Assembly: GCA_030147525.1 (NCBI GenBank)
Contig: JASBVF010000007.1
Coordinates: forward strand, 186,001-250,000
Length of the DNA stretch: 64,000 nt
Direction: 5' to 3'
Source of the DNA: Bacteroidota bacterium
Lineage (GTDB): Bacteria; Bacteroidota; Bacteroidia; Chitinophagales; Saprospiraceae
This document shows positions 1-64,000 of the stretch, piece by piece. The stretch's first letter is position 1. Each line of letters opens with the position of its first letter. The notes below the pieces were generated by a model, which saw nothing but the letters and a program-made list of their open reading frames with translations, had not been told where the DNA came from and did not search any database. The position numbers were made by a program, and so were the translations under genes.

Positions 1-41
1 CTGAATTCTCTCCCTACCTTTGCCCCCCACAAATTTCAACG

Positions 42-1139
42 ATGAAAGAAAAAATAACCGCCTCTATTTTTTTCACCCTTCTCACGTTGGGCGCATTCGC
101 CCAGCACCAGCCGGTCTTCCCCACGCTCTCCGGCCAGGAGTTGCTCGACAGTTTGGCCAGTGCTTACAAGCCCGTTTTTTCCATGCCGCAGGCACAGGCA
201 CGGGACACGCTTTTCGGTAAAATCCACAACCACGACGACAGCCTTACCTGCGTGTACACCGGTTTCACCATCTGGCTCGATCCCACACAGGACCCCACGC
301 AGGCTGCCTTCATGAACGGTAATTCCAGCGCCATCAATACCGAGCACACCTACCCGCAAAGCCTCGGCGCTACCGGACAGGCCGACGGCGACCTGCACCA
401 TCTCTACCCGACCCGGGCCGACGTGAATGCGGCCAGAGCTAATTCGCCTTTTGCCGAAATCCCCGATAACGAAACGGAAGAATGGTATTACCTGAATCAA
501 AAAACCGGCAACATCCCCGCCACGAACATCGACCTGTACAGCGAGCGCAAAGGCCAGCTTTTCGAGCCACGGGAAGACCACAAAGGCAACGTCGCCCGTG
601 CCATGTTTTACTTCTACACCATGTACAAGGCACAGGCCGACATGGCGAATTCAACTTTTTTTGAAACGCAGCGCCAGACGCTCTGCGCCTGGCATTTCCT
701 CGATCCGGTGGACGACCTGGAGTGGCAGCGCACCTGGCAAATCGCCCAGTACCAGGCAACGCCAAACCCTTACGTGCTGGATTGCACGCTGCCGGAGCGC
801 ACGTTTTGCAGTGATTTTAGTGAAACATGCGTGGTAGCGGCGGATGAGGTTTTGAAAAATGAAGATTTTGAATTGAAGGAAATTTCGCCGAACCCCATGC
901 GGGAGGGTACGACTTTCACCTACACCACGAGCAAACCAAGCCGGGTGAAACTGGAGGTTTTTGACTTAACAGGAAAAAAGCTGGAAGAACTTGACCTTGG
1001 CGTCCAACTCGTTGGTGAGCACCGTTTTTTATGGCAAAAAAAAGAGTCGCTCACTGCTGGTATGGCCTTCTGTCGGTTTGTTTTTGAAGCTGAAAATCAG
1101 GTGATTGTACTCACAGAAAAAATGATCATACTGCCTTAA
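42..1139 (+). CDS. Secreted endonuclease I family nuclease with T9SS sorting domain
   Basis: The first 21 residues form a signal peptide ending in AFAQ. Residues about 100-140 carry the endonuclease I (EndA-type) core: EHTYPQS with His102, then DGDLHHLYPT and two downstream Asn residues, the His-Me finger arrangement that binds a divalent metal and cuts DNA or RNA non-specifically. The last ~85 residues begin EISPNP and resemble the type A C-terminal sorting domain of the type IX secretion system, so the protein is probably exported across the outer membrane and released or surface-anchored. A nutritional or biofilm-DNA role is inferred. The ATG at 42 starts directly at the signal peptide. 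A hairpin terminator follows at 1146. Confidence 0.9.
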   Translation: MKEKITASIFFTLLTLGAFAQHQPVFPTLSGQELLDSLASAYKPVFSMPQAQARDTLFGKIHNHDDSLTCVYTGFTIWLDPTQDPTQAAFMNGNSSAINTEHTYPQSLGATGQADGDLHHLYPTRADVNAARANSPFAEIPDNETEEWYYLNQKTGNIPATNIDLYSERKGQLFEPREDHKGNVARAMFYFYTMYKAQADMANSTFFETQRQTLCAWHFLDPVDDLEWQRTWQIAQYQATPNPYVLDCTLPERTFCSDFSETCVVAADEVLKNEDFELKEISPNPMREGTTFTYTTSKPSRVKLEVFDLTGKKLEELDLGVQLVGEHRFLWQKKESLTAGMAFCRFVFEAENQVIVLTEKMIILP

Positions 1140-1145
1140 AAGGGA

Positions 1146-1174
1146 AAGCCGGACCTTTCGGGAAGGTCCGGCTT
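1146..1174. terminator. Bidirectional hairpin between convergent genes
   Basis: A perfect 12-bp stem (AAGCCGGACCTT) with a TCGGG loop lies between the nuclease gene and the converging coiled-coil gene. It is followed by a moderately T-rich tract on the minus strand and can serve both genes. Confidence 0.75.
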
Positions 1175-1233
1175 AAACTTCGCTTACGATTGGAGATATT
1201 ATTTGTGCGTTTTTGCGTTTGAAAACGCCTGAA

Positions 1234-2283
1234 TTATTTCAATTCGAAATTTCCGCTGCCTGCGAGGTAGCCTTTGTTGTAAATTTCTACCTCGTACTCT
1301 CCGCTTTGAAATGCTACGCTTGGCGCCCAAACGAAGCAGAGTTGCGTCTCGTCGTTTACGTAGTCGTATTCTTTTACCTGCGTGTAACGGACTTCCTCGC
1401 CGGTTTTGCTGTTTACGATAGCGCCGCTGCCGAGGTCGTCGATGGCCAGCGTTTCACCTTTCGGGCTGACGATGCGGATGAAAAACTGCTCGGTGCCGGG
1501 TTTTACCACGTCGTTGGCAACTGTGGTGAAACAAACCTTCAGTTGGTCAACCCGTTTGGCGTTGCTCTTTTCGGCAGTTTTTCCGCTTTTGCGTACTTTC
1601 ATTCCTGTCACTTCAATGTTTTTCACTTTTACGACGGAACCTACCTGCACGGCTTTGCTCAGTGTTTCCTTTTCGTTTACGAGTTGGGCTTTGACGGCAG
1701 AAAGCTCCTCATTCTCCTGTGATTTTTCCTGGAGTGTTGCAGAGAGGTTTTCTTTTTCATCTTTGAGCATGGTGTTTTCCATGGCCAACTGCTCCTGTTC
1801 GGCTCTGAGCTGTTCGATCTCGGCAATGTAGTTTGCGACTTTGGATTTCAGATTTTGAATTTCTGCCCTGGCGGCGTCGAATTTGCGCTTGTCACGCAGC
1901 AGTCCGTCAATCTGATTTTTCTGGGAAGCCAATTCTGCTTTTTGCTGATCGATGAGGGCATTGATTTGCTCGTTTTCACCTTTGAGGCTTTCCAGTTCAG
2001 CGATAGCCTGGTTGTACTGATTTTCCAGTTCCAGTCTTAATTTTTCAGCTTCTTCCAGTTCAGCAACTTTTTGTTCAAGCGAGCGGGTGGTGCTGATACT
2101 ATTGTAAGTCAGCCAACCCACGGCTGCCAACATTAACAAGCCAACAACAACCATAACCGGAATGAAAGGGTTGGAGGATTTCTTTGGTTGGGATTTGTAT
2201 GGGGGGACAGGGTTTCCGGCAGGTGTCTGCGAGAGGTTTCCCTTGTCCTGGTTAGGTTGATTTGAAGAATTTGGAGGTATCAT
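1234..2283 (-). CDS. Single-pass membrane protein with long coiled coil
   Basis: No family is recognised. The protein (349 aa from the ATG at 2283) has a polar N-terminus rich in Asn, Gln and Pro. One transmembrane helix follows at about residues 40-60 (FIPVMVVVGLLMLAAVGWL). Then comes a long coiled coil of about 150 residues with Glu/Gln/Leu/Lys heptads, and a folded C-terminal domain of about 130 residues rich in beta-type sequence. The domain probably lies in the periplasm, held off the inner membrane by the coiled coil. An upstream in-frame TTG at 2313 would add ten residues, but the ATG is the better start. It converges on the T9SS nuclease gene. Function unknown. Confidence 0.75.
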   Translation of the reverse strand: MIPPNSSNQPNQDKGNLSQTPAGNPVPPYKSQPKKSSNPFIPVMVVVGLLMLAAVGWLTYNSISTTRSLEQKVAELEEAEKLRLELENQYNQAIAELESLKGENEQINALIDQQKAELASQKNQIDGLLRDKRKFDAARAEIQNLKSKVANYIAEIEQLRAEQEQLAMENTMLKDEKENLSATLQEKSQENEELSAVKAQLVNEKETLSKAVQVGSVVKVKNIEVTGMKVRKSGKTAEKSNAKRVDQLKVCFTTVANDVVKPGTEQFFIRIVSPKGETLAIDDLGSGAIVNSKTGEEVRYTQVKEYDYVNDETQLCFVWAPSVAFQSGEYEVEIYNKGYLAGSGNFELK

Positions 2284-2587
2284 AGTTCTATAGATTTTTA
2301 CCTGATTTAACAATGGTTCACGGAAAAGAATATTTCCATTTCCGATTCAATAAGGTGATGGTAAAAAAAAATGTTCAGATCAGAATATGCTGAAAATGAA
2401 CGAGTTGGATAAATTTGTAGAATTGTCGTTTTATTAAAAATCTGACAATCAACAGGTTAGCAGGCTTTGATTCAATACATTTTAACAAAATTATTATTCA
2501 AAACAAAAACTGCGAAAAACTGTCTGAATCCTGAAACCTGCAAACTTTTTTACCTTTGCAGCCCTTTTCAATAAAATAGAAAAAAGT
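2284..2587. promoter_or_regulatory. Divergent intergenic region with a -7 element for the 2588 gene
   Basis: This AT-rich 300-bp stretch separates two divergent genes. TACCTTTG at 2551-2558 matches the Bacteroidota -7 element TAnnTTTG and is followed by GCAGCCC, a downstream extension seen at other promoters here. A -33 TTTG is not obvious at the expected distance. No other element was seen. Confidence 0.6.
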
Positions 2588-3208
2588 ATGTTCACGATCA
2601 ATATTTACCTGCGTTTTGCTTTGATTGGCGTGCTGCTCGTTGGCGGAACGCTGATGGCAATTTTCCTTGGTTTCTGGTATGCATTCCCCTTTTTGCTGAC
2701 GGGGCTGATACTTTTGGTGGGCTATGTCCTGCTCGGCACCGTGCAATCGGCTGCTATGATCATGCAAGATGGCACCAATTTTCTCGGGGCAGAGAAACGG
2801 TTGAACATGACGCTCAACCCCAAGTGGCTCTACGTCACCAATCGTGCCTACTACTTTCTGATGAAAGGTACCATTGCCCAGGGATTGAACAATATCGAAG
2901 AGGCAGAGCAGTGGTTGCAAAAAGCTCAGTCACTCAAGCTCCCAAGCGACAATGAAAAAGCTGCCGTACAGCTTCAGCTCGCCGGCATCGCCGCTCAGCG
3001 CCAGCGCTGGAATCTGGTCAAAATGTACGTCAAAAACATCAAGGAGTTGAACGTTACCGAACAGGCGTTGAAGGACCAGGTCAAACAATTTGAAATGGCA
3101 GCCGGTCAGCAGGGACAAATGAAAGCGGCTCAAAGAATGGGAATGATGCCGAAAGGCGGAATGCCTATGAAGCCCGGCGGAAAGCGCCGCAGGCCGAAAA
3201 TGAGGTAG
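2588..3208 (+). CDS. Two-TM membrane protein with TPR-like region
   Basis: This 206-aa protein has two closely spaced hydrophobic helices in the first 55 residues (starting RFALIGVLLVGGTLMAIF). A soluble helical segment (residues about 75-165) follows, with TPR-like spacing: an EEAEQWLQKA helix and later helices around a QRQRWN turn. The tail is Met/Gly/Pro/Lys-rich and strongly basic (ending GGKRRRPKMR), which could contact nucleic acid or lipid head groups. No named family is assigned. It converges on the WG-repeat gene, and an iterated-word inverted repeat lies between them. Confidence 0.7.
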   Translation: MFTINIYLRFALIGVLLVGGTLMAIFLGFWYAFPFLLTGLILLVGYVLLGTVQSAAMIMQDGTNFLGAEKRLNMTLNPKWLYVTNRAYYFLMKGTIAQGLNNIEEAEQWLQKAQSLKLPSDNEKAAVQLQLAGIAAQRQRWNLVKMYVKNIKELNVTEQALKDQVKQFEMAAGQQGQMKAAQRMGMMPKGGMPMKPGGKRRRPKMR

Positions 3209-3211
3209 ATA

Positions 3212-3276
3212 ACGATAAACTATGAATGATGAACATTTGCATCGACGCAAGTTCATCGTTCATCATTCATAATTCT
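3212..3276. repeat. Iterated-word inverted repeat between convergent genes
   Basis: The left arm is built from ATGAATGATGAAC-type words and the right arm from GTTCATCGTTCATCATTCAT-type words. A small TTGC...GCAA hairpin sits at the tip. The arms pair with slippage, so the element probably acts as a bidirectional terminator. It belongs to a class of degenerate word repeats found across the window. Confidence 0.7.
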
Positions 3277-3279
3277 TCG

Positions 3280-4302
3280 TTAAAACTGTTCCCTCCAAAC
3301 CACGTCTCCCCAGCGATTGACGTATGCCCAGCGGTCCTGCTGACTCACCCATGCAAGGCCATCCCGAAAAGGCAGCACGGCATCGAAAATCGGTGGAATT
3401 GCAATCTTCCCTTCCGTATCCATGAAACCCCAGAAATTACCAGTTTTTACCTGGGCCAGCCCGTCGGAGAAAACCCCGGCATCTTCATATTGTGGCTCGA
3501 TGGCAATATTTCCTTTTTTATCGATGTAGCCGAACCGACCATTGACCTCCACCAGGGCCAAACCCTCGCCGAAATCTCCGGCAAAATCGAATTGCGGCGG
3601 TATCACGACTTCTCCTTTTTTATTGATAAAACCGTAATGGTCGTTTACAACCACCACAGCCATGCCGTCGAAAAACTCGCCGTTGGCGTAGTTGTCCAAC
3701 AGGTCGAATTGGGGGCGCAACAGCAGTTTCCCATTTTTATTAATCAACCCCCAGCGATCCTGGCGTACCACAACAGCAACCTCCTCCTGAAACGCCATAC
3801 ACTCGTCGAACAACGGAGGGATGACAAACTCACCGCTAAGGTCAATATAACCTGACACCTCGTTTTTGGTAGCCGGTGCCAGACCATTTCGAAACTCACC
3901 TGCCCAGTCGAATCGTGGCTCGATGAAAAACTCGCCGTCAGGATTGATGAAACCGTATTTTCCGGAAATTGCCGCCGGCGCAAGTCCATTGCTGAAATAA
4001 CCTGCATCAGTGAATTGGACGGGAATGGCCAGCCTGCCCCGCTCGTCGATGTAACCCCACTTTTGTACCAGTTTTACTTTGGCGAGATGCTCTTCGAACA
4101 GGCCAACGTAGTTGAAAAGCTGGCGCATCAGCAACCGGCCCTGTGAGTCGAGCGGCACCATTCTGTCGTTCAGCCGTACCCGGGAAAAGCCATTATAAAA
4201 ATCCTCAGCCATGACGTACTGTGGTTCAATCACCACATCGCCAATGGCGTCCATGAAGCCGTACTTGCCATTTTCCCGAATTTTAAAAAGAGGTTTTCCC
4301 AT
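3280..4302 (-). CDS. WG-repeat protein
   Basis: The 340-aa protein consists almost entirely of about nine WG repeats of roughly 35 residues. Each has the pattern (W/Y/F)G(F/Y)(I/M)(D/N)xxGxxxIxPxF, for example YGFINKKGEVVIPPQF and WGFMDTEGKIAIPPIF. Such repeats are thought to fold as a beta-propeller or solenoid used for protein-protein contacts. There is no signal peptide, so it is probably cytoplasmic. No catalytic motif is visible. It lies downstream of the S9 peptidase gene on the same strand, separated by an iterated-word hairpin, so it is probably transcribed independently. The partner is unknown. Confidence 0.85.
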   Translation of the reverse strand: MGKPLFKIRENGKYGFMDAIGDVVIEPQYVMAEDFYNGFSRVRLNDRMVPLDSQGRLLMRQLFNYVGLFEEHLAKVKLVQKWGYIDERGRLAIPVQFTDAGYFSNGLAPAAISGKYGFINPDGEFFIEPRFDWAGEFRNGLAPATKNEVSGYIDLSGEFVIPPLFDECMAFQEEVAVVVRQDRWGLINKNGKLLLRPQFDLLDNYANGEFFDGMAVVVVNDHYGFINKKGEVVIPPQFDFAGDFGEGLALVEVNGRFGYIDKKGNIAIEPQYEDAGVFSDGLAQVKTGNFWGFMDTEGKIAIPPIFDAVLPFRDGLAWVSQQDRWAYVNRWGDVVWREQF

Positions 4303-4337
4303 GAGGAGTTTTGCTCTGAAGCGGCCAAGATAGGGAA

Positions 4338-4418
4338 TTACAATGAGTGAATGAGAGAATGAGGGAATGATTGAATTTTTCGCTCATTCACTCATTCACT
4401 CATTCACTCATTGATTCA
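4338..4418 (-). repeat. Iterated-word hairpin downstream of the S9 peptidase
   Basis: On the plus strand, one arm iterates GAATGAGT-like words and the other iterates TCATTCAC-like words around an AATTTTTCG loop. The second arm continues into the TGA stop codon and last codons of the S9 peptidase gene. The repeat contains TGA in several frames. A transcription terminator is the likely role. Confidence 0.75.
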
Positions 4419-6395
4419 ATCAATCCCTTCGATGTAGTCGGCGCCGTACATGATTTCCATGTTGCCGAGTTCGATGTCCACGCCACGGGATTCCCTGCGA
4501 CCTCCAAGGTTTTTATGTAAAAAATGTTCGGCGATTGCCCAGAAGGATACCCAACTTTCCGGAAGCCGGTAGTCGTGTACTTCTTCGGGGTAATAAAAAT
4601 AGACCACCTCCTTACCTGCTTTTTGAAGGGCGTCTGCAAAAGTATCTGACTGGCTTTGCGGCACCCGCTCGTCAAGGCTGCCGGTAGTCAGAAGTATTGG
4701 ACTGATGATGTCTTTCACGTAGGACATGGGCGAATGCTGTTTCAATAAAGCTGCACCGGCCTCGGTATTTACATCTCCAACCCGGGTTCTCCAGGTTTCA
4801 TTATCAGCGAAAGGAAGTTTGCAAAATGCCTCCAAATCAGAGATACCGTACATCGAAACACCGCAGGCGAAAAGATCCGGAGCAGCGCCGAGGGCATAGT
4901 TTACAGCGTAGCCGCCGTACGACCAGCCCCAGATGCCCACTTTTTTCCGGTTTGAAATACCGGAGCGAATGGCCCAAGTGACCACGTCCACAATATCGTA
5001 ATGCATGGCTTCGCCCCATTGCAGATTACCGGCCTCCGTAATTTTTTTACCCAATCCGGTCGTGCCCCTGAATTCCATGTTGATGACGATGTAGCCCCGG
5101 TTAGCCAACAGTTGAAAGTTTCTATTGTGAAACCAGCTGTTCCAGTGTGTCACTCCGGCCCACGGTCCGCCGTGGATGTAGATGATGGTCGGCAGCGGTG
5201 CTTTCGGCGAGCCGTCGGGTTTTGCCATTCCCGGCGGGACGTACACGTGAACGGGTAATTGAACACCATCACGGGTGGGCACGGTGTAAGCTCTGCGAGT
5301 TGCCAGTTCGTATCCGTCGAGGTGGGTATAATCATTGAATAATTCGGTCAGTTTTTTCGCCGGCCGGTTGTAGTGGTAGTACACGACCGGGCCACCGCTC
5401 AATTTCCTTACGAGCCAGGTGCTGTCATTCCTGCTGGCTCCTGCAAAACTCACAGCGCCGCCAAGCTCCTTGTTTAAAAAATCGAAATCCTGGCGTACAC
5501 TCTCGTCAATGAATATGCGCTTGGCGTCAGCCCAAAGCGAAACTACCGAGGTAGGGTTACCTTCCGGATCGATGGAAGCGCCGTAGGGTAAAATATCAGC
5601 ATTTGGGTCGCTGGCAATTTCGGTTACGTTGCCTGTCGCTACATCGATGCTGACCAGGGTGGTTTTATCCTTGTCCGTGTTATCGGTAGCGTAGATGGTC
5701 TTGCCGTCCGTGCTGACGGAGATAATTTTCGAATGGCCGCCGATGAACATTTCCGGGCTGTTAGGGTAGTTGAAAACCTCAATCCACTGGCCTTCGTGCT
5801 TGCGCAATATCGTATTACCTTCCTGCTCGTTAGGCCGCAGGCCTGCTACCATTCCAAAAAAATTGTCAAAATAAAGTTGCTCGAAACCGTCCATCGTTCC
5901 CAGCCATTTCATGTTGCTGTTAATCAAATCCAGCAAATAAACTCCGCTTTGGCCTTGCGCTTTTGCTTCCAGATCGACCACAACTTTGTTAGGAAAAAGC
6001 GGGCTCAGGTGTAAAAACCGCACCTTTTTAAACGGAGGCACTTCCAGTTTTCGAAGTGAAGGAGAATTCAGCGCTGAGCTGTATATGTGCAGATTGGTGT
6101 CTTGCCGGACGACTGCTACCAGCCCATCGTCATAGGCCGGCGTCCAGTCCACCAGGGCGCCTTTGAAACGCTGTTCTTTTTCGATGTGAGGAGATTTTAC
6201 CGGTACATAGTAGAGCGTGCTGTCCGAGCCATTGGCTTTTTTTTGGTAAAAAACATTTTCCCCGTCCATCGAGAGTGTGACTTTGAACTTGTCCTTTTCA
6301 CGAAAAAGCAGTTCACGGGGGATGAGGTTATCCGGGCTTTGTGAAAAAAGCAGCCAGCCCGGCAGGACTGATAAAAAAGTGAGGAGGTATTTCAT
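4416..6395 (-). CDS. S9 family prolyl oligopeptidase-like peptidase
   Basis: This is an exported serine peptidase of the S9 (prolyl oligopeptidase / dipeptidyl aminopeptidase) type, 659 aa from the ATG at 6395. A signal peptide ends near residue 18. A propeller-like region follows to about residue 360, then an alpha/beta hydrolase domain. The oxyanion region IYIHGGPW is present, and the nucleophile lies in GWSYGGYA (Ser ~492). The catalytic Asp is in GSLDERVP (~575) and the His in EEVHDYRLP (~607). The complete triad argues for an active enzyme that trims peptides in the periplasm. An in-frame TTG five codons upstream is a less likely start. Confidence 0.9.
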   Translation of the reverse strand: MKYLLTFLSVLPGWLLFSQSPDNLIPRELLFREKDKFKVTLSMDGENVFYQKKANGSDSTLYYVPVKSPHIEKEQRFKGALVDWTPAYDDGLVAVVRQDTNLHIYSSALNSPSLRKLEVPPFKKVRFLHLSPLFPNKVVVDLEAKAQGQSGVYLLDLINSNMKWLGTMDGFEQLYFDNFFGMVAGLRPNEQEGNTILRKHEGQWIEVFNYPNSPEMFIGGHSKIISVSTDGKTIYATDNTDKDKTTLVSIDVATGNVTEIASDPNADILPYGASIDPEGNPTSVVSLWADAKRIFIDESVRQDFDFLNKELGGAVSFAGASRNDSTWLVRKLSGGPVVYYHYNRPAKKLTELFNDYTHLDGYELATRRAYTVPTRDGVQLPVHVYVPPGMAKPDGSPKAPLPTIIYIHGGPWAGVTHWNSWFHNRNFQLLANRGYIVINMEFRGTTGLGKKITEAGNLQWGEAMHYDIVDVVTWAIRSGISNRKKVGIWGWSYGGYAVNYALGAAPDLFACGVSMYGISDLEAFCKLPFADNETWRTRVGDVNTEAGAALLKQHSPMSYVKDIISPILLTTGSLDERVPQSQSDTFADALQKAGKEVVYFYYPEEVHDYRLPESWVSFWAIAEHFLHKNLGGRRESRGVDIELGNMEIMYGADYIEGID

Positions 6396-6640
6396 ATTGT
6401 TTATTTTCAAAAATTAGGCAGCAAAATTACAGAGCCTTCGGGAAAGTTGCAGGGGTGTTATTTTTTGGTGTAAATATCGTTTCTTCCGGGACGGAAATAA
6501 ATGGCTCCTTCGTTGCTGAAATAATATTTGACAAATGGCATCCTGCAAGCAGGGCTAACGCCGTAAAAAAATCCCTAACTTGGCCCATCTCAAAACCATT
6601 GAGAAATTCTGCTATCCAATAATCAAAACATTCAAGTAAT

Positions 6641-7696
6641 ATGAAAACCATCAAAGGTCCTGCCATCTTCCTGGCGCAATTCATGGGCGATAAAGCTCCG
6701 TTTGACACGCTGGAAAACATCTGCCGCTGGGCAGCCAGCCTCGGCTACATCGGCGTACAAATCCCAACCTGGGACAGTCGCTGCATCGATTTGCAAAAAG
6801 CTGCCGAAAGTAAAACCTACTGCGACGAACTGAAAGGCAAAGTCGAAGCCTGTGGTGTGCAAATCACGGAGCTTTCCACGCACCTTCAAGGCCAGTTGGT
6901 CGCCGTGCATCCTGCTTACGACATTGGCTTTGACGTGTTCGCACCGGAGCAACACCGCAACAATCCCAAGGCTCGCACCGAGTGGGCCGTACAGCAGCTG
7001 AAATGGGCAGCTCAGGCCAGCCGCAACCTCGGCATCGATGTGCATGTCACGTTCAGCGGGGCATTGCTGTGGCATACGGTTTATCCCTGGCCGCAGCGTC
7101 CGCAGGGTTTGGTTGAAACTGGCTTCCGGGAACTTGCCAAGCGCTGGATGCCGATTCTGGATGCTTTTGACGATGTCGGCGTAGACCTCTGCTACGAAAT
7201 TCATCCCGGCGAAGACCTGCACGACGGCGTGACGTTCGAGCGCTTTCTCGAAGCTACCGGTAACCACGATCGGGTGAACATACTCTACGACCCCAGCCAC
7301 TTCGTGCTTCAGCAACTGGACTACCTTGAGTACATCGATATTTATTACGAATTCATCAAAATGTTCCACGTCAAGGACGCCGAGTTCAACCCGACGGGCC
7401 GCAGCGGTGTGTACGGCGGCTACCAAAGTTGGGTGGACCGGCCGGGTCGTTTCCGTTCGCTGGGCGATGGGCAGGTGGATTTCAAGTCCATTTTCAGCAA
7501 ACTTTCGCAGTACGACTACGACGGCTGGGCGGTGCTGGAATGGGAATGCTGCATCAAATCACCGGAGCAGGGTGCACGTGAAGGGGCTCCGTTTATCAAA
7601 AATCACATTATCGAGGTGACGGAGAAGGCGTTCGACGATTTTGCAGGCGGCGGTGCTGACGAGGAGTTAAATCGGAGGATTATTGGACTGTCTTAA
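6641..7696 (+). CDS. Sugar phosphate isomerase/epimerase (AP endonuclease 2-like TIM barrel)
   Basis: The 351-aa protein matches the xylose-isomerase-like TIM barrel family. Barrel-type acidic and His metal ligands are visible: CYEIHPGEDLHDG around residues 190-200, LYDPSHF at about 225, FHVKDAEF at about 247, and a C-terminal VLEWECCIK strand. Family members isomerise or epimerise sugars or inositols with a divalent metal. There is no signal peptide. The substrate cannot be named from sequence. It stands alone, with an 11-bp-stem terminator 50 bp downstream. Confidence 0.85.
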   Translation: MKTIKGPAIFLAQFMGDKAPFDTLENICRWAASLGYIGVQIPTWDSRCIDLQKAAESKTYCDELKGKVEACGVQITELSTHLQGQLVAVHPAYDIGFDVFAPEQHRNNPKARTEWAVQQLKWAAQASRNLGIDVHVTFSGALLWHTVYPWPQRPQGLVETGFRELAKRWMPILDAFDDVGVDLCYEIHPGEDLHDGVTFERFLEATGNHDRVNILYDPSHFVLQQLDYLEYIDIYYEFIKMFHVKDAEFNPTGRSGVYGGYQSWVDRPGRFRSLGDGQVDFKSIFSKLSQYDYDGWAVLEWECCIKSPEQGAREGAPFIKNHIIEVTEKAFDDFAGGGADEELNRRIIGLS

Positions 7697-7744
7697 CTTT
7701 TTAAATAATTGATAATCAGTACTTTAAAAGAATAAATCCTAATT

Positions 7745-7783
7745 GTTAAAACCGGCTTGACGAGAGTCACGACCGGTTTTAAC
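7745..7783 (+). terminator. Intrinsic terminator after the sugar isomerase
   Basis: A perfect outer stem (GTTAAAACCGG paired with CCGGTTTTAAC) encloses a TGAC-GAGA-GTCA hairpin. The T-rich 3' arm suits an intrinsic terminator. Confidence 0.75.
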
Positions 7784-7868
7784 ATTTTAGCGCCGTGCAC
7801 TTTTGTTGAAAACCGGGGTTTAACCTTTCTTTAAACGGGAAAAGATTGAGTCTGCACATTGCCGCTGC

Positions 7869-7876
7869 TATTTTTG
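7869..7876 (+). promoter_or_regulatory. -7 promoter element of the lipoprotein gene
   Basis: TATTTTTG matches TAnnTTTG, with ATTG twenty nt upstream. The coding start lies 28 nt downstream. Confidence 0.5.
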
Positions 7877-7904
7877 GGTATTCAATCAACTCAAAATCTT
7901 TTTC

Positions 7905-8627
7905 ATGAAAACACCTGCATACACTTTTACGCTTCTGATGTCCGTCCTGGTCGCTTCCCTGACATCTTGTTTTACGCCTCGTACGATTGTTCAAATGGAA
8001 GTGGAAGATTCCGAAAATATCAGATGGAATTATGGACGGCAAGTGGTTCGCCTGAAATCGGACAGCATCGAAGCGGAGATTTTTTTTGACACCTACACCA
8101 AAAAGCACCTGGTTTTCGATGTGGAAGTGACTAACTGGAGCAGCCGGGAAGTGCTTGTTTCACCGGAAGAAATTTACCTGCAACAAAGTGATGATGATTC
8201 GCCAATTCCTGCGTTCGATCCTGAATTTGAAATCCTTGGTAAAAAGGTAGAAGCCAGCCGAAGGGAAGCTAATTCAAAAAATTTGGCAGTGGCTGCGGGC
8301 GTCGCAGCAGTTGCGACAGTGGTAGCTGTGGCCGCAACCAGCGATGGCGACAACAGTAATAACAACGACAATGGCAATAACAATTTTACAAGTGTAACCT
8401 ACGTCGGCACCAACGTGGCGCCTCCGGTGCCTGTGGCTTTTTTACCGCCCGACATGGCGTTCTGGGAAGATGCTTCGCTGCGCAAAACAACACTGGCTAA
8501 GGGTTATAAAGCAGGAGGCAAAGTCGTTTTTCCTCGTTTGGATCAATACCGGTCTTTTCAGATTTCTATTCCGGTGGATGGCAGGGTGCTCACGGCGCAT
8601 TTCAGACAGAGGATTTTTCAGCCGTAG
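7905..8627 (+). CDS. Putative lipoprotein of unknown function
   Basis: The 240-aa protein has an N-terminal hydrophobic segment ending in SLTSC, a plausible lipobox with Cys at about residue 23. A beta-rich region follows. A hydrophobic Ala/Val helix at about residues 125-145 (LAVAAGVAAVATVVAVAA) then leads into a low-complexity Asp/Asn stretch. The internal helix could be a second membrane contact. No family is recognised. It converges on the transporter gene, with a shared hairpin between them. Confidence 0.7.
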   Translation: MKTPAYTFTLLMSVLVASLTSCFTPRTIVQMEVEDSENIRWNYGRQVVRLKSDSIEAEIFFDTYTKKHLVFDVEVTNWSSREVLVSPEEIYLQQSDDDSPIPAFDPEFEILGKKVEASRREANSKNLAVAAGVAAVATVVAVAATSDGDNSNNNDNGNNNFTSVTYVGTNVAPPVPVAFLPPDMAFWEDASLRKTTLAKGYKAGGKVVFPRLDQYRSFQISIPVDGRVLTAHFRQRIFQP

Positions 8628-8645
8628 GTTGTTTTGATAAAAAAT

Positions 8646-8686
8646 AAAATTGGGGCAGATGAATTCAGTATCTACCCCAATTTTTT
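8646..8686. terminator. Bidirectional terminator
   Basis: AAAATTGGGG pairs with CCCCAATTTT and the stem continues through AGAT/ATCT with one mismatch. A T6 run on the plus strand and an A4 run on the other side make it usable by both convergent genes. Confidence 0.8.
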
Positions 8687-9978
8687 CACACCGTCCTGTG
8701 CTCAACAGCTCCTTCCGATTCCAGCAGGAGGCCTTGCTCTTTCAGAAAAATTCTTGGCTTCCGGTAATCTTCACCGGCATACAGTTTTACAGCCTCCAGG
8801 TCTTTCCAGTAAGAAATAAAAGTATGGTGAGTGACATCGCCCTCTGTCCGGTGCAGCACGGTCACCCCCAGATTGCCGGGCGTAGCAACAGCATTTTTCA
8901 CACAAACCTGTTTGGCCATTTCAATATATTCTTTGGCTTTGCTGGCTGCTGTTTTACCCTGCCAGATGCGTGCGATGGAGCCAGATTCAGGTTTACCGAG
9001 CTGGATGTCAACTTCTTTGATGCCGCCTTCTTCCTCTATGAAAGGGGCCGCTGGATGTGGTTTTCTGATTTTCAGTTTCTTCAACATGTCCCGCCGGGTA
9101 TTGATTAGCACAACCCCAACGAGCAACAGCGCAGCCGCCAGCAGGGATTGCTGCGTGAGTGCCTCGCCGTTCAGCCCCCAACCGAGCAGCAGAGCGATGA
9201 CCGGGTTCACGTAGGTGTTGGTGGAAACTTTGTCGGGTGAAACTTTTAACAACAAATAATTGAAGGCGGAAAAGGCTACGACCGACCCGAACACGACGAG
9301 GTACAGCCACGACCAGGCGCCTCGTTCAGTTATTTTGCCCCAATCGAAGGCTGGAAGTTCCCCGGCGAAAATGCCAACGGCAAATAGCATCGCACCTCCC
9401 AGTATCATTTGCATACCTGCGCCCAGAGCTTTCGATTCTGGCAGTGCAATTTTAGAAATTTTGACCGAAGCATAACCCCATGATAGAACACAAAGTAGTA
9501 CGACGGCTATTCCGATCAAAATCTGACCATCCGACATGAACTTGTCCTGCGTAACAAGCATGGCCATGCCGGCGACACCAAGACCAATGCCAAACAGCGT
9601 CTTACCCACCGGGCGGGTGCCGTTCATGCTCCACATCATCAGGACGATGACCAATGGTTGCGCCGCAATGATGAGCGCCTCGATGCCGGAGTCGATGAAT
9701 TGAAGCGCCCAAACAGCACCGCCATTACCGATCAGGAAAAAGAAGACGCCCAACAGGGCTGTGTTTTTCCAATGCTCCCGAGTTGGACGTTTGGCGCCGA
9801 GCAAAAAACTTAAGCCGAACAGCAGCACGCCCGCAACGAGAAAGCGGGAGCCGCACATCAGGAAAACCGGGATGTCACGGATAGCGTACCAGTTGGCAAG
9901 ATAGGTGGAACCCCATACGATATAAATAATAGCAAATGCGATGGGAATTAAAAACCGCTCGGAAGCAAGATTTTTCAT
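8686..9978 (-). CDS. EamA/DMT transporter fused to a C-terminal ABM-like domain
   Basis: Residues 1-297 (from the ATG at 9978) are a ten-helix EamA-type drug/metabolite transporter. It has two repeats with VWGSTYLANWYAI near the start and NTYVNPVIALLLGW in helix 9. After a short basic linker and an acidic PFIEEEGG stretch, residues ~333-430 form an extra soluble domain. This begins SIARIWQGKT and includes TPGNLGV and SYWKDLEA. It resembles antibiotic-biosynthesis-monooxygenase (dimeric ferredoxin-like) proteins that usually stand alone. The single frame is intact across the junction. Upstream in-frame codons to 10116 overlap a terminator and are not counted as coding. Confidence 0.85.
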   Translation of the reverse strand: MKNLASERFLIPIAFAIIYIVWGSTYLANWYAIRDIPVFLMCGSRFLVAGVLLFGLSFLLGAKRPTREHWKNTALLGVFFFLIGNGGAVWALQFIDSGIEALIIAAQPLVIVLMMWSMNGTRPVGKTLFGIGLGVAGMAMLVTQDKFMSDGQILIGIAVVLLCVLSWGYASVKISKIALPESKALGAGMQMILGGAMLFAVGIFAGELPAFDWGKITERGAWSWLYLVVFGSVVAFSAFNYLLLKVSPDKVSTNTYVNPVIALLLGWGLNGEALTQQSLLAAALLLVGVVLINTRRDMLKKLKIRKPHPAAPFIEEEGGIKEVDIQLGKPESGSIARIWQGKTAASKAKEYIEMAKQVCVKNAVATPGNLGVTVLHRTEGDVTHHTFISYWKDLEAVKLYAGEDYRKPRIFLKEQGLLLESEGAVEHRTV

Positions 9979-10000
9979 GATAAAACCGGATGATTTTGTT

Positions 10001-10044
10001 AAAAAACAACACCCCGGGCTTGCGGTGTACAAGTCCGAGGTGTT
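10001..10044 (-). terminator. Terminator after the ECF sigma factor gene
   Basis: AACACC at 10008 pairs with GGTGTT ending at 10044, and the stem extends to 15 bp with two mismatches around a CGGTGTA loop. On the minus strand it is followed by six Ts (10001-10006). Confidence 0.8.
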
Positions 10045-10119
10045 TGGCTTCTCTAAAATGCAAATGCCCGGGAAAAGTTCCAGGGCATTCAGAATAAAAC
10101 TTAAGATTTTATGCACTTA

Positions 10120-10632
10120 CTATGCCCTTACCCTTTCTGCTTCTTCATACATCTTCTGAAGCTTGCGACGGGCAAAGAAAATACGGCTCTTGATTGTTCC
10201 GAGAGGAGCGTCCAGTTTTTCAGCGATTTCATCGTACTTGTAGCCTTTGTAGGCCATCCAGAACGGGCGCTTGAAATCTTCCGGTAGTGCACTCACCATT
10301 CTCAACAACTCTTTGTAAGCCATACGTGTTTCACCATCGTTTTCGATGAGCTGACCTCCGGAGTTGATGTAGTAGTTGTTAGGCGTTTGGTCGAGAATCG
10401 TTCCCCGGCGTATTTTTTTGCGGTAGTTATTGATAAAAATATTACGCATGATAGTTACAGCCCAAGCCTTGAAATTGGTATTTGGCTGGTATTTATCGGC
10501 GTTGGAAATGATTCTGAAAGCGGTGTCCTGATAAAGGTCGTTTGCGTCCGACTCGTTACCAGTCAGTTTGAGTGAAAAAGCCCTCAAAGAAGAGCTGACT
10601 TTTTCTAATTGGAAATTTATATTGTAATCCAT
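10120..10632 (-). CDS. ECF-type RNA polymerase sigma factor
   Basis: The 170-aa sigma-70 family protein has only regions 2 and 4. Region 2 includes DANDLYQDTAFRI and the -10-recognition segment FKAWAVTIMRN. Region 4 contains YDEIAEKLDAPLGTIKSRIF, a helix-turn-helix. There is no adjacent anti-sigma gene. A paralogue with the same architecture lies at 55453. The FINNYRKK/TIMRN arrangement is typical of Bacteroidota ECF factors without anti-sigma partners, so control is probably transcriptional. A canonical promoter lies upstream at 10678-10709, and a strong terminator follows. Confidence 0.92.
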   Translation of the reverse strand: MDYNINFQLEKVSSSLRAFSLKLTGNESDANDLYQDTAFRIISNADKYQPNTNFKAWAVTIMRNIFINNYRKKIRRGTILDQTPNNYYINSGGQLIENDGETRMAYKELLRMVSALPEDFKRPFWMAYKGYKYDEIAEKLDAPLGTIKSRIFFARRKLQKMYEEAERVRA

Positions 10633-10677
10633 GCGGGTGATTTTTAAAGTGAAAATATGGATTGTTATTATTTTTTA

Positions 10678-10709
10678 CAAAAATAGCATCTCAAAAGTTC
10701 CTTTGCAAA
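10678..10709 (-). promoter_or_regulatory. Bacteroidota-type promoter of the ECF sigma gene
   Basis: On the minus strand, TTTG, a 20-nt spacer and TATTTTTG give an exact match to the TTTG / TAnnTTTG consensus used by the Bacteroidota primary sigma factor. The start codon lies about 45 nt downstream. Confidence 0.75.
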
Positions 10710-10907
10710 CGTTTTTTTCTATTTAGACCGAATCTTAACACTTTTAAAGCTTTATTAACACTAATTAAGCTTGGCTAAACTTTTGCAACGAAAACTGTGT
10801 TTACAATCAAACGTTGAAATTGGTGTCTTTGAGGTGCAGTTTGTAAGTTTTATCTACAAACGCTTCAAAACTTTCGAACTTTGTTAAAAAACAGCAGGAT
10901 ATCTTTT

Positions 10908-11447
10908 ATGATGGATATTTTAAATAGTAACACAGGTTTTTGTCTGGCAGAAAATCTACGGGCATTGCGCAAGCGAATGAAGTGGAGCCAGGAAGATTTG
11001 GCTGAAAAAATTGGCCTTAACCGTGGAAACATTGCCTCTTACGAAAATGGAACGGCTGAGCCTAAAATTTGTAACCTTGTCAAATTTGCTCACTTGTTCA
11101 ATATTTCCGTATTCGATTTGACGCATACCAATCTGAAAGAAGACGATTCTTACTCTAATGCCCTGCATCGTCACCAAAATGGTTCAAGCTTTTCCGGGTT
11201 GAATGCCGTAGGTCATTTTTCCAAAGAAGCGGAGGATTTTCAACAAGCCATTAAGGGTCTGCAATGTCTCTTCCGACTGAGAGTGAAAAATGCAGGAGAT
11301 CTTCCGGAAGAAATGCAATTTCTGACTGATCAGTTTGAACAACTTTATGGTGTAACCGAACAACTGCTGCATTCCCACCTTGAACTTCTTGCCCTGATAA
11401 AAGAAAAATGTACCGAGCGTGCTTCCTCCAACGGCTCCAGTCATTGA
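10908..11447 (+). CDS. XRE-family helix-turn-helix regulator
   Basis: The N-terminal ~65 residues are a Cro/CI-type HTH: LRALRKRMKWSQEDLAEKIG forms helices 1-2 and LNRGNIASYENGTAEPKI the recognition helix and turn. The remaining ~110 residues are helical, with a possible coiled coil near the C-terminus (EQLYGVTEQLLHSHLELL), probably for dimerisation. It is divergent from the ECF sigma gene across a 275-bp AT-rich gap and could control it, though nothing proves that. The ATG at 10908 is preferred over an upstream in-frame TTG at 10881. A close -7 match (GAACTTTG) lies just before that TTG. Confidence 0.85.
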   Translation: MMDILNSNTGFCLAENLRALRKRMKWSQEDLAEKIGLNRGNIASYENGTAEPKICNLVKFAHLFNISVFDLTHTNLKEDDSYSNALHRHQNGSSFSGLNAVGHFSKEAEDFQQAIKGLQCLFRLRVKNAGDLPEEMQFLTDQFEQLYGVTEQLLHSHLELLALIKEKCTERASSNGSSH

Positions 11448-11769
11448 AACTATCAGAGAATCTATAAAAAAGTTAATGTATCCTGGCGGCTGGTGAAACT
11501 CCTGGCCCCGCCCTTTAATTTTTCAACACACGTGCAGTGCTGCAACCTGCCTGTTTTCCATGGGACAGCTCTCCCCGGAGGCATTCACCGAACATTTACG
11601 GCATAGTTCTCGTTAGCGTTTTTATCATTAATCTTTATTATTGACGCCTGTGGGCCGAATGAGCAAAATTTTCCACCGGATATTCGTCAGTGTGAGTAAT
11701 TTTGTTCGCCGCAATTCTGCGGCTTTGTTTTTTGCAGAAAGCCAGTTTTGCTTCATCAGCTTTAATTTT
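11448..11769. promoter_or_regulatory. Intergenic region with a promoter and 5' hairpin
   Basis: TAATTTTG at 11697-11704 matches the -7 consensus. Immediately downstream, GCCGCA pairs with TGCGGC (11708-11723), followed by TTTGTTTTTT. If transcription starts about 7 nt after the -7 element, the message would begin with this hairpin, as a 5' stabiliser or attenuator. The rest of the stretch shows nothing else. Confidence 0.45.
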
Positions 11770-12795
11770 ATGATAAAAACGCTCGTACTTGCATTGCTGC
11801 TTTTTATGATTATTCATCTTGATGCCCAGGTGAATGTCAACAATATGGCCACGGAGAGCTCACCTTTTTTGTGTCAGCCGGGAGTTGCCAACCGTTCACC
11901 CGGTAAAGGGGCGTCGTTTACCTATTCCTTGAATCCAGATTATAAAATGCGGGCCAACGATGCAGAAAAGCCAAGCAAAGTACAGCGGAATGAGCGCTTT
12001 GATTCTAAGCTGAAAGTGCCGCTTTACAACTCAAACAAAGCCAAAGTCCTGCTTGGCTTTGAGTATACGATAGAGCGTTATCATTTTCTGAAAATCAACC
12101 CCGAAAATTACCCTTTATTCAAGCGCTTGAACGAGGCTGACCTTAAAAATACAGGCATGGCAGCTTACCTTATTTCTCCAATTAACCACAAGTTTTACAC
12201 CTCCTTCCGTCTCAGTGTCAATTGGCAGGGTGATTACAAAACTTTCGTCAGTTTTGACAATCGCTATGCGGTGTATCGGGCTGCCGGCATTTTTGGCGTG
12301 AAAAAAAGTGAGAATTTGGAATACGGTGTTGGGTTACTCGTCAGCAAGGGGTTCAGAAACACGAATGTTGTGCCGTTCGGATTTTACAATCATACCTTCA
12401 ACAGGCATTGGGGGGTCGAAACAGCAATACCCAGCAGCTTGAAAGTTCGCTATAATTTTGACGAGCGAAGAATTGCGATGATCGGCACAGAATTTTCCAG
12501 TCAAAATTATGCACTGGCTGTAAAAGAGCCGGTCATGAATCCTTTTCACAACAACCAATTGGAAAAGGCACCCTACCACTATCACCGCTCTTCGCTCGAC
12601 CTGGTTGCCATGTTTTACCAACAGTTGACTGGCTGGACCTGGCTGCAAGTGAAAGGCGGGTATGCATTCAACCTCAATTCGGAGGCAAGAGATCTGCCGG
12701 AAAAACGCACCTACGACCTCCAGCCTTCCGGAAGCATCGTGGGGATGGTGAGCTTCTTTCTTTCACCACCGAAACATATTCTTGAAAAAAACTGA
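11770..12795 (+). CDS. Predicted outer-membrane beta-barrel protein
   Basis: From the ATG at 11770 the product is 341 aa with a signal peptide (MIKTLVLALLLFMIIHLDAQ). The mature part alternates polar and aromatic residues in short strands, such as KVLLGFEYTIERYHF, FTSFRLSVNWQGDY-type segments and SSLDLVAMFYQQLTGW. It ends in amphipathic strands. This pattern suggests a barrel of ~12 strands similar to uncharacterised Bacteroidota outer-membrane families (DUF6268-like). The function is unknown. The stop codon abuts the ribE stop codon with no gap. Upstream in-frame codons back to 11641 overlap the promoter and are excluded. Confidence 0.7.
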   Translation: MIKTLVLALLLFMIIHLDAQVNVNNMATESSPFLCQPGVANRSPGKGASFTYSLNPDYKMRANDAEKPSKVQRNERFDSKLKVPLYNSNKAKVLLGFEYTIERYHFLKINPENYPLFKRLNEADLKNTGMAAYLISPINHKFYTSFRLSVNWQGDYKTFVSFDNRYAVYRAAGIFGVKKSENLEYGVGLLVSKGFRNTNVVPFGFYNHTFNRHWGVETAIPSSLKVRYNFDERRIAMIGTEFSSQNYALAVKEPVMNPFHNNQLEKAPYHYHRSSLDLVAMFYQQLTGWTWLQVKGGYAFNLNSEARDLPEKRTYDLQPSGSIVGMVSFFLSPPKHILEKN

Positions 12796-13407
12796 CTATT
12801 TTCCGGCGTACAGCGCCAGGTACTTCGCCACATATTTCCCGATCACATCAAATTCGAGATTGACCCGGTCACCGGGTTTTAAGCTTTTAAAATTGGTATG
12901 TTCCCAGGTGTAGGGAATAATAGCGACGGAGAATTTCGCAGTATCAGCTTCGCTTTCCTGTGGTTTTACGACGGTTAAACTCACGCCGTTGACAGTGATT
13001 GAGCCTTTATCCACCAGTAAATATTCCGGTTGAAACGGATATTCAAAATGGTACACCCAGCTGCCGTCGAGTGTTTCCACACCGGTACAAACGCCGGTGG
13101 CATCGACGTGTCCCTGTACCATGTGGCCGTCGAGGCGGGCATTGGCCTGCATGGCTCTTTCGAGGTTGATCAGATCGCCTTCCCGGAGGCTGCCAAGATT
13201 GCTGCGTTGCAGCGTTTCGTCAATAGCAGTGACAGTGTGGGCACCTTCACCAAGTGCGACAACAGTCAGGCAAACCCCGTTGTGGGCGACGCTTTGATCA
13301 ATTTTTAATTCCTGGGAAATGGGTGAGGCAATTGTGAAGTGGACGTTACTTCCCTCCCGGCGGAGGGCCTTTACCTGGCCTGAGGTTTCGATGATTCCTG
13401 TGAACAT
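12796..13407 (-). CDS. ribE: Riboflavin synthase, alpha subunit type
   Basis: The 203-aa enzyme converts two molecules of 6,7-dimethyl-8-ribityllumazine into riboflavin plus the pyrimidinedione. The start MFTGIIE is the near-invariant N-terminus. Two lumazine-binding repeats follow: the first includes SVAHNGVCLTVV and the second GSITVNGVSLTVV. The linker DGHMVQGHVDATG contains conserved ligand-binding residues. Length and order are normal. No other riboflavin genes are nearby and no FMN riboswitch was recognised. It abuts tail-to-tail with the barrel protein gene. An imperfect iterated-word repeat lies just upstream of the start. Confidence 0.96.
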   Translation of the reverse strand: MFTGIIETSGQVKALRREGSNVHFTIASPISQELKIDQSVAHNGVCLTVVALGEGAHTVTAIDETLQRSNLGSLREGDLINLERAMQANARLDGHMVQGHVDATGVCTGVETLDGSWVYHFEYPFQPEYLLVDKGSITVNGVSLTVVKPQESEADTAKFSVAIIPYTWEHTNFKSLKPGDRVNLEFDVIGKYVAKYLALYAGK

Positions 13408-13505
13408 TGTGAAATGGTAAATTAGTAAATTGATGAATTGGGATTAAGGACAAACTAAGTCACAAATTTACCAATTACTAACGTGAATCTTTGATTTCAC
13501 CAATT
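13395..13505. repeat. Iterated-word inverted repeat upstream of ribE
   Basis: Words such as GGTAAATTAG and TAAATTGATG on the left are answered by ACCAATTACTAA and CACCAATTTAC on the right. The arms are imperfectly complementary. The repeat begins at the ribE start codon region and ends near the terminator of the upstream gene. Confidence 0.55.
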
Positions 13506-13508
13506 TAC

Positions 13509-13546
13509 AAAAAAATGGAGGGCGCTGCTTTCAGCGTCCTCCATTT
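13509..13546 (-). terminator. Terminator of the gatB/SpoU transcription unit
   Basis: AAATGGAGGGCGCTG pairs with CAGCGTCCTCCATTT (15 bp, one G-U) around a short loop. On the minus strand it is followed by seven Ts. It ends transcripts coming from the methyltransferase gene. Confidence 0.85.
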
Positions 13547-13686
13547 ACATTCATTCGCTAAGAAATACAGAAAAACGATAATTATGCCCCTAATTTCAGA
13601 TGTTTTAATCTGATTTAAAACTTGGATATGCGAGCCGTGAGAATCTGTAGATGATTGACGGGCATAAATAGATATTTGATTTGGTT

Positions 13687-14487
13687 TCACTTTCGCTGCC
13701 GCACTGCTTCGAACAGGACAATTGCCGCCGAGGCAGAAACATTCAGCGAATCGACCTGCCCGGCCATGGGAATGATGACCCGCTCGTCCGACTCCTCCAC
13801 CCAGAATTTTGAAATGCCCGTTGCTTCGGCGCCCAGTACGAATGCCAGTGGTTGGGTCAGGTCGCATTCGAACAGCGGTTTTGCTGCTTCCAGCCAGGTG
13901 GCGAAGATTTGGATGCCTTGTTTTTTGAAAAAACTGACCGCCTCCTCTGAGGAAAGTGCCACGACCGGCACGGTAAAAATCGCTCCCAGGCTCGCCCGGA
14001 TGGCGTTCGGATTGAAAACGTCGGTGTGCGGATCGCAAACCAAAACCGCATCCACTCCGGCGGCATCCGCTGTGCGGAGCATTGCGCCAAGGTTGCCAGG
14101 CTTCTCAACGCTTTCCATCACGAGCAGCAGTGGTGTTTCTGACAGGTGCAACTCATCGATGCTCCAGGTTTTCATTTTAAAAACAGCCACCACGTTGGGT
14201 ACGCCCGTGCGGTAGGCGATTTTTTCAAAAACCGGGGTGCTGACGGCGATGACCTCGCCCGGCTGTTTCACGGCATTTTTCAACAAAATTTCAACGGTGG
14301 GAAACGGTGTTACAACCTCGTCGAACAGCAGCGCTTCTGCTTCGAAGCCGTTTCGCAATGCCAGTTCGACTTCCCGAAGGCCTTCGGCAACGAACAATCC
14401 CTGCACCTTCCGCTCCCGTGCTTTTGCGCCGAGCAGGGCGATGTTTTTGATGAAAGGATTTTGAAGACTGGTGATTTGTTTAAGCAT
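13687..14487 (-). CDS. SpoU/TrmH-family RNA 2'-O-methyltransferase
   Basis: The 266-aa protein has an N-terminal substrate-binding domain (residues 1-95, with a VAEGLREVELAL segment) and a C-terminal SPOUT knot. The three SpoU motifs are intact: ESVEKPGNLGAMLRTADA with the catalytic Asn/Arg, FVLGAEATGIS, and IPMAGQVDSLNVSASAAIVLFE. It uses S-adenosylmethionine to methylate a ribose in rRNA or tRNA. The layout is that of RlmB/TsnR-like enzymes, but the exact target cannot be told. Its start lies 3 bp from the gatB stop, so the two are co-transcribed. Confidence 0.9.
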   Translation of the reverse strand: MLKQITSLQNPFIKNIALLGAKARERKVQGLFVAEGLREVELALRNGFEAEALLFDEVVTPFPTVEILLKNAVKQPGEVIAVSTPVFEKIAYRTGVPNVVAVFKMKTWSIDELHLSETPLLLVMESVEKPGNLGAMLRTADAAGVDAVLVCDPHTDVFNPNAIRASLGAIFTVPVVALSSEEAVSFFKKQGIQIFATWLEAAKPLFECDLTQPLAFVLGAEATGISKFWVEESDERVIIPMAGQVDSLNVSASAAIVLFEAVRQRK

Positions 14488-14490
14488 GAT

Positions 14491-15936
14491 TTAAGCTAAC
14501 TTCTTCGCAATCAGCGCATTCGTCGTTTTCGGTTCCGCTTTCCCTTTCGATGCTCGCATTACCTCACCCATGAAAAAACCGATCAGGCCTTTTTTGCCCT
14601 TGCGGTATTCGGCGACTTTATCCGGGTTGGCGGCCAGCACCTCGTCCACGATTTTTTCCAGAAAATCCGTGTCAGAAGTTTGAATCAAATTCAACGACTT
14701 GGCTAGTTCGAGGGGCGGAGCGGTTGGCTTTTCCACCATTTCACCAAACAGCCGCTGGTAGGCCATCGAGGCGCTCACCTGGCCGTCTTCGATGAGTTGG
14801 ATGAAACCGGCGAGGTGTTCGAACGACACCGGGAAATCTTCAAGTGCGGCGCTCGTCTCCGAAAGCCAGGGATTGATTTTGTTGATGATGAGGTTGGAGG
14901 CGGCTTTGTAGTGCGGCGTTTTTTGCGTCAAATCGAGGAAAAACAGTGCCGTTTCCTTCTCTGCCGTGAGCAGCGTGGCGTCGTATTCCGGCAGCTCGAA
15001 TTCAGTGATGAATTTTTCAAAAAGCTCCTTCGGCAGCGGCGGTAGTTGCGCTTGCACTTCGTCCACCCACTGCTGCGCCAGTACCACCGGCGGCAGGTCG
15101 GGGTCGGGGAAGTAGCGGTAGTCGTGGGCGCTTTCCTTGTCCCGCATGGGCGTGGTAACGCCGGTTGTTGGGTTGAAATTCAGCGTTTCACGGGTCACTT
15201 CTCCGCCGCTTTCGAGCAGGTCCACCTGGCGTTTCACCTCGAACTCGATGGCCTGGCGGGCGAATTTCATCGAATTCACGTTTTTGATCTCGCAGCGTTC
15301 GCCGAAGGCGGTGTCGCCTTTTTTCCGAACGGAAACGTTCACGTCGCAGCGCATGGAGCCTTCCTGCATGTTGCCGTCGGAGATTCCGAGGTAGCGGGCC
15401 AGTTGGCGCATGGCGGTCATGAAAGCGTCTACCTCCTCGCCGGAGCGCAGATCGGGTTCGCTGACGATTTCGAGCAGGGGAACGCCGGCCCGATTGAGGT
15501 CAATCAGCGAGTTGCGGGGATCGAGGTCGTGAATGGACTTGCCGGCGTCTTCCTCCATGTGGATGTGGTGGATGCGCACGGTGCGGTGGTAGCCGTCCAT
15601 CTGCAACTCCATCGAGCCGCCGATGCACACAGGGAGTTTGTCCTGCGTGATCTGGTAGCCCTTGGGCAGGTCGGTGTAGAAGTAATTTTTGCGGTCGAAA
15701 CAGTTGCGCAGGTTGATTTTACTGCCCAGTGCCAGCCCCAGCCGCACGGCGTACTCTACCTGTTTTTTGTTCAAACGTGGCAGCGTGCCGGGATGTCCCA
15801 GCGAAATGGCGCTGACATGGGTGTTCGGGTCGCCGCCGAAGCTGGCATTGTCGGCACAGAAGGCTTTGCTCTGCGTGGCCAGTTGGAGGTGGATTTCCAG
15901 GCCGATGACGGGTTCGTATGTGTCGTAGATGGTCAT
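14491..15936 (-). CDS. gatB: Asp-tRNA(Asn)/Glu-tRNA(Gln) amidotransferase subunit B
   Basis: GatB (481 aa) is the kinase/amidotransferase subunit of GatCAB, which converts misacylated Glu-tRNA(Gln) or Asp-tRNA(Asn) to the cognate amide. Signature segments include GLEIHLQLATQSKAFC at the N-terminus, the KGYQITQ region, GVPLLEIVSEPD, and EGSMRCDVNVSVR. The C-terminal tRNA-binding YqeY-like domain ends near VMRASKGKAEP. Length is normal. gatA and gatC are not in this window. A terminator separates it from the toxin gene upstream, and the methyltransferase follows immediately. Confidence 0.97.
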   Translation of the reverse strand: MTIYDTYEPVIGLEIHLQLATQSKAFCADNASFGGDPNTHVSAISLGHPGTLPRLNKKQVEYAVRLGLALGSKINLRNCFDRKNYFYTDLPKGYQITQDKLPVCIGGSMELQMDGYHRTVRIHHIHMEEDAGKSIHDLDPRNSLIDLNRAGVPLLEIVSEPDLRSGEEVDAFMTAMRQLARYLGISDGNMQEGSMRCDVNVSVRKKGDTAFGERCEIKNVNSMKFARQAIEFEVKRQVDLLESGGEVTRETLNFNPTTGVTTPMRDKESAHDYRYFPDPDLPPVVLAQQWVDEVQAQLPPLPKELFEKFITEFELPEYDATLLTAEKETALFFLDLTQKTPHYKAASNLIINKINPWLSETSAALEDFPVSFEHLAGFIQLIEDGQVSASMAYQRLFGEMVEKPTAPPLELAKSLNLIQTSDTDFLEKIVDEVLAANPDKVAEYRKGKKGLIGFFMGEVMRASKGKAEPKTTNALIAKKLA

Positions 15937-15949
15937 GATTTTTAAATGA

Positions 15950-15973
15950 AAACGGGGCGTTTCAGCCCCGTTT
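15950..15973 (-). terminator. Terminator of the toxin/antitoxin unit
   Basis: AAACGGGGC pairs perfectly with GCCCCGTTT around a six-base loop, followed on the minus strand by TTTTCATTT. It isolates gatB from the toxin gene. Confidence 0.75.
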
Positions 15974-16002
15974 GTATTTTTCGGAAAATCAACTTTAGTG
16001 TT

Positions 16003-16296
16003 TCACATTTTCTCAGGATCTTGCCTGGTATCGAAAATATGTGTCACAAAGACTTTGTCATCGATGATTCGGTACAAGATTTTGTAATTGCTCTCTATCA
16101 AGTATCTGTGGCCAAGGTTCAATTCCTTCAGATTTTCCTCTTCCTGACCGATTTTCGGAAAATCTTTTAGTTTCATGATCTTCGAAATGATCCTGGCCCT
16201 GATTTTTCTGCCGAACTTCAAATAGCCTTTTTGACGGTGGTATTCGACAATTTCAGACAAATTGGATTGAGCCTTCCGGGATATGATGACTTTCAT
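16003..16296 (-). CDS. RelE/ParE-family toxin
   Basis: The 97-aa basic protein fits the RelE/ParE fold. An N-terminal VIISRKAQSNLSEIVEYH strand-helix is followed by central Ile/Lys-rich helices. C-terminal strands hold LGHRYLIESNYKILYRI, a typical ParE substrate-mimic segment, ending in VTHIFDTRQDPEKM, which matches ParE tails (I..I.HtRqdP). ParE toxins poison DNA gyrase, while RelE types cleave ribosome-bound mRNA. The ending favours ParE. The start overlaps the end of the antitoxin gene by four bases, the usual coupling of a TA operon. Confidence 0.88.
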   Translation of the reverse strand: MKVIISRKAQSNLSEIVEYHRQKGYLKFGRKIRARIISKIMKLKDFPKIGQEEENLKELNLGHRYLIESNYKILYRIIDDKVFVTHIFDTRQDPEKM

Positions 16297-16559
16297 TTTT
16301 CTTCTTTTTCAATCATATCCAGATAGTCTTCAATCTCCATGTAGTGGCCATTTTTAAAATCTTCTTCCGCTTCCAATGCATGTTGAATCAATTCTTCTTT
16401 GGTCATCGGCTTCAGCTTTGCCTCATATTGTTTCACAAATTCACTGTCAGCGGCTTTTTCATCGATACCAATGAGCTTGAGAATGGCCTTGAGTATCCAT
16501 TCTTCATTGATTTTAAAAATCTGCTCTGCGATTAATCTTTTAGCCAATTGAATATCCAT
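16293..16559 (-). CDS. Antitoxin partner of the ParE-like toxin
   Basis: The 88-aa acidic protein precedes the toxin and overlaps it by 4 bp. It is helical throughout, and the last 25 residues (from EEDFKNGHYMEIEDYLDMI) are very acidic, as expected for an intrinsically disordered toxin-wrapping tail. No ribbon-helix-helix or HTH consensus is clear at the N-terminus, so DNA binding is unproven. It is identified by position and composition rather than by family signature. Confidence 0.75.
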   Translation of the reverse strand: MDIQLAKRLIAEQIFKINEEWILKAILKLIGIDEKAADSEFVKQYEAKLKPMTKEELIQHALEAEEDFKNGHYMEIEDYLDMIEKEEK

Positions 16560-16605
16560 GTCAAATTGTTTTTACAAAAATACCCCAATCCCCGCACACC
16601 GCCAA

Positions 16606-16649
16606 CATCTCTCACTCCTCTCACACTCTCACTTTCTCACCCTTTGTCA
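16606..16649 (-). repeat. Iterated CTCTCAC-word tract at the purH 3' end
   Basis: Plus-strand words CTCTCAC, CCTCTCAC, ACTCTCAC and TTTCTCAC follow one another and meet the purH stop codon at 16647. On the coding strand they read GTGAGAG-type words containing TGA. No complementary arm is visible here. Confidence 0.6.
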
Positions 16650-18173
16650 GTGCCTGAAATGCCTCGTTCCCGTCATCACCATGCTCATGCCGTGGGCGTC
16701 GCAGTAGTCGATGCTTTCCTGGTCTTTGATGGAGCCGCCAGGTTGAGTTACTGCGGTAATTCCTTCATTGTCAGCAATTTCAACGCAGTCAGGGAAAGGG
16801 AAAAACGCATCGGAAGCCATGACGGCGCCTTTCAGGTCGAAGCCGAAAGCCTTTGCTTTATTGATGGCCTGTTTGAGAGCATCCACCCGTGAAGGCTGAC
16901 CGCAGCCCATGCCGATGAGCTGCTGGTTTTTCACCAAAGCAATGCCGTTTGATTTCAAGTGCTTCACGGCGATGTTAGCGAAGAGCAGGTCTTTGATTTC
17001 ACTATCGGAAGGAGTTGCTTTCGTGGCGACTTTCAGGTCGGCTTTTGTTTCGATTTTCAGGTCGGTGTCCTGCTCTACCACGCCGTTCAACAGACTGCGG
17101 AAGGAGCGTGGACGAACGAAGAAATCCTTGATTTTCAGCAGAATGCGGTTTTTCTTTTTGCTCAAAAGTTCCAGTGCGTCGCTGTTGAAATCAGGGGCGA
17201 TGAGTACTTCGTAGAACAATTCATCGATCTCCTTCGCTGTGGCTAGGTCAACCGACTTGTTGCAAACAAAAATACCGCCGAAGGCGGAAACATTGTCGCA
17301 AGCCAGCGCTGCCTGCCAGGCTTCGAGGATGGTCGGGCGAGTGGCCAGACCGCAGGAGTTGGTGTGTTTCAAAATGGCAAAAGTCGGGTCTGCATCTTTG
17401 AATTCCCGCATAATCTGCACGGCGGCGTCGATATCCACGAGGTTGTTGTAGGAGATGGCCTTGCCGTTCAGTTTTACGAACATTTTATCGAAATCGCCGA
17501 AAAAAACGCCGTTTTGGTGCGGGTTTTCACCATAGCGCAGGATGTCGGAGCGGTGAATGCTGAATTTGAACGACAGGTCCGCAGTGCCTTCGTTGAAGTA
17601 GTTGAAAATGGCCACGTCGTAATTGGATGAAACTTTGAAAGCCCTCCGGGCAAGTTCCTTGCGGTCTTCCTGGTCGGTGAAGCCCTGCTTGTCCTGTAGG
17701 AGTTTCAGAAACATGGCATACTCTTCCTTCGACGGCACGACGGCCACGTCCTTGAAGTTTTTCGCTGCTGCCCGGATGAGTGAGATACCGCCGATGTCAA
17801 TTTTTTCGATGATGGCTGCCTCATCATCCGTGCTGGCGACGGTCTCTTCGAAAGGATAGAGGTCAACAATGACGACGTCAAGTTCGGGGATGCCATACTG
17901 CATGAGTTGCGCCCGGTGTTCCTCTTCCCGGCGGGCGAGGATACCGCCGAACACTTTCGGGTGCAGCGTTTTTACCCGGCCATCGAGGATGGAGGGGTAG
18001 CTGGTCAGGTCTTCGACCGTTTTTACGGGTACGCCGAGGTTTTCAATATAGGTCTGCGTGCCACCGGTAGAGTAAATCGTAACTCCGAGACGGTGCAGTT
18101 CAAGGATGATTTCTTCGAGTCCTTCTTTGTGAAAAACGGAGATGAGTGCGGAGGTAATTTTCTTGGAATTCAT
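16647..18173 (-). CDS. purH: Bifunctional AICAR transformylase/IMP cyclohydrolase
   Basis: PurH (508 aa) catalyses the last two steps of IMP synthesis: formylation of AICAR with 10-formyl-THF, then ring closure. The IMP cyclohydrolase domain (residues ~1-150) holds SVFHKEGLEE, TGGT and GRVKTLHPKVFGGILARR. The transformylase domain follows with RYGENPHQ, the conserved ILKHTNSCGLA segment (Lys-His catalytic pair), and SDAFFPFPDCVE. The C-terminus MVMTGTRHFRH is typical. The 5' leader is ~130 nt and contains an iterated-word hairpin. A consensus promoter lies at 18313-18343. purA is in the window but not linked. Confidence 0.97.
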   Translation of the reverse strand: MNSKKITSALISVFHKEGLEEIILELHRLGVTIYSTGGTQTYIENLGVPVKTVEDLTSYPSILDGRVKTLHPKVFGGILARREEEHRAQLMQYGIPELDVVIVDLYPFEETVASTDDEAAIIEKIDIGGISLIRAAAKNFKDVAVVPSKEEYAMFLKLLQDKQGFTDQEDRKELARRAFKVSSNYDVAIFNYFNEGTADLSFKFSIHRSDILRYGENPHQNGVFFGDFDKMFVKLNGKAISYNNLVDIDAAVQIMREFKDADPTFAILKHTNSCGLATRPTILEAWQAALACDNVSAFGGIFVCNKSVDLATAKEIDELFYEVLIAPDFNSDALELLSKKKNRILLKIKDFFVRPRSFRSLLNGVVEQDTDLKIETKADLKVATKATPSDSEIKDLLFANIAVKHLKSNGIALVKNQQLIGMGCGQPSRVDALKQAINKAKAFGFDLKGAVMASDAFFPFPDCVEIADNEGITAVTQPGGSIKDQESIDYCDAHGMSMVMTGTRHFRH

Positions 18174-18180
18174 GTTTTTA

Positions 18181-18262
18181 ACGATGAACGATGAATAATG
18201 AATGATGAACTGGAAATAGGTAACAGCAAGGTTTATAGTTCATCGTTTATCATTCATCGTTA
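18181..18262 (-). repeat. Iterated-word inverted repeat in the purH leader
   Basis: The plus-strand left arm AACGATGAACGATGAATAAT is answered by TTCATCGTTTATCATTCATC about 40 nt later. It lies between the purH promoter and its start codon, so it would form a long imperfect hairpin in the 5' leader. Confidence 0.7.
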
Positions 18263-18312
18263 GCTTATTAGTATTCTGATTTACTGAAAAAAATTGCTTC
18301 AAGAGAAGGGCG

Positions 18313-18343
18313 CAAAGGTACAGCGTTTACGAGCATTCACAAA
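18313..18343 (-). promoter_or_regulatory. purH promoter
   Basis: On the minus strand, TTTG, a 19-nt spacer, then TACCTTTG followed by CGCCC: an exact Bacteroidota promoter about 140 nt upstream of the purH start. Confidence 0.75.
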
Positions 18344-18630
18344 GGAAGGGGAAGACGTGATTTGAAGCAAATCAGTTCTGGTTTAAGATTTAGAAAACTG
18401 ACTTATCGAAATATCTGTCTCGCAGGATGTTTTCAAATCAGCTTTATTTGTTGCTGTGAACAGTAGTTTTGAAAGGTGAAATTTAACTAGCCACGTTTTT
18501 CATTTAATCCCAAAAAACAGTAACTGCCGCAGTTTTTCTCGTTGCTTCAGAATTTTATTCCGGAAAAACACGCTCGACTCAATTCCGATATTTAGCTGTG
18601 AAAACTTTGGGATTTTATACAGGATTTCTC

Positions 18631-18665
18631 AAGCTCATTGGCCTCTTCGCCAATGAGCTTTTTTT
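18631..18665 (+). terminator. Strong intrinsic terminator without an upstream gene
   Basis: A perfect 12-bp stem (AAGCTCATTGGC with GCCAATGAGCTT), loop CTCTTC and a T7 tail make one of the best terminators in the window. No plus-strand gene precedes it. Confidence 0.85.
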
Positions 18666-18679
18666 GTTCATCTCCAGAT

Positions 18680-18713
18680 AAAAAAAGCCGCCCCTCCTTT
18701 CAGAGGAACGGCT
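18680..18713 (-). terminator. Minus-strand hairpin terminator
   Basis: AGCCG pairs with CGGCT, with an inner CCTC/GAGG helix, followed on the minus strand by TTTTTT. It probably ends transcription coming from the HAD hydrolase gene about 280 nt upstream. Confidence 0.65.
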
Positions 18714-18989
18714 ATAAGTAACGTGCTTAGTGCATCTTTAAGTCAAAGACGGGTTAGTGTCTGCCCGGTTTTCAGGAATAACATGCATTGTTAGATATGC
18801 CAGTTCTTTTGGCAGAGATTTCCTTACAAGTAGGGTAGGACAATCGAGATGAATAATTGTTTGCGGAATAATAAAAAACTACATTACAGGACGTCATGTC
18901 AGGTGAAAACTCAGCGAACACCCGGACAGCGTATACCGGCATTTTTCCAATATGTGAATTGTAAGCCGCCTAGCGGCATGGCTATGAAA

Positions 18990-19607
18990 TCAAAGAATAT
19001 TCCTGGCTTTGAGTTCTTTTTCCAGCTTAGTGGGGGACTGGAAATGAATTCCGTCCATGCCCAATGAGCTTGCGGCTGTTACATTGCGAAAGTTATCGTC
19101 AATAAAAATGGCTTTATCCGGGGCGACCTGATAACGATCCAGCAGAATTTGATAAAATCCTGCAAAAGGTTTTCTGGTTCTTTCTACGCCGCTGACAACA
19201 ATGCCTTCGAACCAGCTCAAAAAATCATACAGCTCCTGAGCGATGGGAAATGTCTCTGCTGACCAGTTGGTCAATGCGTAAAGACGATACTTGTCTTCTT
19301 CTTTTATTTGTTTTAAAATATCAACCGTGTCGTGAATGGGGCCCCCGAGCATTTCCCGCCACCGGCCGTAGTAGGCTCTGATTTCATGTTCCCATTCTGG
19401 GTGTTGGGCGACGAGCAATTCCGTTCCCTCCTGGAGAGAGCGCCCGGCATCCTGCTGTTCGTTCCAGTCAGAAGTGCAGATATTTTCAAAAAAGTATCGC
19501 TTTCGCTCTTCGCTGTCGAAAATTTGGTCGAAGACGTAGTTTGGGTTCCAGTCGATCAGTACGCCTCCGAGGTCGAAGATGACAGTATCTATCTTTATTT
19601 CAGTCAT
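18990..19607 (-). CDS. HAD-superfamily hydrolase (subfamily IA)
   Basis: The 205-aa protein has HAD motif I as VIFDLGGVLIDWNP with nucleophile Asp12. Motif II lies near LYALTNWS, the motif III Lys near PFAGFYQILLDRY, and motif IV is IFIDDNFRNVTAA. The position usually holding the second catalytic Asp of DxD is Gly (DLGGV). This is common in the YihX-like branch, but it makes phosphatase activity uncertain. A helical cap domain occupies residues ~20-85. Predicted substrates are small phosphorylated metabolites. It is monocistronic in appearance. Confidence 0.88.
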   Translation of the reverse strand: MTEIKIDTVIFDLGGVLIDWNPNYVFDQIFDSEERKRYFFENICTSDWNEQQDAGRSLQEGTELLVAQHPEWEHEIRAYYGRWREMLGGPIHDTVDILKQIKEEDKYRLYALTNWSAETFPIAQELYDFLSWFEGIVVSGVERTRKPFAGFYQILLDRYQVAPDKAIFIDDNFRNVTAASSLGMDGIHFQSPTKLEKELKARNIL

Positions 19608-19814
19608 TGCCGTATTATCGAAGTTTGGTTGTTTTAAAATGTAAATCTAATAATCCTGATTTGCCTTGAAAAAGTATGTTGTAAAAAGAGAGTGCTTGTG
19701 GGCTGGTGAAAATCGATTTTCAAACGGTTACGGTACGTTTATACAGCTCTTGATAGGAAATCAACATGAAACCCCTGAAACAGTATAGAATGAACTTAAC
19801 TTCTTGTATGATGT

Positions 19815-20342
19815 TCACAAATTCTGACTTGACTGGCTCAATAGCCCTCTCTTTTGAAACCATCTTTCAACAAGAAAAAATGCATTCTTCGCAGCGATAC
19901 TTTCCAGAAAAATAGAATACTGATAGGTCTTCCGTTGGTAATTGAATTCGATAAAATTTCCCAGCCCTGATTGTTTGTTACCCGCTTCGTTTATTTCTCC
20001 GTCAAATCCTTGATAAACAAAGCAGACCTCGCTGGCTTGAGTAAGGTCAATGGTTTGTTTCCAAAAGCTGTTATCATAAAGGACAAGCGAGGATTCACGG
20101 AGGACCAGTTCGCCAATAGACTTGGTTTTTCGGTTTTTTTCTGAATATGGTCTGATGATTCTTTCAATGGCATAACTGAATGGAACTGTCAGAATGAGCA
20201 GCCAGAGCAAGTCTTCTGTAATGGTTCGAGATGAGATTTGTGAAAACACAAAAACGAAAACGATAGCTGCCAGTGCCCGGTATTTTGCTCTCCGGATGAT
20301 GGCGCTGTACGGGCTGTCAATGATTTTGAAGGTGAAGTGCAT
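19815..20342 (-). CDS. Small membrane protein of unknown function
   Basis: The 175-aa protein has two adjacent transmembrane helices at about residues 25-65 (ALAAIVFVFVFSQI and LLWLLILTVPFSYAI). A basic connector follows, then a ~100-residue soluble domain with beta-type sequence. The layout resembles PH-like or YcxB-like membrane-anchored proteins, but no motif confirms it. Codons are more AT-rich than in neighbouring housekeeping genes. It lies just downstream of the XisI gene on the same strand, with 30 bp between them, so it may be co-transcribed with XisH/XisI. Confidence 0.6.
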   Translation of the reverse strand: MHFTFKIIDSPYSAIIRRAKYRALAAIVFVFVFSQISSRTITEDLLWLLILTVPFSYAIERIIRPYSEKNRKTKSIGELVLRESSLVLYDNSFWKQTIDLTQASEVCFVYQGFDGEINEAGNKQSGLGNFIEFNYQRKTYQYSIFLESIAAKNAFFLVERWFQKRGLLSQSSQNL

Positions 20343-20372
20343 GAGGCAAAATATGAAGCATGGTCATCATCC

Positions 20373-20714
20373 TTATCCGAAAGCATTTTCCAACATCTGC
20401 CGCTTATACGGAGCATAAAAACCGAAAACAATATCCTCTTTTGGAATGCCTTTTTTGACGAGTTCCGTCGCCACCTTGAGGTTGGTCCCGTCATGTTGCA
20501 GCCATACCTTCCCATCCGGCTTTACTTCGATATGGAGGTAACAGCCGTAATTCCTTTTGTTATTGTGCCAACCACTATTGTAAAGAAGGTAGTGCCCTCT
20601 TTCTTCGTCCATAATGATTTGATTTTCAACATCCTCAAATGGCGTAGAACCATAAGTGGCAATTTCCTTCACTAAGTCAGAGACGATGGATTTGTATTTT
20701 ACCAGGTTTCCCAT
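20373..20714 (-). CDS. xisI: XisI family protein
   Basis: The 113-aa protein matches the XisI family, named after the fdxN-element excision controlling factor of cyanobacteria. Visible hallmarks are the DEERGHYLLYNSGWHNNKR segment, a CYLHIEVKPDGKVWLQHDGT core and the ending FGFYAPYKRQ. Its start overlaps the XisH stop by 16 bp, so the two are translationally linked. In cyanobacteria XisI works with XisH to permit excision of a DNA element by XisF. No recombinase or element boundaries are seen here, so an excision role is unlikely. Confidence 0.9.
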   Translation of the reverse strand: MGNLVKYKSIVSDLVKEIATYGSTPFEDVENQIIMDEERGHYLLYNSGWHNNKRNYGCYLHIEVKPDGKVWLQHDGTNLKVATELVKKGIPKEDIVFGFYAPYKRQMLENAFG

Positions 20715-21124
20715 TGGATTATCTTTTTTTCAAGTGGGTTAAACACCACGAATTTTACTTTGAAAAATTCTAATGCTTCATAAAAGAAGTAGTCGTCCAG
20801 AAATTCTTCAAAAGTGTCTTCCGGGATGGATAAAAAGACTTGCCGCTCAGGTTCGTATTTTGACAACGCAAAACTGTAAAGCAGGTACTGTCCCAATGCA
20901 CTGTGAAAATCTTCAACATCTGAAAAGCCGGCAAAAGTTTTAATTTCAACAGCAATTAATTCACCGCTTTTTTCAGCGCCTATTACCACTTCTTCTTCGG
21001 CAGCAAGGTCAATGTAGATTTTCCTCTTCCCTATTGGTACAACATAAGGGTCGTGAGTCACACGCCAACCTTCATTTTCCAATGTTTCTCTAAAAGCTTC
21101 ATGAAACAGGTCTCTTGCAGGCAT
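20699..21124 (-). CDS. xisH: XisH family protein, PD-(D/E)XK nuclease-like
   Basis: The 141-aa protein starts MPARDLFHEAFRETLENEGW, typical of XisH. Residues ~30-65 contain the series expected of a PD-(D/E)XK fold: an N-terminal acidic residue in the first helix, Asp in YIDLAAEE, and ELIAVEIKTF with the E-x-K pair. A Gln-containing helix (ALGQYLLY) follows. The catalytic set looks intact, so nuclease activity is possible. It is followed and overlapped by xisI. The pair is known mainly from cyanobacteria and scattered Bacteroidota, which points to horizontal spread. Confidence 0.9.
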   Translation of the reverse strand: MPARDLFHEAFRETLENEGWRVTHDPYVVPIGKRKIYIDLAAEEEVVIGAEKSGELIAVEIKTFAGFSDVEDFHSALGQYLLYSFALSKYEPERQVFLSIPEDTFEEFLDDYFFYEALEFFKVKFVVFNPLEKKIIQWETW

Positions 21125-21173
21125 TTCGTTTTTTACAAATTTACTAATTCTGTGAAAGAGAACCCAAGTTAAT

Positions 21174-24100
21174 TTATAAAATGCTTTCCTCTACCTCTCG
21201 TTTATCTTCCCCCACCAACTCCTCAAAACTCGCCTTGTCCTTCCTGCGTGAGAAGTACGAGTAAATGGCCGGGATCACGAACAAGGTCAGCACCAGCGAA
21301 AACATAATTCCGCCAACGATGACTACTCCTAAAGGAATGCGGCTTGTTGCTGCGGCTCCCAACGAAAGTGCAATCGGTAAAGCGCCGAGCGACATGGCCA
21401 GGCTCGTCATCACGATCGGACGCATCCGGGCGCTGGAGGCTTCAATGACGGCCTGTATTTTGGGCATACCCGCCCGCCGTTTCTGGTTGGCAAATTCAAC
21501 GATGAGGATACCGTTTTTGGTTACCAGTCCAACCAGCATAATCATCCCGATTTGAGAGAAAATGTTCAGTGTATGTCCGAACAACCACAGCGACAATACG
21601 GCTCCGGCAATTGCCAACGGCACTGTCACCATGATCACCAGCGGGTCGACGAAGCTCTCAAATTGCGCAGCCAGCACAAGGAAAATCAGTACCAATGCGA
21701 GGATGAAAGCAAAACTTGTGTTTCCGCTGCTCTCGGCATAGTCACGGCTACTGCCGGCGAGTTGCGTACTCCAGGTTTCGTCGAGAAGGCCTGAAGCGAT
21801 TCGTTCCATTTCGGCGATGCCGTCAGCGATGGTGTAGCCTTCGGCAAGGCCGGCGCTGATAGTGGCGCTTTTGTATCGGTTGAAGTGATAGATGACCGGC
21901 GGTGCAGTTTCTTCCCGGATGGTTACGAGGTTATCGAGAGAGATAATTTCATTCCGGTTATTGCGGACGTAAATACTCTTCAGGTCGGAAGGATCGTCCC
22001 TGTTGATGCGGCTGACCTGGCCCATCACCTGGTACTGCTTGCCGTCTTTGATGAAATATCCGAGGCGGCGGTTGGAAAGGGCCAATTGCAGCGTCTCTGA
22101 AATATCGGCAACACTCACGCCTAACTCATTGGCTTTCAGGCGGTTGATTTCGATGCGAAGTTCAGGTTTGTTAAACTTGAGGTCGCTGTCGAAGCCTTGG
22201 AAAACGGGGTTTTGCGCCACCGAGTCGAGAAAGGCCGGTAAGACTTCCCTGATTTTTTCAAAATTGTTGTTTTGAATCACAAACTGCACCGGCAGCCCTC
22301 CAAACCGGCTCGCTGATACCGTTGGCTCTTCTATAGCAAATGCCTTTCCTTCGCTGAATTTGCTCATGTTTCGATTTACCATCTGCACGATTTCACTCTG
22401 CGAGCGCTCCCGTTCGCCGGGCGGAATCAAGGTCACCCGCACGAAACCCGTGTTAACAGAGCCGCTTCCGGTAAATCCCGGGGAGGTGACAGAAAGCACC
22501 ACTTCCCGCTCAGGGATGCTATCCATCATGAAATTGGTAATCTTTTCAACGTAGGCATCCATGGCATCGAAACTGGTGCCTTCCGGCGCCGAAATGGACA
22601 TGCGGAACTGGCTGCGGTCTTCCAGCGGGGCAAGCTCTGATTTCAGGTTTTTACCAACAAAAAATATGACGGCAAAGCATGCCAAAACGATGGGGAAAGC
22701 CATCCAGCGTGCCCGCATGAACCCCCGAAGCAGCCAGTTGTAGCCATCTTCCATTCCTCTGAAAAATGGTTCTGAAACCCTGTAAAACCAGCTGTGTTTG
22801 TGCGTGGAGCCTGCCATTTTTACCGTCAGAACCGGTGTCAGTGTCAGCGAAACAAAACTCGAGATGAGGACCGCACCTGCCACCACGATGCCGAACTCCT
22901 GAAAGAGCCTGCCCACAAAACCCTGCAAAAAGATGATGGGTAAAAAGATGACGGCAATGGTGATACTCGTAGCAATGACGGCGAAGTAGATTTCTTTTGA
23001 GCCGTCGAGCGCAGCCTTCCATTTGGGAACGCCGGCTTCCAGTTTTTTGTAAATATTTTCGGTCACCACGATACCATCATCCACCACCAGCCCCGTGGCT
23101 AGCACGATGCCAAGCAGCGTAAGCACGTTGATGGTGAAACCGCTGATGTACATGATGAAAAACGCCCCCGTCAGCGATACGGGAATGTCGATCAGCGGTC
23201 GGAACGCAATGATCCACTCCCGAAAGAACAGGTAGATAATCATCACCACCAGGATGATGGCAATGAGCAGGGTTTCTTCCACTTCGAGGATGGAGTTTTT
23301 AATAAATTTTACACTGTCGTAGGCGATGTTGAGGGTGAGATCTTCGGGCACTTCCTTTTGGAGTTGCTCGTAGCGTTTGAAAAATTCGTCAGAAATGGCC
23401 ACGTAGTTGGCGCCGGGTTGCGGAATGATGGCACAGGCAATCATTGGTACCATACTTTCTTTTAAAACGGTCTCCTCGTTTTCCGGTCCGAGGGTAGCGT
23501 ATCCGATATCCTTAAATTTTATCTCTGCGCCTCCGGTGCTTTTGATGGTCAGGTTTTCAAATTCTTCCTCCGTATTCAGCCGTCCGAAGGTTCTCACGGT
23601 GAGCTCGGTAGAGTTTCCGGAAATTTTACCGGTCGGCAATTCCACGTTTTCCCGGTTGAGGGCATTTCGCACATCCATCGGGGTGAGACCGTAAGCGCTC
23701 AGCTTGGCGGGGTCGAGCCAGAGTCGCATGGAGGGGCGTTTTTCACCCCAAATCTGTACCCCGCTCACGCCGGGGATGGTTTCCAGCCGCTCTACCAGCA
23801 GGTTAGTTGCGAGCTCGGTCAGTTCGATCTGGTTCCGGGTATCGCTCTGCACCGTCATGGCGAGAATCGGGCGTGCGCTTGCATCTGCTTTTGAAACAAC
23901 CGGCGCCCCGTCGAGGTCGGGCGGCAGGTTTCGGACAGCCTGGGCGACTTTGTCCCGCACGTCGCTGGCGGCGGCTTCCAGGTCCATGTTCAGGTCGAAT
24001 TCGATGGAAATATTACTCGTTCCCTGGCTACTGGTGGAAGTGATATTGCGCACACCGGCGATGCTGTTCACCGCCTTTTCCATCGGTTCGGTGATTTGCG

Positions 24101-24281
24101 ACTCGATGATGTCGGCATTGGCCCCGGCGTAGCTGGTGCGTACGCTGACGATGGGGGGATCGATGGCCGGGTAGTCTCGGACACCGAGAAACTGAAAGCC
24201 AATGACGCCAAAAAGGATGATGAGAATGTTCATCACGATGGCGAGGACGGGGCGGCGGAGTGAAAGTTCGGAGATCGTCAT
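21174..24281 (-). CDS. RND-family efflux permease (AcrB/HAE1 type)
   Basis: The 1035-aa inner-membrane transporter has two repeats of one plus five helices with two large periplasmic loops. TM1 (VLAIVMNILIILFGVIGF) is followed by the porter domain. TM4 carries the proton-relay aspartates in LVVDDGIVV. The GxxxTxxxR-like segments of the second half are present (TSLAMSLGALPIAL). Length and topology are those of a drug/proton antiporter that forms a tripartite pump with an adaptor and an outer-membrane channel. The adaptor gene lies upstream, but two unrelated genes intervene. No TolC-like gene is in the window. Confidence 0.95.
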   Translation of the reverse strand: MTISELSLRRPVLAIVMNILIILFGVIGFQFLGVRDYPAIDPPIVSVRTSYAGANADIIESQITEPMEKAVNSIAGVRNITSTSSQGTSNISIEFDLNMDLEAAASDVRDKVAQAVRNLPPDLDGAPVVSKADASARPILAMTVQSDTRNQIELTELATNLLVERLETIPGVSGVQIWGEKRPSMRLWLDPAKLSAYGLTPMDVRNALNRENVELPTGKISGNSTELTVRTFGRLNTEEEFENLTIKSTGGAEIKFKDIGYATLGPENEETVLKESMVPMIACAIIPQPGANYVAISDEFFKRYEQLQKEVPEDLTLNIAYDSVKFIKNSILEVEETLLIAIILVVMIIYLFFREWIIAFRPLIDIPVSLTGAFFIMYISGFTINVLTLLGIVLATGLVVDDGIVVTENIYKKLEAGVPKWKAALDGSKEIYFAVIATSITIAVIFLPIIFLQGFVGRLFQEFGIVVAGAVLISSFVSLTLTPVLTVKMAGSTHKHSWFYRVSEPFFRGMEDGYNWLLRGFMRARWMAFPIVLACFAVIFFVGKNLKSELAPLEDRSQFRMSISAPEGTSFDAMDAYVEKITNFMMDSIPEREVVLSVTSPGFTGSGSVNTGFVRVTLIPPGERERSQSEIVQMVNRNMSKFSEGKAFAIEEPTVSASRFGGLPVQFVIQNNNFEKIREVLPAFLDSVAQNPVFQGFDSDLKFNKPELRIEINRLKANELGVSVADISETLQLALSNRRLGYFIKDGKQYQVMGQVSRINRDDPSDLKSIYVRNNRNEIISLDNLVTIREETAPPVIYHFNRYKSATISAGLAEGYTIADGIAEMERIASGLLDETWSTQLAGSSRDYAESSGNTSFAFILALVLIFLVLAAQFESFVDPLVIMVTVPLAIAGAVLSLWLFGHTLNIFSQIGMIMLVGLVTKNGILIVEFANQKRRAGMPKIQAVIEASSARMRPIVMTSLAMSLGALPIALSLGAAATSRIPLGVVIVGGIMFSLVLTLFVIPAIYSYFSRRKDKASFEELVGEDKREVEESIL

Positions 24282-24356
24282 TTGAAATATTTAAAACGGA
24301 AATTTGAAAACTCGATTTTTACAAAAACCTGCTTCGATTGAAAAGTTTCCGGAGGT

Positions 24357-25652
24357 TCAATCATCCACCCCCTGGAACACCAGTTGCCGGAATTTCCAGC
24401 CCGTGTCGTCCTTCGGCAATCCCTGTGTTTGTTTCATCAAAATGCCAATGATTTTTTCCTCCGGATCGGCGAAGTATTGCGTATTGAAATAGCCGCCCCA
24501 GTCGAAAGTGCCGAGGCCGCCTCTGCCGCCTTTGGCCACGCCTTCAGGCGTTACCACGCCATAGGCCAGGCCGAAATAACGATCGCCGCCGCCCCAGTAA
24601 AACATGTCTCCCGTCTGATTGGCCATCATCGTTTCGATGGTGGTACGGCTGAGGAGGCGGACACCGTTGAGTTCGCCGCCGTTGAGGTACATCTGGAGGA
24701 AAGTGGCGTAATCACGGGCCGTGCTGCTGAGGCCGGCGCCGCCAGAAAAGAAGCGTTTTGCTCCGTGGATGGGGTAATCAGGATCGTAAAAAGTGACGGG
24801 GAATCGCACCCATTGGCCGTTGTCCGGCTTCTGCAGCGTGACGAGGCGGCTGGCTTTTTCCGAAGGAAGATAAAAATACGTATCGCTCATGCCCAGCGGG
24901 TCGAAGATGTGTTTTTTGAAAAAAACATCCAACGGCTCCCCACTCACGATTTCGATGAAATAACCCAGCACGTCGATTCCTTCTGCGTAAGTGTATTTTT
25001 CGCCGGGATGATGATGCAGCGGCAGTTTCGCCAGCTTTTTCACGCTTTCGGCGATGGAGATATTTTCGGTGGTAAACAGGTCAGTGATGCCTGCTTTGTA
25101 GTACATCATTTTGAAACGCTCGTCTCCGTCGATGACGCCGTAGCCCAGGCCGGAGGTGTGGTTGAGCAAGTGGCGGATGGTGATTTCCGATTTGGCCGGC
25201 TGGCCTGTCCAGGTCGTGTCGGCGTAGCGGAAATTATTGAGCACCTGCGGGTTTTTGAACTCAGGGATAAATTTTGAAATGGGGTCGTCGAGTTGGAATT
25301 TGCCTTGCTCCCAGAGCATCATCACGGCAGTGGAAGTGATGGCTTTGGTTTGCGAAGCGATCCGGAAAATATCGTCCCGCTTCAGTTTTCGTCCTGCTTC
25401 GTTGTCGGCCATGCCGAAGGCGTTCCAGTACACAATTTTGCCGTTGCGGGCAACGAGGGCGACGGCTCCGGGAATTTCATTTTCAGCCACCGATGCTTCG
25501 AGCATGGAGGTAATGCGGGCCAGCCGTTCGGTGGACATGCCCACACTTTCGGGAGTCGCTTCGGCCAGCGGCGGCGATTTTTTGATGGATTTGGTTTGTG
25601 CGCCCGCCGTGAGGGCGAAGACGAGGAGGAAGAGGGTAAGCAGGTTTTTCAT
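24357..25652 (-). CDS. Secreted serine hydrolase (class C beta-lactamase-like)
   Basis: The 431-aa protein has a clear signal peptide (MKNLLTLFLLVFALTAGAQ). The SxxK nucleophile motif is Ser100-QTK in RIASQTKAITSTAV. The second motif is YAEG at the position of YxN. The third region, GTFDWGGYFNTQYFADP, replaces the K/HTG box. This set is usual for esterase/peptidase members of the S12 family rather than true beta-lactamases. It sits between the RND permease and the GNAT gene on the same strand. No beta-lactam role should be assumed. Confidence 0.88.
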   Translation of the reverse strand: MKNLLTLFLLVFALTAGAQTKSIKKSPPLAEATPESVGMSTERLARITSMLEASVAENEIPGAVALVARNGKIVYWNAFGMADNEAGRKLKRDDIFRIASQTKAITSTAVMMLWEQGKFQLDDPISKFIPEFKNPQVLNNFRYADTTWTGQPAKSEITIRHLLNHTSGLGYGVIDGDERFKMMYYKAGITDLFTTENISIAESVKKLAKLPLHHHPGEKYTYAEGIDVLGYFIEIVSGEPLDVFFKKHIFDPLGMSDTYFYLPSEKASRLVTLQKPDNGQWVRFPVTFYDPDYPIHGAKRFFSGGAGLSSTARDYATFLQMYLNGGELNGVRLLSRTTIETMMANQTGDMFYWGGGDRYFGLAYGVVTPEGVAKGGRGGLGTFDWGGYFNTQYFADPEEKIIGILMKQTQGLPKDDTGWKFRQLVFQGVDD

Positions 25653-25672
25653 AAAAATAAAATTATGATTGA

Positions 25673-26311
25673 TTAAATTTCATGTGTTGCACTCAGTGTC
25701 ATCAGTACCCCGCAATTCCCGCAGGTGGGGTCGTTCAGGTAATTTTTCATCAAAGCCACGATCTCGAAGCCAAGCCGCTGTTGCACGGAAACCGTCGGGT
25801 CAGTGATTTTTCCGCTTTGCAATTTTTCAAAATATTCCTCCGGCGTCATTTCCCCGCTCACGGCCCCGAATCCGTTCATCATTCCAACGGTGATCTGGCC
25901 TTTCAGACCCAACTGGCGAGCTACTTCCTGCCGGGCGCTGTAAATTTCCCGGGCCAGTCCCTGTCGCCGGTAGTCAGGGTCTACGCCGACATCGAGGCCG
26001 TAGAGCCAGTCGCCGTTTGGATCGTGGGTGGTCATCCATAGGTTGCCTGATATTTCGAGAAAAGAATGTGGTTGGGTGGAAAAATGGTGGCGCATGGTTG
26101 TCGCCATGCCGATTACCCGCTCGTCGTCTAACACGACAAACTGGCCTTGAGGAAAGATTTCGAGGTGTTTGAGGTAATGCTTTTCCGTCAGAATTTCATT
26201 CTGAGCCAGTGTAGGAAACACCCGCCGCTGAAGCGCCTCCAATTGTTTGGTATGATCGGGCCGGGTGTTTTGAATGACCCAGCCGTTTTGAATTCTTTTT
26301 TGAAAGAACAT
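25673..26311 (-). CDS. GNAT family N-acetyltransferase
   Basis: The 212-aa protein carries GNAT motif A as LDVGVDPDYRRQGLAREIY, with the R/Q-x-x-G-x-A acetyl-CoA pyrophosphate loop, and the preceding beta4 strand. The C-terminal half (EYFEKLQSGKITDPTVSVQ) matches a GNAT subgroup with an extended tail that tracks substrate-like loops. The substrate is unknown. The gene stands directly upstream of the serine hydrolase and downstream of the efflux adaptor, all on the minus strand. Confidence 0.85.
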   Translation of the reverse strand: MFFQKRIQNGWVIQNTRPDHTKQLEALQRRVFPTLAQNEILTEKHYLKHLEIFPQGQFVVLDDERVIGMATTMRHHFSTQPHSFLEISGNLWMTTHDPNGDWLYGLDVGVDPDYRRQGLAREIYSARQEVARQLGLKGQITVGMMNGFGAVSGEMTPEEYFEKLQSGKITDPTVSVQQRLGFEIVALMKNYLNDPTCGNCGVLMTLSATHEI

Positions 26312-26387
26312 ATCCGAAATACAGGTGCTCTGTTTTTTTGAAACTTAAATCATTGATATTCAGACCCTCCTGTTTTCTCATTTCTTT

Positions 26388-26427
26388 CGTTTTCTCTTTT
26401 TTGGTTTTCTCTTTTTTGGTTTTCTCA
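26388..26427 (-). repeat. Iterated TTTTCTCTTTTTTGG words at the adaptor 3' end
   Basis: Two near-perfect copies of a ~16-nt TTTTCTCTTTTTTGG word run into TTTTCTCA, whose TCA is the stop codon of the efflux adaptor gene on the minus strand. No complementary arm. Confidence 0.6.
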
Positions 26428-27507
26428 CTCCACTTTCACCAGTTTCAGTTTGCTGTCAGGCCGAATGGCCAAAAGTCCCGTCGTCAGTACCGTGTCGCCT
26501 TCTTTCAGCCCATCCAGTATTTGGACGAACGTTTCATCCCGAATGCCAGTATCCACGATTTTGAAATCAGGCGAGCCATTTTTATAAACAATTACCTGCT
26601 TGTTGCGGGCCTGTGGAATGACGGCTTGTGTAGGCACGATGAGCGACTGGTCGTTGCCTCCGATTTTGAGCATGACTTTGGCGAAAGTGCCCGGCAAAAG
26701 CGCCGAGTCGTTGCCGGCTACGGTAGCTCTGACTTTCAGCGTCCGGGTAGCAGCTTCGACGGCGGCTTCGGTAGCCAGTACGCTGGCGGTGAAAGTACGG
26801 TCTGAACCGGCCACCGTAAAGTTAACCGGTCTGCCTTTCCGGAACAAGTCGCCATACTTTTCCGGAACGGTGAAGTCCAGTTTCAGTTGATTCACCTGCC
26901 GCAGGGTTGTAATCAGCGAGGTTGGCGTCACGTAGGCGCCAAGGCTGATGCTGCGCAAACCAAGCCGGCCGGCATAAGGCGCCCGGATTTCTGTTTTTGA
27001 AATACTCACCCGCACCAGTTCCATATCAGCTTTGATGTTGTTGACCTGCAATTCGCTGAGGTCCACTTCCTGCTGGCTGATACCCTGAATTTTGAGTAGT
27101 TCCTGCTGTCGCTCCAGGGTTTTCTGAGCGATGTCGAGCTGCACCTGCAATTTTTTAAGCTGGGCTTGCAGGTCGTCGTCGAAAAGTTTGGCGAGCAGGT
27201 CACCTTTTGCTACAGCGCCGCCTTCGGTGATATTGAGTCGCACGAGCCGACCGGAGATTTCGGGGCGAATGTCCGTCTCTTCGAAGGCCTGGAGCGTGCC
27301 GGGTACTTCGAGATTTTCTGCGAGGTTTTTAGTTTTTACCACGAAAGCCTCAACCGGAAGGGGGGCTCCCCGGCTGGGACCAGGGCTGGAGGCCGAAATT
27401 TTTTTACTCTCTTCTTTGCAAGCACTGAATAGAGCAAGGATAGCCAGGCAAAGCCCGGAAAATTTCAGCAACAGGGTAATGTGTTTGATCATACTCGACT
27501 TTTTCAT
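26425..27507 (-). CDS. RND efflux periplasmic adaptor (membrane fusion protein)
   Basis: The 360-aa protein begins with a hydrophobic segment ending LFSAC, a lipobox, so it is probably anchored by lipid in the inner membrane facing the periplasm. The barrel-sandwich half-motifs flank a coiled-coil hairpin: residues ~70-100 (GRLVRLNITEGGAVAKGDLL) and ~165-200 (IRAPYAGRLGLRSISLGAYV). Beta-barrel and membrane-proximal domains follow (VPTQAVIPQARNKQVIVYK). It would link an RND permease such as the one at 21174 to an outer-membrane channel. Confidence 0.93.
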   Translation of the reverse strand: MKKSSMIKHITLLLKFSGLCLAILALFSACKEESKKISASSPGPSRGAPLPVEAFVVKTKNLAENLEVPGTLQAFEETDIRPEISGRLVRLNITEGGAVAKGDLLAKLFDDDLQAQLKKLQVQLDIAQKTLERQQELLKIQGISQQEVDLSELQVNNIKADMELVRVSISKTEIRAPYAGRLGLRSISLGAYVTPTSLITTLRQVNQLKLDFTVPEKYGDLFRKGRPVNFTVAGSDRTFTASVLATEAAVEAATRTLKVRATVAGNDSALLPGTFAKVMLKIGGNDQSLIVPTQAVIPQARNKQVIVYKNGSPDFKIVDTGIRDETFVQILDGLKEGDTVLTTGLLAIRPDSKLKLVKVE

Positions 27508-27579
27508 GATATGAGAGTTCGCCCTTCTTTGATGGTACGGGCTGCGTTGGCCAACGAGTGGCTAAGCTAAGGCAAAATC

Positions 27580-28512
27580 TTAAAGGGCCGGTATTTTACG
27601 GGTGGAAATATGAAGGTTCTCGGCATATGCTTTTGGGCACATGAGCCGAAGCGATTCTGGGTATATTTTAAAGTGTGCGGAGCCGGTGAGTTTGTACCCT
27701 TCGCCGTCCACATGCACTGCCGTTGGAGCACCGGGTTTGACCAAGACTTCCAGGCCGCTGTAACATTCCACCAACTTGCTTTTGTGAAATGAGCGATTCA
27801 AAAAACGCCAGCTTTCAAGTATGTAACGCCATTTCGGAGCCTTATTGGCGATGAGAATTTCCAGCTTTCCATCGTTGGGCCGGGCTTGAGGTACGATGGA
27901 AAACCCGTAGCCGTACACCGGTGCGTTGGCAATTTCAACCAGCAGACAGGTGCGATTCAGCGTTTTTCCATCTATCTGAATTTCAAAGGGTTGCATTTTA
28001 AAATTGATCGTTTCACGGATGCTGCTCAACAGGTAGCCCCACACACCCCGGAGTTTGCTGCGGTGCAATCGCCTTGCAACGGATGCGTCGAAACCGATAC
28101 CTGCCAGGTTGACGAAAGTCCGGTCATTCATCCGGGCAGAGTCGATGGTGATAACTTTCCCGTTGTTGAGAAAATGGATGGCTTTCGCTACATCCCGCCC
28201 GATGCCGAGGTGCATGGCAAATCCATTGCCGGAGCCGCAGGGCAACACCCCGAGTATCGTGTTAGTATCTATCAGCTGGCTTGAAATTTCATTGACCGAA
28301 CCATCGCCGCCGCAGGCTACCACCAAGTCGCAGCCGGCATCCACGCCTTCCTTGGCCAATTTGATGGCATGTCCTGCATACTCTGTAAAGCATACCTCGT
28401 ATTCAAACTGGTCGTGATCGAGGTTGTCTTCGATCAATTTCGGCAAGTTGCGCTTGCGGTTGGCCCCCGAGAGGGGGTTTGCGATGAAACGAATTTTTTT
28501 CTTTGAAGTCAT
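27580..28512 (-). CDS. Diacylglycerol/sphingosine kinase-type lipid kinase (YegS/DgkB family)
   Basis: The 310-aa protein has the DAGK catalytic domain: FIANPLSGANRKRNL near the N-terminus, VVACGGDGSVNEI with the nucleotide-binding GGDGS at about residue 69, and GSGNGFAMHLGI. The C-terminal half is the beta-sandwich that holds the lipid (VEIANAPVYGYGFSI). It phosphorylates a lipid hydroxyl with ATP. Diacylglycerol, ceramide or a sphingoid base are all possible in a Bacteroidota cell. It precedes no gene closely but lies 30 bp downstream of GtrA, in a neighbourhood of lipid genes. Confidence 0.9.
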   Translation of the reverse strand: MTSKKKIRFIANPLSGANRKRNLPKLIEDNLDHDQFEYEVCFTEYAGHAIKLAKEGVDAGCDLVVACGGDGSVNEISSQLIDTNTILGVLPCGSGNGFAMHLGIGRDVAKAIHFLNNGKVITIDSARMNDRTFVNLAGIGFDASVARRLHRSKLRGVWGYLLSSIRETINFKMQPFEIQIDGKTLNRTCLLVEIANAPVYGYGFSIVPQARPNDGKLEILIANKAPKWRYILESWRFLNRSFHKSKLVECYSGLEVLVKPGAPTAVHVDGEGYKLTGSAHFKIYPESLRLMCPKAYAENLHISTRKIPAL

Positions 28513-28541
28513 ACCCTGTCTTTCGAAGTTGAAAATGCGGG

Positions 28542-29000
28542 TTACCTGAAAACAAAATACCTGAAAACCAGAAAGTTAACGGACACGCCAACAATCACTG
28601 CTGCAATGATTTTCGAAATAACGTAGGAAATGTGAAAGGTTTCCGTCAAAAACCAAACTCCCAGCGTATTCAGCGTCAGGCTCAACCCGATCGCCAGTAC
28701 GTAGCGAAAAGCCTGATGATGCCACTGGGCTGTGCGGCGGTTGAAAACCCAAAGCCGGCACAGCGTAAAGCTCACTACGCCTCCGGCAGTTGCGCCCAGC
28801 GCAGTTGACAAAACGTACCAGATTGCTGCTACCTCCGTAAGAAATATTGTCACTAAAAAATCCATGGCGGTGGCCAGTACGGAAGCCACGTGGGAGCGCA
28901 GCCATGACAGCACAAGCGGCGTCTTGGCTGGTGCTTTTCTTACTTCTTCCGCAGTCAACGACTCGGTAATTTCTTCGTCGAGTGTTTGAATGTTTTCCAC
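28542..29000 (-). CDS. GtrA-family membrane protein
   Basis: The 152-aa protein has four transmembrane helices after a ~35-residue cytoplasmic head. The family motif region SHVASVLATAMDFLVTIFLTE precedes the first helix, and NFLVFRYFVF closes the last, the usual GtrA ending. GtrA proteins are thought to flip or deliver polyprenyl-linked sugars or related lipids across the membrane. The stop codon overlaps or touches neighbouring coding: the start at 29000 coincides with the nitroreductase stop region. Four consecutive genes here are same-strand. Confidence 0.88.
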   Translation of the reverse strand: MENIQTLDEEITESLTAEEVRKAPAKTPLVLSWLRSHVASVLATAMDFLVTIFLTEVAAIWYVLSTALGATAGGVVSFTLCRLWVFNRRTAQWHHQAFRYVLAIGLSLTLNTLGVWFLTETFHISYVISKIIAAVIVGVSVNFLVFRYFVFR

Positions 29001-29683
29001 TATTTAGATTTTTCTTTTTCATAAAAAACAGCAACCTGCTCCAGAGGTTTGCGCTGCAAATCCGGCACCACGGCATCCTCTGCCGGGTAACCGACGGGGA
29101 TGAGCAGGAACGGCCGTTCGTTTTCGGGGCGATTGAGTATTTTTTGTAAAAAATTCATGGGGCTGGGCGTGTGCGTCAGCGAAACAAGTCCGGCATTGTG
29201 AATGGCCGTCAGCAGGAAGCCGGCTGCCAGTCCTACGGATTCATTCACGTAGTAGCACTTGTGCCGCTCTCCTTTTTCATCGATTTCGTAGGCTTTTTTA
29301 AAAACGATGATCAGCCACGGGGCGATTTCGAGGAAGGGTTTGTGCCAGTCGGTGCCGAACTGTTTGAGGTCTTCGAGCCATTCGTCGCTCATGCGGCCGT
29401 TGTAGCTTTCGTATTCTTCGGCTTCGGCAGCTTCCCGGATTTTGGATTGGATGGCGGGGTCTGAAACGGCGCAAAATGTCCAGGGCTGTTTGTGGGCTCC
29501 GGAAGGAGCAGAGGATGCCGTACGGATGAAATTTTCGATGAGTTCTTTTGGAACGGGCTTGTCCGAAAACATGCGCAACGAGCGGCGCCGGTCCATGAAT
29601 TTGTAAAATGAACGGCTGCGTTCCAGCATTTCAGCCTCGTCGAATTCGACGGGGTCGAAGGGTATGAAGTTTTGAGTCGTCAT
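29000..29683 (-). CDS. Iodotyrosine deiodinase-like nitroreductase
   Basis: The 227-aa flavoprotein has the nitroreductase fold: an RRSLRMFSDKPV FMN-phosphate site near residue 32 and SSAPSGAHKQPWTF. It differs from ordinary nitroreductases by carrying the halotyrosine-binding triad of iodotyrosine deiodinase at the right spacing: Glu90, Tyr94 and Lys115 (E-x3-Y-x20-K). It also has the THTPSPMNF segment. Family knowledge: IYD uses FMNH2 to remove iodide or bromide from halotyrosines, and a Haliscomenobacter enzyme has been characterised. There is no membrane anchor, so it is cytoplasmic. Its physiological role in bacteria is unclear. Confidence 0.9.
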   Translation of the reverse strand: MTTQNFIPFDPVEFDEAEMLERSRSFYKFMDRRRSLRMFSDKPVPKELIENFIRTASSAPSGAHKQPWTFCAVSDPAIQSKIREAAEAEEYESYNGRMSDEWLEDLKQFGTDWHKPFLEIAPWLIIVFKKAYEIDEKGERHKCYYVNESVGLAAGFLLTAIHNAGLVSLTHTPSPMNFLQKILNRPENERPFLLIPVGYPAEDAVVPDLQRKPLEQVAVFYEKEKSK

Positions 29684-29766
29684 TTTCTATTGGTTTGAGC
29701 AGATGTTCATTGTCAAGAGGTCGTTGTACGTTACGAAAAGCAGCACCGCTCTGCTCTTTCCAAAAG

Positions 29767-30240
29767 TTACAACGAACTTCTTAACATCAGCCAGGCATGC
29801 AACATCACGCCCGAATAAACGCCTGCCAGCACATCGTCCATCATTACGCCCCAACCGCCGCCGAGGTGCTCCATTTTTCGGATTCCAAACGGTTTCCAAA
29901 TGTCGAATACCCGGAAAAGGACGAACGCCAGCGCTAAGTTAACCAATGAAAACGGTACGCCCAGCATGGCGATCCAAACACCCACCATTTCATCAACAAC
30001 GATTTTGGAAGGGTCGTGGCCCCATTCTTTCTCGAGCACGCTGGCGGATTTCACACCTAAAAAAAAGAAAACGGCGATGAGCACCAGCAGGTGCGGCAGC
30101 AGCCAGGCACCTGAAAATTGCTGAGGAAAAACAACGGTTAAAGCCCACAGTAGTATGCAAGCCACAAGCGCCCCCGCCGTACCCGGCGCCACGGGCGAGT
30201 AGCCGCTTCCGAATCCTGTGGCGATGATTTTCCAGAACAT
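29767..30240 (-). CDS. pgpA: PgpA-family lipid phosphatase (phosphatidylglycerophosphate or phosphatidylinositol phosphate)
   Basis: From the ATG at 30240 the product is 157 aa with four hydrophobic helices. PgpA signatures include GSGYSPVAPGTAGALV near residue 10, DPSKIVVDEMVGVWIAM at about residue 85, and a C-terminal GGWGVMMDDVLAGVYSG with the acidic metal/catalytic residues. PgpA removes phosphate from phosphatidylglycerophosphate. The gene lies next to inositol-3-phosphate synthase. In Bacteroides inositol-lipid clusters a PgpA-like enzyme dephosphorylates phosphatidylinositol phosphate, so that substrate is an alternative here. Upstream in-frame codons to 30288 include repeat sequence and are excluded. 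Confidence 0.87.
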   Translation of the reverse strand: MFWKIIATGFGSGYSPVAPGTAGALVACILLWALTVVFPQQFSGAWLLPHLLVLIAVFFFLGVKSASVLEKEWGHDPSKIVVDEMVGVWIAMLGVPFSLVNLALAFVLFRVFDIWKPFGIRKMEHLGGGWGVMMDDVLAGVYSGVMLHAWLMLRSSL

Positions 30241-30253
30241 ATCCAGAGTCGTT

Positions 30254-30363
30254 TGGGAGAATGAGAGTGAGAGGCGAGGCCGTCTCATTCTCTCATTCTC
30301 TCATTCTCTCATTCTCTCATTCTATCATTCTATCATTCACTCATTCACTCATTCACTCATTCA
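30254..30363 (-). repeat. Iterated TCATTCTC/TCATTCAC-word tract downstream of ino1
   Basis: About ten near-identical 8-9-nt words (CTCATTCTCTCATTC and then TCATTCACTC) run for ~75 nt. A short complementary GAGAATGAGAGTGAGAG arm lies at the distal side. The tract enters the last two codons and the TGA stop of ino1. As RNA it is (GAATGAGT)n followed by a hairpin, with TGA triplets in every frame. Confidence 0.85.
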
Positions 30364-31658
30364 TAGTAATAGTCCATCCCCAGGTGCGTGATCAACTCTT
30401 CGCCCATGAGGTGGCGTAGGGTGTTCAGCATTTTTTCCTGTTGCTTGAAAATATCATGCTGAGCCTGCAAGCCCGGCGCAGCCTGTGGTGACTTCAGGTA
30501 AAATGACAACCACTCCTGAATGCCGTACAATTCTGCACGTTTAGCGAGATCGAGGAACAGAGCCAGGTCGAGCACGATCGGTGCGGCGAGGATGGAGTCA
30601 CGGCAGAGGAAGTCAATTTTGATCTGCATGCCATAGCCCAGCCAGCCGAAGATGTCGATGTTGTCCCAACCTTCCTTGTTGTCGCCGTGAGGCGGGTAGT
30701 AGTTGATGCGGACTTTGTGGTAGAGATCCTTGTAGAGCACCGGATTCAGGTCGGGTTGAAGAATTTCTTCCAGTACGCCGAGCTTGGAAACTTCCTTGGT
30801 TTTGAAGCTGTCCGGATCGTCAAGTACTTCGCCGTCTCTGTTGCCGAGGATGTTGGTAGAGAACCATCCCTTGATACCAAGCGAGCGAGCCTTCAGACCC
30901 GGCGCCAGGATGGTTTTCATCAGCGTTTGGCCTGTTTTGAAATCCTTGCCTGCGATGGGGGCTTTGGTTTGCTTTGACAGCTCGACCATGGCCGGAATGT
31001 CGCAGGAGAGGTTCGGAGCGCCGTTGGCGTAAGGGATGCCCATTTTCACCGCAGCGTATGCGTAGATCATGCTCGGCGGGATACCGGGGTCGTTGTTGCG
31101 AAGGCCGGCTTCCAGCTTTTCAACAGTGGAATGAACATCGCCTGCCTCGATATAAATTTCAGTAGAGCCACACCAAACCATGACGAGGCGCTCGCAGTCG
31201 TTTTCTTCTTTGAAGCGGCGGATGTCTTCCATCACAGCTTCAGCCAGTTCCATTTTGGTAGCAGCCTCTTTTACGTGCGGGCCATCCAGCTTACGGACGT
31301 AGCTCCGGTCAAAAACGGCTTTCATCGGCTTGATCGCCTCCAACTCAGGCTTGATCTGGTCAAGCAGTGAGCGCTCCAGCACATTGGCGTTGATCGCCGA
31401 CTCGTACATATTATCTTCGAAAATATCCCATCCGCCAAAGACGATGTCTTTCAAACCTGCGATTGGTACAAAATCCTTGATGAGTGGGTTTCTGTTTTCG
31501 GTGCGCTTACCCAGGCGGATGCGGCCCATCTGTGAAACGGAACCGATGGGGTGTGAGATGCCCTTGTTCACGGCGATGACGCCCGCCATGAAAGTGGAAG
31601 CTACAGCCCCCATCCCCGGGGTGAGGATACCTAATTTGCCTTTTGATTCCTTAATCAT
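30357..31658 (-). CDS. ino1: Inositol-3-phosphate synthase (MIPS)
   Basis: The 433-aa protein converts glucose-6-phosphate to 1D-myo-inositol-3-phosphate with internal NAD cycling. The N-terminal dinucleotide site is KLGILTPGMGAVASTFMAGV. Core family signatures are VMVWCGSTEIY, PYANGAPNLSCDIP (usually NGSPQNT-like), AGKDFKTGQTLMKTILAPGLKAR with the catalytic lysines, and STNILGNRDGEVL. The prokaryotic length is normal. In Bacteroidota this enzyme supplies inositol for phosphatidylinositol or inositol sphingolipids. A PgpA-family phosphatase is next, and a lipid kinase and GtrA follow. CDP-alcohol phosphatidyltransferase is not in the window. Confidence 0.95.
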   Translation of the reverse strand: MIKESKGKLGILTPGMGAVASTFMAGVIAVNKGISHPIGSVSQMGRIRLGKRTENRNPLIKDFVPIAGLKDIVFGGWDIFEDNMYESAINANVLERSLLDQIKPELEAIKPMKAVFDRSYVRKLDGPHVKEAATKMELAEAVMEDIRRFKEENDCERLVMVWCGSTEIYIEAGDVHSTVEKLEAGLRNNDPGIPPSMIYAYAAVKMGIPYANGAPNLSCDIPAMVELSKQTKAPIAGKDFKTGQTLMKTILAPGLKARSLGIKGWFSTNILGNRDGEVLDDPDSFKTKEVSKLGVLEEILQPDLNPVLYKDLYHKVRINYYPPHGDNKEGWDNIDIFGWLGYGMQIKIDFLCRDSILAAPIVLDLALFLDLAKRAELYGIQEWLSFYLKSPQAAPGLQAQHDIFKQQEKMLNTLRHLMGEELITHLGMDYYYE

Positions 31659-32065
31659 GAGTGTAGTAAAAATTGAGTATTGTGAAAGCCCACGGATTTA
31701 GGAAAATGCCGGAAAATGCATCTGTTTTTTTGCGACCTAAAGCCCGGTGACCCGAAAAAGCGGTGCGAAGGTAAAAAAAATCACCCCTACCGATTGAATT
31801 TTAAAGAAGTTGATTACCCTCGTGAAAGTTGAGTCAAAGGGCCGGGAATAGTTATTTGGGTGAAAAAAATCGACAGGTACCCCCTCATTGTAGAGAAACC
31901 CAAGATGTTTACTGGCTAAATTTAATCGCAGGCAGCTATTGCATATTAGAAAGAAACTTCCGTAAATTTGCCGCCCGTTTGAAAAACTTAATCATTCAGG
32001 ACTTTTGGATTGAAGTTTCATAAAAAACTTTGATTCGCTCGTCCTTCAACAATTACATTCAGACC
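31659..32065. promoter_or_regulatory. Divergent promoter region ino1/rpsU
   Basis: Two promoters are visible. On the minus strand, TACCTTCG at 31766-31773 is followed by CACCGCTTTTT. This 20-nt segment is identical to one upstream of lipB. On the plus strand, TAAATTTG at 31963-31970 with CCGCCCG downstream serves rpsU. A 64-codon open frame between them has no support as a gene. Confidence 0.6.
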
Positions 32066-32260
32066 ATGTTGATCATTGATGTAAAAAATGGCGAATCCAT
32101 TGATCAGGCATTGAAGCGCTACAAGCGTAAGTTTCAACAAACGCAGCTCATCAAAGAACTGCGCAGCCGTAAGGAATTCAATAAGCCATCTGTCATTAAA
32201 AGAAACGAGAAACTGAAGGCTGTTTACAAAACACAGAAGCAGAGAGCTGCTGAAGTGTAA
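32066..32260 (+). CDS. rpsU: 30S ribosomal protein S21
   Basis: The 64-aa protein starts MLIIDVKNGESIDQALKRYK and continues with a strongly basic helix pair, matching Bacteroidota bS21. In Bacteroidota ribosomes bS21, with bS6 and bS18, holds the 16S rRNA 3' tail so that the anti-Shine-Dalgarno is hidden. Some flavobacterial rpsU genes nevertheless carry a Shine-Dalgarno site for autoregulation. Here the 20 nt before the ATG (ending ACATTCAGACC) contain no GGAGG-like sequence. An in-frame TTG upstream at 32030 is rejected as start. A long imperfect hairpin with a T5 tail follows at 32294-32353. Confidence 0.95.
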   Translation: MLIIDVKNGESIDQALKRYKRKFQQTQLIKELRSRKEFNKPSVIKRNEKLKAVYKTQKQRAAEV

Positions 32261-32293
32261 GCCACGCATTCAGGTTTTCTTTTGAAATAAACA

Positions 32294-32354
32294 GACCGGA
32301 CTTTGGCGGCGATCAAACTTTCCTGGAAAGTGGCCTGTCAAAGCCCGGTTTTTC
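32294..32354 (+). terminator. Probable rpsU terminator
   Basis: ACCGGACTTTG pairs with CAAAGCCCGGT (one mismatch). An inner ACTTTCC...GGAAAGT hairpin fills the loop, and a T5 tail follows. Confidence 0.6.
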
Positions 32355-32399
32355 TATTTCATCTCCTTGCGTAATTTTGCCGGAAAAAATCAGAAGATT

Positions 32400-32672
32400 A
32401 TGGCCGAAGTAAAAATAATGTGTCCGAAATGCGATTGGGAACCCACACCTGCTGATGTTTGGCAGTGTACCTGCGGCCATGTCTGGCATACCTTTGACAC
32501 GGGTGGACGCTGCCCATCCTGCAAAAAACAATGGGAGGAAACTTCCTGTCATTCACCTGCTGTTGGCGGTTGCGGCCGTTGGTCGGCTCACCTCGATTGG
32601 TATCGTAATCTGGATGGCTGGCTGAAAGAAGAGATTGAAAAGATCAGAATCAGGGTGGGTGAACTTTCGTAG
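32400..32672 (+). CDS. Small zinc-ribbon protein
   Basis: The 90-aa protein from the ATG at 32400 contains three Cys pairs: CPKCDW, CTCGHVWH and CPSCKK. These make one or two zinc ribbons within the first 45 residues. Further Cys residues lie in CHSPAVGGCGRW. The rest is a Trp/Glu-rich helix. It resembles uncharacterised zinc-ribbon proteins of Bacteroidota and has no signal peptide. It follows rpsU after the putative terminator. A regulatory or assembly role is only a guess. Confidence 0.8.
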   Translation: MAEVKIMCPKCDWEPTPADVWQCTCGHVWHTFDTGGRCPSCKKQWEETSCHSPAVGGCGRWSAHLDWYRNLDGWLKEEIEKIRIRVGELS

Positions 32673-32695
32673 TGAACATTTTTACTGCCTTGCTT

Positions 32696-35323
32696 TCATT
32701 TAGCTTTTTCCAATAGGAGTGCTTTTACGTAGCCTGTCCTTCCGTTGTATTCCACTTTCCACCAGAATTTGCCGGTCTTTTCCGTAACGGTCAGCCTGGT
32801 TCCGGCACCTAATCTTTTTAATACTTTGGAGGAAGCAGTGGCTTGTGTCCTCAAGCTGGTTTCCTGAGTAACCTGGTAGTATTCGCCAGCGGTTTCAAGC
32901 GCTTCCCCGGTGGATAGCAGCAACGCTTTTACGAAGCCGGTCTGCCCGTTGTAATCAACTTTCCACCAGTATTTTTGCGTTTTCTCCAGCACTCGTACTT
33001 TAGTCCCGGTGCTCAGTCGTTTCAGCACGCCGGATTTGGAATTAGGTTGCTCCCGTAAGCTGGTTGTCTGGCTGATTTGAAATAAAGTTTCATCGAATGC
33101 TTTCATCGACCGGTCGGCTGATTTGTCCTCGATGAGTGGGATATCAGATTTTTTCTGCTCTTTTTCGGAACCGGTTTCAGCTATGCCAAGTGCTGGTTTT
33201 TTAATACTGACAGAATCTGTTGCCACCACTTTTTTCAGGGGCTTGGCCGTAGTTTTTTCAGAGATTAAAACTGCCTTGATTTGTGTGTTGACCTGGTCGA
33301 TCCCTCGTTTGGCCATCTTTGTGTCGGGGTGCTCTTCTCCGGGATTGACTTTCCAGATGTCGTATGCTTTTTCGTAAAATAGCCCTGCTTTTTCATATTC
33401 CCTTTTGATCTGGTACAGTACGCCGATTTTGTAGCTAAAGGAAGCAATGTCCGGGTGGTTGGGCGCCAGCGTTAGTTTTTGGATGTCATTTCCTTTCAGC
33501 AGGTATTCAACAGCGAGGTCATATTGTCCTGTTTCCTGATAGATCTTACCCAGGTTTTTATAAATCGTAATCAGCGTGGGGTGTGCAGGGTTCAGCACTT
33601 TTTCAAAAATGCGAAGTGCCTGGAACTGGCTTTCCAACGCCTGATCGTACTGGTTTTGGATCAGATAGATGGAGGCGATATTGTTGTGCATCGCGCCAAT
33701 GTTTGCATGCTGAGGGCCCAATGTTTTCTTAAAAATGTCCAGTGCCTTCAGTTGATTTTCCAGTGCCTGATCGTATTGGGCCTGTGCAAGGTATAGCTGG
33801 GCCAGCGTGTTGTAAGAAACAGCCAGTGAAGGGTGATTGGCATTTAAAGCCTGCTCCCGAATGCTCAGAGCTTTCAGGTGATGCGACAGCGACTCGTTGA
33901 ATTGATGCAAAGATTGATAGTCATTGCCTGCATTTTCATACAGGCCGGCAAGGTAGAGATGCCCGGTTCCTGGCTTATTTTCCAGGATATTCAAGGCTTT
34001 TAGCTGATATTCCAGTGCCATTTTATATTGGCCTGATTTCCTGTGATAACCGGATAAACTGTTGTAAGTCTCTGCAAGCAGGGGGTCGTCAGGTGTCAGT
34101 GTTCGCTCCCGGATTGTCAGTGCTTTTTGCTGATATTCCAGAGAAGTGCCGGGTTGTCCCAAAGCCTGGTAAGTGGTTGCAAGATCGGTGTACAGAGCGG
34201 CCAGGCTGGCATCATCGGAGGGTGATTTTTTTTCCAATATTGTCTGAGCCAGAAGACTGTAGAGCAGGGCTATGTCGTATTTGCCCGAATGTCGGTAAAT
34301 TTCTGCCATGCTATTGCACGAATTAGCAATGTCCGGGTGCATGGGGTCTTGCATTTTTTTTCGGATGGTAAATGCTTTTTGCCGGTAGTCGAGCGATGGT
34401 GGGTACCTACCAAGGTTTTCATAAAAATAAGCCGTCTCTTCATAAACATCGGCCAGTTCCAGGGTCTCGTTCCGCCACTTTTGCAGGAGGATAATACATT
34501 TTTCATTAGCCTGGGCGGCGCTGTGGTATTCCAATAGCAGGAAATGAATCTTTGCTTTGAGTTTGAGGCAGTCAGCTGCCTGCCTCAGCTCTTTGACAGT
34601 TCTTCCGTCGGAAGCGGCGGCAATAGTTTCATATTCAAACATTGTGTCATTCAGGAGCACAAGTGCATCATGAATTTTACCGTCCCGGAGGTGTTCGTAG
34701 GTTCCAATGTATGTGTCATTGGCAGCATCCAAATTGATGTAAGCCAACTCACGCACGATAGCAGGTAGTTTTTCTTCTGCTTTTTTTAGTTGTTTTTCCA
34801 GTGCCAATGTTGCCTCTTCAGTGCTATTTACTTTGAGGTTAAGTTCTTTATTAAGCTCTGCGATGAGCAGGTCTTTTTCATGTCCCTCTTTTTGGAGGAT
34901 GGACAATCTGCGGTTGTGTGATGTCTGCAATGCATTTTTGCCAAAAAAAATAAAAGCAGCCTGGCTTTGTGAGAGCTTTTCAGGAGTATCCATAAAAATG
35001 AGGAGGGGATGCTCTTGCACGATGACGGTCTGGGGCAAATCGTACATATTGGTAACTTTCAGGCCCTTCTTTTTTACACTTAATTCAGTGGCAGCATTGT
35101 TATTGCCCCCCGAAAAAATCAAAGTGAACTGACCTTTTCGATTTGTTTTAACAGAAGCGGTCTGTGCTGTCCGGACTTCAGCTCGTTTGACGTACTGAGT
35201 CTTCCCTGTTTCGTAGTGGCTGTTGCGCACGGAAACCTGACCGTGCAAAGTGACTTGCTGTGCCTCGCAAAAAAGAGAAAAACAAAGGCAGCAGGCGAGG
35301 AGTGTTTGTTTCAAGTTTTCCAT
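32696..35323 (-). CDS. Secreted TPR protein with two C-terminal SH3b domains
   Basis: The 875-aa protein has a signal peptide (ending FCEAQQ). A short beta-domain of the carboxypeptidase-regulatory-like type covers residues ~25-110 (VSVRNSHYETGKTQ, AEVRTAQTASVKTNRKG). A coiled coil runs to about 190. Ten or more kinesin-light-chain-type TPRs follow at 42-residue spacing (YDQALENQLKALDIFKKTLG-type). At the C-terminus are two bacterial SH3 domains, each with TSLR...GVLKRL..GT and W..V.Y.G..GYVKALLL. SH3b domains often bind peptidoglycan peptides, so a cell-wall-associated scaffold in the periplasm is likely. Confidence 0.9.
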   Translation of the reverse strand: MENLKQTLLACCLCFSLFCEAQQVTLHGQVSVRNSHYETGKTQYVKRAEVRTAQTASVKTNRKGQFTLIFSGGNNNAATELSVKKKGLKVTNMYDLPQTVIVQEHPLLIFMDTPEKLSQSQAAFIFFGKNALQTSHNRRLSILQKEGHEKDLLIAELNKELNLKVNSTEEATLALEKQLKKAEEKLPAIVRELAYINLDAANDTYIGTYEHLRDGKIHDALVLLNDTMFEYETIAAASDGRTVKELRQAADCLKLKAKIHFLLLEYHSAAQANEKCIILLQKWRNETLELADVYEETAYFYENLGRYPPSLDYRQKAFTIRKKMQDPMHPDIANSCNSMAEIYRHSGKYDIALLYSLLAQTILEKKSPSDDASLAALYTDLATTYQALGQPGTSLEYQQKALTIRERTLTPDDPLLAETYNSLSGYHRKSGQYKMALEYQLKALNILENKPGTGHLYLAGLYENAGNDYQSLHQFNESLSHHLKALSIREQALNANHPSLAVSYNTLAQLYLAQAQYDQALENQLKALDIFKKTLGPQHANIGAMHNNIASIYLIQNQYDQALESQFQALRIFEKVLNPAHPTLITIYKNLGKIYQETGQYDLAVEYLLKGNDIQKLTLAPNHPDIASFSYKIGVLYQIKREYEKAGLFYEKAYDIWKVNPGEEHPDTKMAKRGIDQVNTQIKAVLISEKTTAKPLKKVVATDSVSIKKPALGIAETGSEKEQKKSDIPLIEDKSADRSMKAFDETLFQISQTTSLREQPNSKSGVLKRLSTGTKVRVLEKTQKYWWKVDYNGQTGFVKALLLSTGEALETAGEYYQVTQETSLRTQATASSKVLKRLGAGTRLTVTEKTGKFWWKVEYNGRTGYVKALLLEKAK

Positions 35324-35723
35324 AGTTGTTCCTTTGGCTTTTGATCTACTGTAAATATATTCTTTCGGCGGCAGATTTCAAACCAAAACAGGGCTATTTA
35401 CACGTCAATCTGTAGAATGAACTTAAATAAACTCAAGGTGAAATGGCTGGAACTAAGAACGGTGAGAGGTGTGAAATAAGTGAGTGCTAACTTATGGCTT
35501 TCAATCTGTGACGGGAAGAAGAATTGTTGAGGGTGTAGATTTCCAAATTATGCAGCCGGAACAGTAAGCAGTAGAAGAATTTGGTCCTGTTTTCTGTACT
35601 TTTTTTAAAAAAAAATAGCGTTACCAATGTGAGCGCAACGTGATAAAATGCAATACGCTTCCTTTATTGATAACGCTATATTTTATGTTTAAAACCTTTG
35701 CTTCCAAAGGCTTTTGGTGAAAA
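35324..35723. other. 400-bp intergenic region with the purA terminator
   Basis: Besides the terminator at 35607-35679 the stretch is AT-rich with no supported ORF. It holds the promoter region of the TPR-SH3b gene (minus strand), but no exact TAnnTTTG was found near its start. Confidence 0.5.
35607..35679 (-). terminator. purA terminator
   Basis: TAACGCTAT at 35671 pairs with ATAGCGTTA at 35615. On the minus strand the second arm runs into a nine-T tract. The ~47-nt loop is unusually long but contains further pairing. Confidence 0.65.
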
Positions 35724-37007
35724 TCAAACTTTGGCCATTTCCTTCAAAATCAAACTGCTCCGTTCAGGTCCGGTGGAGACCATTGTGACCGGAACGCCGA
35801 GGTATTCCTCCAGAAAACGCAGATACTGTCTGGCCGTTTTGGGCAGTGCTTCGAATTCCGTTACATCTTCTAAAGATTGCTCCCATCCGTCAAAACTTTC
35901 GTAAACCGGGTCGACAGGTACGCCGCAGAGGTCGTAGGGAAGTTCCGTATGGTTGGCTCCGTCGTAGGAGTAGTGTGTAGCAGCTTTGATTTCCTTGAAA
36001 ATATTCAGGACATCGATTTTCGTAACGACCAGTTGACTGACGCCGTTCAGCATGATCGTGTATCGAAGTTGCGGAAGGTCAATCCATCCGCAGCGGCGTG
36101 GGCGGCCGGTGGTTGCGCCAAATTCCCCGCCTTCCTTGCGCAGCAATTCGCCCGTTTCATCGTGCAACTCAGTGGGGAATGGCCCGCTGCCAACACGGGT
36201 GCAATAGGCTTTCGTGATGCCAATCACTTCGCCGATGGTGCGGGGCGCTACGCCAAGGCCGTTGCAGACACCTGCGGTGACGGTGTTCGAAGATGTAACG
36301 AAAGGATAGGTGCCAAAGTCGATGTCAAGCATTGAGCCCTGAGCGCCTTCGGCGAGTATGCTTTTGCCCTGTGCCAGTTGTTCGTTGATGAAATATTCCC
36401 CGTCCACGAGCTTGAGCGAACGCAGAATTTCCACTGCTTCGAAGAATTGTTTCTCTTCTCCATCCAGGTCGAAAGCGATATCGGGCAGTGCTTTCAGCAA
36501 GCCTAGATGTTTGTGCTTTAGGTTTTCGTAGCGCTGTTGAAACTCGTCGAGCAGGATATCTCCGACCCGCAGACCGTTGCGACCGGTTTTATCCATGTAA
36601 GTCGGGCCAATTCCTTTAAGTGTGGAACCAATCTTATCATGGCCTTTAGCTGCTTCGTTGGCAGCGTCGAGGTAGCGATGCGTGGGGAGAATCAGATGGG
36701 CTTTCTTTGCTACGAGCAGGCGGCTGCGGTATTCAAAACCTGCGTTGTCGAGGTTTTCCAGTTCTTTCCGCAGCGTGATCGGATCGATGACCACACCGTT
36801 GCCGATGAGGTTAATCAGGTTTTGCCGGAAAATGCCCGAAGGCACGGTATGCAGGACGAATTTTTTTCCGTCAAATTTCAATGTGTGTCCGGCGTTTGGT
36901 CCTCCCTGGAAGCGAGCGACGATGTCGTAGCTTTTGGCCAGGTAATCCACAATTTTTCCTTTTCCCTCGTCGCCCCACTGGAGGCCGAGTATTACGTCTA
37001 TTGCCAT
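35724..37007 (-). CDS. purA: Adenylosuccinate synthase
   Basis: PurA (427 aa) joins IMP and aspartate with GTP in the first step to AMP. The start MAIDVILGLQWGDEGKGKIV contains the GTP-binding loop with catalytic Asp13. GGPNAGHT is the IMP-binding motif (His41 region). GPTYMDKTGRNGLR, TTGRPRRCGW and VTKIDVL complete the set. Length is normal. It lies 88 bp downstream of the Fur-family gene on the same strand, separated by an iterated-word hairpin. purH is 17 kb away. Confidence 0.97.
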   Translation of the reverse strand: MAIDVILGLQWGDEGKGKIVDYLAKSYDIVARFQGGPNAGHTLKFDGKKFVLHTVPSGIFRQNLINLIGNGVVIDPITLRKELENLDNAGFEYRSRLLVAKKAHLILPTHRYLDAANEAAKGHDKIGSTLKGIGPTYMDKTGRNGLRVGDILLDEFQQRYENLKHKHLGLLKALPDIAFDLDGEEKQFFEAVEILRSLKLVDGEYFINEQLAQGKSILAEGAQGSMLDIDFGTYPFVTSSNTVTAGVCNGLGVAPRTIGEVIGITKAYCTRVGSGPFPTELHDETGELLRKEGGEFGATTGRPRRCGWIDLPQLRYTIMLNGVSQLVVTKIDVLNIFKEIKAATHYSYDGANHTELPYDLCGVPVDPVYESFDGWEQSLEDVTEFEALPKTARQYLRFLEEYLGVPVTMVSTGPERSSLILKEMAKV

Positions 37008-37018
37008 TCTTTGTGAAG

Positions 37019-37102
37019 GATTGGAGGATTGGAGGATTGGAGGATTGGAGGAAAAGCACGCTCGGTAACTTCAATCCTCCAATCCTTCAATCCTTCAATC
37101 CT
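37019..37102 (-). repeat. Iterated GGATTGGA-word hairpin between fur-like gene and purA
   Basis: Four to five copies of GGATTGGA on the plus strand face TCCAATCCT-type words about 35 nt later, giving a long stem with slippage. The distal words include the last codons and TGA stop of the Fur-family gene. It would sit between the two coding regions in any shared transcript. Confidence 0.8.
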
Positions 37103-37568
37103 TGTTTTTCGTTTTTTCGCACGCCCCTGCGCAGTCGCCGTAGAGGTTGAGCGAGTGATAAGTTACATTAAATTTGAGAAGCTCTCCCATCGTATCTTTG
37201 ATTTGCTGGATACGGGGATCACAAAATTCAAACACCTTACCGCAATCGTTGCAGATGAGGTGGTCGTGTTGTTTGTATCCGTAGGATTTTTCGTAGAGCG
37301 CCAGGTTTTTTCCGAATTGGTGGCGCTTGACAAGGTCGCAGTTGACCAGCAATTCCAGCGTATTGTACACCGTAGCCCGGCTGACCCGGTAGCTCTGGTT
37401 TTTCATGTGGATGTACAGTGCTTCGGCGTCGAAGTGGTCGTTGCGACGATATATTTCTTCGAGGATTGCGAAACGCTCCGGCGTTTTTCGGAAAGCGTTC
37501 TGCTCAAGATGGGAAGCGAAGATATTTTTAACTTCCTGAATGATTACTTCTTCATTTCTGACATTCAT
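37095..37568 (-). CDS. Fur-family metal-responsive regulator
   Basis: The 157-aa protein has an N-terminal winged helix (FRKTPERFAILEEIYRRND and VSRATVYNTLELLV). A dimerisation domain follows with the His-rich metal-binding segment GYKQHDHLICNDCGKVFEF. This contains HDH and a CxxC. A second Cys pair is not evident at the end. Residue patterns do not separate Fur, Zur or PerR. Promoter -7 element TACCTTTG lies on the minus strand at 37594-37601. It is divergent from rnpA. Confidence 0.9.
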   Translation of the reverse strand: MNVRNEEVIIQEVKNIFASHLEQNAFRKTPERFAILEEIYRRNDHFDAEALYIHMKNQSYRVSRATVYNTLELLVNCDLVKRHQFGKNLALYEKSYGYKQHDHLICNDCGKVFEFCDPRIQQIKDTMGELLKFNVTYHSLNLYGDCAGACEKTKNKD

Positions 37569-37593
37569 GCATCAACTTTTCAAAAAGAAACAA

Positions 37594-37601
37594 CAAAGGT
37601 A
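37594..37601 (-). promoter_or_regulatory. -7 element of the Fur-family gene
   Basis: TACCTTTG on the minus strand, 26 nt before the start codon. The -33 position shows only a weak TTGA. Confidence 0.55.
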
Positions 37602-37616
37602 GAGAAAAGGTCGGGA

Positions 37617-37715
37617 ATGGAGGTTCAAGGTTTTGAGGTTTTAGGGTTTTGGAGTTTTATGGTTTCCAGAAACCGCAAAACCTCAGAACTATAAAACTCC
37701 AAAACCCTATCCCCG
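37617..37715. repeat. Iterated-word inverted repeat between divergent genes
   Basis: The left arm repeats GGTTTTGAG/GGTTTTAGG/TTTTGGAG words. The right arm repeats CAAAACCTCAG and CTCCAAAACCC. Pairing centres on GGTTTCCAGAAACC. Unlike most others it lies between divergent genes, so it cannot be a terminator for either. Confidence 0.65.
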
Positions 37716-37745
37716 ATAGCCCAAAAATACCTTACTTCGCATCCG

Positions 37746-38174
37746 ATGAAACGATTCACCTTCAAAAAAACGGAGCGGCTGAAAAGCGCCAAGACCATTG
37801 CCCGGTTGTTCAAAGAGGGACAATCGTTCGGCGTGTACCCGTTGCGGCTGGTTTGGATGAAACAGGAGGAGGTGAAAGGCGATGCGCCCGTTCAGTTCAC
37901 AGTGAGTGTGGCGAAGAAGAATTTTAAATCCGCCGTTGCCCGCAATCGCATCAAACGCAAGGTGCGGGAAGCCTGGCGGCTGCACAAACCCCGGCTGTAC
38001 CGGAAGTTGCAGGGCACTGAGGGACAGTTGGCCTTCATGGTGCTTTACACGGCAAAGGAAGATTTGCCGATACAGCAAATCGAGAAGGCCATGCAGACGA
38101 TGGTTCATATTTTTATCAAAAAAAATATTCCCCCTGTTGACAACCGGAAGGATGGCCCGGTCCCACTTTCGTGA
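37746..38174 (+). CDS. rnpA: Ribonuclease P protein component
   Basis: The 142-aa basic protein is the protein subunit of RNase P, which cuts 5' leaders from pre-tRNA. The RNR motif is SVAKKNFKSAVARNRIKRKVREAWR-like (split here as SVAKKNFKSAV, then ARNRIKRKVREAWR). The N-terminal FTFKKTERLKSAKTIARLFK is typical. rpmH, which often precedes it, is not present. The next gene starts 16 bp downstream. Confidence 0.95.
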   Translation: MKRFTFKKTERLKSAKTIARLFKEGQSFGVYPLRLVWMKQEEVKGDAPVQFTVSVAKKNFKSAVARNRIKRKVREAWRLHKPRLYRKLQGTEGQLAFMVLYTAKEDLPIQQIEKAMQTMVHIFIKKNIPPVDNRKDGPVPLS

Positions 38175-38189
38175 CAAAATCATCTGACT

Positions 38190-38711
38190 ATGCACAAAAC
38201 CTGGATACTCGTTATTCTTTTTCTGGCTTTGGGTGAAATGACCTTTGCCCAGAAATTCCTGCAACTCGAAAAAGTACACAGCCCGAAAACCCGGAAATAT
38301 TACGCCGGCGACGAAATCACCTTTCAGCTCAACAACGGCCAATGGTACACCCGTGTCATCGAGGATGTTTCTTACGAACAAAAGGCAGTGCTGTTTGCCA
38401 ACGGGTTTGTCAGTGTGGACAGCATCGTGGCATTCCGTTCCTTCAAAAATGCACAGTGGTCGAGGCCCATTGGAAATCAACTGTTCAACTTTGCGATAGC
38501 GTGGGTACTCTTTTCGGCCATCGATCAGGCCGTGAGCGATGAACCGTTCCAGGACATTCCAAACTCAACCTACATCATCCCCGCTACCAGCGTAGCCACG
38601 GGTTTTGGACTCAAAAAACTATTCAAACAACGAACCTTCCAGATGGCGAAAAACAAGAAAGGCGAGGACCGGAAATGGCGGTTAAGGGTGCTGGATTTGA
38701 ATGTGAAATAA
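38190..38711 (+). CDS. Putative secreted or membrane protein of unknown function
   Basis: The 173-aa protein starts with a signal peptide (MHKTWILVILFLALGEMTFAQ). A small beta-domain follows (residues 25-95; YYAGDEITFQLNNGQWYTR). A hydrophobic stretch around 98-115 (LFNFAIAWVLFSAIDQ) could be a membrane helix. The C-terminal segment is basic (MAKNKKGEDRKWRLR). No family is recognised. It is 16 bp behind rnpA and probably shares its transcript. Confidence 0.75.
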   Translation: MHKTWILVILFLALGEMTFAQKFLQLEKVHSPKTRKYYAGDEITFQLNNGQWYTRVIEDVSYEQKAVLFANGFVSVDSIVAFRSFKNAQWSRPIGNQLFNFAIAWVLFSAIDQAVSDEPFQDIPNSTYIIPATSVATGFGLKKLFKQRTFQMAKNKKGEDRKWRLRVLDLNVK

Positions 38712-38712
38712 T

Positions 38713-38862
38713 CTTTAAAAGCAGGCGAGTTTGCGAGCAGGCAAGTAGGCTTTAACCTGATTTTTCATTATTTAGATGCCGCTGTTTATAATTGAAATAC
38801 AAAAACTTCCTGCATTTTTGCGCCCCTTTAAACCTTTAAACCTATAAACTTTTCAACCTCCA
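38713..38862. repeat. Low-complexity word repeats before ettA
   Basis: GCAGGCGAGTTTGCGAGCAG-type words follow the upstream stop codon. Three AAACCTTT/AAACCTAT words precede the ettA start. CATTTTTG at 38813 with CGCCCC downstream resembles a -7 element. Confidence 0.45.
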
Positions 38863-38867
38863 CTAAA

Positions 38868-40547
38868 ATGGCTGACAATAAAATCATCTTCTCCATGTCG
38901 GGCGTCTCCAAGACGTTCCCGCCGCAAAAACAGGTGCTGAAAAACATCTGGCTTTCCTTTTTCTATGGCGCCAAGATCGGCGTGCTCGGTCTCAACGGTT
39001 CCGGTAAATCCACCCTGCTGAAGATCATCGCCGGGCTGGACCAGAATTACGAAGGAAAAATCGAATTCGAAAAACAATTCAAGATAGGTTACCTGCCGCA
39101 GGAGCCGGAATTGGATGAAACCAAAACCGTTCGCCAGGTCGTCGAGGAAGGCATGGGCGAACTCATGGCCGTGATGAAAGAATACGAGGAGGTGAACGCC
39201 AAATTCGCCGAACCGATGAGCGACGACGACATGAACAAACTCATCGAGCGCCAGGGCGAACTGATGGACATCCTCGAAAGTAAAAACGCCTGGGAACTCG
39301 ACCACAAACTCGAACGGGCCATGGACGCCCTGCGTTGTCCGCCCGACGATGCGCCGGTGAAAGTGCTTTCCGGTGGTGAGCGCCGTCGTGTGGCCCTTGC
39401 CCGTCTGCTGCTCTCCGAACCCGACATCCTCCTGCTCGATGAGCCTACCAACCACCTCGATGCCGAAAGTATCGACTGGCTGGAACAATACCTGCAAAGT
39501 TTCCCAGGCACGGTCATCGCCGTTACGCACGACCGTTACTTCCTGGACAACGTCGCCGGTTGGATCCTGGAATTGGATCGTGGCGAGGGCATTCCATGGG
39601 AAGGAAATTACAGCAGCTGGCTGGAGCAAAAGGCCAAGCGCCTCGAAATGGAGCAAAAAGCCGAAGACAAGCGCAAGAAAACGCTGGAGCGTGAGTTGGA
39701 GTGGATTCGCATGAGCCCGAAAGCCCGCCAGGCAAAAGGGAAGGCACGTCTCAACGCTTACGACAAACTCGCCGGCGAGGAGATGAAAACCAAGGAGGCC
39801 AAGCTCGAAATCTCCATCCCGCCAGGCCCACGCCTCGGTGATGTGGTGATCAATGCGGAGAATTTGAGCAAAGCCTTCGACGGGCGGGTGCTGTTCGATG
39901 ATTTTTCTTTTTCCGTTCCGAAAAACTCCATCGTCGGCATCATCGGCCCTAACGGCGTTGGTAAAACGACGCTCTTCCGCATGATCATGGGTCAGCAAAA
40001 ACCGGACAGCGGCTCGATTACCATCGGTGAAACGGTCAAAACTTCCTACGTCGATCAGTCGCACGACGCCATCAACCCGGAAAAATCGGTTTATGAAATC
40101 GTCTCCGGCGGCCTCGACATCATCAAAGTCGGGAATTATGAAATGAATGCCCGTGCCTACATTTCACGGTTCAACTTCTCCGGTTCCGACCAGCAGAAAA
40201 AAGCGGGCGTACTTTCCGGCGGGGAGCGCAACCGCCTCCACCTCGCCATGACACTGAAGGACGGCGGCAACGTCCTCCTCCTCGACGAGCCGACGAACGA
40301 CATCGACATCAACACCCTGCGTGCGCTGGAAGATGCGCTGGATGCTTTCGCCGGCTGCGTGCTGGTCATCAGCCACGACCGCTGGTTCATCGACCGTTTG
40401 GCCACGCACATTTTATCTTTCGAAGACGAAGGCGAAGTGGTGTTTTTTGAAGGAAATTACCAGGATTACGAAGCGATGAAAAAGGCGAAGCTGGGGGATG
40501 TGACGCCGCACCGGCCGAGGTTTAAGAATTTGTTGAAGACGGGGTGA
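38868..40547 (+). CDS. ettA: Energy-dependent translational throttle protein EttA
   Basis: This 559-aa ABC-F protein has two ATPase cassettes. Walker A motifs are LNGSGKSTLL and GPNGVGKTTLF. Signature motifs are LSGGERRRVALARLL and the EttA-specific LSGGERNRLHLAMTL. Walker B segments are LLLDEPTNHLDAES and LLLDEPTNDIDINT. The arm insert and the basic linker (KRKKTLERELEWIRM) contact the ribosomal E site. EttA gates the first elongation step according to ATP/ADP ratio. It belongs to translation, not transport. The following MITE-like element starts 36 bp after the stop. Confidence 0.95.
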   Translation: MADNKIIFSMSGVSKTFPPQKQVLKNIWLSFFYGAKIGVLGLNGSGKSTLLKIIAGLDQNYEGKIEFEKQFKIGYLPQEPELDETKTVRQVVEEGMGELMAVMKEYEEVNAKFAEPMSDDDMNKLIERQGELMDILESKNAWELDHKLERAMDALRCPPDDAPVKVLSGGERRRVALARLLLSEPDILLLDEPTNHLDAESIDWLEQYLQSFPGTVIAVTHDRYFLDNVAGWILELDRGEGIPWEGNYSSWLEQKAKRLEMEQKAEDKRKKTLERELEWIRMSPKARQAKGKARLNAYDKLAGEEMKTKEAKLEISIPPGPRLGDVVINAENLSKAFDGRVLFDDFSFSVPKNSIVGIIGPNGVGKTTLFRMIMGQQKPDSGSITIGETVKTSYVDQSHDAINPEKSVYEIVSGGLDIIKVGNYEMNARAYISRFNFSGSDQQKKAGVLSGGERNRLHLAMTLKDGGNVLLLDEPTNDIDINTLRALEDALDAFAGCVLVISHDRWFIDRLATHILSFEDEGEVVFFEGNYQDYEAMKKAKLGDVTPHRPRFKNLLKTG

Positions 40548-40583
40548 GATTGCGCTGAACAATCATTTTTCATTAAGTTTAGA

Positions 40584-40812
40584 CGTTCTTTGACAAATCC
40601 CGTGGAAGTCCGAAGGACTTTAATTTGAATAGCTCCGGGTGCAACCCGGAGAATTGAGAAAAGTGGTTAAAACCCTGGAAGGGGTAAATGTAAAACATTG
40701 AAATTCAACCCTTTCAGGGTTGTTCCTTTTCGCTTTGTACCCCGGCTTGCAAGCCGGGGCTATTCGTATTTAAGCCCTTCGGGCTTTCTTCCACGGGATT
40801 TGTCAAAGAACC
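40584..40812. mobile_element. MITE-like palindromic element with 8-bp target duplication
   Basis: The 229-bp element has 24 perfectly inverted bases at its ends (GTTCTTTGACAAATCCCGTG...) plus one mismatched outer base. Internal GC-rich hairpins fill it: GTCCGAAGGAC, CTCCGGGTGCAACCCGGAG, CCCCGGCTTGCAAGCCGGGG and AAGCCCTTCGGGCTT. It encodes nothing. AGTTTAGA lies directly outside both ends (40576-40583 and 40813-40820), the mark of transposition. Tip sequence and the 8-bp duplication resemble the ISL3 family, so it may be moved by such a transposase. The ExbD-like gene begins 9 bp after the right duplication. Confidence 0.85.
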
Positions 40813-40828
40813 AGTTTAGAAAAACGCC

Positions 40829-41383
40829 ATGTGCAAAATCCGTCAAAAAAACCTGCGTCGATTACCGGTAAATTATGCAGTAATCGGAATGACGGATCTG
40901 GCTTTTGCACTGTTAATTATTTTCGTCATTACGGTGGTGCCGGTCGAAGAGAAAGGTCTTTCATTTCATCTCGAAAGTTGGTCGGAAGAACCACCTGATT
41001 TTATAGTCTTACAACAACGGAATGTCTTGTCTATTTGGGTGGATTATGAGAGAAAACTATTTGTCAAAGGAGATCCACTTCCTTTTCAACATCTGACCTC
41101 AACAATAAAAAACCTGGTAAAAAACCCATCGGGATCATTGGATGCTGCTACCGATCCACGGCATATTGCAATTGTAGTTCATTTCTCATGCTACACTCCA
41201 TACAAATATTATCTGTACATGCTTGACAGTATTAAAACAGCCTATAGAGAGATGTGGGAAGAAGAAGCGATAGCAGTTTTTGGGCGCAATTATGACCAAC
41301 TTCTCCCGGCGGAAAAAAGACAAATCCGGAATGCCATTCCAATGACTTTGAGAGAGGATTACTCTGATTGCTACGGATTTTGA
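40829..41383 (+). CDS. Orphan ExbD/TolR-like protein
   Basis: The 184-aa protein has one N-terminal transmembrane helix (VIGMTDLAFALLIIFVITVV) in which an Asp lies at the position of the proton-channel Asp of ExbD/TolR (usually MTPMVDVAFLLLTFF). The periplasmic part ends in a segment that matches Bacteroidota ExbD tails: the FGRNYDQLLPAEKRQIRNAI stretch, then PMTLRED. ExbD works with ExbB and TonB to energise outer-membrane transport, but neither is nearby. Its start is 9 bp from the MITE-like element, so that element now forms its 5' region. Codon use is more AT-rich than in ettA. Confidence 0.75.
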   Translation: MCKIRQKNLRRLPVNYAVIGMTDLAFALLIIFVITVVPVEEKGLSFHLESWSEEPPDFIVLQQRNVLSIWVDYERKLFVKGDPLPFQHLTSTIKNLVKNPSGSLDAATDPRHIAIVVHFSCYTPYKYYLYMLDSIKTAYREMWEEEAIAVFGRNYDQLLPAEKRQIRNAIPMTLREDYSDCYGF

Positions 41384-41501
41384 TTTTGAGACTGTTTGCA
41401 GAGTGTGATGAAGTAGCTTTCCACAACACCCAACCTTTCCTAGTAATCTTTGCATCTTTCCGTCCAGTAAATCCGCTGCCTTGCTGCACAAAATCAATCC
41501 A

Positions 41502-42167
41502 ATGCGACTTTTAGTTTTACTACTTTTTTTATCGACTGTTGAAATCTGTCAAGCCCAGCGAGCCTCCGATATGTGGGGGCTTTGGACCGTAACGCAGGTC
41601 ACCGTTGGAGAGAAAACCATGACGCCCATTGCCCGGTGGTTCGAATTCCGGGAAGATTTCACCCAACGCAGCGGCAATGGATGGCTCCAGCACTCCACCT
41701 GCGCCTGGAGTTTTGATGCTGAAAATGCCCTGTTTGCCGCCAAAGACGAAAACAGCATCGAGGATGACTACGGGCCGTTCAGAGTAAAATTTGATGAAAA
41801 TATCATGACCTGGCAGCGCCAGGAAGATGGTATGTCCGTGTCCGTTTCCCTGATGAAAGTCAACGCCCTTCCACTTTCTCATGCTGACAAGGCCGTTGGC
41901 CTGTGGAAGTTGGTGGATGAGGGTGAAATGGAAAATGCAACCCTTTACCTGCGTTGGGACCGGCGTTATATTTTTCGGAATACGGCCGGCACGAACACCT
42001 CCGGCGTATGGCAACCACATGCGCACCGGCCTGAAATTCAACTACTTAGCGACCAAGGCGACGCCGCTGACGAGCATTGGAATGTCCGTTTTGAAAAGAA
42101 TAGGATGATTTGGGAAAAGGATGGTAAACAGCGGGTCTTTGAACGGATTTACAGGTTTCCCAATTGA
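41502..42167 (+). CDS. Secreted protein with two lipocalin-like repeats, function unknown
   Basis: From the ATG at 41502 the product is 221 aa, with a signal peptide ending in CQAQ. The mature part contains two similar halves, each with a W-x-L/V pattern (MWGLWTVTQVTVGEKT; GLWKLVDEGEMENATL) and beta-strands ending near RMIWEKDGKQ or IMTWQRQED. The duplication suggests two small beta-barrels as in lipocalin-like Bacteroidota families. No binding residues can be assigned. Confidence 0.6.
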   Translation: MRLLVLLLFLSTVEICQAQRASDMWGLWTVTQVTVGEKTMTPIARWFEFREDFTQRSGNGWLQHSTCAWSFDAENALFAAKDENSIEDDYGPFRVKFDENIMTWQRQEDGMSVSVSLMKVNALPLSHADKAVGLWKLVDEGEMENATLYLRWDRRYIFRNTAGTNTSGVWQPHAHRPEIQLLSDQGDAADEHWNVRFEKNRMIWEKDGKQRVFERIYRFPN

Positions 42168-42270
42168 TTTTCCGCCTGCTTTTCGATCCGTTTTTGAAAA
42201 AATTTGTTTTGCTCCAGCCAACTTTCTAAGTTTCCGCCAGTAAAAAGCGTGTTTGTGTGTTTGCGTGTTT

Positions 42271-42306
42271 ATGGCGGAACAGCTCGAAAAAATTTATGAC
42301 GAATAA
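42271..42306 (+). CDS. Possible leader minigene overlapping the uvrC start
   Basis: ATG GCG GAA CAG ... GAA TAA encodes MAEQLEKIYDE and stops ten bases inside uvrC. Its position could couple translation to uvrC, but coding is not proven. Confidence 0.25.
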   Translation: MAEQLEKIYDE

Positions 42307-44113
42307 AGACTACCAGGAACTCTACCCGACCTGGCCGCAGGAGCCGGGCGTCTATCGCTTCCTCGGCGAAGAGGGGAAGATTTTGTACGTAGGCAAGGCC
42401 AAGAACCTGAAGAACCGCCTCTCCTCCTATTTCGGCTCCACGAAGGGCATGGCCTACAAAACGAGGGTCATGGTGAAACACGCCAGCAGCATCGAATTCA
42501 CGCTCGTGGATACGGAAACCGATGCCCTGCTGCTCGAAAATACCCTGATCAAACGCTTTCAGCCGCCGTACAATGTGATGCTGAAAGACGGCAAAAGCTA
42601 CAACTACATCTGCATTAAAAACGAGCGGTTCCCACGGGTTTTCATCACCCGGCGGGTCATCAGGGACGGGTCCACCTACTTCGGGCCTTACACCTCGAAG
42701 GGGCGTTTGAAAACCATCCTCGATCTGGTGAAACAACTCTTCCCACTGCGCACCTGCACGCTGAATCTTTCTGAAAAAAACATCGAAAAAGGCAGCTTCG
42801 GCTCCATGAAAGTACCTTGCCTGGAGTACCAGATCAAAAATTGCCAGGCGCCCTGCGTGAAGCTTGAATCGGAAACAGAATACAACGAAAAGATCGAGCA
42901 GATCAAGAACCTGCTGAAGGGGAATTTCGGTCCGGTGAAACGGCATTTCCAGCAAAAAATGCTGGATCACGCTGAAAAAATGGAGTTTGAAAAAGCCCAC
43001 GAACTCAAGGAAAAGCTTACCGCTTTTGAGGATTACCAGGGCAAAAGCACCGTCGTCAGCACCACCATCCGGGACGTTGACGTGTTCTCTATCGCCGGGG
43101 ATGAAAAATTCGCTTACGTCAACTACATCAAGGTCGTCAACGGCGCCATCATCAACACCTATACCCAGGAACTGGTGAAAAACCTCGACGACGACGAGCA
43201 GGAATTGCTGGCCTACGTGATTCCCGAATTGCGGGAAAAATTCCAGAGCATCGCCTCGGAGATCATCGTGCCGTTCGAGGTGGGATCAGGCGAGGAGGAA
43301 CTTACCGTCACTGTTCCCAAGATCGGCGACAAGAAAAAGCTGCTGGAACTGTCCGAGAAGAACGTCCACTATTTTTTACTCCAAAAAAAGAAAGAAGAAG
43401 CCTCCAAAACCGGCAAGCAGACCTCCGCCGAACGCATCCTGCGCACGCTGCAAAGCGACCTGCACATGAGCGACGTGCCGCTGCACATCGAGTGTTTCGA
43501 CAACTCGAACATGCAGGGCAGCTACCCCGTATCGTCGTGTGTGGTGTTTAAAAATGCCAAACCCAGCAAGTCGGATTACCGGCACTACAATGTGAAAACC
43601 GTGCAGGGCCCCAACGACTTCGCCTCGATGGAGGAGGTTGTTTACCGGCGGTACAAACGCCTGCTCAGCGAGGCACAGCCGCTGCCGCAACTCATCATCA
43701 TCGACGGCGGAAAGGGCCAGTTGAGCGCTGCCGTGAAGAGCCTCGAAGCCCTTGGCATCCTCGATAAAGTGACGGTGGTTGGCATTGCGAAGCGACTCGA
43801 AGAAATTTTCTTCCCCGGCGATTCCGTACCGTTGTACATCAACAAAAAATCGGAAAGCCTGAAGCTCATCCAGCAGGCCCGCAACGAGGCGCACCGTTTC
43901 GCCATCACGTTTCACCGGAATAAACGCTCGCAGGATTTCACTAAAACGGAACTGCACGACATCCCCGGTGTGGGCGAAAAAACGGCGGAGAAACTGCTCA
44001 AATCTTTCGGCTCGGTGAAAAAACTGCGGGAAGCCAGCCGGGAAGACGTGGAAAAGGTGGCCGGGAAGGCGGTGACGGGGAAGATTTGGACGTATTTTGG
44101 GAAGGAGGTATAA
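42296..44113 (+). CDS. uvrC: UvrABC system protein C
   Basis: UvrC (605 aa from the ATG at 42296) makes the two incisions flanking a lesion in nucleotide excision repair. The N-terminal GIY-YIG domain has YRFLGEEGKILYVGKAKNLK and RLSSYFG. A UVR segment (EKMEFEKAHELKEKL) binds UvrB. The C-terminal half contains the RNase H-like endonuclease (IECFDNSNMQGSYPVSSCV with Asp, LIIDGGKGQLSAA) and tandem helix-hairpin-helix motifs (LHDIPGVGEKTAEKLL). All catalytic residues seem present. An 11-codon frame overlaps the start (see 42271). Confidence 0.96.
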   Translation: MTNKDYQELYPTWPQEPGVYRFLGEEGKILYVGKAKNLKNRLSSYFGSTKGMAYKTRVMVKHASSIEFTLVDTETDALLLENTLIKRFQPPYNVMLKDGKSYNYICIKNERFPRVFITRRVIRDGSTYFGPYTSKGRLKTILDLVKQLFPLRTCTLNLSEKNIEKGSFGSMKVPCLEYQIKNCQAPCVKLESETEYNEKIEQIKNLLKGNFGPVKRHFQQKMLDHAEKMEFEKAHELKEKLTAFEDYQGKSTVVSTTIRDVDVFSIAGDEKFAYVNYIKVVNGAIINTYTQELVKNLDDDEQELLAYVIPELREKFQSIASEIIVPFEVGSGEEELTVTVPKIGDKKKLLELSEKNVHYFLLQKKKEEASKTGKQTSAERILRTLQSDLHMSDVPLHIECFDNSNMQGSYPVSSCVVFKNAKPSKSDYRHYNVKTVQGPNDFASMEEVVYRRYKRLLSEAQPLPQLIIIDGGKGQLSAAVKSLEALGILDKVTVVGIAKRLEEIFFPGDSVPLYINKKSESLKLIQQARNEAHRFAITFHRNKRSQDFTKTELHDIPGVGEKTAEKLLKSFGSVKKLREASREDVEKVAGKAVTGKIWTYFGKEV

Positions 44114-44117
44114 GCTC

Positions 44118-45203
44118 TCAAAGAGAAAGTAACTCAAACAGTTTTTGATTCAAATACAAGGTTTCACGGCCAACCTTCTGGCTTTTTAACAATCCTATTT
44201 TTTCCAATTGCTTCAAATAATCAGCGGCAGTTTGCCGCTGGGCAATATTGGCCTCAACCAAGAACTGCGCTTTGCAATAGGGTTGGTGAAATAATAACTC
44301 GATTAATTCTTTTGAATAAACCCTTTGCGGAAGGTTGTTTTTCGCAAAAGTTGATGTTTGCTCTAACATTTCTTTTATTGCTAATGTCTTTTTCGTAGTA
44401 GAAATGGCGGTTTGTTCAACGGCGTCCAGCATGTACAAAATCCAACTCTGCCAGTCTTCCTGAGATGTAACACGAATGAGCAATTCGTAATACTTTCTTT
44501 TGTTTTGAATAATATAACGGCTCAAATACAAGATAGGCAGGTCAAGCAGTTCCTGATAAATCAGATAGAGGATGTTGATAATCCGTCCTGCCCTACCATT
44601 TCCATCAAAGAATGGATGGATTGCCTCAAACTGGTAATGGATAATTGCCATCTTGATTAACGGGTCAATGTCGTCGTCTTCATGAATGTACCATTCCAGA
44701 TTGTTCAACTTGTCTCTGATAATATTTTCTCCTTCCGGAGGGGTGTAAATGGTTTTGTTGGTAGTTACATTACGAATTTGTGTGCCGGGAGCATTACGGA
44801 TTTCCGCACTGTTTTCTTTTATGGACTGAACGATTCTGACAAATAAATTGGTTGTCAAAACCGGGCGCCTCAACAATTCAGTGTATCCTTCCCACAGGGC
44901 CGTTCGATAGCTCAAAACTTCTTTTGTAGCTGAATCAATTTGACCGGATCCAGCCGAAAATGCCTGGTAAATTTTATCGTTTGTGGTAAGTATGTTTTCT
45001 ATTTCAGAGCTTGCTTTCGCTTCCTGAATCGTCAACGTGTTGATAAAGATGGCAGGATTCGGAATAGTCCGGGCAATCCCTTTTAATTCGGCTAATGCCC
45101 TGTTCGCCTTGATTGCTTTTTTTAAAATAGCCGGTGTTTCCAAATCAATGTTTGGAGGCAAAAGGGGCAAATGGTTGTAAGGTTGCTCAGGTTCAAAGCG
45201 CAT
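44118..45203 (-). CDS. Fic-family AMPylase with C-terminal winged helix
   Basis: The 361-aa Fic protein has the catalytic HPFFDGNGRAGR (His196). An inhibitory helix with the (S/T)xxxE(G/N) motif as SSEIEN (Ser65, Glu69) is also present. Family knowledge: this helix blocks ATP binding (class II Fic). The C-terminal ~65 residues (SKELIELLFHQPYCK ... DYLKQLEKIGLLKSQKVG) look like a winged helix-turn-helix. Fic domains transfer AMP or other nucleotides to proteins. The start region faces a palindrome array (45217-45282). It ends 4 bp from the uvrC stop, tail-to-tail. Confidence 0.92.
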   Translation of the reverse strand: MRFEPEQPYNHLPLLPPNIDLETPAILKKAIKANRALAELKGIARTIPNPAIFINTLTIQEAKASSEIENILTTNDKIYQAFSAGSGQIDSATKEVLSYRTALWEGYTELLRRPVLTTNLFVRIVQSIKENSAEIRNAPGTQIRNVTTNKTIYTPPEGENIIRDKLNNLEWYIHEDDDIDPLIKMAIIHYQFEAIHPFFDGNGRAGRIINILYLIYQELLDLPILYLSRYIIQNKRKYYELLIRVTSQEDWQSWILYMLDAVEQTAISTTKKTLAIKEMLEQTSTFAKNNLPQRVYSKELIELLFHQPYCKAQFLVEANIAQRQTAADYLKQLEKIGLLKSQKVGRETLYLNQKLFELLSL

Positions 45204-45216
45204 GTTAGTTGTTCTT

Positions 45217-45282
45217 TGATTAACGTGTCGAAATTATGTTGTTTTATCGACATTTAATCAAAACGTGTCGAAATCATCGACA
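45217..45282 (-). promoter_or_regulatory. Palindromic operator array upstream of the Fic gene
   Basis: Two TGTCGA...TCGACA inverted repeats (45226/45247 and 45266/45277) lie 14 to 80 bp upstream of the Fic start. The TGTCGA words sit exactly 40 bp apart. The first pair is embedded in a larger TTGATTAA...TTAATCAA palindrome. The dimer-like symmetry and helical phasing suggest a repressor site, plausibly for the Fic protein's own winged helix. Confidence 0.6.
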
Positions 45283-45289
45283 TATTTTT

Positions 45290-46105
45290 TCAGGTGCTTT
45301 TATTGTCTATCCGCTTCGTCAACTCCACAAACTCCTCCACGCTCAGCACTTCCGGCCGTTGTTTGAAAAAATCCTCTTCCAGCACGACGGGATCATCGAA
45401 GAACGGCTTCAGCGTATTGCGCAGCATCTTGCGGCGCTGGCTGAAGGCTTGTTTTACCACCTTGCGGAATAGTTCCTCGTTGCAGCCCAGTTCACCTTCC
45501 TTCCGGGTCAGGCGGATGACGCCTGACTGGACTTTTGGCGGTGGGTTGAAATTGCCGTTACTCACCGAAAACAAATATTTTCCATCGTAAAATGCCTGCG
45601 TCAACACGCTGATGACGCCGTAGTCTTTGCCGCCGGGCGGAGCAATAATTCGTTGCGCCATTTCTTTTTGAAACATGCCGGCCATCTCGGGGATGAGGTG
45701 GCGGTATTCCACCATTTTAAAAACGATCTGAGAGGAGATGTTGTAGGGGAAGTTGCCGATGAGTAAAAATTGTTCATTGTTCGTTGCTCGTTGTTCGCTG
45801 GGGAACACCGTTGTCAAGTCGAGTTTGAGGAAATCCCGGGCGATGATGCGGCCGTCGAGTTCGGGGTAGTTGTCTTCGAGGTAGGCAACCATGTCGTCGT
45901 CGGCTTCGACGACTTTGAGGTCGACGTTTTTTTCGAGTAAATATTTGGTCAGCATGCCCTTGCCGGGGCCGATTTCCAATACTTTGGGCTGCTCTCCCGA
46001 TTTCTCAATTTCCCAATTCTCCAATTTCAAAAGACTCCCGGCGATGCGGCTGGCAATGGCTTCGTTCGTTAAAAAGTGCTGTCCAAATGATTTTTTGGCT
46101 CGCAT
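45290..46105 (-). CDS. rsmA: 16S rRNA (adenine-N6) dimethyltransferase
   Basis: RsmA/KsgA (271 aa from the ATG at 46105) dimethylates A1518 and A1519 of 16S rRNA late in 30S assembly. Motifs: KKSFGQHFLTNEAIA, the SAM loop VLEIGPGKGMLTKYLL, VEADDDMVAYL and the catalytic NFPYN. Two low-complexity tracts (about residues 25-42, LENWEIEKSGEQP, and ~117-125, SEQRATNNEQ) are encoded by iterated nucleotide words and look like insertions in loops. Upstream in-frame codons to 46369 are antisense to pdxA and excluded. Confidence 0.95.
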   Translation of the reverse strand: MRAKKSFGQHFLTNEAIASRIAGSLLKLENWEIEKSGEQPKVLEIGPGKGMLTKYLLEKNVDLKVVEADDDMVAYLEDNYPELDGRIIARDFLKLDLTTVFPSEQRATNNEQFLLIGNFPYNISSQIVFKMVEYRHLIPEMAGMFQKEMAQRIIAPPGGKDYGVISVLTQAFYDGKYLFSVSNGNFNPPPKVQSGVIRLTRKEGELGCNEELFRKVVKQAFSQRRKMLRNTLKPFFDDPVVLEEDFFKQRPEVLSVEEFVELTKRIDNKST

Positions 46106-46211
46106 AGGTGAAATGACTAATTTTGGCGCTCGCTGGCAGGCAGTCACGTTTTTGAAACAAGAAATTTCCCGAAACGTTACAACCGGCCAAAAAACAAAAG
46201 TAACATAGCTT

Positions 46212-47336
46212 GTGGAACCAATAACAGAATTTATCGAACAATCGATTCCGGAAAACCTTCCAACGGATAGAAAAAACAAACCAATTCTCGGCATCACCGT
46301 CGGCGACATCAACGGCATCGGCCTGGAGGTGATCCTCAAATCGCTTTCCCACAAAAAAGTCCTCGACATTTGCGTGCCGGTGATCTACGCTTCCTCAAAG
46401 GTGGTTTCCTACCATAAAAATATCGTGGCACTCGACGAGGTCACTTTTTACGGTCAGCGCAACGCCGAGCGACTGCATTTTGAAAAAATAAACGTCGTCA
46501 ACGTTTGGAACGATAACGTGAACATCACCCTCGGCCGGGCTACTGATCTCGGCGGCAAATACGCCCAAATGAGCCTCGAAGCTGCAGTGGCTGACCTGAA
46601 AAACGGGCTCATTGATGCACTCATCACGGCGCCCATCCATAAAAAATCCATGCAATTGGCGGGTTTTGAACATGTGGGCCACACGGAGTATCTCACGCAG
46701 GAGCTCGGTGGCAACAACAGCCTGATGATTCTGGCCAGCGACCGTCTGCGGGTGGGACTGGCCACGGCTCACGTTCCGCTCAGAGAAGTTGCAAATGCAA
46801 TAACCAAAGATTTGTTAATCAGCAAGTTGAGAACTTTCAATGAGTCGCTCCGCATTGACTTCGGTCTGGAGCGCCCGAATATCGCTGTGCTTGGGTTAAA
46901 CCCTCACGCCGGCGAGGAAGGAATGCTTGGCGACGAAGAAGAAAAAATTATCCGCCCGGCGGTGGTTGAGTGTAAAAAACATGGCATGATGGCTTTCGGG
47001 CCCTTTGCTGCAGATGGCTTTTTTGGCAGTGGCCAGTTCCATAAATTTGACGGTATTCTTGCCATGTATCACGACCAGGGGCTCATTCCGTTCAAGGCGC
47101 TGACCTTTGGCAGCGGTGTGAATTTTACCGCTGGGTTGGGGGCCATTCGTACCTCGCCTGATCATGGAACAGCCTTCGATCTGGCCGGAAAAAATGAGGC
47201 CGATCCATCTTCTTTCCTGCATGCAATGTTCATGGCTATCGACATCCACCGCCACCGTAAAGAATATTTTGAGCTGAAAGCCAATGCCGTTCACCGGGTG
47301 GAAACGGAAATGGAAGCACCGGAGGGAGACGGCTGA
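46212..47336 (+). CDS. pdxA: 4-hydroxythreonine-4-phosphate dehydrogenase
   Basis: PdxA (374 aa) oxidises 4-hydroxythreonine-4-phosphate for pyridoxal-5'-phosphate synthesis. Family segments include LGITVGDINGIGLEVILKSL, TAPIHKKSMQLAGFEHVGHTEYL with a metal-ligand His, LGLNPHAGEEGMLGDEE, MYHDQGLIPFKAL with the second His, and RTSPDHGTAFDLAG with the third. The only start before the conserved core is GTG at 46212. The N-terminus is about 25 residues longer than usual. It is divergent from rsmA. An iterated-word hairpin follows. Confidence 0.95.
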   Translation: MEPITEFIEQSIPENLPTDRKNKPILGITVGDINGIGLEVILKSLSHKKVLDICVPVIYASSKVVSYHKNIVALDEVTFYGQRNAERLHFEKINVVNVWNDNVNITLGRATDLGGKYAQMSLEAAVADLKNGLIDALITAPIHKKSMQLAGFEHVGHTEYLTQELGGNNSLMILASDRLRVGLATAHVPLREVANAITKDLLISKLRTFNESLRIDFGLERPNIAVLGLNPHAGEEGMLGDEEEKIIRPAVVECKKHGMMAFGPFAADGFFGSGQFHKFDGILAMYHDQGLIPFKALTFGSGVNFTAGLGAIRTSPDHGTAFDLAGKNEADPSSFLHAMFMAIDIHRHRKEYFELKANAVHRVETEMEAPEGDG

Positions 47337-47344
47337 CAGGAACG

Positions 47345-47430
47345 TAAAATGTAGAATTTTTAATGTAGAATGCAGAAGCTGCGTCTCTCAACATTCAACA
47401 TTAAAAATTCTACATTCTTCATTCTTCTTC
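47345..47430. repeat. Iterated-word inverted repeat between convergent genes
   Basis: AATGTAGAATTTTTAATGTAG words on the left pair with TTAAAAATTCTACATT on the right (15+ bp with slippage) around GCAGAAGCTGC. The right side continues as TTCTTCATTCTTC words into the stop codon of the small gene at 47419. Confidence 0.75.
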
Positions 47431-47604
47431 CTCTTCTTTCCGCTCCCGCAATTTTTTATCGTCCACTTTTTCATTCAAAAACCTGTTTAGTTTTTCGATA
47501 TCCAGGTTCGAGGTGATTTCGCCGAACTCATTGATTTTGATATCGAAACCCTTCAGTTCGTCGTGAACGGAGGGCTTTTCTTTTTTGGGCTTTTTCTTTG
47601 CCAT
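47419..47604 (-). CDS. Small charged protein, conserved in style among Bacteroidota
   Basis: The 61-aa protein has a Lys-rich start (MAKKKPKKEKPSVHDEL), a central KGFDIKINEFGEITSNLDIEKLNRFLNEKV unit (broken here for length: GFDIKINEFGEI, then SNLDIEKLN) and a Glu-rich end produced by GAA words of the neighbouring repeat. No signal peptide. Similar small proteins exist in Bacteroidota genomes. Function unknown. It lies 69 bp downstream of gltX on the same strand, so it may be co-transcribed with it. Confidence 0.75.
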   Translation of the reverse strand: MAKKKPKKEKPSVHDELKGFDIKINEFGEITSNLDIEKLNRFLNEKVDDKKLRERKEEEEE

Positions 47605-47673
47605 GTTGTAAAGGGTTGGTTGTCAAATTGTTGATCGCCGGGGCCATTGGCATCAGCGATAAACAAACCACTA

Positions 47674-49206
47674 TTATTTCACAGTGTCAAAATAGTCGAA
47701 TGCTTTCTGAAGCCGTCCAACGGTGCGTTCTTTACCCAAGACTTCCATCATTTCATAAACAGCCGGACCTTTCATCGTGCCTGCCAGGGCAAGACGCAGC
47801 ACGGGCATCACCTGTCCCATTTTCAGGTTACGGGCTTCCATGAAATTTTTCACCACCTCTTCGAGAGAGGCAGCATCAAATCCGGGAGCGTCCGCCAGGG
47901 CAGTTGTCAATGCCTCGAAGTCGGGGCGGCTTTCAGCATTCCATCGCTTCACAATATTTTGATCGTCAAACGTATGCACATCCGTAAAAAAGTAGTAAGC
48001 CTGTGTGACGAGATCGGGTAGCAACGTGAGGCGGTCTTTCATCAAATCACAAACAGCGGCCAGATAATCGGCAGATACTTTATAACCCTGAGATTCGAGC
48101 GATGGCCTGATCATCTCCGCCAGCGTCTCGCCACGGATGGCATGGAGGTATTGCTGGTTGTACCATTTCGCCTTATCATAGTCGAAGCGGGCGCCACTTT
48201 TGCTGATTTTTTCGATAGAAAACGCTTCACAAAGCTCGTCCAGCGAGAAAATTTCCTGCTCGGTGCCCGGGTTCCAACCGAGGAAAGCAAGGAAGTTAAC
48301 CACCGCCTCCGGCAGAAAACCGAACTCTCTGAAACCGTCAAAATTATCCTCCGGCGTATCGCCCTTCCAGCCCAGCGGGAATACCGGCATACCGAACTTG
48401 GCGCCGTCCCGCTTGCTGAGTTTTCCTTTGCCGTCAGGCTTTAAAATGAGCGGGAGATGGGCAAACTGCGGCATCGTGGCCTCCCAACCGAAAGCCCGGT
48501 AGAGCAGCACGTGATGGCCGGTACTGGGCAACCATTCCTCACCCCGAATGACGTGGCTGATTTTCATCAAATGATCATCTACGATGTTGGCGAGGTGGTA
48601 AGTGGGCATGCCATCACTTTTCATCAGTACTTTGTCGTCCAGTTCGTTGGTTTGAAAACTCACCTCCCCACGGATCAGATCCTCGAACGTAACGGTTTCG
48701 TTTTCAGGCACTTTCAGCCGGATAACATAATCTTCGCCGGCATCCAGGCGGCGATTTACCTCTTCGGCAGGAAGTGTCAGGCTGTTTTTCATTTCCTGCC
48801 GGGTGACATTGTCATATTTGAAATTATGATTGCCTTTTTCGGCCTCTGTTTTCCGGTAAAAATCAAGCTCCTCCGGCGTGTCGAAGGCATAGTAAGCCTC
48901 TCCTCGACTGACAAGTTCAAGGGCAAATTTTTGATAGATCGCTTTGCGTTCCGACTGACGATACGGGACAAACTCTCCCCCGAAGCCCGGACCTTCGCCA
49001 GGTACCAGGCCGCACCATTTCAGCGATTCGATGATATACTCCTCGGCGCCTGGCACGTAGCGGCCCTGGTCGGTGTCTTCAATGCGAAGGATGAACGTGC
49101 CGCCATATTTTTTGGCAAAAAGATAATTGTACAACGCCGTACGAACGCCGCCAATGTGCAGCGGACCGGTAGGGCTGGGCGCAAAGCGCACTCTCACATT
49201 TTTCAT
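47674..49206 (-). CDS. gltX: Glutamyl-tRNA synthetase
   Basis: The 510-aa class I synthetase charges tRNA(Glu), and with GatB present it probably also supplies Glu-tRNA(Gln) for amidation. The HIGH motif appears as APSPTGPLHIGGVRTALYNY (HIG) and the KMSKS loop as GKLSKRDGAK. The C-terminal anticodon-binding helical domain is complete. A -7 element TACTTTTG with GCGCTCCC downstream lies on the minus strand at 49346-49353. Confidence 0.97.
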   Translation of the reverse strand: MKNVRVRFAPSPTGPLHIGGVRTALYNYLFAKKYGGTFILRIEDTDQGRYVPGAEEYIIESLKWCGLVPGEGPGFGGEFVPYRQSERKAIYQKFALELVSRGEAYYAFDTPEELDFYRKTEAEKGNHNFKYDNVTRQEMKNSLTLPAEEVNRRLDAGEDYVIRLKVPENETVTFEDLIRGEVSFQTNELDDKVLMKSDGMPTYHLANIVDDHLMKISHVIRGEEWLPSTGHHVLLYRAFGWEATMPQFAHLPLILKPDGKGKLSKRDGAKFGMPVFPLGWKGDTPEDNFDGFREFGFLPEAVVNFLAFLGWNPGTEQEIFSLDELCEAFSIEKISKSGARFDYDKAKWYNQQYLHAIRGETLAEMIRPSLESQGYKVSADYLAAVCDLMKDRLTLLPDLVTQAYYFFTDVHTFDDQNIVKRWNAESRPDFEALTTALADAPGFDAASLEEVVKNFMEARNLKMGQVMPVLRLALAGTMKGPAVYEMMEVLGKERTVGRLQKAFDYFDTVK

Positions 49207-49345
49207 AGTTGAATTTGAGTAAAAATTTTTTCAGTTGTTTTTTCTTAAAATCCCGCCATGCTGGCAGCAAATCGTAAATGTAATGCGTTGATTAACAAAC
49301 GAATTACCTACCACACTGATTCCACCCTATCTGCAAACGGGAGCG

Positions 49346-49353
49346 CAAAAGTA
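49346..49353 (-). promoter_or_regulatory. -7 element of the gltX promoter
   Basis: TACTTTTG on the minus strand followed by CGCTCCCG. No -33 TTTG at the usual distance. It predicts a leader of ~130 nt. Confidence 0.45.
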
Positions 49354-49499
49354 AACCTTCAGGCTGTTTCTCCCTTCCTATATTTCATCCAAATCGGATG
49401 AAGGCAAAAACTTGATTAAAATTTTCACCAAAAAACAACCAAATGCTTCAGAATCCGTTGAAACCGATTTTCAGAACTTATCCAAAACGCAACAGCAAA

Positions 49500-50150
49500 A
49501 TGTATCTCGTCAAAACACCACAGTTTATCCAGAAACTGTTTCCAAATTTCACCTGGAGCATCCCCTCCGTTGAAAAAATTCTATACCTGACTTTCGACGA
49601 CGGTCCGATTCCGGAAGTGACGCCCTGGGTATTGGAGCAGTTGAGGCAGTACGATGCGAAGGCTACGTTTTTTTGCGTCGGGGATAATATTTCAAAAAAT
49701 CCGGAGGTTTTCGACCAGGTTGTGGAAGCCGGACATGCTGTGGGAAACCACACTTTCAATCATCTGAACGGCTGGGCAACTGACAATGTAAAATACTTTC
49801 TGAACGTTCGCCGCTGCGCCCATCAGGTTCATTCCAGCCTCTTCCGTCCGCCTTATGGACGCCTGATGCCCAAGCAGTCCGAATTTTTGCAACGTCACTA
49901 TCGCATCGTCATGTGGGATGTGCTCAGCGGTGATTTTGATGCTGAAATTTCACCGGAACAATGCCTGGCAAATGTGCTTAAAAATGCCAAAAAAGGTTCC
50001 ATCGTCGTCCTGCACGACAGCCTCAAAGCCTGGGAGAAGCTGCAATATGTGCTACCCAAAGTGCTGGAACACTTTGCCGCAAAAGGCTACCAGTTCAGGC
50101 GGCTTGAGGAAAGCCCTGTGCGGGAGAAAAGGCTGGCATCAGTAGCCTGA
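49500..50150 (+). CDS. Polysaccharide deacetylase family protein
   Basis: The 216-aa protein from the ATG at 49500 (MYLVKTPQFIQKLF) is a carbohydrate esterase family 4 (NodB) domain. Motif 1 is LTFDDGP with the base and metal Asp. Motif 2 is HTFNH (His ligands). Motif 3 is RPPYG, motif 4 DVLSGDF and motif 5 VVLHDS. The set is complete, so it should de-N-acetylate a glycan such as chitin oligomers or peptidoglycan. No signal peptide is visible. The hydrophobic start may associate with the membrane. Confidence 0.9.
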   Translation: MYLVKTPQFIQKLFPNFTWSIPSVEKILYLTFDDGPIPEVTPWVLEQLRQYDAKATFFCVGDNISKNPEVFDQVVEAGHAVGNHTFNHLNGWATDNVKYFLNVRRCAHQVHSSLFRPPYGRLMPKQSEFLQRHYRIVMWDVLSGDFDAEISPEQCLANVLKNAKKGSIVVLHDSLKAWEKLQYVLPKVLEHFAAKGYQFRRLEESPVREKRLASVA

Positions 50151-50198
50151 CCGGTACCGTTAAATAAAATCTGCAATGTTTTTCTACATATTTGAAAG

Positions 50199-50232
50199 AG
50201 CTTCTGCCCTTCAGGCAGAGGCTTTTATTTTT
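50199..50232 (+). terminator. Terminator after the deacetylase
   Basis: AGCTTCTGCC pairs with GGCAGAGGCT (one G-U) around CTTCA, followed by TTTTATTTTTT. Confidence 0.85.
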
Positions 50233-50387
50233 TGCAGGGAAAATTGGTTTTGGCCCAGGGCCAGTCATTTGGCTGAAAAGAAATATTGAGCCTTGCTGAT
50301 GATTTTTTTCACCAAGTTTTCACATCCGTTATTTTTTTTGAAACTTGCCGCTGTTTCATTTTAATAAACTGAAAACAACCCGTTTCA

Positions 50388-51485
50388 ATGAACTCCATGC
50401 TTGCCAAATATGCCAAACTGCTTGTTCACTATTGCGTAGAGCTCAAGGAAGGCGAACGATTGTTTGTATCTACTACGACGTTGGCAGAGCCTCTCGTGCG
50501 GGAAATCTGGCGGGAAGCATTGAAGGTCGGAGCAATTGTGGAAGTCGATTTGTCCTTCCGGGAGAAGGGCAGGATTTTGTACGAGGATGCCAATGAACGG
50601 CAATTGCAGCACGTGCCGCCACTGTATAAACTGGCGATGGAAGAATTCGATGCCTACCTGAACATCATGGCGCCATTTAACCTGCGGGAAGATCAAAACG
50701 TGGACAAGTCGAAAACCAGCATTCGCAGGGAAGCAATGAAGGAGGTGAGCAAAATTTATTTTGAACGCACCGCAACCCGCTCTCTGAAACGAAACCTTTG
50801 CCAGTATCCAACGTTAGCCAATGCACAAGAGGCTGGCATGTCGCTGGAAGAATATGAAAAGTTCGTATTCGACGCCTGCCGCCTGTTTGAGGACGATCCT
50901 GCCGCTGCGTGGCTGGGCGTTCGCAAGTCGCAGCAGCGCATCGTTGACCTGTTGAATAAGCGGGAAAAAGTACGTTATCGGGGCGAAGGCCTCGACATTA
51001 CTTTTTCCACCAAAGGCCGCATCTGGATGAATTCTGACGGCCAAACCAACATGCCGTCAGGCGAAGTTTACACCTCGCCGGTGGAAGACAGCGTAAACGG
51101 CGTCATCCATTTCACCTATCCGGTTGTGTACGCCGGCCATGAAGTAGAAGGCATCACGCTTTGGGTGAAGGACGGAGAAGTAGAAAAGTGGGAAGCCAAA
51201 CGAGGCAAAGACCTGCTGGATAATATTTTTCAATTGCCGGGCGCCCGGAGATTTGGCGAGGCGGCTATTGGAACAAACTACAAAATTGACCGTTTCACGA
51301 AAAATATCCTTTTCGATGAAAAAATCGGAGGAACGGTACACATGGCGATCGGACAATCTTACCTCCAAACGGGCGGTAAAAACCAGTCGTCCATCCATTG
51401 GGATATGATAGCAGATATGAAGGACGGAGGTGAGATTTTCGCTGACGGAGAAAAGATTTACGAAGGCGGAAAATTTCTTTTTTGA
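50388..51485 (+). CDS. M29-family aminopeptidase
   Basis: The 365-aa metalloenzyme matches thermophilic-type M29 aminopeptidases (AmpS/T/II). The metal site is spread across the C-terminal half: GEVYTSPVEDSVNG with Glu, GEAAIGTN with Glu, and HMAIGQSYLQTGG and SSIHWDMIADM with His, Tyr, His and Asp. It removes N-terminal residues from peptides in the cytoplasm. Two ATGs three codons apart (50388, 50397) could start it. No obvious partner adjoins it. Confidence 0.9.
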   Translation: MNSMLAKYAKLLVHYCVELKEGERLFVSTTTLAEPLVREIWREALKVGAIVEVDLSFREKGRILYEDANERQLQHVPPLYKLAMEEFDAYLNIMAPFNLREDQNVDKSKTSIRREAMKEVSKIYFERTATRSLKRNLCQYPTLANAQEAGMSLEEYEKFVFDACRLFEDDPAAAWLGVRKSQQRIVDLLNKREKVRYRGEGLDITFSTKGRIWMNSDGQTNMPSGEVYTSPVEDSVNGVIHFTYPVVYAGHEVEGITLWVKDGEVEKWEAKRGKDLLDNIFQLPGARRFGEAAIGTNYKIDRFTKNILFDEKIGGTVHMAIGQSYLQTGGKNQSSIHWDMIADMKDGGEIFADGEKIYEGGKFLF

Positions 51486-51571
51486 TACGTCAAACGGCAG
51501 GTAATTTCAATGTATTTGCCGGCGTAACGTATAGAAAAATAAAATCTCCCTTGTTTATTATCATTTTTCCT

Positions 51572-51579
51572 TAATTTCG
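51572..51579 (+). promoter_or_regulatory. -7 element upstream of the 51649 gene
   Basis: TAATTTCG followed by CAGCAC fits the extended -7 form seen in this window. Start codon about 70 nt downstream. Confidence 0.4.
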
Positions 51580-51648
51580 CAGCACTTTTGAAAACCAAGT
51601 TTAATATTTTTTGAAAACCTAATTTCCCAAAACAACACTAGTAAAAAC

Positions 51649-52386
51649 GTGGAGAACAACATTGCATTTTTAGAGCTGAAATACGGCAACATTTACGGAG
51701 GATTCCCCAACTTCTTTGCCATCGCTGAGGTATCCCTGCTCGTATTTGAAAAACGATCAAAAAAAATCTTTACTGAAACCTGGATCAACAAGGCCGACGT
51801 AGATTACGTGAGCGTTTACTCAAAAACGAATGAACTAGGTCACACTGTCGGGCGCAACAAAGTTGTCATCAACATGAGAACGGGCCGTACCCGCCCCTTT
51901 CTCGAGGAATTCAAGGTGGACAAACGAGCTTTGCAGTACTCTTTCAAGCAGCTGCGGCCCGTTCACAGTCGGGTGAAAAGGTTCCTGTTGGACGCCCTTC
52001 GCAAATATCAAATACAGACGATCATCACCTTCGATGGCCGCAGAGATATTTTCCTTTGCGAAAGAGCCGGCGTTCGCTTCGGCAGGGCTAACATCATCGA
52101 CCTGCAGAAAGAACTCAACAAGGAAACGGATTACCTCTTCTCGTTGAACAAGCTGTCCGTCATCATCAATTTTGACATGGACGGGTCATACTTGCGCTCC
52201 AATAACCTGGAGTACTGGTTACACCCCATCGCAGCGAAACAGCTTCGACCGAAATCCGCAGCATGGGATGCTGCCCGCCTGCTCATGATTCACAACGAAT
52301 TTTATGAGCACCGTCCGGACTTCCTGGTAAAAGCACAACAATTGCTGAATAAAATTCAGGCATTAAAAGACGTCGAAGAGGAATAG
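51649..52386 (+). CDS. Unknown protein, possibly a degenerate DEDD-type (RNase H-fold) exonuclease
   Basis: The 245-aa protein starts at a GTG. Its layout recalls DEDD exonucleases: a first beta strand with FLELKYG where D-x-E would be, a second region TIITFDGRRDIFLCERAG, and a third HPIAAKQLRPKSAAWDAARL in which HxxxxD-like spacing and an Asp-Ala helix can be aligned loosely. The first Asp is missing (Glu instead), so catalysis is doubtful. No database family is confirmed. It is flanked by the M29 aminopeptidase and a terminator at 52409. No signal peptide. Confidence 0.55.
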   Translation: MENNIAFLELKYGNIYGGFPNFFAIAEVSLLVFEKRSKKIFTETWINKADVDYVSVYSKTNELGHTVGRNKVVINMRTGRTRPFLEEFKVDKRALQYSFKQLRPVHSRVKRFLLDALRKYQIQTIITFDGRRDIFLCERAGVRFGRANIIDLQKELNKETDYLFSLNKLSVIINFDMDGSYLRSNNLEYWLHPIAAKQLRPKSAAWDAARLLMIHNEFYEHRPDFLVKAQQLLNKIQALKDVEEE

Positions 52387-52408
52387 ATATCTCCTTCATT
52401 CTTTTTTT

Positions 52409-52446
52409 GAAAAAGGCAGGATTGCTTCGGCAGCCCTGCCTTTTTC
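52409..52446 (+). terminator. Terminator before the DtxR gene
   Basis: GAAAAAGGCAGG pairs with CCTGCCTTTTTC around a TGC-TTCG-GCA mini-hairpin. Confidence 0.85.
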
Positions 52447-52491
52447 TGTTTGACAGCAACGGAAAGTGCCGACTTTAGCACTGTTGAAAGT

Positions 52492-52513
52492 ATTTTTAGA
52501 TTAGTCTAAAAAT
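52492..52513 (+). promoter_or_regulatory. Palindromic operator of the DtxR-family regulator
   Basis: A perfect 9-bp inverted repeat ATTTTTAGA-TTAG-TCTAAAAAT lies 44 bp before the start of the regulator. Half-sites TTTAGA/TCTAAA resemble boxes bound by DtxR/MntR-type dimers. Autoregulation and control of the following metal transporter are likely. Confidence 0.75.
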
Positions 52514-52556
52514 GAATTAAATTTGCACTAAAGCTTTTTAAATCCCTATCAAATTC

Positions 52557-53225
52557 ATGGATCATCTCTCTCAAACAGAGGAAAATTACCTGAAAGCTAT
52601 TTTCAAAATCTGCGAACAGGAGGAAAAGGCTGCCAGCACAAACGCTATTGCGGGTGAAATCAACACAACCCCTGCCTCCGTTTCTGACATGCTCAAGCGG
52701 CTGGCAGGCAAATCATTGATTCATTATGAAAAACATCGTGGCGTTACACTTTCGGAAAATGGTCTTCAAATAGCTACCATGCTTATCCGTAAACATCGCC
52801 TTTGGGAGGTTTTTCTGGTGAAAACATTGAATTTTTCCTGGGACGAGGTGCATGAAATGGCGGAACAGCTGGAGCACGTTCAATCGCCTGAACTGGTCGA
52901 ACGGCTCGATTCATTTCTGGGCCATCCCCGCTTCGATCCGCATGGCGATCCGATCCCCGACGCAGCTGGAAACTTTGCTTCCAGAAAACAAGTCCAGTTG
53001 TCAACACTGGCGATTGGCGAAAAAGCTGTTGTTGTTGGTGTGCAGGAGCACTCGGCAGTTTTTCTTCAGTATCTCGATAAAATGAACCTTGGGCTGGGTG
53101 CCAGCGTAGGCGTCCAGGAAATCTTTGAGTTTGACGGGTCGCTCAAGGTTACGATCGAAGGCCACCAGGACTTGGTTATTTCCAGCAAGGTTAGCGAAAA
53201 CTTGCTGGTTCAGAAGACAAAGTAA
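52557..53225 (+). CDS. DtxR/MntR-family metal-dependent repressor
   Basis: The 222-aa regulator has an N-terminal winged helix (SQTEENYLKAIFKICEQ ... TPASVSDMLKRLAGKSLI). The dimerisation and metal-binding domain includes RKHRLWEVFL and a HEMAEQLEHVQSPELVERL helix with His/Glu ligands, then LGHPRFDPHGDPIP. A C-terminal FeoA/SH3-like domain is present (residues ~145-220). The ligand set is that of Mn- or Fe-responsive repressors. An upstream palindrome and the downstream transporter suggest it controls metal uptake. Confidence 0.92.
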   Translation: MDHLSQTEENYLKAIFKICEQEEKAASTNAIAGEINTTPASVSDMLKRLAGKSLIHYEKHRGVTLSENGLQIATMLIRKHRLWEVFLVKTLNFSWDEVHEMAEQLEHVQSPELVERLDSFLGHPRFDPHGDPIPDAAGNFASRKQVQLSTLAIGEKAVVVGVQEHSAVFLQYLDKMNLGLGASVGVQEIFEFDGSLKVTIEGHQDLVISSKVSENLLVQKTK

Positions 53226-53282
53226 GCCTGCCAGGCAGATTCAGGAATTGATGTGTCTGCCGGTTTTTATCATATTATTCAC

Positions 53283-54269
53283 ATGAGAAAAATACTTTTC
53301 ACAGCCTTTTTTCTGAGTTGCCTGTTTGGGACTTTTGCCCAAAACCAGCCCAAGCGGGTCATTTCGACAGCCTCTATTTTTGCCGATATGGCAGAAAACA
53401 TTGCAGGTGGTCATTGTGAAATCAAAACCATCGTGCCCATCGGCGGCGACCCGCACACCTACGAACCAACCCCCGGCGACGCCCAACTCGTCGCTTCCGC
53501 TGATTTAATTTTAAAAAACAGCCTCACGTTCGAGGGCTGGCTCAACGGCCTCATCGCCAATGCCAACTCCAAAGCACGGGTCGTCACCATCACCGAAGGC
53601 ATTCAGGCCATCCAGTCCGTTTACAAAAGTTCCAGCGACCCCCATGCCTGGATGGACGCTTCCAACGGGTTGATTTACATTGAAAATATCAAAAATGCAC
53701 TCGTCGAACTCGACCCGGCTAACCGGGAAGTGTATGAATTCAACTACGGTGTTTACCGCAAACAAATCGAGGACCTCGACGCCTACATTTTCGAAGAGAT
53801 CAAAAAAATACCGGAGCAGCGGCGCATCCTCATTACTTCTCACGATGCGTTCCAATATTTCGGGCGTCGGTACGGCCTGCGGCTTGAGTCGGTGATCGGC
53901 ATTTCCACCGAAGCCGAAGCGCAAACCTCGGATATCGTACGCCTGAGCAAAGTGATCCGTGAAAGCGGCGTTCCGGCGGTTTTTATTGAAACAACCGTGA
54001 ACCCGAAACTGCTGGAACAAATCGCACGGGACAACAACGTAAGCATCGGCGGCAAGCTCTTCTCCGACTCTATCGGCGATAAAAATAGTGAGGCGCCTAC
54101 GTATTTAGACATGTTGAAACACAATACCGATGTCATCGTGAAAGCGCTGAGTACGGAGGCTAATGAATCGAAAACAACGGAGGAAAAGGGTGTCAACTGG
54201 CTGCTTTGGGTTGTGATCGGTGCCATGTTAGTTGGCGGATTCGTGCTCATTGGAAAAAAACTAAGTTGA
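53283..54269 (+). CDS. Metal ABC transporter substrate-binding protein with C-terminal membrane anchor
   Basis: The 328-aa protein (ATG 53283) has an ordinary signal peptide ending GTFAQ without a lipobox. Cluster 9 (ZnuA/TroA) metal ligands appear as GGDPHTYEP (His), SDPHAWMD (His), TSHDAFQYF (His) and FSDSIGD (Asp). This HHHD set is found in Zn and Mn/Zn binders. Unusually, the last ~23 residues (WLLWVVIGAMLVGGFVLIG) form a transmembrane helix that would tether it to the inner membrane. It is followed at once by the ATPase gene. Confidence 0.9.
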   Translation: MRKILFTAFFLSCLFGTFAQNQPKRVISTASIFADMAENIAGGHCEIKTIVPIGGDPHTYEPTPGDAQLVASADLILKNSLTFEGWLNGLIANANSKARVVTITEGIQAIQSVYKSSSDPHAWMDASNGLIYIENIKNALVELDPANREVYEFNYGVYRKQIEDLDAYIFEEIKKIPEQRRILITSHDAFQYFGRRYGLRLESVIGISTEAEAQTSDIVRLSKVIRESGVPAVFIETTVNPKLLEQIARDNNVSIGGKLFSDSIGDKNSEAPTYLDMLKHNTDVIVKALSTEANESKTTEEKGVNWLLWVVIGAMLVGGFVLIGKKLS

Positions 54270-54320
54270 CCAGTCCGGCTACTTTCGAACTATAAAACTC
54301 AAAGCCCAAAACCTCGAACT

Positions 54321-55049
54321 ATGAATTCCATTTCCATCAAAGGCCTGTCTGTTTCCTACGATAAAAAAATCGTGCTGACGAATATCTTCCTCGATATTGA
54401 ACCTGGCAATGTGTACGGCATCATCGGGCCAAATGGGGCCGGCAAGTCCACACTTTTCAAGGCCGTTCTCGGGTTGATTGATGTAAATTCGGGAGCAGTG
54501 CTGATCAATGGCGAGCCCATTGAATCGCAGCGTAAAAATATCGTGTACGTGCCGCAAAAAGATGAAGTGGACTGGCAGTTTCCGGCTACGGTGATGGATA
54601 TTGTGAAAATGGGCCGTTACCCGCACAAGAAACTTTTCCAGCGGATGAACCGACAGGACGAGGAAGCGGCCCTCGACGCCCTCCGTCAGATTGGTATCGA
54701 GCATTTGAAAAACCGGCAGATCGGCGAACTTTCCGGTGGACAGCAGCAGCGGGTGTTCCTCGCACGGGCGCTTTGCCAGGGTGCGGGCATTCTCCTGCTC
54801 GATGAGCCATTCGTGGGCGTTGATATTACAACCGAAGAGAAAATCATTTCCATTCTGAAAAATCTTGCTGCCGTGGGAAAGACCCTGCTCGTGGTTCATC
54901 ACGACCTTTCCACAGTTCCCGCCTATTTTGACAAGGTCGTCCTCATCAATCAGCGCCTCATCGCTGCGGGGGATACGGAGACGACGTTTACCGAAGAGAA
55001 TATTTCAAAAGCCTACGGCGGACAGCTGCCGATTTTGCAGCAGGTGTAG
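54321..55049 (+). CDS. Metal ABC transporter ATP-binding protein
   Basis: The 242-aa cassette has Walker A GPNGAGKSTLF, the Q-loop at YVPQKDEVDW, signature LSGGQQQRVFLARAL, Walker B LLLDEPFVGVD and the H-loop VVHHDLS. The DEVDWQFPATVMDIV segment is typical of zinc/manganese (ZnuC/MntB) importers. It lies 51 bp behind the substrate-binding protein. The expected permease does not follow: an intrinsic terminator and a 30-codon gene come next. Confidence 0.93.
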   Translation: MNSISIKGLSVSYDKKIVLTNIFLDIEPGNVYGIIGPNGAGKSTLFKAVLGLIDVNSGAVLINGEPIESQRKNIVYVPQKDEVDWQFPATVMDIVKMGRYPHKKLFQRMNRQDEEAALDALRQIGIEHLKNRQIGELSGGQQQRVFLARALCQGAGILLLDEPFVGVDITTEEKIISILKNLAAVGKTLLVVHHDLSTVPAYFDKVVLINQRLIAAGDTETTFTEENISKAYGGQLPILQQV

Positions 55050-55087
55050 CGAAACGGCGGTTTTTCAAATCAATCTTGATAGCCAAG

Positions 55088-55140
55088 CCCTATCAAAATG
55101 AAATCGAACCCTCTCATTTTGATAGGGTTTTTATTTTTTT
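55088..55140 (+). terminator. Terminator of the metal transporter unit
   Basis: A perfect 13-bp stem (CCCTATCAAAATG / CATTTTGATAGGG) with a 14-nt loop and a T-rich tail closes the regulator-transporter region. Confidence 0.9.
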
Positions 55141-55306
55141 TAATTTAATGAAAAAAAATATTTGTTAGTTAAGTTGTTGATATTCAGTTTTTTAAGAAAA
55201 ATCTAAAAAAAATACTTTTCCGGGGTATGCGATTTGGCATATAGGGAAATGTACACGCAAACGAGCGGTACTTACAACACAACCAAGTAATACAAATTCA
55301 GACACA

Positions 55307-55399
55307 ATGGAAGTTGCACTTTATTTCCTGATGTTGTTTCTGGCCTTTCTCGTTCTGACGATCATGGAAATTTTCAAAGAACAAAAAGCCGGAAACTAA
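55307..55399 (+). CDS. 30-aa single-TM membrane peptide
   Basis: ATG at 55307 to TAA at 55399 encodes MEVALYFLMLFLAFLVLTIM followed by EIFKEQKAGN: one hydrophobic helix with a short charged cytoplasmic tail. It sits 53 bp upstream of the ECF sigma gene on the same strand, with no terminator between, so both may share a message. Below the usual length cut-off of annotation. Its clean TM pattern argues that it is real. Function unknown, conceivably a sigma or kinase modulator. Confidence 0.55.
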   Translation: MEVALYFLMLFLAFLVLTIMEIFKEQKAGN

Positions 55400-55452
55400 A
55401 AGCTCCCCAAGCGAGCCATCTTAAAAACTGATCATCGAAAACTAACAAGATT

Positions 55453-55977
55453 ATGAGTACCATCGAATTTAATAGCCATTTCGACAGCCTTCAGCACAAA
55501 TTGCTGCCCTTTGCTTACAGACTGACCAACAACGTTGAGGACGCCAAGGACCTCATTCAGGAAACCGCTCTGCGGGCCTACAACAATAAAGATAAATTCG
55601 AAGTAGGCACCAATTTCCGGGCCTGGGTAACCACTATCATGCGGAACACGTTCATCAACATTTACCGCAAAAAGAAAAACCGGGCGACCAGCTCTGAACC
55701 TACTGACAGCTACGTTTTCATTAACGAAAAGCATGCAGTGGACAATGCCGCTCACTCAAACATGATGATGATCGAACTGGACGGCATCATGAACAGCCTC
55801 GACTATATTTACCGTCAGCCGTTCCTCATGTTTTACGAAGGCTACAAATACGAAGAGATTGCCGAGAATATGAATCTGCCTATCGGCACTGTCAAAAGCC
55901 GCATCTTCTTCGCCAGGCAGAAGTTGATGGAATCCATCCGGGTTCAATACAATTATGATTCTACGATGTTAAACTGA
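55453..55977 (+). CDS. ECF-type RNA polymerase sigma factor (second copy)
   Basis: The 174-aa protein shares the region 2/4 layout of the factor at 10120. Region 2 has DAKDLIQETALRAYNNKDKF and FRAWVTTIMRNTFIN. Region 4 has YEEIAENMNLPIGTVKSRIF. The two are clear paralogues but diverge between the regions. No anti-sigma gene adjoins it. A sensor histidine kinase follows within 180 bp on the same strand, and a 30-aa membrane peptide precedes it. Confidence 0.92.
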   Translation: MSTIEFNSHFDSLQHKLLPFAYRLTNNVEDAKDLIQETALRAYNNKDKFEVGTNFRAWVTTIMRNTFINIYRKKKNRATSSEPTDSYVFINEKHAVDNAAHSNMMMIELDGIMNSLDYIYRQPFLMFYEGYKYEEIAENMNLPIGTVKSRIFFARQKLMESIRVQYNYDSTMLN

Positions 55978-56154
55978 GTCGTACAGGAATTGAAGGAGCT
56001 GGATAATTGAATTTGTCCGGCTTCTTCAACTTTTATTTCTACCCCTTCCAACCCGTACTGTGAACACTGCTGCGATGTGTGGCGTCCAAAAATGAAAGGA
56101 GATTTGTTAAATTTGAATTTCCTTTTCGGGCCTGCACATCGCAATTTGCATTTT

Positions 56155-58212
56155 ATGAAACTGCCAAACTTGAAAGAGCTACTTTCCACATTTCTTTCCC
56201 GCTTCCGTAATGCTTCCGGACAGCTCGGCAGTTTTTTTTCTGAAACAAAGGAAGCGCTTCGTCCCGGCCTTCAGGAAATGTGGGACCAAAGGAAAAATAT
56301 TCCACCTGCCAGGGAGATACCGTCTGCGATTTTAAAAAACATAAAAAAAGGCGGCCACTCACTTGTCAACCTCAAGCGTTCCGATGTCGTCAGGCGTCTT
56401 GATTCGCTGAAACTCCGGGCTAAAATCCGCATTACGCTAATGGTGCTGTTCGCTGCTATCACGCTGCTGGGCATTCTGAGCGGGTACTACGTCCAGCGTA
56501 CTTCCAATAATGCGATTCTGATGCTGCGGGAAAACTACGTGACCATCAACTACACCAAGGAAATGTCGCAGGCGGTAAACGACATGATCTGGGCCATTAC
56601 CCTTGAAAAAGCATCGCCCGCTTACCGCCGGCAGCAGCTGCGTAAGGCTTCCGATAATTTTGAAACATACCTCAATCTGCAACTTTCCAAAGTATCCGGG
56701 CAAGAGGAATTGTACCTCACCGAGCAGTTAAAACAGGATTACGAGGCCTTCAAACAACAGTTGAAAGAGTTGCAGTTCACCAACGAAGTGCCCACTGATG
56801 TGTACATGAAGCAGCTTAATATTCAGGGAATCATTCAGTCAGTTCACGAAATGAATGACACAATGATTCGTCAGCGCACGGATGATGCCAGCAAACTTGC
56901 CGACAGGGTGACGCTATACATGATCATTATCGGGTTTATTTTTTTCCTGTTCGCAGCATTTGCCATGCTTTACTTTCCTCATTACATTGCCAACCCGATT
57001 CAGAGCCTGACAGAGAGTATCCGGCAAATTGCCCAAAAAAATTACAGCCAGCGCCTCAACATCGATTCCGGCGACGAGTTCGGCGAAATGTCACGGTCGT
57101 TTAACCTCATGGCCCAAAAACTGGAAGAATACGACAACATCAACGTTTCAAAAATCATCAGTGAAAAAAAGCGCACGGAAACCATCGTCAGCCGGATGAA
57201 TGAGGCCATCATCGGTCTCGATGATCGCAAAAATATCCTCTTCGCTAACCCGCCGGCACTGGAGTTGGTGGGGATGCAGGAGGAGGAAATAATCGGATTC
57301 AGTGCTCCCGAACTGGCAAAAAACAATCAGGAACTTCAACATATTCTCAAGGAAGTGTTGAATGACGAAGTGACCGGAAGCCGCACTTTTCCGGCCATGA
57401 GCATCGACAAAGATGCCCGGCGCCAGTATTTCAACAAAGATGTACTCAGGGTAGAGGGGCAGAGCGAAGATGCAGAGATGCCCACCAACGTCGGGTTTAT
57501 CATTATTTTAAAAAACGTGACCGAACTGAAAGAGCAGGACTTGGCCAAAACAAATTTCATGGCCACGCTCTCGCACGAGTTGAAAACGCCGATCGCTGCC
57601 ATCGACATGAGCCTCAACCTGCTGGAGGACAGTCGCATTGGCGATTTGAACGAGGAACAGCATGATCTTGCAGGAACCATTCGACAAAACACCAGCCGCA
57701 TTTTAAAAATGGTCAACGAAATTCTTGACATTTCCCGCATTGAAACCGGAAAGCTTCAGTTGGAGATGGAAGTCGTTGCGCCGGACGAAGTGGTCATCAA
57801 AGCGTTGGATAATGTAAAAACTTTTATCGCTGAAAAGCATGTCGAAGTCATTCAACATCTTGAACCGGGGCTGCCGTCCATCAGCATGGATCTGCATAAA
57901 ACCACGGCGGTATTGGTCAATTTTCTGACCAATGCCGTGCGCTACACTCCTGAGTATGAGTCAGTGGAAATCAGCGTCATTCGACAAAACGGCTCCGTTG
58001 AATTTTCCGTTCAGGACAAGGGGCCCGGTATTTCAGATGAAGAACAACGAAAACTTTTCCAGCCCTATCGCCGGGCTGCCGGCGACAAAACGAAGGGCAC
58101 CGGGCTTGGTTTGGCTATTTCAAAAGAATTCGTAGAGGCGCAGGGCGGCAAGATTTGGGTGGAAAGCAAGGTGGGCAAAGGCAGTAAATTCAGCTTTGCC
58201 CTCCCTGCCTGA
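56155..58212 (+). CDS. Orphan sensor histidine kinase (HAMP-PAS-HisKA-HATPase)
   Basis: From the ATG at 56155 the kinase has 685 aa. A ~75-residue N-terminal cytoplasmic part precedes TM1 (RITLMVLFAAITLLGILSGY). A periplasmic four-helix sensor of ~150 residues follows, then TM2 (LYMIIIGFIFFLFAAFAML). Next come a HAMP domain (NPIQSLTESIRQIAQKNYSQ), a PAS domain (IIGLDDRKNILFANPPALEL), HisKA with the phosphorylated His in SHELKTPIAAID, and HATPase with NFLTNAVRYTP, DKGPGIS and GTGLGLAIS. The order resembles the KinB group. No response regulator gene is adjacent, so its partner lies elsewhere. Confidence 0.95.
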   Translation: MKLPNLKELLSTFLSRFRNASGQLGSFFSETKEALRPGLQEMWDQRKNIPPAREIPSAILKNIKKGGHSLVNLKRSDVVRRLDSLKLRAKIRITLMVLFAAITLLGILSGYYVQRTSNNAILMLRENYVTINYTKEMSQAVNDMIWAITLEKASPAYRRQQLRKASDNFETYLNLQLSKVSGQEELYLTEQLKQDYEAFKQQLKELQFTNEVPTDVYMKQLNIQGIIQSVHEMNDTMIRQRTDDASKLADRVTLYMIIIGFIFFLFAAFAMLYFPHYIANPIQSLTESIRQIAQKNYSQRLNIDSGDEFGEMSRSFNLMAQKLEEYDNINVSKIISEKKRTETIVSRMNEAIIGLDDRKNILFANPPALELVGMQEEEIIGFSAPELAKNNQELQHILKEVLNDEVTGSRTFPAMSIDKDARRQYFNKDVLRVEGQSEDAEMPTNVGFIIILKNVTELKEQDLAKTNFMATLSHELKTPIAAIDMSLNLLEDSRIGDLNEEQHDLAGTIRQNTSRILKMVNEILDISRIETGKLQLEMEVVAPDEVVIKALDNVKTFIAEKHVEVIQHLEPGLPSISMDLHKTTAVLVNFLTNAVRYTPEYESVEISVIRQNGSVEFSVQDKGPGISDEEQRKLFQPYRRAAGDKTKGTGLGLAISKEFVEAQGGKIWVESKVGKGSKFSFALPA

Positions 58213-58214
58213 TT

Positions 58215-58640
58215 TTACGAAACGTCGACCGTGATCCCGCCCAACAACAGCCAAAGCAACAGACCGACGAAGGCGATGATGATTCCGATGATTAGAAAAA
58301 CAATGCCGACCGCCGGAATCACCAGCCCCAGTACGATAAACAACCCGCCGATCAAAAGCACAATCAGCCCGAGCATGGTACCGAGATTGATCCGGTCTCC
58401 GGTTTTGCCTTTTCTTTTCAGGCGGTCCATCTTTTTCTGAAGTTTGTTTTTCATACGGTCAAAGCGCTTTTCCCAGCGCTTGGCCTTGCGCTCCTGTCTG
58501 GATGAAACTTTTGCCGGGGCAGCAGCCTCTGCCAGGGTTTGGTTTTCCTGTGAAATACGTTTGCCGGCTGCGCCGAAAAGGGGAGGGGTGGAGCTGAAAA
58601 GGAGAGCCGTCAGGATTAAAAAAAGCAGATTTTTTTTCAT
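58215..58640 (-). CDS. Membrane protein with signal peptide and basic coiled coil
   Basis: The 141-aa protein starts with a signal peptide (MKKNLLFLILTALLFSSTPP). A strongly basic helical stretch (RQERKAKRWEKRFDRMKNKL) follows, then two tightly spaced hydrophobic helices (MLGLIVLLIGGLFIVLGLVI and IVFLIIGIIIAFVGLLLWLL). It belongs to a style of small Bacteroidota membrane proteins of unknown function. It converges on the kinase gene with 2 bp between stop codons. Confidence 0.7.
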   Translation of the reverse strand: MKKNLLFLILTALLFSSTPPLFGAAGKRISQENQTLAEAAAPAKVSSRQERKAKRWEKRFDRMKNKLQKKMDRLKRKGKTGDRINLGTMLGLIVLLIGGLFIVLGLVIPAVGIVFLIIGIIIAFVGLLLWLLLGGITVDVS

Positions 58641-58770
58641 TGCGAAGGGTTTTAAATTAAAAAGTCAGGTGATTTCAGTCAAAAAACTGATGTCGGGATG
58701 CCTTGCCGCCCCCTATCCGGGTGCCATTTTTCACCGAAATACCACAGTTTTAATTTACATAGGGATTTAT

Positions 58771-58790
58771 TACCTTCGCACCGCTTTTTT
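58771..58790 (+). promoter_or_regulatory. lipB promoter sharing 20 nt with the ino1 promoter
   Basis: TACCTTCG followed by CACCGCTTTTT is a -7 element with its start region. TTACCTTCGCACCGCTTTTT also occurs, base for base, on the minus strand upstream of ino1. Confidence 0.55.
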
Positions 58791-58889
58791 CGGAGGGGCC
58801 GGAATTTGGCGGTTTTTTCGCTAAAAATTGTGCTCTTGCGTCTTTTCGCCGGTTGAAAAACCGACGGCAGGACGAACGGACAAACTGAA

Positions 58890-59603
58890 ATGCAGCAAGT
58901 CATTTTTAAAGATTTAGGCAACATTTCCTACCGGGAAGCATGGGACTATCAGCAGGAACTGCTGGCAGCAGCCATCGACACGAAGCGGCAAAACCGGAAG
59001 CGGAAAGAAAACGGAGAGGCGTTGCTTCCTGTGCGGCACCATCTGCTTTTCTGCGAACATCCGCCCGTGTACACCCTGGGCCGCAGCGGATCCATGGAAA
59101 ACCTGTTGCTCGATGAAAATGGCCTCCGGGAAAAAGGCATCGAGTTCTTTAAAATTAACCGTGGCGGAGACATTACCTATCATGGTCCGGGGCAAATCGT
59201 GGGGTATCCCATTTTTGATCTGGATGAATTTTTCACGGATGTTCACCGCTACGTACGTTACATGGAAGAAGCCGTCATTCGCACCATTGCCGAATATGGC
59301 CTCGAAGGATTCCGGGTTGATGCTTACACTGGTGTTTGGTTGCCGGAAAAAGATGGACTACCGAAACGAAAAATCTGCGCCATTGGCGTCCATCTGAGCA
59401 GATGGGTAACCATGCACGGGTTTGCGTTCAATATCAATACAGACCTGAATTATTTCCGCCACATCATTCCTTGTGGTATAGACGATCAGGACAAGGATGT
59501 GACTTCCCTGGCGAAAGAGCTGGGAAAAACGATTGACGAGAAAGAAGTAAAAGAAAAGCTGAAAAATCACTTTGCCGGCTTGTTCGGCTTCGAATTTGTG
59601 TAA
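58890..59603 (+). CDS. lipB: Octanoyltransferase
   Basis: LipB (237 aa) transfers octanoyl from acyl carrier protein to lipoyl domains. Motifs: a conserved EHPPVYTLGRSG segment, RGGDITYHGPGQIVGYPIF, KRKICAIGVHLSRWVTMHGFAF with the catalytic Lys, and HIIPCGIDDQDKDVTSL with the nucleophile Cys. Length is slightly longer than E. coli LipB. lipA is not in the window. It may form a unit with the next gene, 51 bp away. Confidence 0.95.
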   Translation: MQQVIFKDLGNISYREAWDYQQELLAAAIDTKRQNRKRKENGEALLPVRHHLLFCEHPPVYTLGRSGSMENLLLDENGLREKGIEFFKINRGGDITYHGPGQIVGYPIFDLDEFFTDVHRYVRYMEEAVIRTIAEYGLEGFRVDAYTGVWLPEKDGLPKRKICAIGVHLSRWVTMHGFAFNINTDLNYFRHIIPCGIDDQDKDVTSLAKELGKTIDEKEVKEKLKNHFAGLFGFEFV

Positions 59604-59654
59604 TGCAAGCATTAACTGTACGACAGCGCAGCCAATGCGAGAACCATTCAGCCC

Positions 59655-60065
59655 ATGAAAAAAGATATTCCCGAATATAAAGTAGAACAACTGGCCATTG
59701 CCATTGCCCCCAGGGTAGAAAATGGTATTGAAGACAAAGAAATGTGGGACGTCTGGGTCATCAATCTGAAAGATGATCCCATAGAAAACGTGCTCATCAA
59801 CTCCCGTGGCTACGGCGAAGTGGAAGGCGAGCAGATGAAAACCACCGTCCTTCGCCATTTTTTCAATGAAATCGGCCCGCAGCAGGCTCACCTGATCGAA
59901 CCCATTCAAACGAAACTCTTCGATATCGCCAACGAATACTGGGTGAGTTTCACTTTCGACGGCTACATGTACGATAAAAAGTACGTCTTCGTGCGTGGCA
60001 GCATCACCGAAGAAAACTTTACCCGCATTCCGCTGTTAGACCGGCAGGGCGTTATGATCCGGTAA
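59655..60065 (+). CDS. Conserved Bacteroidota protein of unknown function
   Basis: The 136-aa soluble protein has alternating beta-strands and a short helix (IEDKEMWDVWVINLKDDPIE; VLINSRGYGEVEGEQMKTTV), with no signal peptide or membrane helix. Sequence style suggests a small beta-sandwich. It follows lipB closely. No named family is recognised and no catalytic motif is visible. Confidence 0.75.
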   Translation: MKKDIPEYKVEQLAIAIAPRVENGIEDKEMWDVWVINLKDDPIENVLINSRGYGEVEGEQMKTTVLRHFFNEIGPQQAHLIEPIQTKLFDIANEYWVSFTFDGYMYDKKYVFVRGSITEENFTRIPLLDRQGVMIR

Positions 60066-60217
60066 GGTGCAGTATGCCCTTCGGGGTTTGTCCCCATCGT
60101 TTTTTGAGTCGTTCCGGATTTTTGTGTAAACGTGTCGTGACTGCTTGAAAAGCAACCTCCACAAACACATAAACACACAAATACACAAATACACCACACT
60201 TCATCAATCACCTGCAT

Positions 60218-60742
60218 ATGAAACCTAAAAAAGTCAGCGAATCCACAACCACCATGACCGAAATGGTCATGCCAAACGACACAAACCCGCTGGGTAACCT
60301 GATGGGTGGCAATCTGATGAGATGGATGGACGTAGTGGGTGGGATCTGTGCAGGTAAGCATTGCGAGGCACATGTCGTCACAGCTTCCGTTGACCATGTT
60401 TCATTTCACAAACCCATCCCGCTGGGCGAAATTGTAACCCTCAACGCACAGGTAACCAGAGCATTCAATACTTCCGTAGAGATTTTCGTTGAAGTATTCG
60501 CAACCAACATAAAAGGAGGCAACCCCCGCAAGTGTAATCACGCCTACTTCACTTTCGTAGCGCTTGATGATGAAACCAAAAAGCCGGTGCCGGTGCCGCC
60601 GGTCATCCCCCTCACCAACGTGGAAGAGCAACTCTTCGAAAGCGCCGCCCGCCGCCGTGAAGTACGCCTTGTTTTAAGCGGCAGAATGAAACCCGAACAG
60701 GCCTCCGAAATCCGTGCCCTGTTTTCCACTTTTCAGAGCTAA
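60218..60742 (+). CDS. Acyl-CoA thioesterase, hotdog fold
   Basis: The 174-aa protein is of the YciA/ACOT7 type. MVMPNDTNPLGNLMGGNLMR contains the conserved Asn/Gly turn, VTASVDHVSFHKPIPLGEIV the core helix and strand with Asp and His, and SVEIFVEVFATN the dimer strand. It hydrolyses acyl-CoA thioesters, substrate length unknown. It is preceded by a stretch of ACACAAAT words from 60140 to 60200 and followed by a 42-aa gene on the other strand. Confidence 0.9.
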   Translation: MKPKKVSESTTTMTEMVMPNDTNPLGNLMGGNLMRWMDVVGGICAGKHCEAHVVTASVDHVSFHKPIPLGEIVTLNAQVTRAFNTSVEIFVEVFATNIKGGNPRKCNHAYFTFVALDDETKKPVPVPPVIPLTNVEEQLFESAARRREVRLVLSGRMKPEQASEIRALFSTFQS

Positions 60743-60746
60743 AAAC

Positions 60747-60875
60747 TCACATACTCCGGTAAATCAGGTAGAGCAGCAGCATGAGAATCGCTACGGCAAT
60801 GCCGACAGCGGTGAAAAATTTTTTGGAATCACGTTGGTCCGCAACTTCCTGGCGCTTCTTTTTTTTCAATGACAT
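60747..60875 (-). CDS. 42-aa single-TM membrane protein
   Basis: Minus-strand ATG at 60875 to TGA at 60747 encodes a basic head (MSLKKKKRQEVADQRDSKKF), one TM helix (FTAVGIAVAILMLLLYLIY) and a short RSM end. It converges on the thioesterase gene with 4 bp between the stops. The positive-inside pattern and clean hydrophobic helix support a real gene. Function unknown. Confidence 0.65.
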   Translation of the reverse strand: MSLKKKKRQEVADQRDSKKFFTAVGIAVAILMLLLYLIYRSM

Positions 60876-61002
60876 AGCCTAACGGTTAATGCTTGCTTTC
60901 CGGCAAGACTTAGGTGAAGAAATATCCTGTCAAAAAAAGGAAATTGTAGTGTTGAATGCAAGCTATTCAATAAAATTTGGAAGAAAAATCTCATCGGGTT
61001 CC

Positions 61003-62586
61003 TTACTCCACGATCAGGGTAGGGTCATGCTGGGCGTCATCTTTTGCTACTGGTTCCATTAATTCACCCCCCCGCTCAAGTGCCTCCATCGCCATTTCCC
61101 ATAAATGCTCGTAAGGAATCGCCTCGATCTCGTGCGGCGCATCGGCATACTGTACGGGCATTGCAGCCATTTTTTGCAGCCATTCAGCAGCCGCAATTTC
61201 GGAAGCTGCTTTTTTGAAATCCGCATTTTTAATCTGGAGCAGGGCTTTGATAAAACAAAAGGAGCGGAACGCATCGTCGCCCTCGTTCAGGTGGCGTCCG
61301 GCGTATTTGTCAAGGGCCAGCATCCGATCCCAGGCTTCGTCGTACCGTTGAAGGTAGAGCAAGAACATGGCATGGATGATGAGGATGGGAATGTTCATGC
61401 CCCGTTTGTCTTTGGAGAAATCAGGGATCTCATTCAGGAATCTGGAAGGTTTGAAATCAGTTTTTTTAAGTTCTTTTTCCGGCAGGGTGATTTTTCCGGC
61501 AACAATTAGCAGTTGGATATAAGCTTCGAAGACTTTCCAGGCTTCCTGCTCGCCGGTGGCAAGGTGGTTGAATTTAGCGTGCGACGTGGCTTTTTTGAAA
61601 ACCTCCCAGGTTGCCTGGTAATCCCGTTTGCACAATTCGAGAACGAGATGCTGTTCGAGTCCTTTGAACCAATTGTGGGTGCCTTCTTCAGCAAGGTTTT
61701 CAGCATACCGGACAACTTCTTCAGCCTCTTCGTGCCGGCCGAGCATGGTAAGAGAAATAATTAAAGTATAGGAAAACATGCTCAGTACCGGGTTAGTTGT
61801 AGCATCTTTTTTTTCGAAATAAGCAATGGCACGGCGGCAGACTTCCACAGTTCCTATATGATCATGAATACTGGCTCTTTCAAGCTTAGCTATTAAATAA
61901 TAAAAAAAGGTGAGCTTATAAGATTCATATTTTTGAACGTATGGGGCGAGTTCAGTCATGTATTGCTTTGCCATTTCGCTGATCCAGGGCTTGCTTGACC
62001 TCGATTTTATATAAGGAGCGATTAAATCGTAGTACATGGTTTCTGCTTTGAGGGTAGCATCCAAAATAGCGAGATTTGTTTTGATCAAATCTTCATAATA
62101 GTCCCTTTTTTTCAAATCTTGTTCGACGGTCGTGTAATAATGCCTCAGGTATCTCGCCAGATCAATGATTATTTCCGTAAACTCGTATTTTACAGCAGGC
62201 GAAATGGTCTTTTTTGCCAATTCGAAGGCAGCATGCCTGGCTCCTCTTGCAACCAGCATCCTTACAGCCGCCACATTTCTGTTACAATTGAATACGGCTT
62301 CCTGCGCATCATTAAAATCCGGTTTTTTCAGATCAATAAAAAAGAAAGTATTGACCAGGCGCTTGAAAAAGCCATTCCGGAAATTCCGGTATTGGGTGAA
62401 GCTGCCGTTTTTATCCGGGCCAAAAAAATAACGGGCGGCATCATCGTCGGTGTTCAGTTTTCCAGCCTCCAGCAAGCCGTAGAACAATTCGTTGCGGTTG
62501 GTAGAGTCGTCGTTGTAGCCAAGTATTTCAATCTGTTTGCGTTTGTGCCTGGTCACCAGGTAAATCAATTCTTTGAGGGCCTTCAT
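61003..62586 (-). CDS. Large alpha-helical protein of unknown function
   Basis: The 527-aa protein is rich in alternating Leu/Tyr/Ala helices without signal peptide. Repeat-like helical pairs (VLSMFSYTLIISLTMLGRHE, EEVVRYAENLAEEGTHNWF, MFLLYLQRYDEAWDRMLALD) suggest a TPR-like solenoid. The N-terminus (MKALKELIYLVTRHKRKQI) is amphipathic and may bind membranes or partners. No family named. The last 20 residues are acidic. It stands alone between the 42-aa gene and the repeat-containing region before 63181. Confidence 0.65.
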   Translation of the reverse strand: MKALKELIYLVTRHKRKQIEILGYNDDSTNRNELFYGLLEAGKLNTDDDAARYFFGPDKNGSFTQYRNFRNGFFKRLVNTFFFIDLKKPDFNDAQEAVFNCNRNVAAVRMLVARGARHAAFELAKKTISPAVKYEFTEIIIDLARYLRHYYTTVEQDLKKRDYYEDLIKTNLAILDATLKAETMYYDLIAPYIKSRSSKPWISEMAKQYMTELAPYVQKYESYKLTFFYYLIAKLERASIHDHIGTVEVCRRAIAYFEKKDATTNPVLSMFSYTLIISLTMLGRHEEAEEVVRYAENLAEEGTHNWFKGLEQHLVLELCKRDYQATWEVFKKATSHAKFNHLATGEQEAWKVFEAYIQLLIVAGKITLPEKELKKTDFKPSRFLNEIPDFSKDKRGMNIPILIIHAMFLLYLQRYDEAWDRMLALDKYAGRHLNEGDDAFRSFCFIKALLQIKNADFKKAASEIAAAEWLQKMAAMPVQYADAPHEIEAIPYEHLWEMAMEALERGGELMEPVAKDDAQHDPTLIVE

Positions 62587-62741
62587 AGAGCGTATTTCAG
62601 TTTAGTAAGGAGTTACGAATTCTGCAACAAGGTACGGCTTTCCATTTACCGGCAAAAACGGTGGGGGGGGCATTCTGTAAATTTTTTTTCTGAATAAATA
62701 TGCCAAAGATAATTAGCCTGGCAAGATGATTCTCAGTGTTG

Positions 62742-62805
62742 AAATGCGGTGTTAGAAATCGTAGAAAGTGTCTTTGCGAGTGCCTGATTGGTGAGCGTAC
62801 ATTTG
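62742..62805 (+). promoter_or_regulatory. Promoter cassette 1: 35-bp repeat with -33 and -7
   Basis: The 35-bp repeat AAATGCGGTGTTAGAAATCG... (62742-62776) ends in TTTG, the -33 element. After a 21-nt spacer, TACATTTG at 62798-62805 is an exact -7 element. Downstream, AAGCTATG starts a 5-codon frame (62833-62850, MKILF) that stops at once. Confidence 0.7.
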
Positions 62806-62980
62806 CATCAACACCCGGTAAAACATAAAGCTATGAAAATCCTCTTTTGAAGAACAGCGGGTATTCCGGCTCTGCGAAAAAGTTCTTGGTGGCCGGATGC
62901 CTTGTTTCAATGAAAATTCCGCTTTTTGACATATCCCGGGCTTGCTGCCGGACTGCGGACTGAAAGACTGCCGGACTTAA

Positions 62981-63044
62981 AAATGCGGTGTTAGAAATCA
63001 CACAAAGTGTCTTTGACTTTTGGCGGCGGAGAAAAGCATCTTTG
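62981..63044 (+). promoter_or_regulatory. Promoter cassette 2: second copy of the 35-bp repeat
   Basis: The repeat at 62981-63015 differs from copy 1 at three positions and again ends in TTTG. A 21-nt spacer leads to CATCTTTG (63037-63044), one mismatch from the -7 consensus. AAGCTATG follows and begins a 6-codon frame (63095-63115). The secreted protein gene starts 136 bp downstream of the -7 box. Confidence 0.7.
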
Positions 63045-63180
63045 CTGCATCAGAAACAACAAATTATCTGCTTCCTGTGAAACACTGAAAAGCTATGTAT
63101 CTCTGGCCAGAATAGATAGGGGCGGTTGCCGAAAAGCCCGATGATGAATAGAGTAGGCGTTAAGCTTTAAAACTAAAACG

Positions 63181-63855
63181 ATGAAAAAATTAGTTTTACT
63201 TGTCGCATTGATAGGTTGTTTAACCTCTGCAAATGCACAAAACGTTAATCCTTATGATCAAATTGGAATTGATCATAATGCGGGGCTTAGGTATCTTCTT
63301 CCGCATTTGAATATTTGTATGGATCGTAGCACCGCTATTTCCGTTGCGAAACCTTTGTTGCAGAATTTTTTCTCCTCATCACAAATGGGTGGTTATGACA
63401 ATTGTACCCAATTCGAAAGTATTGAAGAAAGTCTTCTTTATTTGCGAAATAATTGCAGCGCTGAATTAAATAATGAAGTTGACATAGTTGTTAATTATGT
63501 CATGAATAATTTATCTGTTTCTTCCATTCAAACAAAAATGGATAACCAAATCAACAATGCAAATAACATTCGTAATTCAACAGAAAAGCAGAATTTTCTT
63601 GCCTTCCTTGCTGTAGTAAAGTATTCAGCAGAATTTTGGCTGCCTCTCGATTTAGGTGGAGAAAATGGATTGCAGTATATAGGTGCAAGTGGTGGTTGTA
63701 CAGACACACCCAATCTTCGAGCCATTAAGTGGTATAAAGTAATTTTACAAGATGCTTTGGGAACTGTTGTTGGCGGTGCTTTGGGAGGCCCTCCAGGTGC
63801 AGTAGCAGGCTTAGTAGCCCAGTCTGGAGGGGAGATTATTACACAGCTTCCTTAA
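63181..63855 (+). CDS. AT-rich secreted protein with C-terminal glycine zipper
   Basis: The 224-aa protein has a signal peptide (MKKLVLLVALIGCLTSANAQ), and the mature N-terminus begins NVNPYDQIGIDHNAGLRYLL. The middle is helical and Asn/Ser-rich with Cys residues at roughly 47, 80, 92 and 173. The last 40 residues contain a glycine-zipper (LGTVVGGALGGPPGAVAGLV) like those of membrane-active bacteriocins or colicin-type pores, but no family is confirmed. Base composition is clearly lower in GC than most of the window. It is preceded by duplicated promoter cassettes and followed by a terminator. Confidence 0.75.
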   Translation: MKKLVLLVALIGCLTSANAQNVNPYDQIGIDHNAGLRYLLPHLNICMDRSTAISVAKPLLQNFFSSSQMGGYDNCTQFESIEESLLYLRNNCSAELNNEVDIVVNYVMNNLSVSSIQTKMDNQINNANNIRNSTEKQNFLAFLAVVKYSAEFWLPLDLGGENGLQYIGASGGCTDTPNLRAIKWYKVILQDALGTVVGGALGGPPGAVAGLVAQSGGEIITQLP

Positions 63856-63880
63856 TAAATGCTTTTGATTAGTTTTAAAT

Positions 63881-63937
63881 AAAATCCTTGGTTGGTTTTG
63901 TTGAGTTGATTTCAATAAAATAAACCAAGGATTTTTT
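63881..63937 (+). terminator. Terminator after the secreted protein gene
   Basis: AAAATCCTTGGTT pairs with AACCAAGGATTTT (13 bp), followed by a T6 run. Confidence 0.85.
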
Positions 63938-64000
63938 CTACTCAATTTTTCATTTCTAACGATAAACATTAGAGATTATTCTGAAATTAGGTTTTGGGCA

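Follow-up and report, generated by a model that had tools for sequence, protein, structure and literature searches.

The intergenic gap at 30254–30363 holds a short word iterated many times, and the question that it raises is whether such a locus belongs to a class of repeats of its own and, if so, how its words arise. It lies in the window, the whole 64,000-nucleotide stretch analysed here (positions 186001–250000 of contig C56 of genome G000, whose 7.08 Mb are distributed over 59 contigs). According to gene calls made with our own codon-model script, the array occupies the gap between the genes 30357–31658(-) and 29767–30240(-), and Pfam identified myo-inositol-1-phosphate synthase and phosphatidylglycerophosphatase A in these neighbours.

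Word arrays of the window

The original prediction, made from the letters of the window, had claimed iterated short words in many intergenic regions, and these proved to be real. Period-7/8 arrays with a score of at least 10 were present in 10 of the 49 window intergenes, as compared with a mean of 0.175 and a maximum of 2 in 200 dinucleotide shuffles; a density equal to that of shuffled intergenes, named in advance as the outcome that would speak against the class, was not observed, the arrays being far above the shuffles. Among the eleven places that had been named, those at 30254, 4338, 37019, 3212, 18181, 47345, 37617, 42245, and 60150 were recovered, while 16606 (score 9, just below the threshold) and 62950 (score 7) were not, and the passing array at 38825–38859 was missing from that list. 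The features are the following:

30283–30363, minus strand: ten 8-nt words, G strand AATGAGAG/AATGAGTG on minus; TRF score 125 with ten copies (TRF span 30283–30362), lag-8 score 64
30254–30276, plus strand: complementary G-rich arm of the same locus, shorter and degenerate; inverted repeat I13, 78%
4341–4375, plus strand: G-rich arm AATGAGTG; inverted repeat I2
4379–4413, minus strand: C-rich arm (on plus) with the same word as the arm at 4341–4375; I2
37016–37050, plus strand: G-rich arm AGGATTGG; I1
37069–37103, minus strand: C-rich arm (on plus) with the word of 37016–37050, a single change in most units; I1
3210–3282, no strand: hairpin of the 7-nt word GATGAAC; I9, lag-7 score 12
18180–18261, no strand: hairpin of the 7-nt word AACGATG; I12, lag-7 score 14
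37618–37709, no strand: hairpin of the 8-nt word GGTTTTGA; I7 and I10, lag-8 score 11
47340–47427, no strand: hairpin of the 7-nt word AATGTAG/ATTCTAC; I3, lag-7 score 15
38825–38859, minus strand: lone C-type array (on plus) of CCTTTAAA, just ahead of the start codon at 38868; TRF 49, gap score 14
42247–42270, plus strand: lone G-type array of GTGTTTGC in the right part of the gap 42168–42295, an exception to the polarity described below; TRF 41, score 11
60160–60194, minus strand: lone C-type array (on plus) of CACAAACA; TRF 49, score 18

Folded as RNA, the stretches 4330–4425 and 37000–37110 were far better than their shuffles (z -10.6 and -7.2), and the fold of the locus at 30254–30363 beat them only moderately (z -2.45, with 3 of 200 shuffles equally good). 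Rfam gave no match at gathering score within the window. Tandem repeats of other kinds are present as well: a 15-nt unit, GTTTTCTCTTTTTTG, occurs in 3.5 copies at 26372–26426, borders the called gene 26425–27492(-) at its 3' end, and appears unlike the 7/8-nt words, and an 18-nt tandem repeat at 8348–8383, its length a multiple of three, lies within a called reading frame, unlike the intergenic words.

Word lengths of 7 to 9 nt had been predicted, and 7 and 8 account for most arrays, while 9 was much rarer: pooled over twelve genus members, lags 6, 7, 8, 9, and 10 gave 2, 69, 66, 14, and 8 segments, with echoes at 14, 16, 21, and 24. GGTTTTGAG has a period of 8, and TGTAGAAT lies within a period-7 array. 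In 450 kb of the own genome, 11 and 28 segments were found at lags 7 and 8 as compared with about 0.2 in shuffles; lags 4–6, 10, and 12–13 gave 0–3 each and lag 9 gave 6, and coding sequence was nearly free of arrays, its scaled counts being 0.6 at lag 7 (as compared with 11) and 0.2 at lag 8 (as compared with 28).

Array-bearing intergenes amounted to 6.7 per 100 kb in the own genome and to 3.2, 8.3, 7.7, and 7.7 in four other well-sampled congeners (260–315 kb each). Seven congeners with samples of 15–47 kb, partly picked around known matches, gave 5–34, G016, a genome from a different genus of the family, gave 12.5 (40 kb sampled), and the remaining 14 members of the family or order gave 0–5 (8–40 kb each); one N-run of G008 sits among the arrays in the density and hairpin counts. 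The genome from the other genus also holds a 187-nt array of alternating 7-nt units (L199, 17804–17990), exceeding the window arrays in length. A scan of named genomes with one word type found, among the matches listed, Nostocales, Xanthomonas and relatives, Caldilineaceae, Bacteroidales, Geobacter, and others; as judged from their names, cyanobacteria made up 48 of the 80 titles listed. Across the phylum, one word occurred in 3 of 296 genomes including our own and its reversed control in 8 of 296, the control being itself a G-rich 7-nt word and thus a poor one; one word cannot gauge the class.

Cyanobacterial STRR are degenerate tandem words of 7 nt. The original prediction knew no name for the class; relatives are in print, here compared on the basis of the passages cited. 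The heptamers GGGAATC and GGGGA(C/T)T of Xanthomonas and Nostoc (Rehm 2015, PMC4692102) have a 7-nt unit and are mostly intergenic, as here, and the opposite-strand pairs of Xanthomonas are convergent, as here. Their G strand is the coding strand directly behind stops and the non-coding one directly ahead of starts, which is the strand rule of our arrays, and their under-representation between divergent genes and varying length at kept places can be likened to what we found. That study, however, describes one G-run (G4) word type per genome, whereas we encountered numerous words, 7 or 8 nt long and for the most part not of the G4 type, and between two species its word recurred in an unchanged gene context 83% of the time, whereas ours are mostly swapped between species. 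Our arrays thus share the convergent pairs whose G strand is directed away from whichever gene is nearer, with 17 of 73 lone arrays against, but neither the single consensus word per genome nor the G-quadruplex-type G-run unit, GGG being at 0.62 of expectation in the arms and absent from most listed consensus words. The octa/heptanucleotide sites of Geobacter metallireducens (PMC2700814) likewise comprise several 7/8-nt words per genome, mostly paired on opposite strands at variable distance, but are described, unlike ours, as putative regulator-binding sites in families of fixed consensus, and the passages cited mention neither polarity nor turnover. The P6b stem of the Nostoc trnL intron (TDNGATT / NNTGAGT, PMC4476775) also consists of 7-nt words, and at a single position one word class has repeatedly been exchanged for the other; it differs in being a single locus in a group I intron with two word classes. 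The TAACTGA repeats of Beggiatoaceae, Cyanobacteria, and five Bacteroidetes (PMC4679880) are intergenic 7-nt tandem words, many near start codons, but of one word only. Heptamers were the most abundant of the long simple sequence repeats of Mrazek 2007, and a polymerase-contact idea was offered for the step (as related in PMC4679880 and PMC4692102, which in the passages cited mention neither polarity nor word turnover for them). Earlier groups have read bacterial heptamer-type repeats as G4 elements, regulator sites, or slippage. The repeat type is only partly described: convergent pairs, the strand rule, 7/8-nt pairing, and word replacement each have printed relatives, and no paper that we came upon in the open-licence PMC literature combines many words with polarity and turnover.

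Vocabulary and turnover at kept places

Within a genome, the same words recur at numerous loci, and the vocabulary is species-biased. Counted as matches and not as loci, doubled AATGAGAG was found 17 times in the own genome, 63 times in G010, twice in G009, and in none of 11 others; doubled AGTAGGCG 15 times in the own genome and never in 13 congeners; doubled AAGGATTG 23 times in the own genome, 3–164 times in eight others, and never in five; and the ATTGGTG pattern 8 times, 1–42 times in seven others, and never in six. Reversed-pattern controls gave 0, save single matches in G001 and G013. The consensus words numbered 23 in 30 intergenes of the own genome and 90 in 140 intergenes over 12 genomes. 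Similar word pairs within genomes were in excess (62 as compared with 42.8 under label permutation, p 0.0035), and the word of a site was more like the other words of its own genome than the ortholog's word was in 36 of 75 comparisons, less so in 11, and equally in the rest. By eye, the loops and flanks of same-word loci were unrelated (ten fetched loci representing eight places, with two pairs overlapping; five AGTAGGCG places), and the longest common runs among four AGTAGGCG-type loci were 15–19 nt, too short to demonstrate donor copying.

At the finding locus, the upstream gene is present in 10 of the 14 genus genomes. Judged by eye, the own genome and seven others of these ten possess word hairpins with two arms, together displaying seven different words, with G011 equal to G012; of the remaining two, G001 has one arm and a different next gene, and G003 has none. 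In G010, the hairpin loop downstream of the myo-inositol-1-phosphate synthase gene (L130) seems by eye to contain a second, ordinary inverted repeat. Over 31 orthologous sites, an array was kept at the ortholog in 106 of 241 cases, as compared with 122 of 982 intergenes generally, and only one side carried an array in 135 of 188 orthologous pairs, these pairs being non-independent and the threshold missing degenerate arrays. Among the 53 pairs with arrays on both sides, one had an identical consensus word, four were one letter apart, and 48 differed more or in length, which bears out the prediction that words change while their place is kept. Random between-genome array pairs were within one letter in 243 of 8469 cases; orthologous words (5 of 53) are only slightly more alike than this, at 68–90% coding nucleotide identity. 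Between species, the location of an array tends to persist and its word to be exchanged, and swapped words at kept places point to a copying process. With a species-biased, genome-wide vocabulary at kept positions, the origin of the words becomes testable by comparison of close strains.

Hairpins and polarity

Complementary arms forming hairpins, as had been foreseen for several places, were scored in 66 of 150 array-bearing intergenes from 17 genomes, five of them outside the genus, with a median loop of 19 nt; the other 84 arrays were not scored as hairpins. A hairpin is the result of the same word standing on both flanks. In 64 of the 66 hairpins, G outnumbered C in the 5' arm; the reverse occurred in none, and two were ties (without the two N-holding hairpins, 63 of 64, none reversed, one tie), while the same arms had more A than T in 33 and more T than A in 30; the arm composition was A 0.298, C 0.049, G 0.324, and T 0.311. 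Skewed arrays without a hairpin followed this polarity in 56 of 73 cases, with 31 G-type and 7 C-type arrays in the left half of the gap and 10 G-type and 25 C-type arrays in the right half, and array-free intergenes had a weak skew of the same sense, at most 0.19. G-rich, C-poor words thus tend to point inward, reading 5' to 3' from the gene on either side to the middle of the gap.

Among the places listed in four word searches, with the listing cut for the richest genome, opposite-strand pairs at most 250 nt apart were convergent in 29 cases and divergent in one. In 119 stretches of named genomes from several phyla, with several stretches per genome and counts therefore non-independent, 130 arrays of one G-word had C-type neighbours downstream in 64 cases and upstream in none, while G-type neighbours numbered 16 and 15. 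As many as 43 of the 64 downstream C-type neighbours lacked a complementary word; an earlier strict test for the complementary word on 84 arrays in 80 listed stretches had given 6 downstream, 0 upstream, and 78 neither. The same polarity in words without G-runs argues against G4 as a common cause, and that in non-complementary pairs argues against pairing as a common cause. Since both arms share the direction of replication and, in tandem gaps (47 of the 66 word hairpins), also that of transcription, and nevertheless have opposite polarity, the cause must have a symmetry centred on the gap middle, such as a hairpin, a break, or the two flanks would provide.

Origin of the arrays

We read the convergent word arrays as fast-changing intergenic satellites with a 7/8-nt unit, whose words would be added inward from both flanks and copied between loci, and we give this reading a probability of roughly 0.4. 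New words would join at the 3' ends facing the gap middle, for instance at a break or collapsed fork in the intergene; they would be taken from another array of the same genome, copied in steps of 7 or 8 nt, after which the two ends would be joined, leaving an unrelated loop, and fold-back copying may maintain the complementarity of the arms. Arrays would persist because their location between coding ends makes them largely harmless. Such an inward addition would fit the polarity, the vocabulary, the unrelated loops, and the turnover. Counting against it, no break, copying event, or donor came to light; one array is almost unchanged in the close pair G006/G007, turnover thus being uneven; the polarity is violated by 17 of 73 lone arrays, in the window by that at 42247–42270; and hairpins in array-free intergenes of five genomes lean, more mildly, to G in the 5' arm as well (98 G-rich, 50 C-rich, 12 ties).

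The local copying favoured by the original prediction survives in part. In some hairpins, the two arms have their units in mirror-image order (the mean rank was 0.826 for 61 hairpins, of which 12 reached at least 0.95 and 6 at most 0.5, in a test biased upward since arms were selected for complementarity), which suggests that arms are sometimes copied from one another. Local slippage with fold-back template switching as the only process, with words of local origin, the 7/8-nt step that of polymerase slippage, and a 5' arm that templates the 3' arm and purges C from itself, is nevertheless doubtful. Template switching has been argued, in the passages cited here, to create stems and to repair them by the 5' base (PMC8794818), a toy simulation with arbitrary parameters yields the right sign of polarity, and the word at the finding locus often starts at the stop codon by eye. 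A purely local slippage is insufficient, however, since a species-biased vocabulary common to many loci needs exchange in trans or a common bias, and since it does not predict polarity in pairs without a complementary word. The fold-back ratchet as the sole cause of polarity was rejected, as the toy model gave a G:C ratio of 2.4:1 compared with 6.6:1 observed and leaves out pairs without complementary words. Fold-back correction together with cytosine deamination could be the source of polarity in complementary hairpins; convergent pairs without complementary words need a cause other than hairpin correction, unless they were once complementary. That the words are selected sites, bound as DNA or mRNA by a putative protein with which they coevolve, we regard as rather improbable. 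Protein binding has been proposed for the paired 7/8-mers of Geobacter and for the TAACTGA repeats (PMC2700814 and PMC4679880, in the passages cited), and TGA, ATT, and TTG are enriched in the arms 2.46-, 2.35-, and 2.05-fold over letter shuffles, words are more alike than letter-shuffled ones (305 similar pairs as compared with 92), arrays persist at their sites as given above, and array edges lie at most 12 nt from stop codons at a frequency of 0.73, as compared with 0.44 under random placement. The many words per genome, the array on one side only in most orthologous pairs, and the varied ordinary families of the eight scanned array-flanking proteins speak against it.

Both the very stable RNA hairpins predicted at two of the three folded window loci and the scarcity between divergent genes (5 of 66 hairpins as compared with 199 of 1021 intergenes) would be expected of intrinsic transcription terminators with unusual stems, but a run of at least four T follows the 3' arm in only 0.04 of the 47 tandem-gap word hairpins, as compared with 0.28 of 107 other hairpins, and start-facing array edges lie at most 12 nt from the start codon at 0.53 against 0.38 under random placement. 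A function as intrinsic terminators is unlikely, and as an account of the arrays we hold it for exceedingly improbable. Only a little better is the prospect of a mobile element or an enzyme-made repeat (MITE, REP, or telomerase-like reverse transcriptase), with which dispersed same-word loci and a telomere-like polarity would agree, but not the loops and flanks, unrelated by eye. Y1_Tnp was matched in relatives both rich and poor in arrays (33 of 40 genomes; the 89%-complete G002 and the 78%-complete G013 had no match). RVT_1, the sole reverse transcriptase model searched, had no match at E 0.001 in the array-carrying G003, G004, G008, and G012 (98–100% complete) and was rejected as the maker of the repeats. 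Copies of one dispersed family, the other outcome named in advance against the class, were not found, and one dispersed element or MITE was rejected, the copies having no common internal sequence beyond the repeat by eye.

Within the reading of inwardly growing satellites, a bolder version, which we consider unlikely, would see in the arrays a telomere-like healing of intergenic breaks in several phyla. Both 3' ends would be extended inward with G-rich, C-poor words in 7/8-nt steps from a species-specific pool of arrays, without telomerase, and then joined, so that each hairpin would be the scar of one healing event while the vocabulary drifts with the species.

As a minor observation on the C-type arrays, those in the centre of L001 and L004 stand, by eye, directly behind what appears to be an ordinary GC-rich terminator hairpin.
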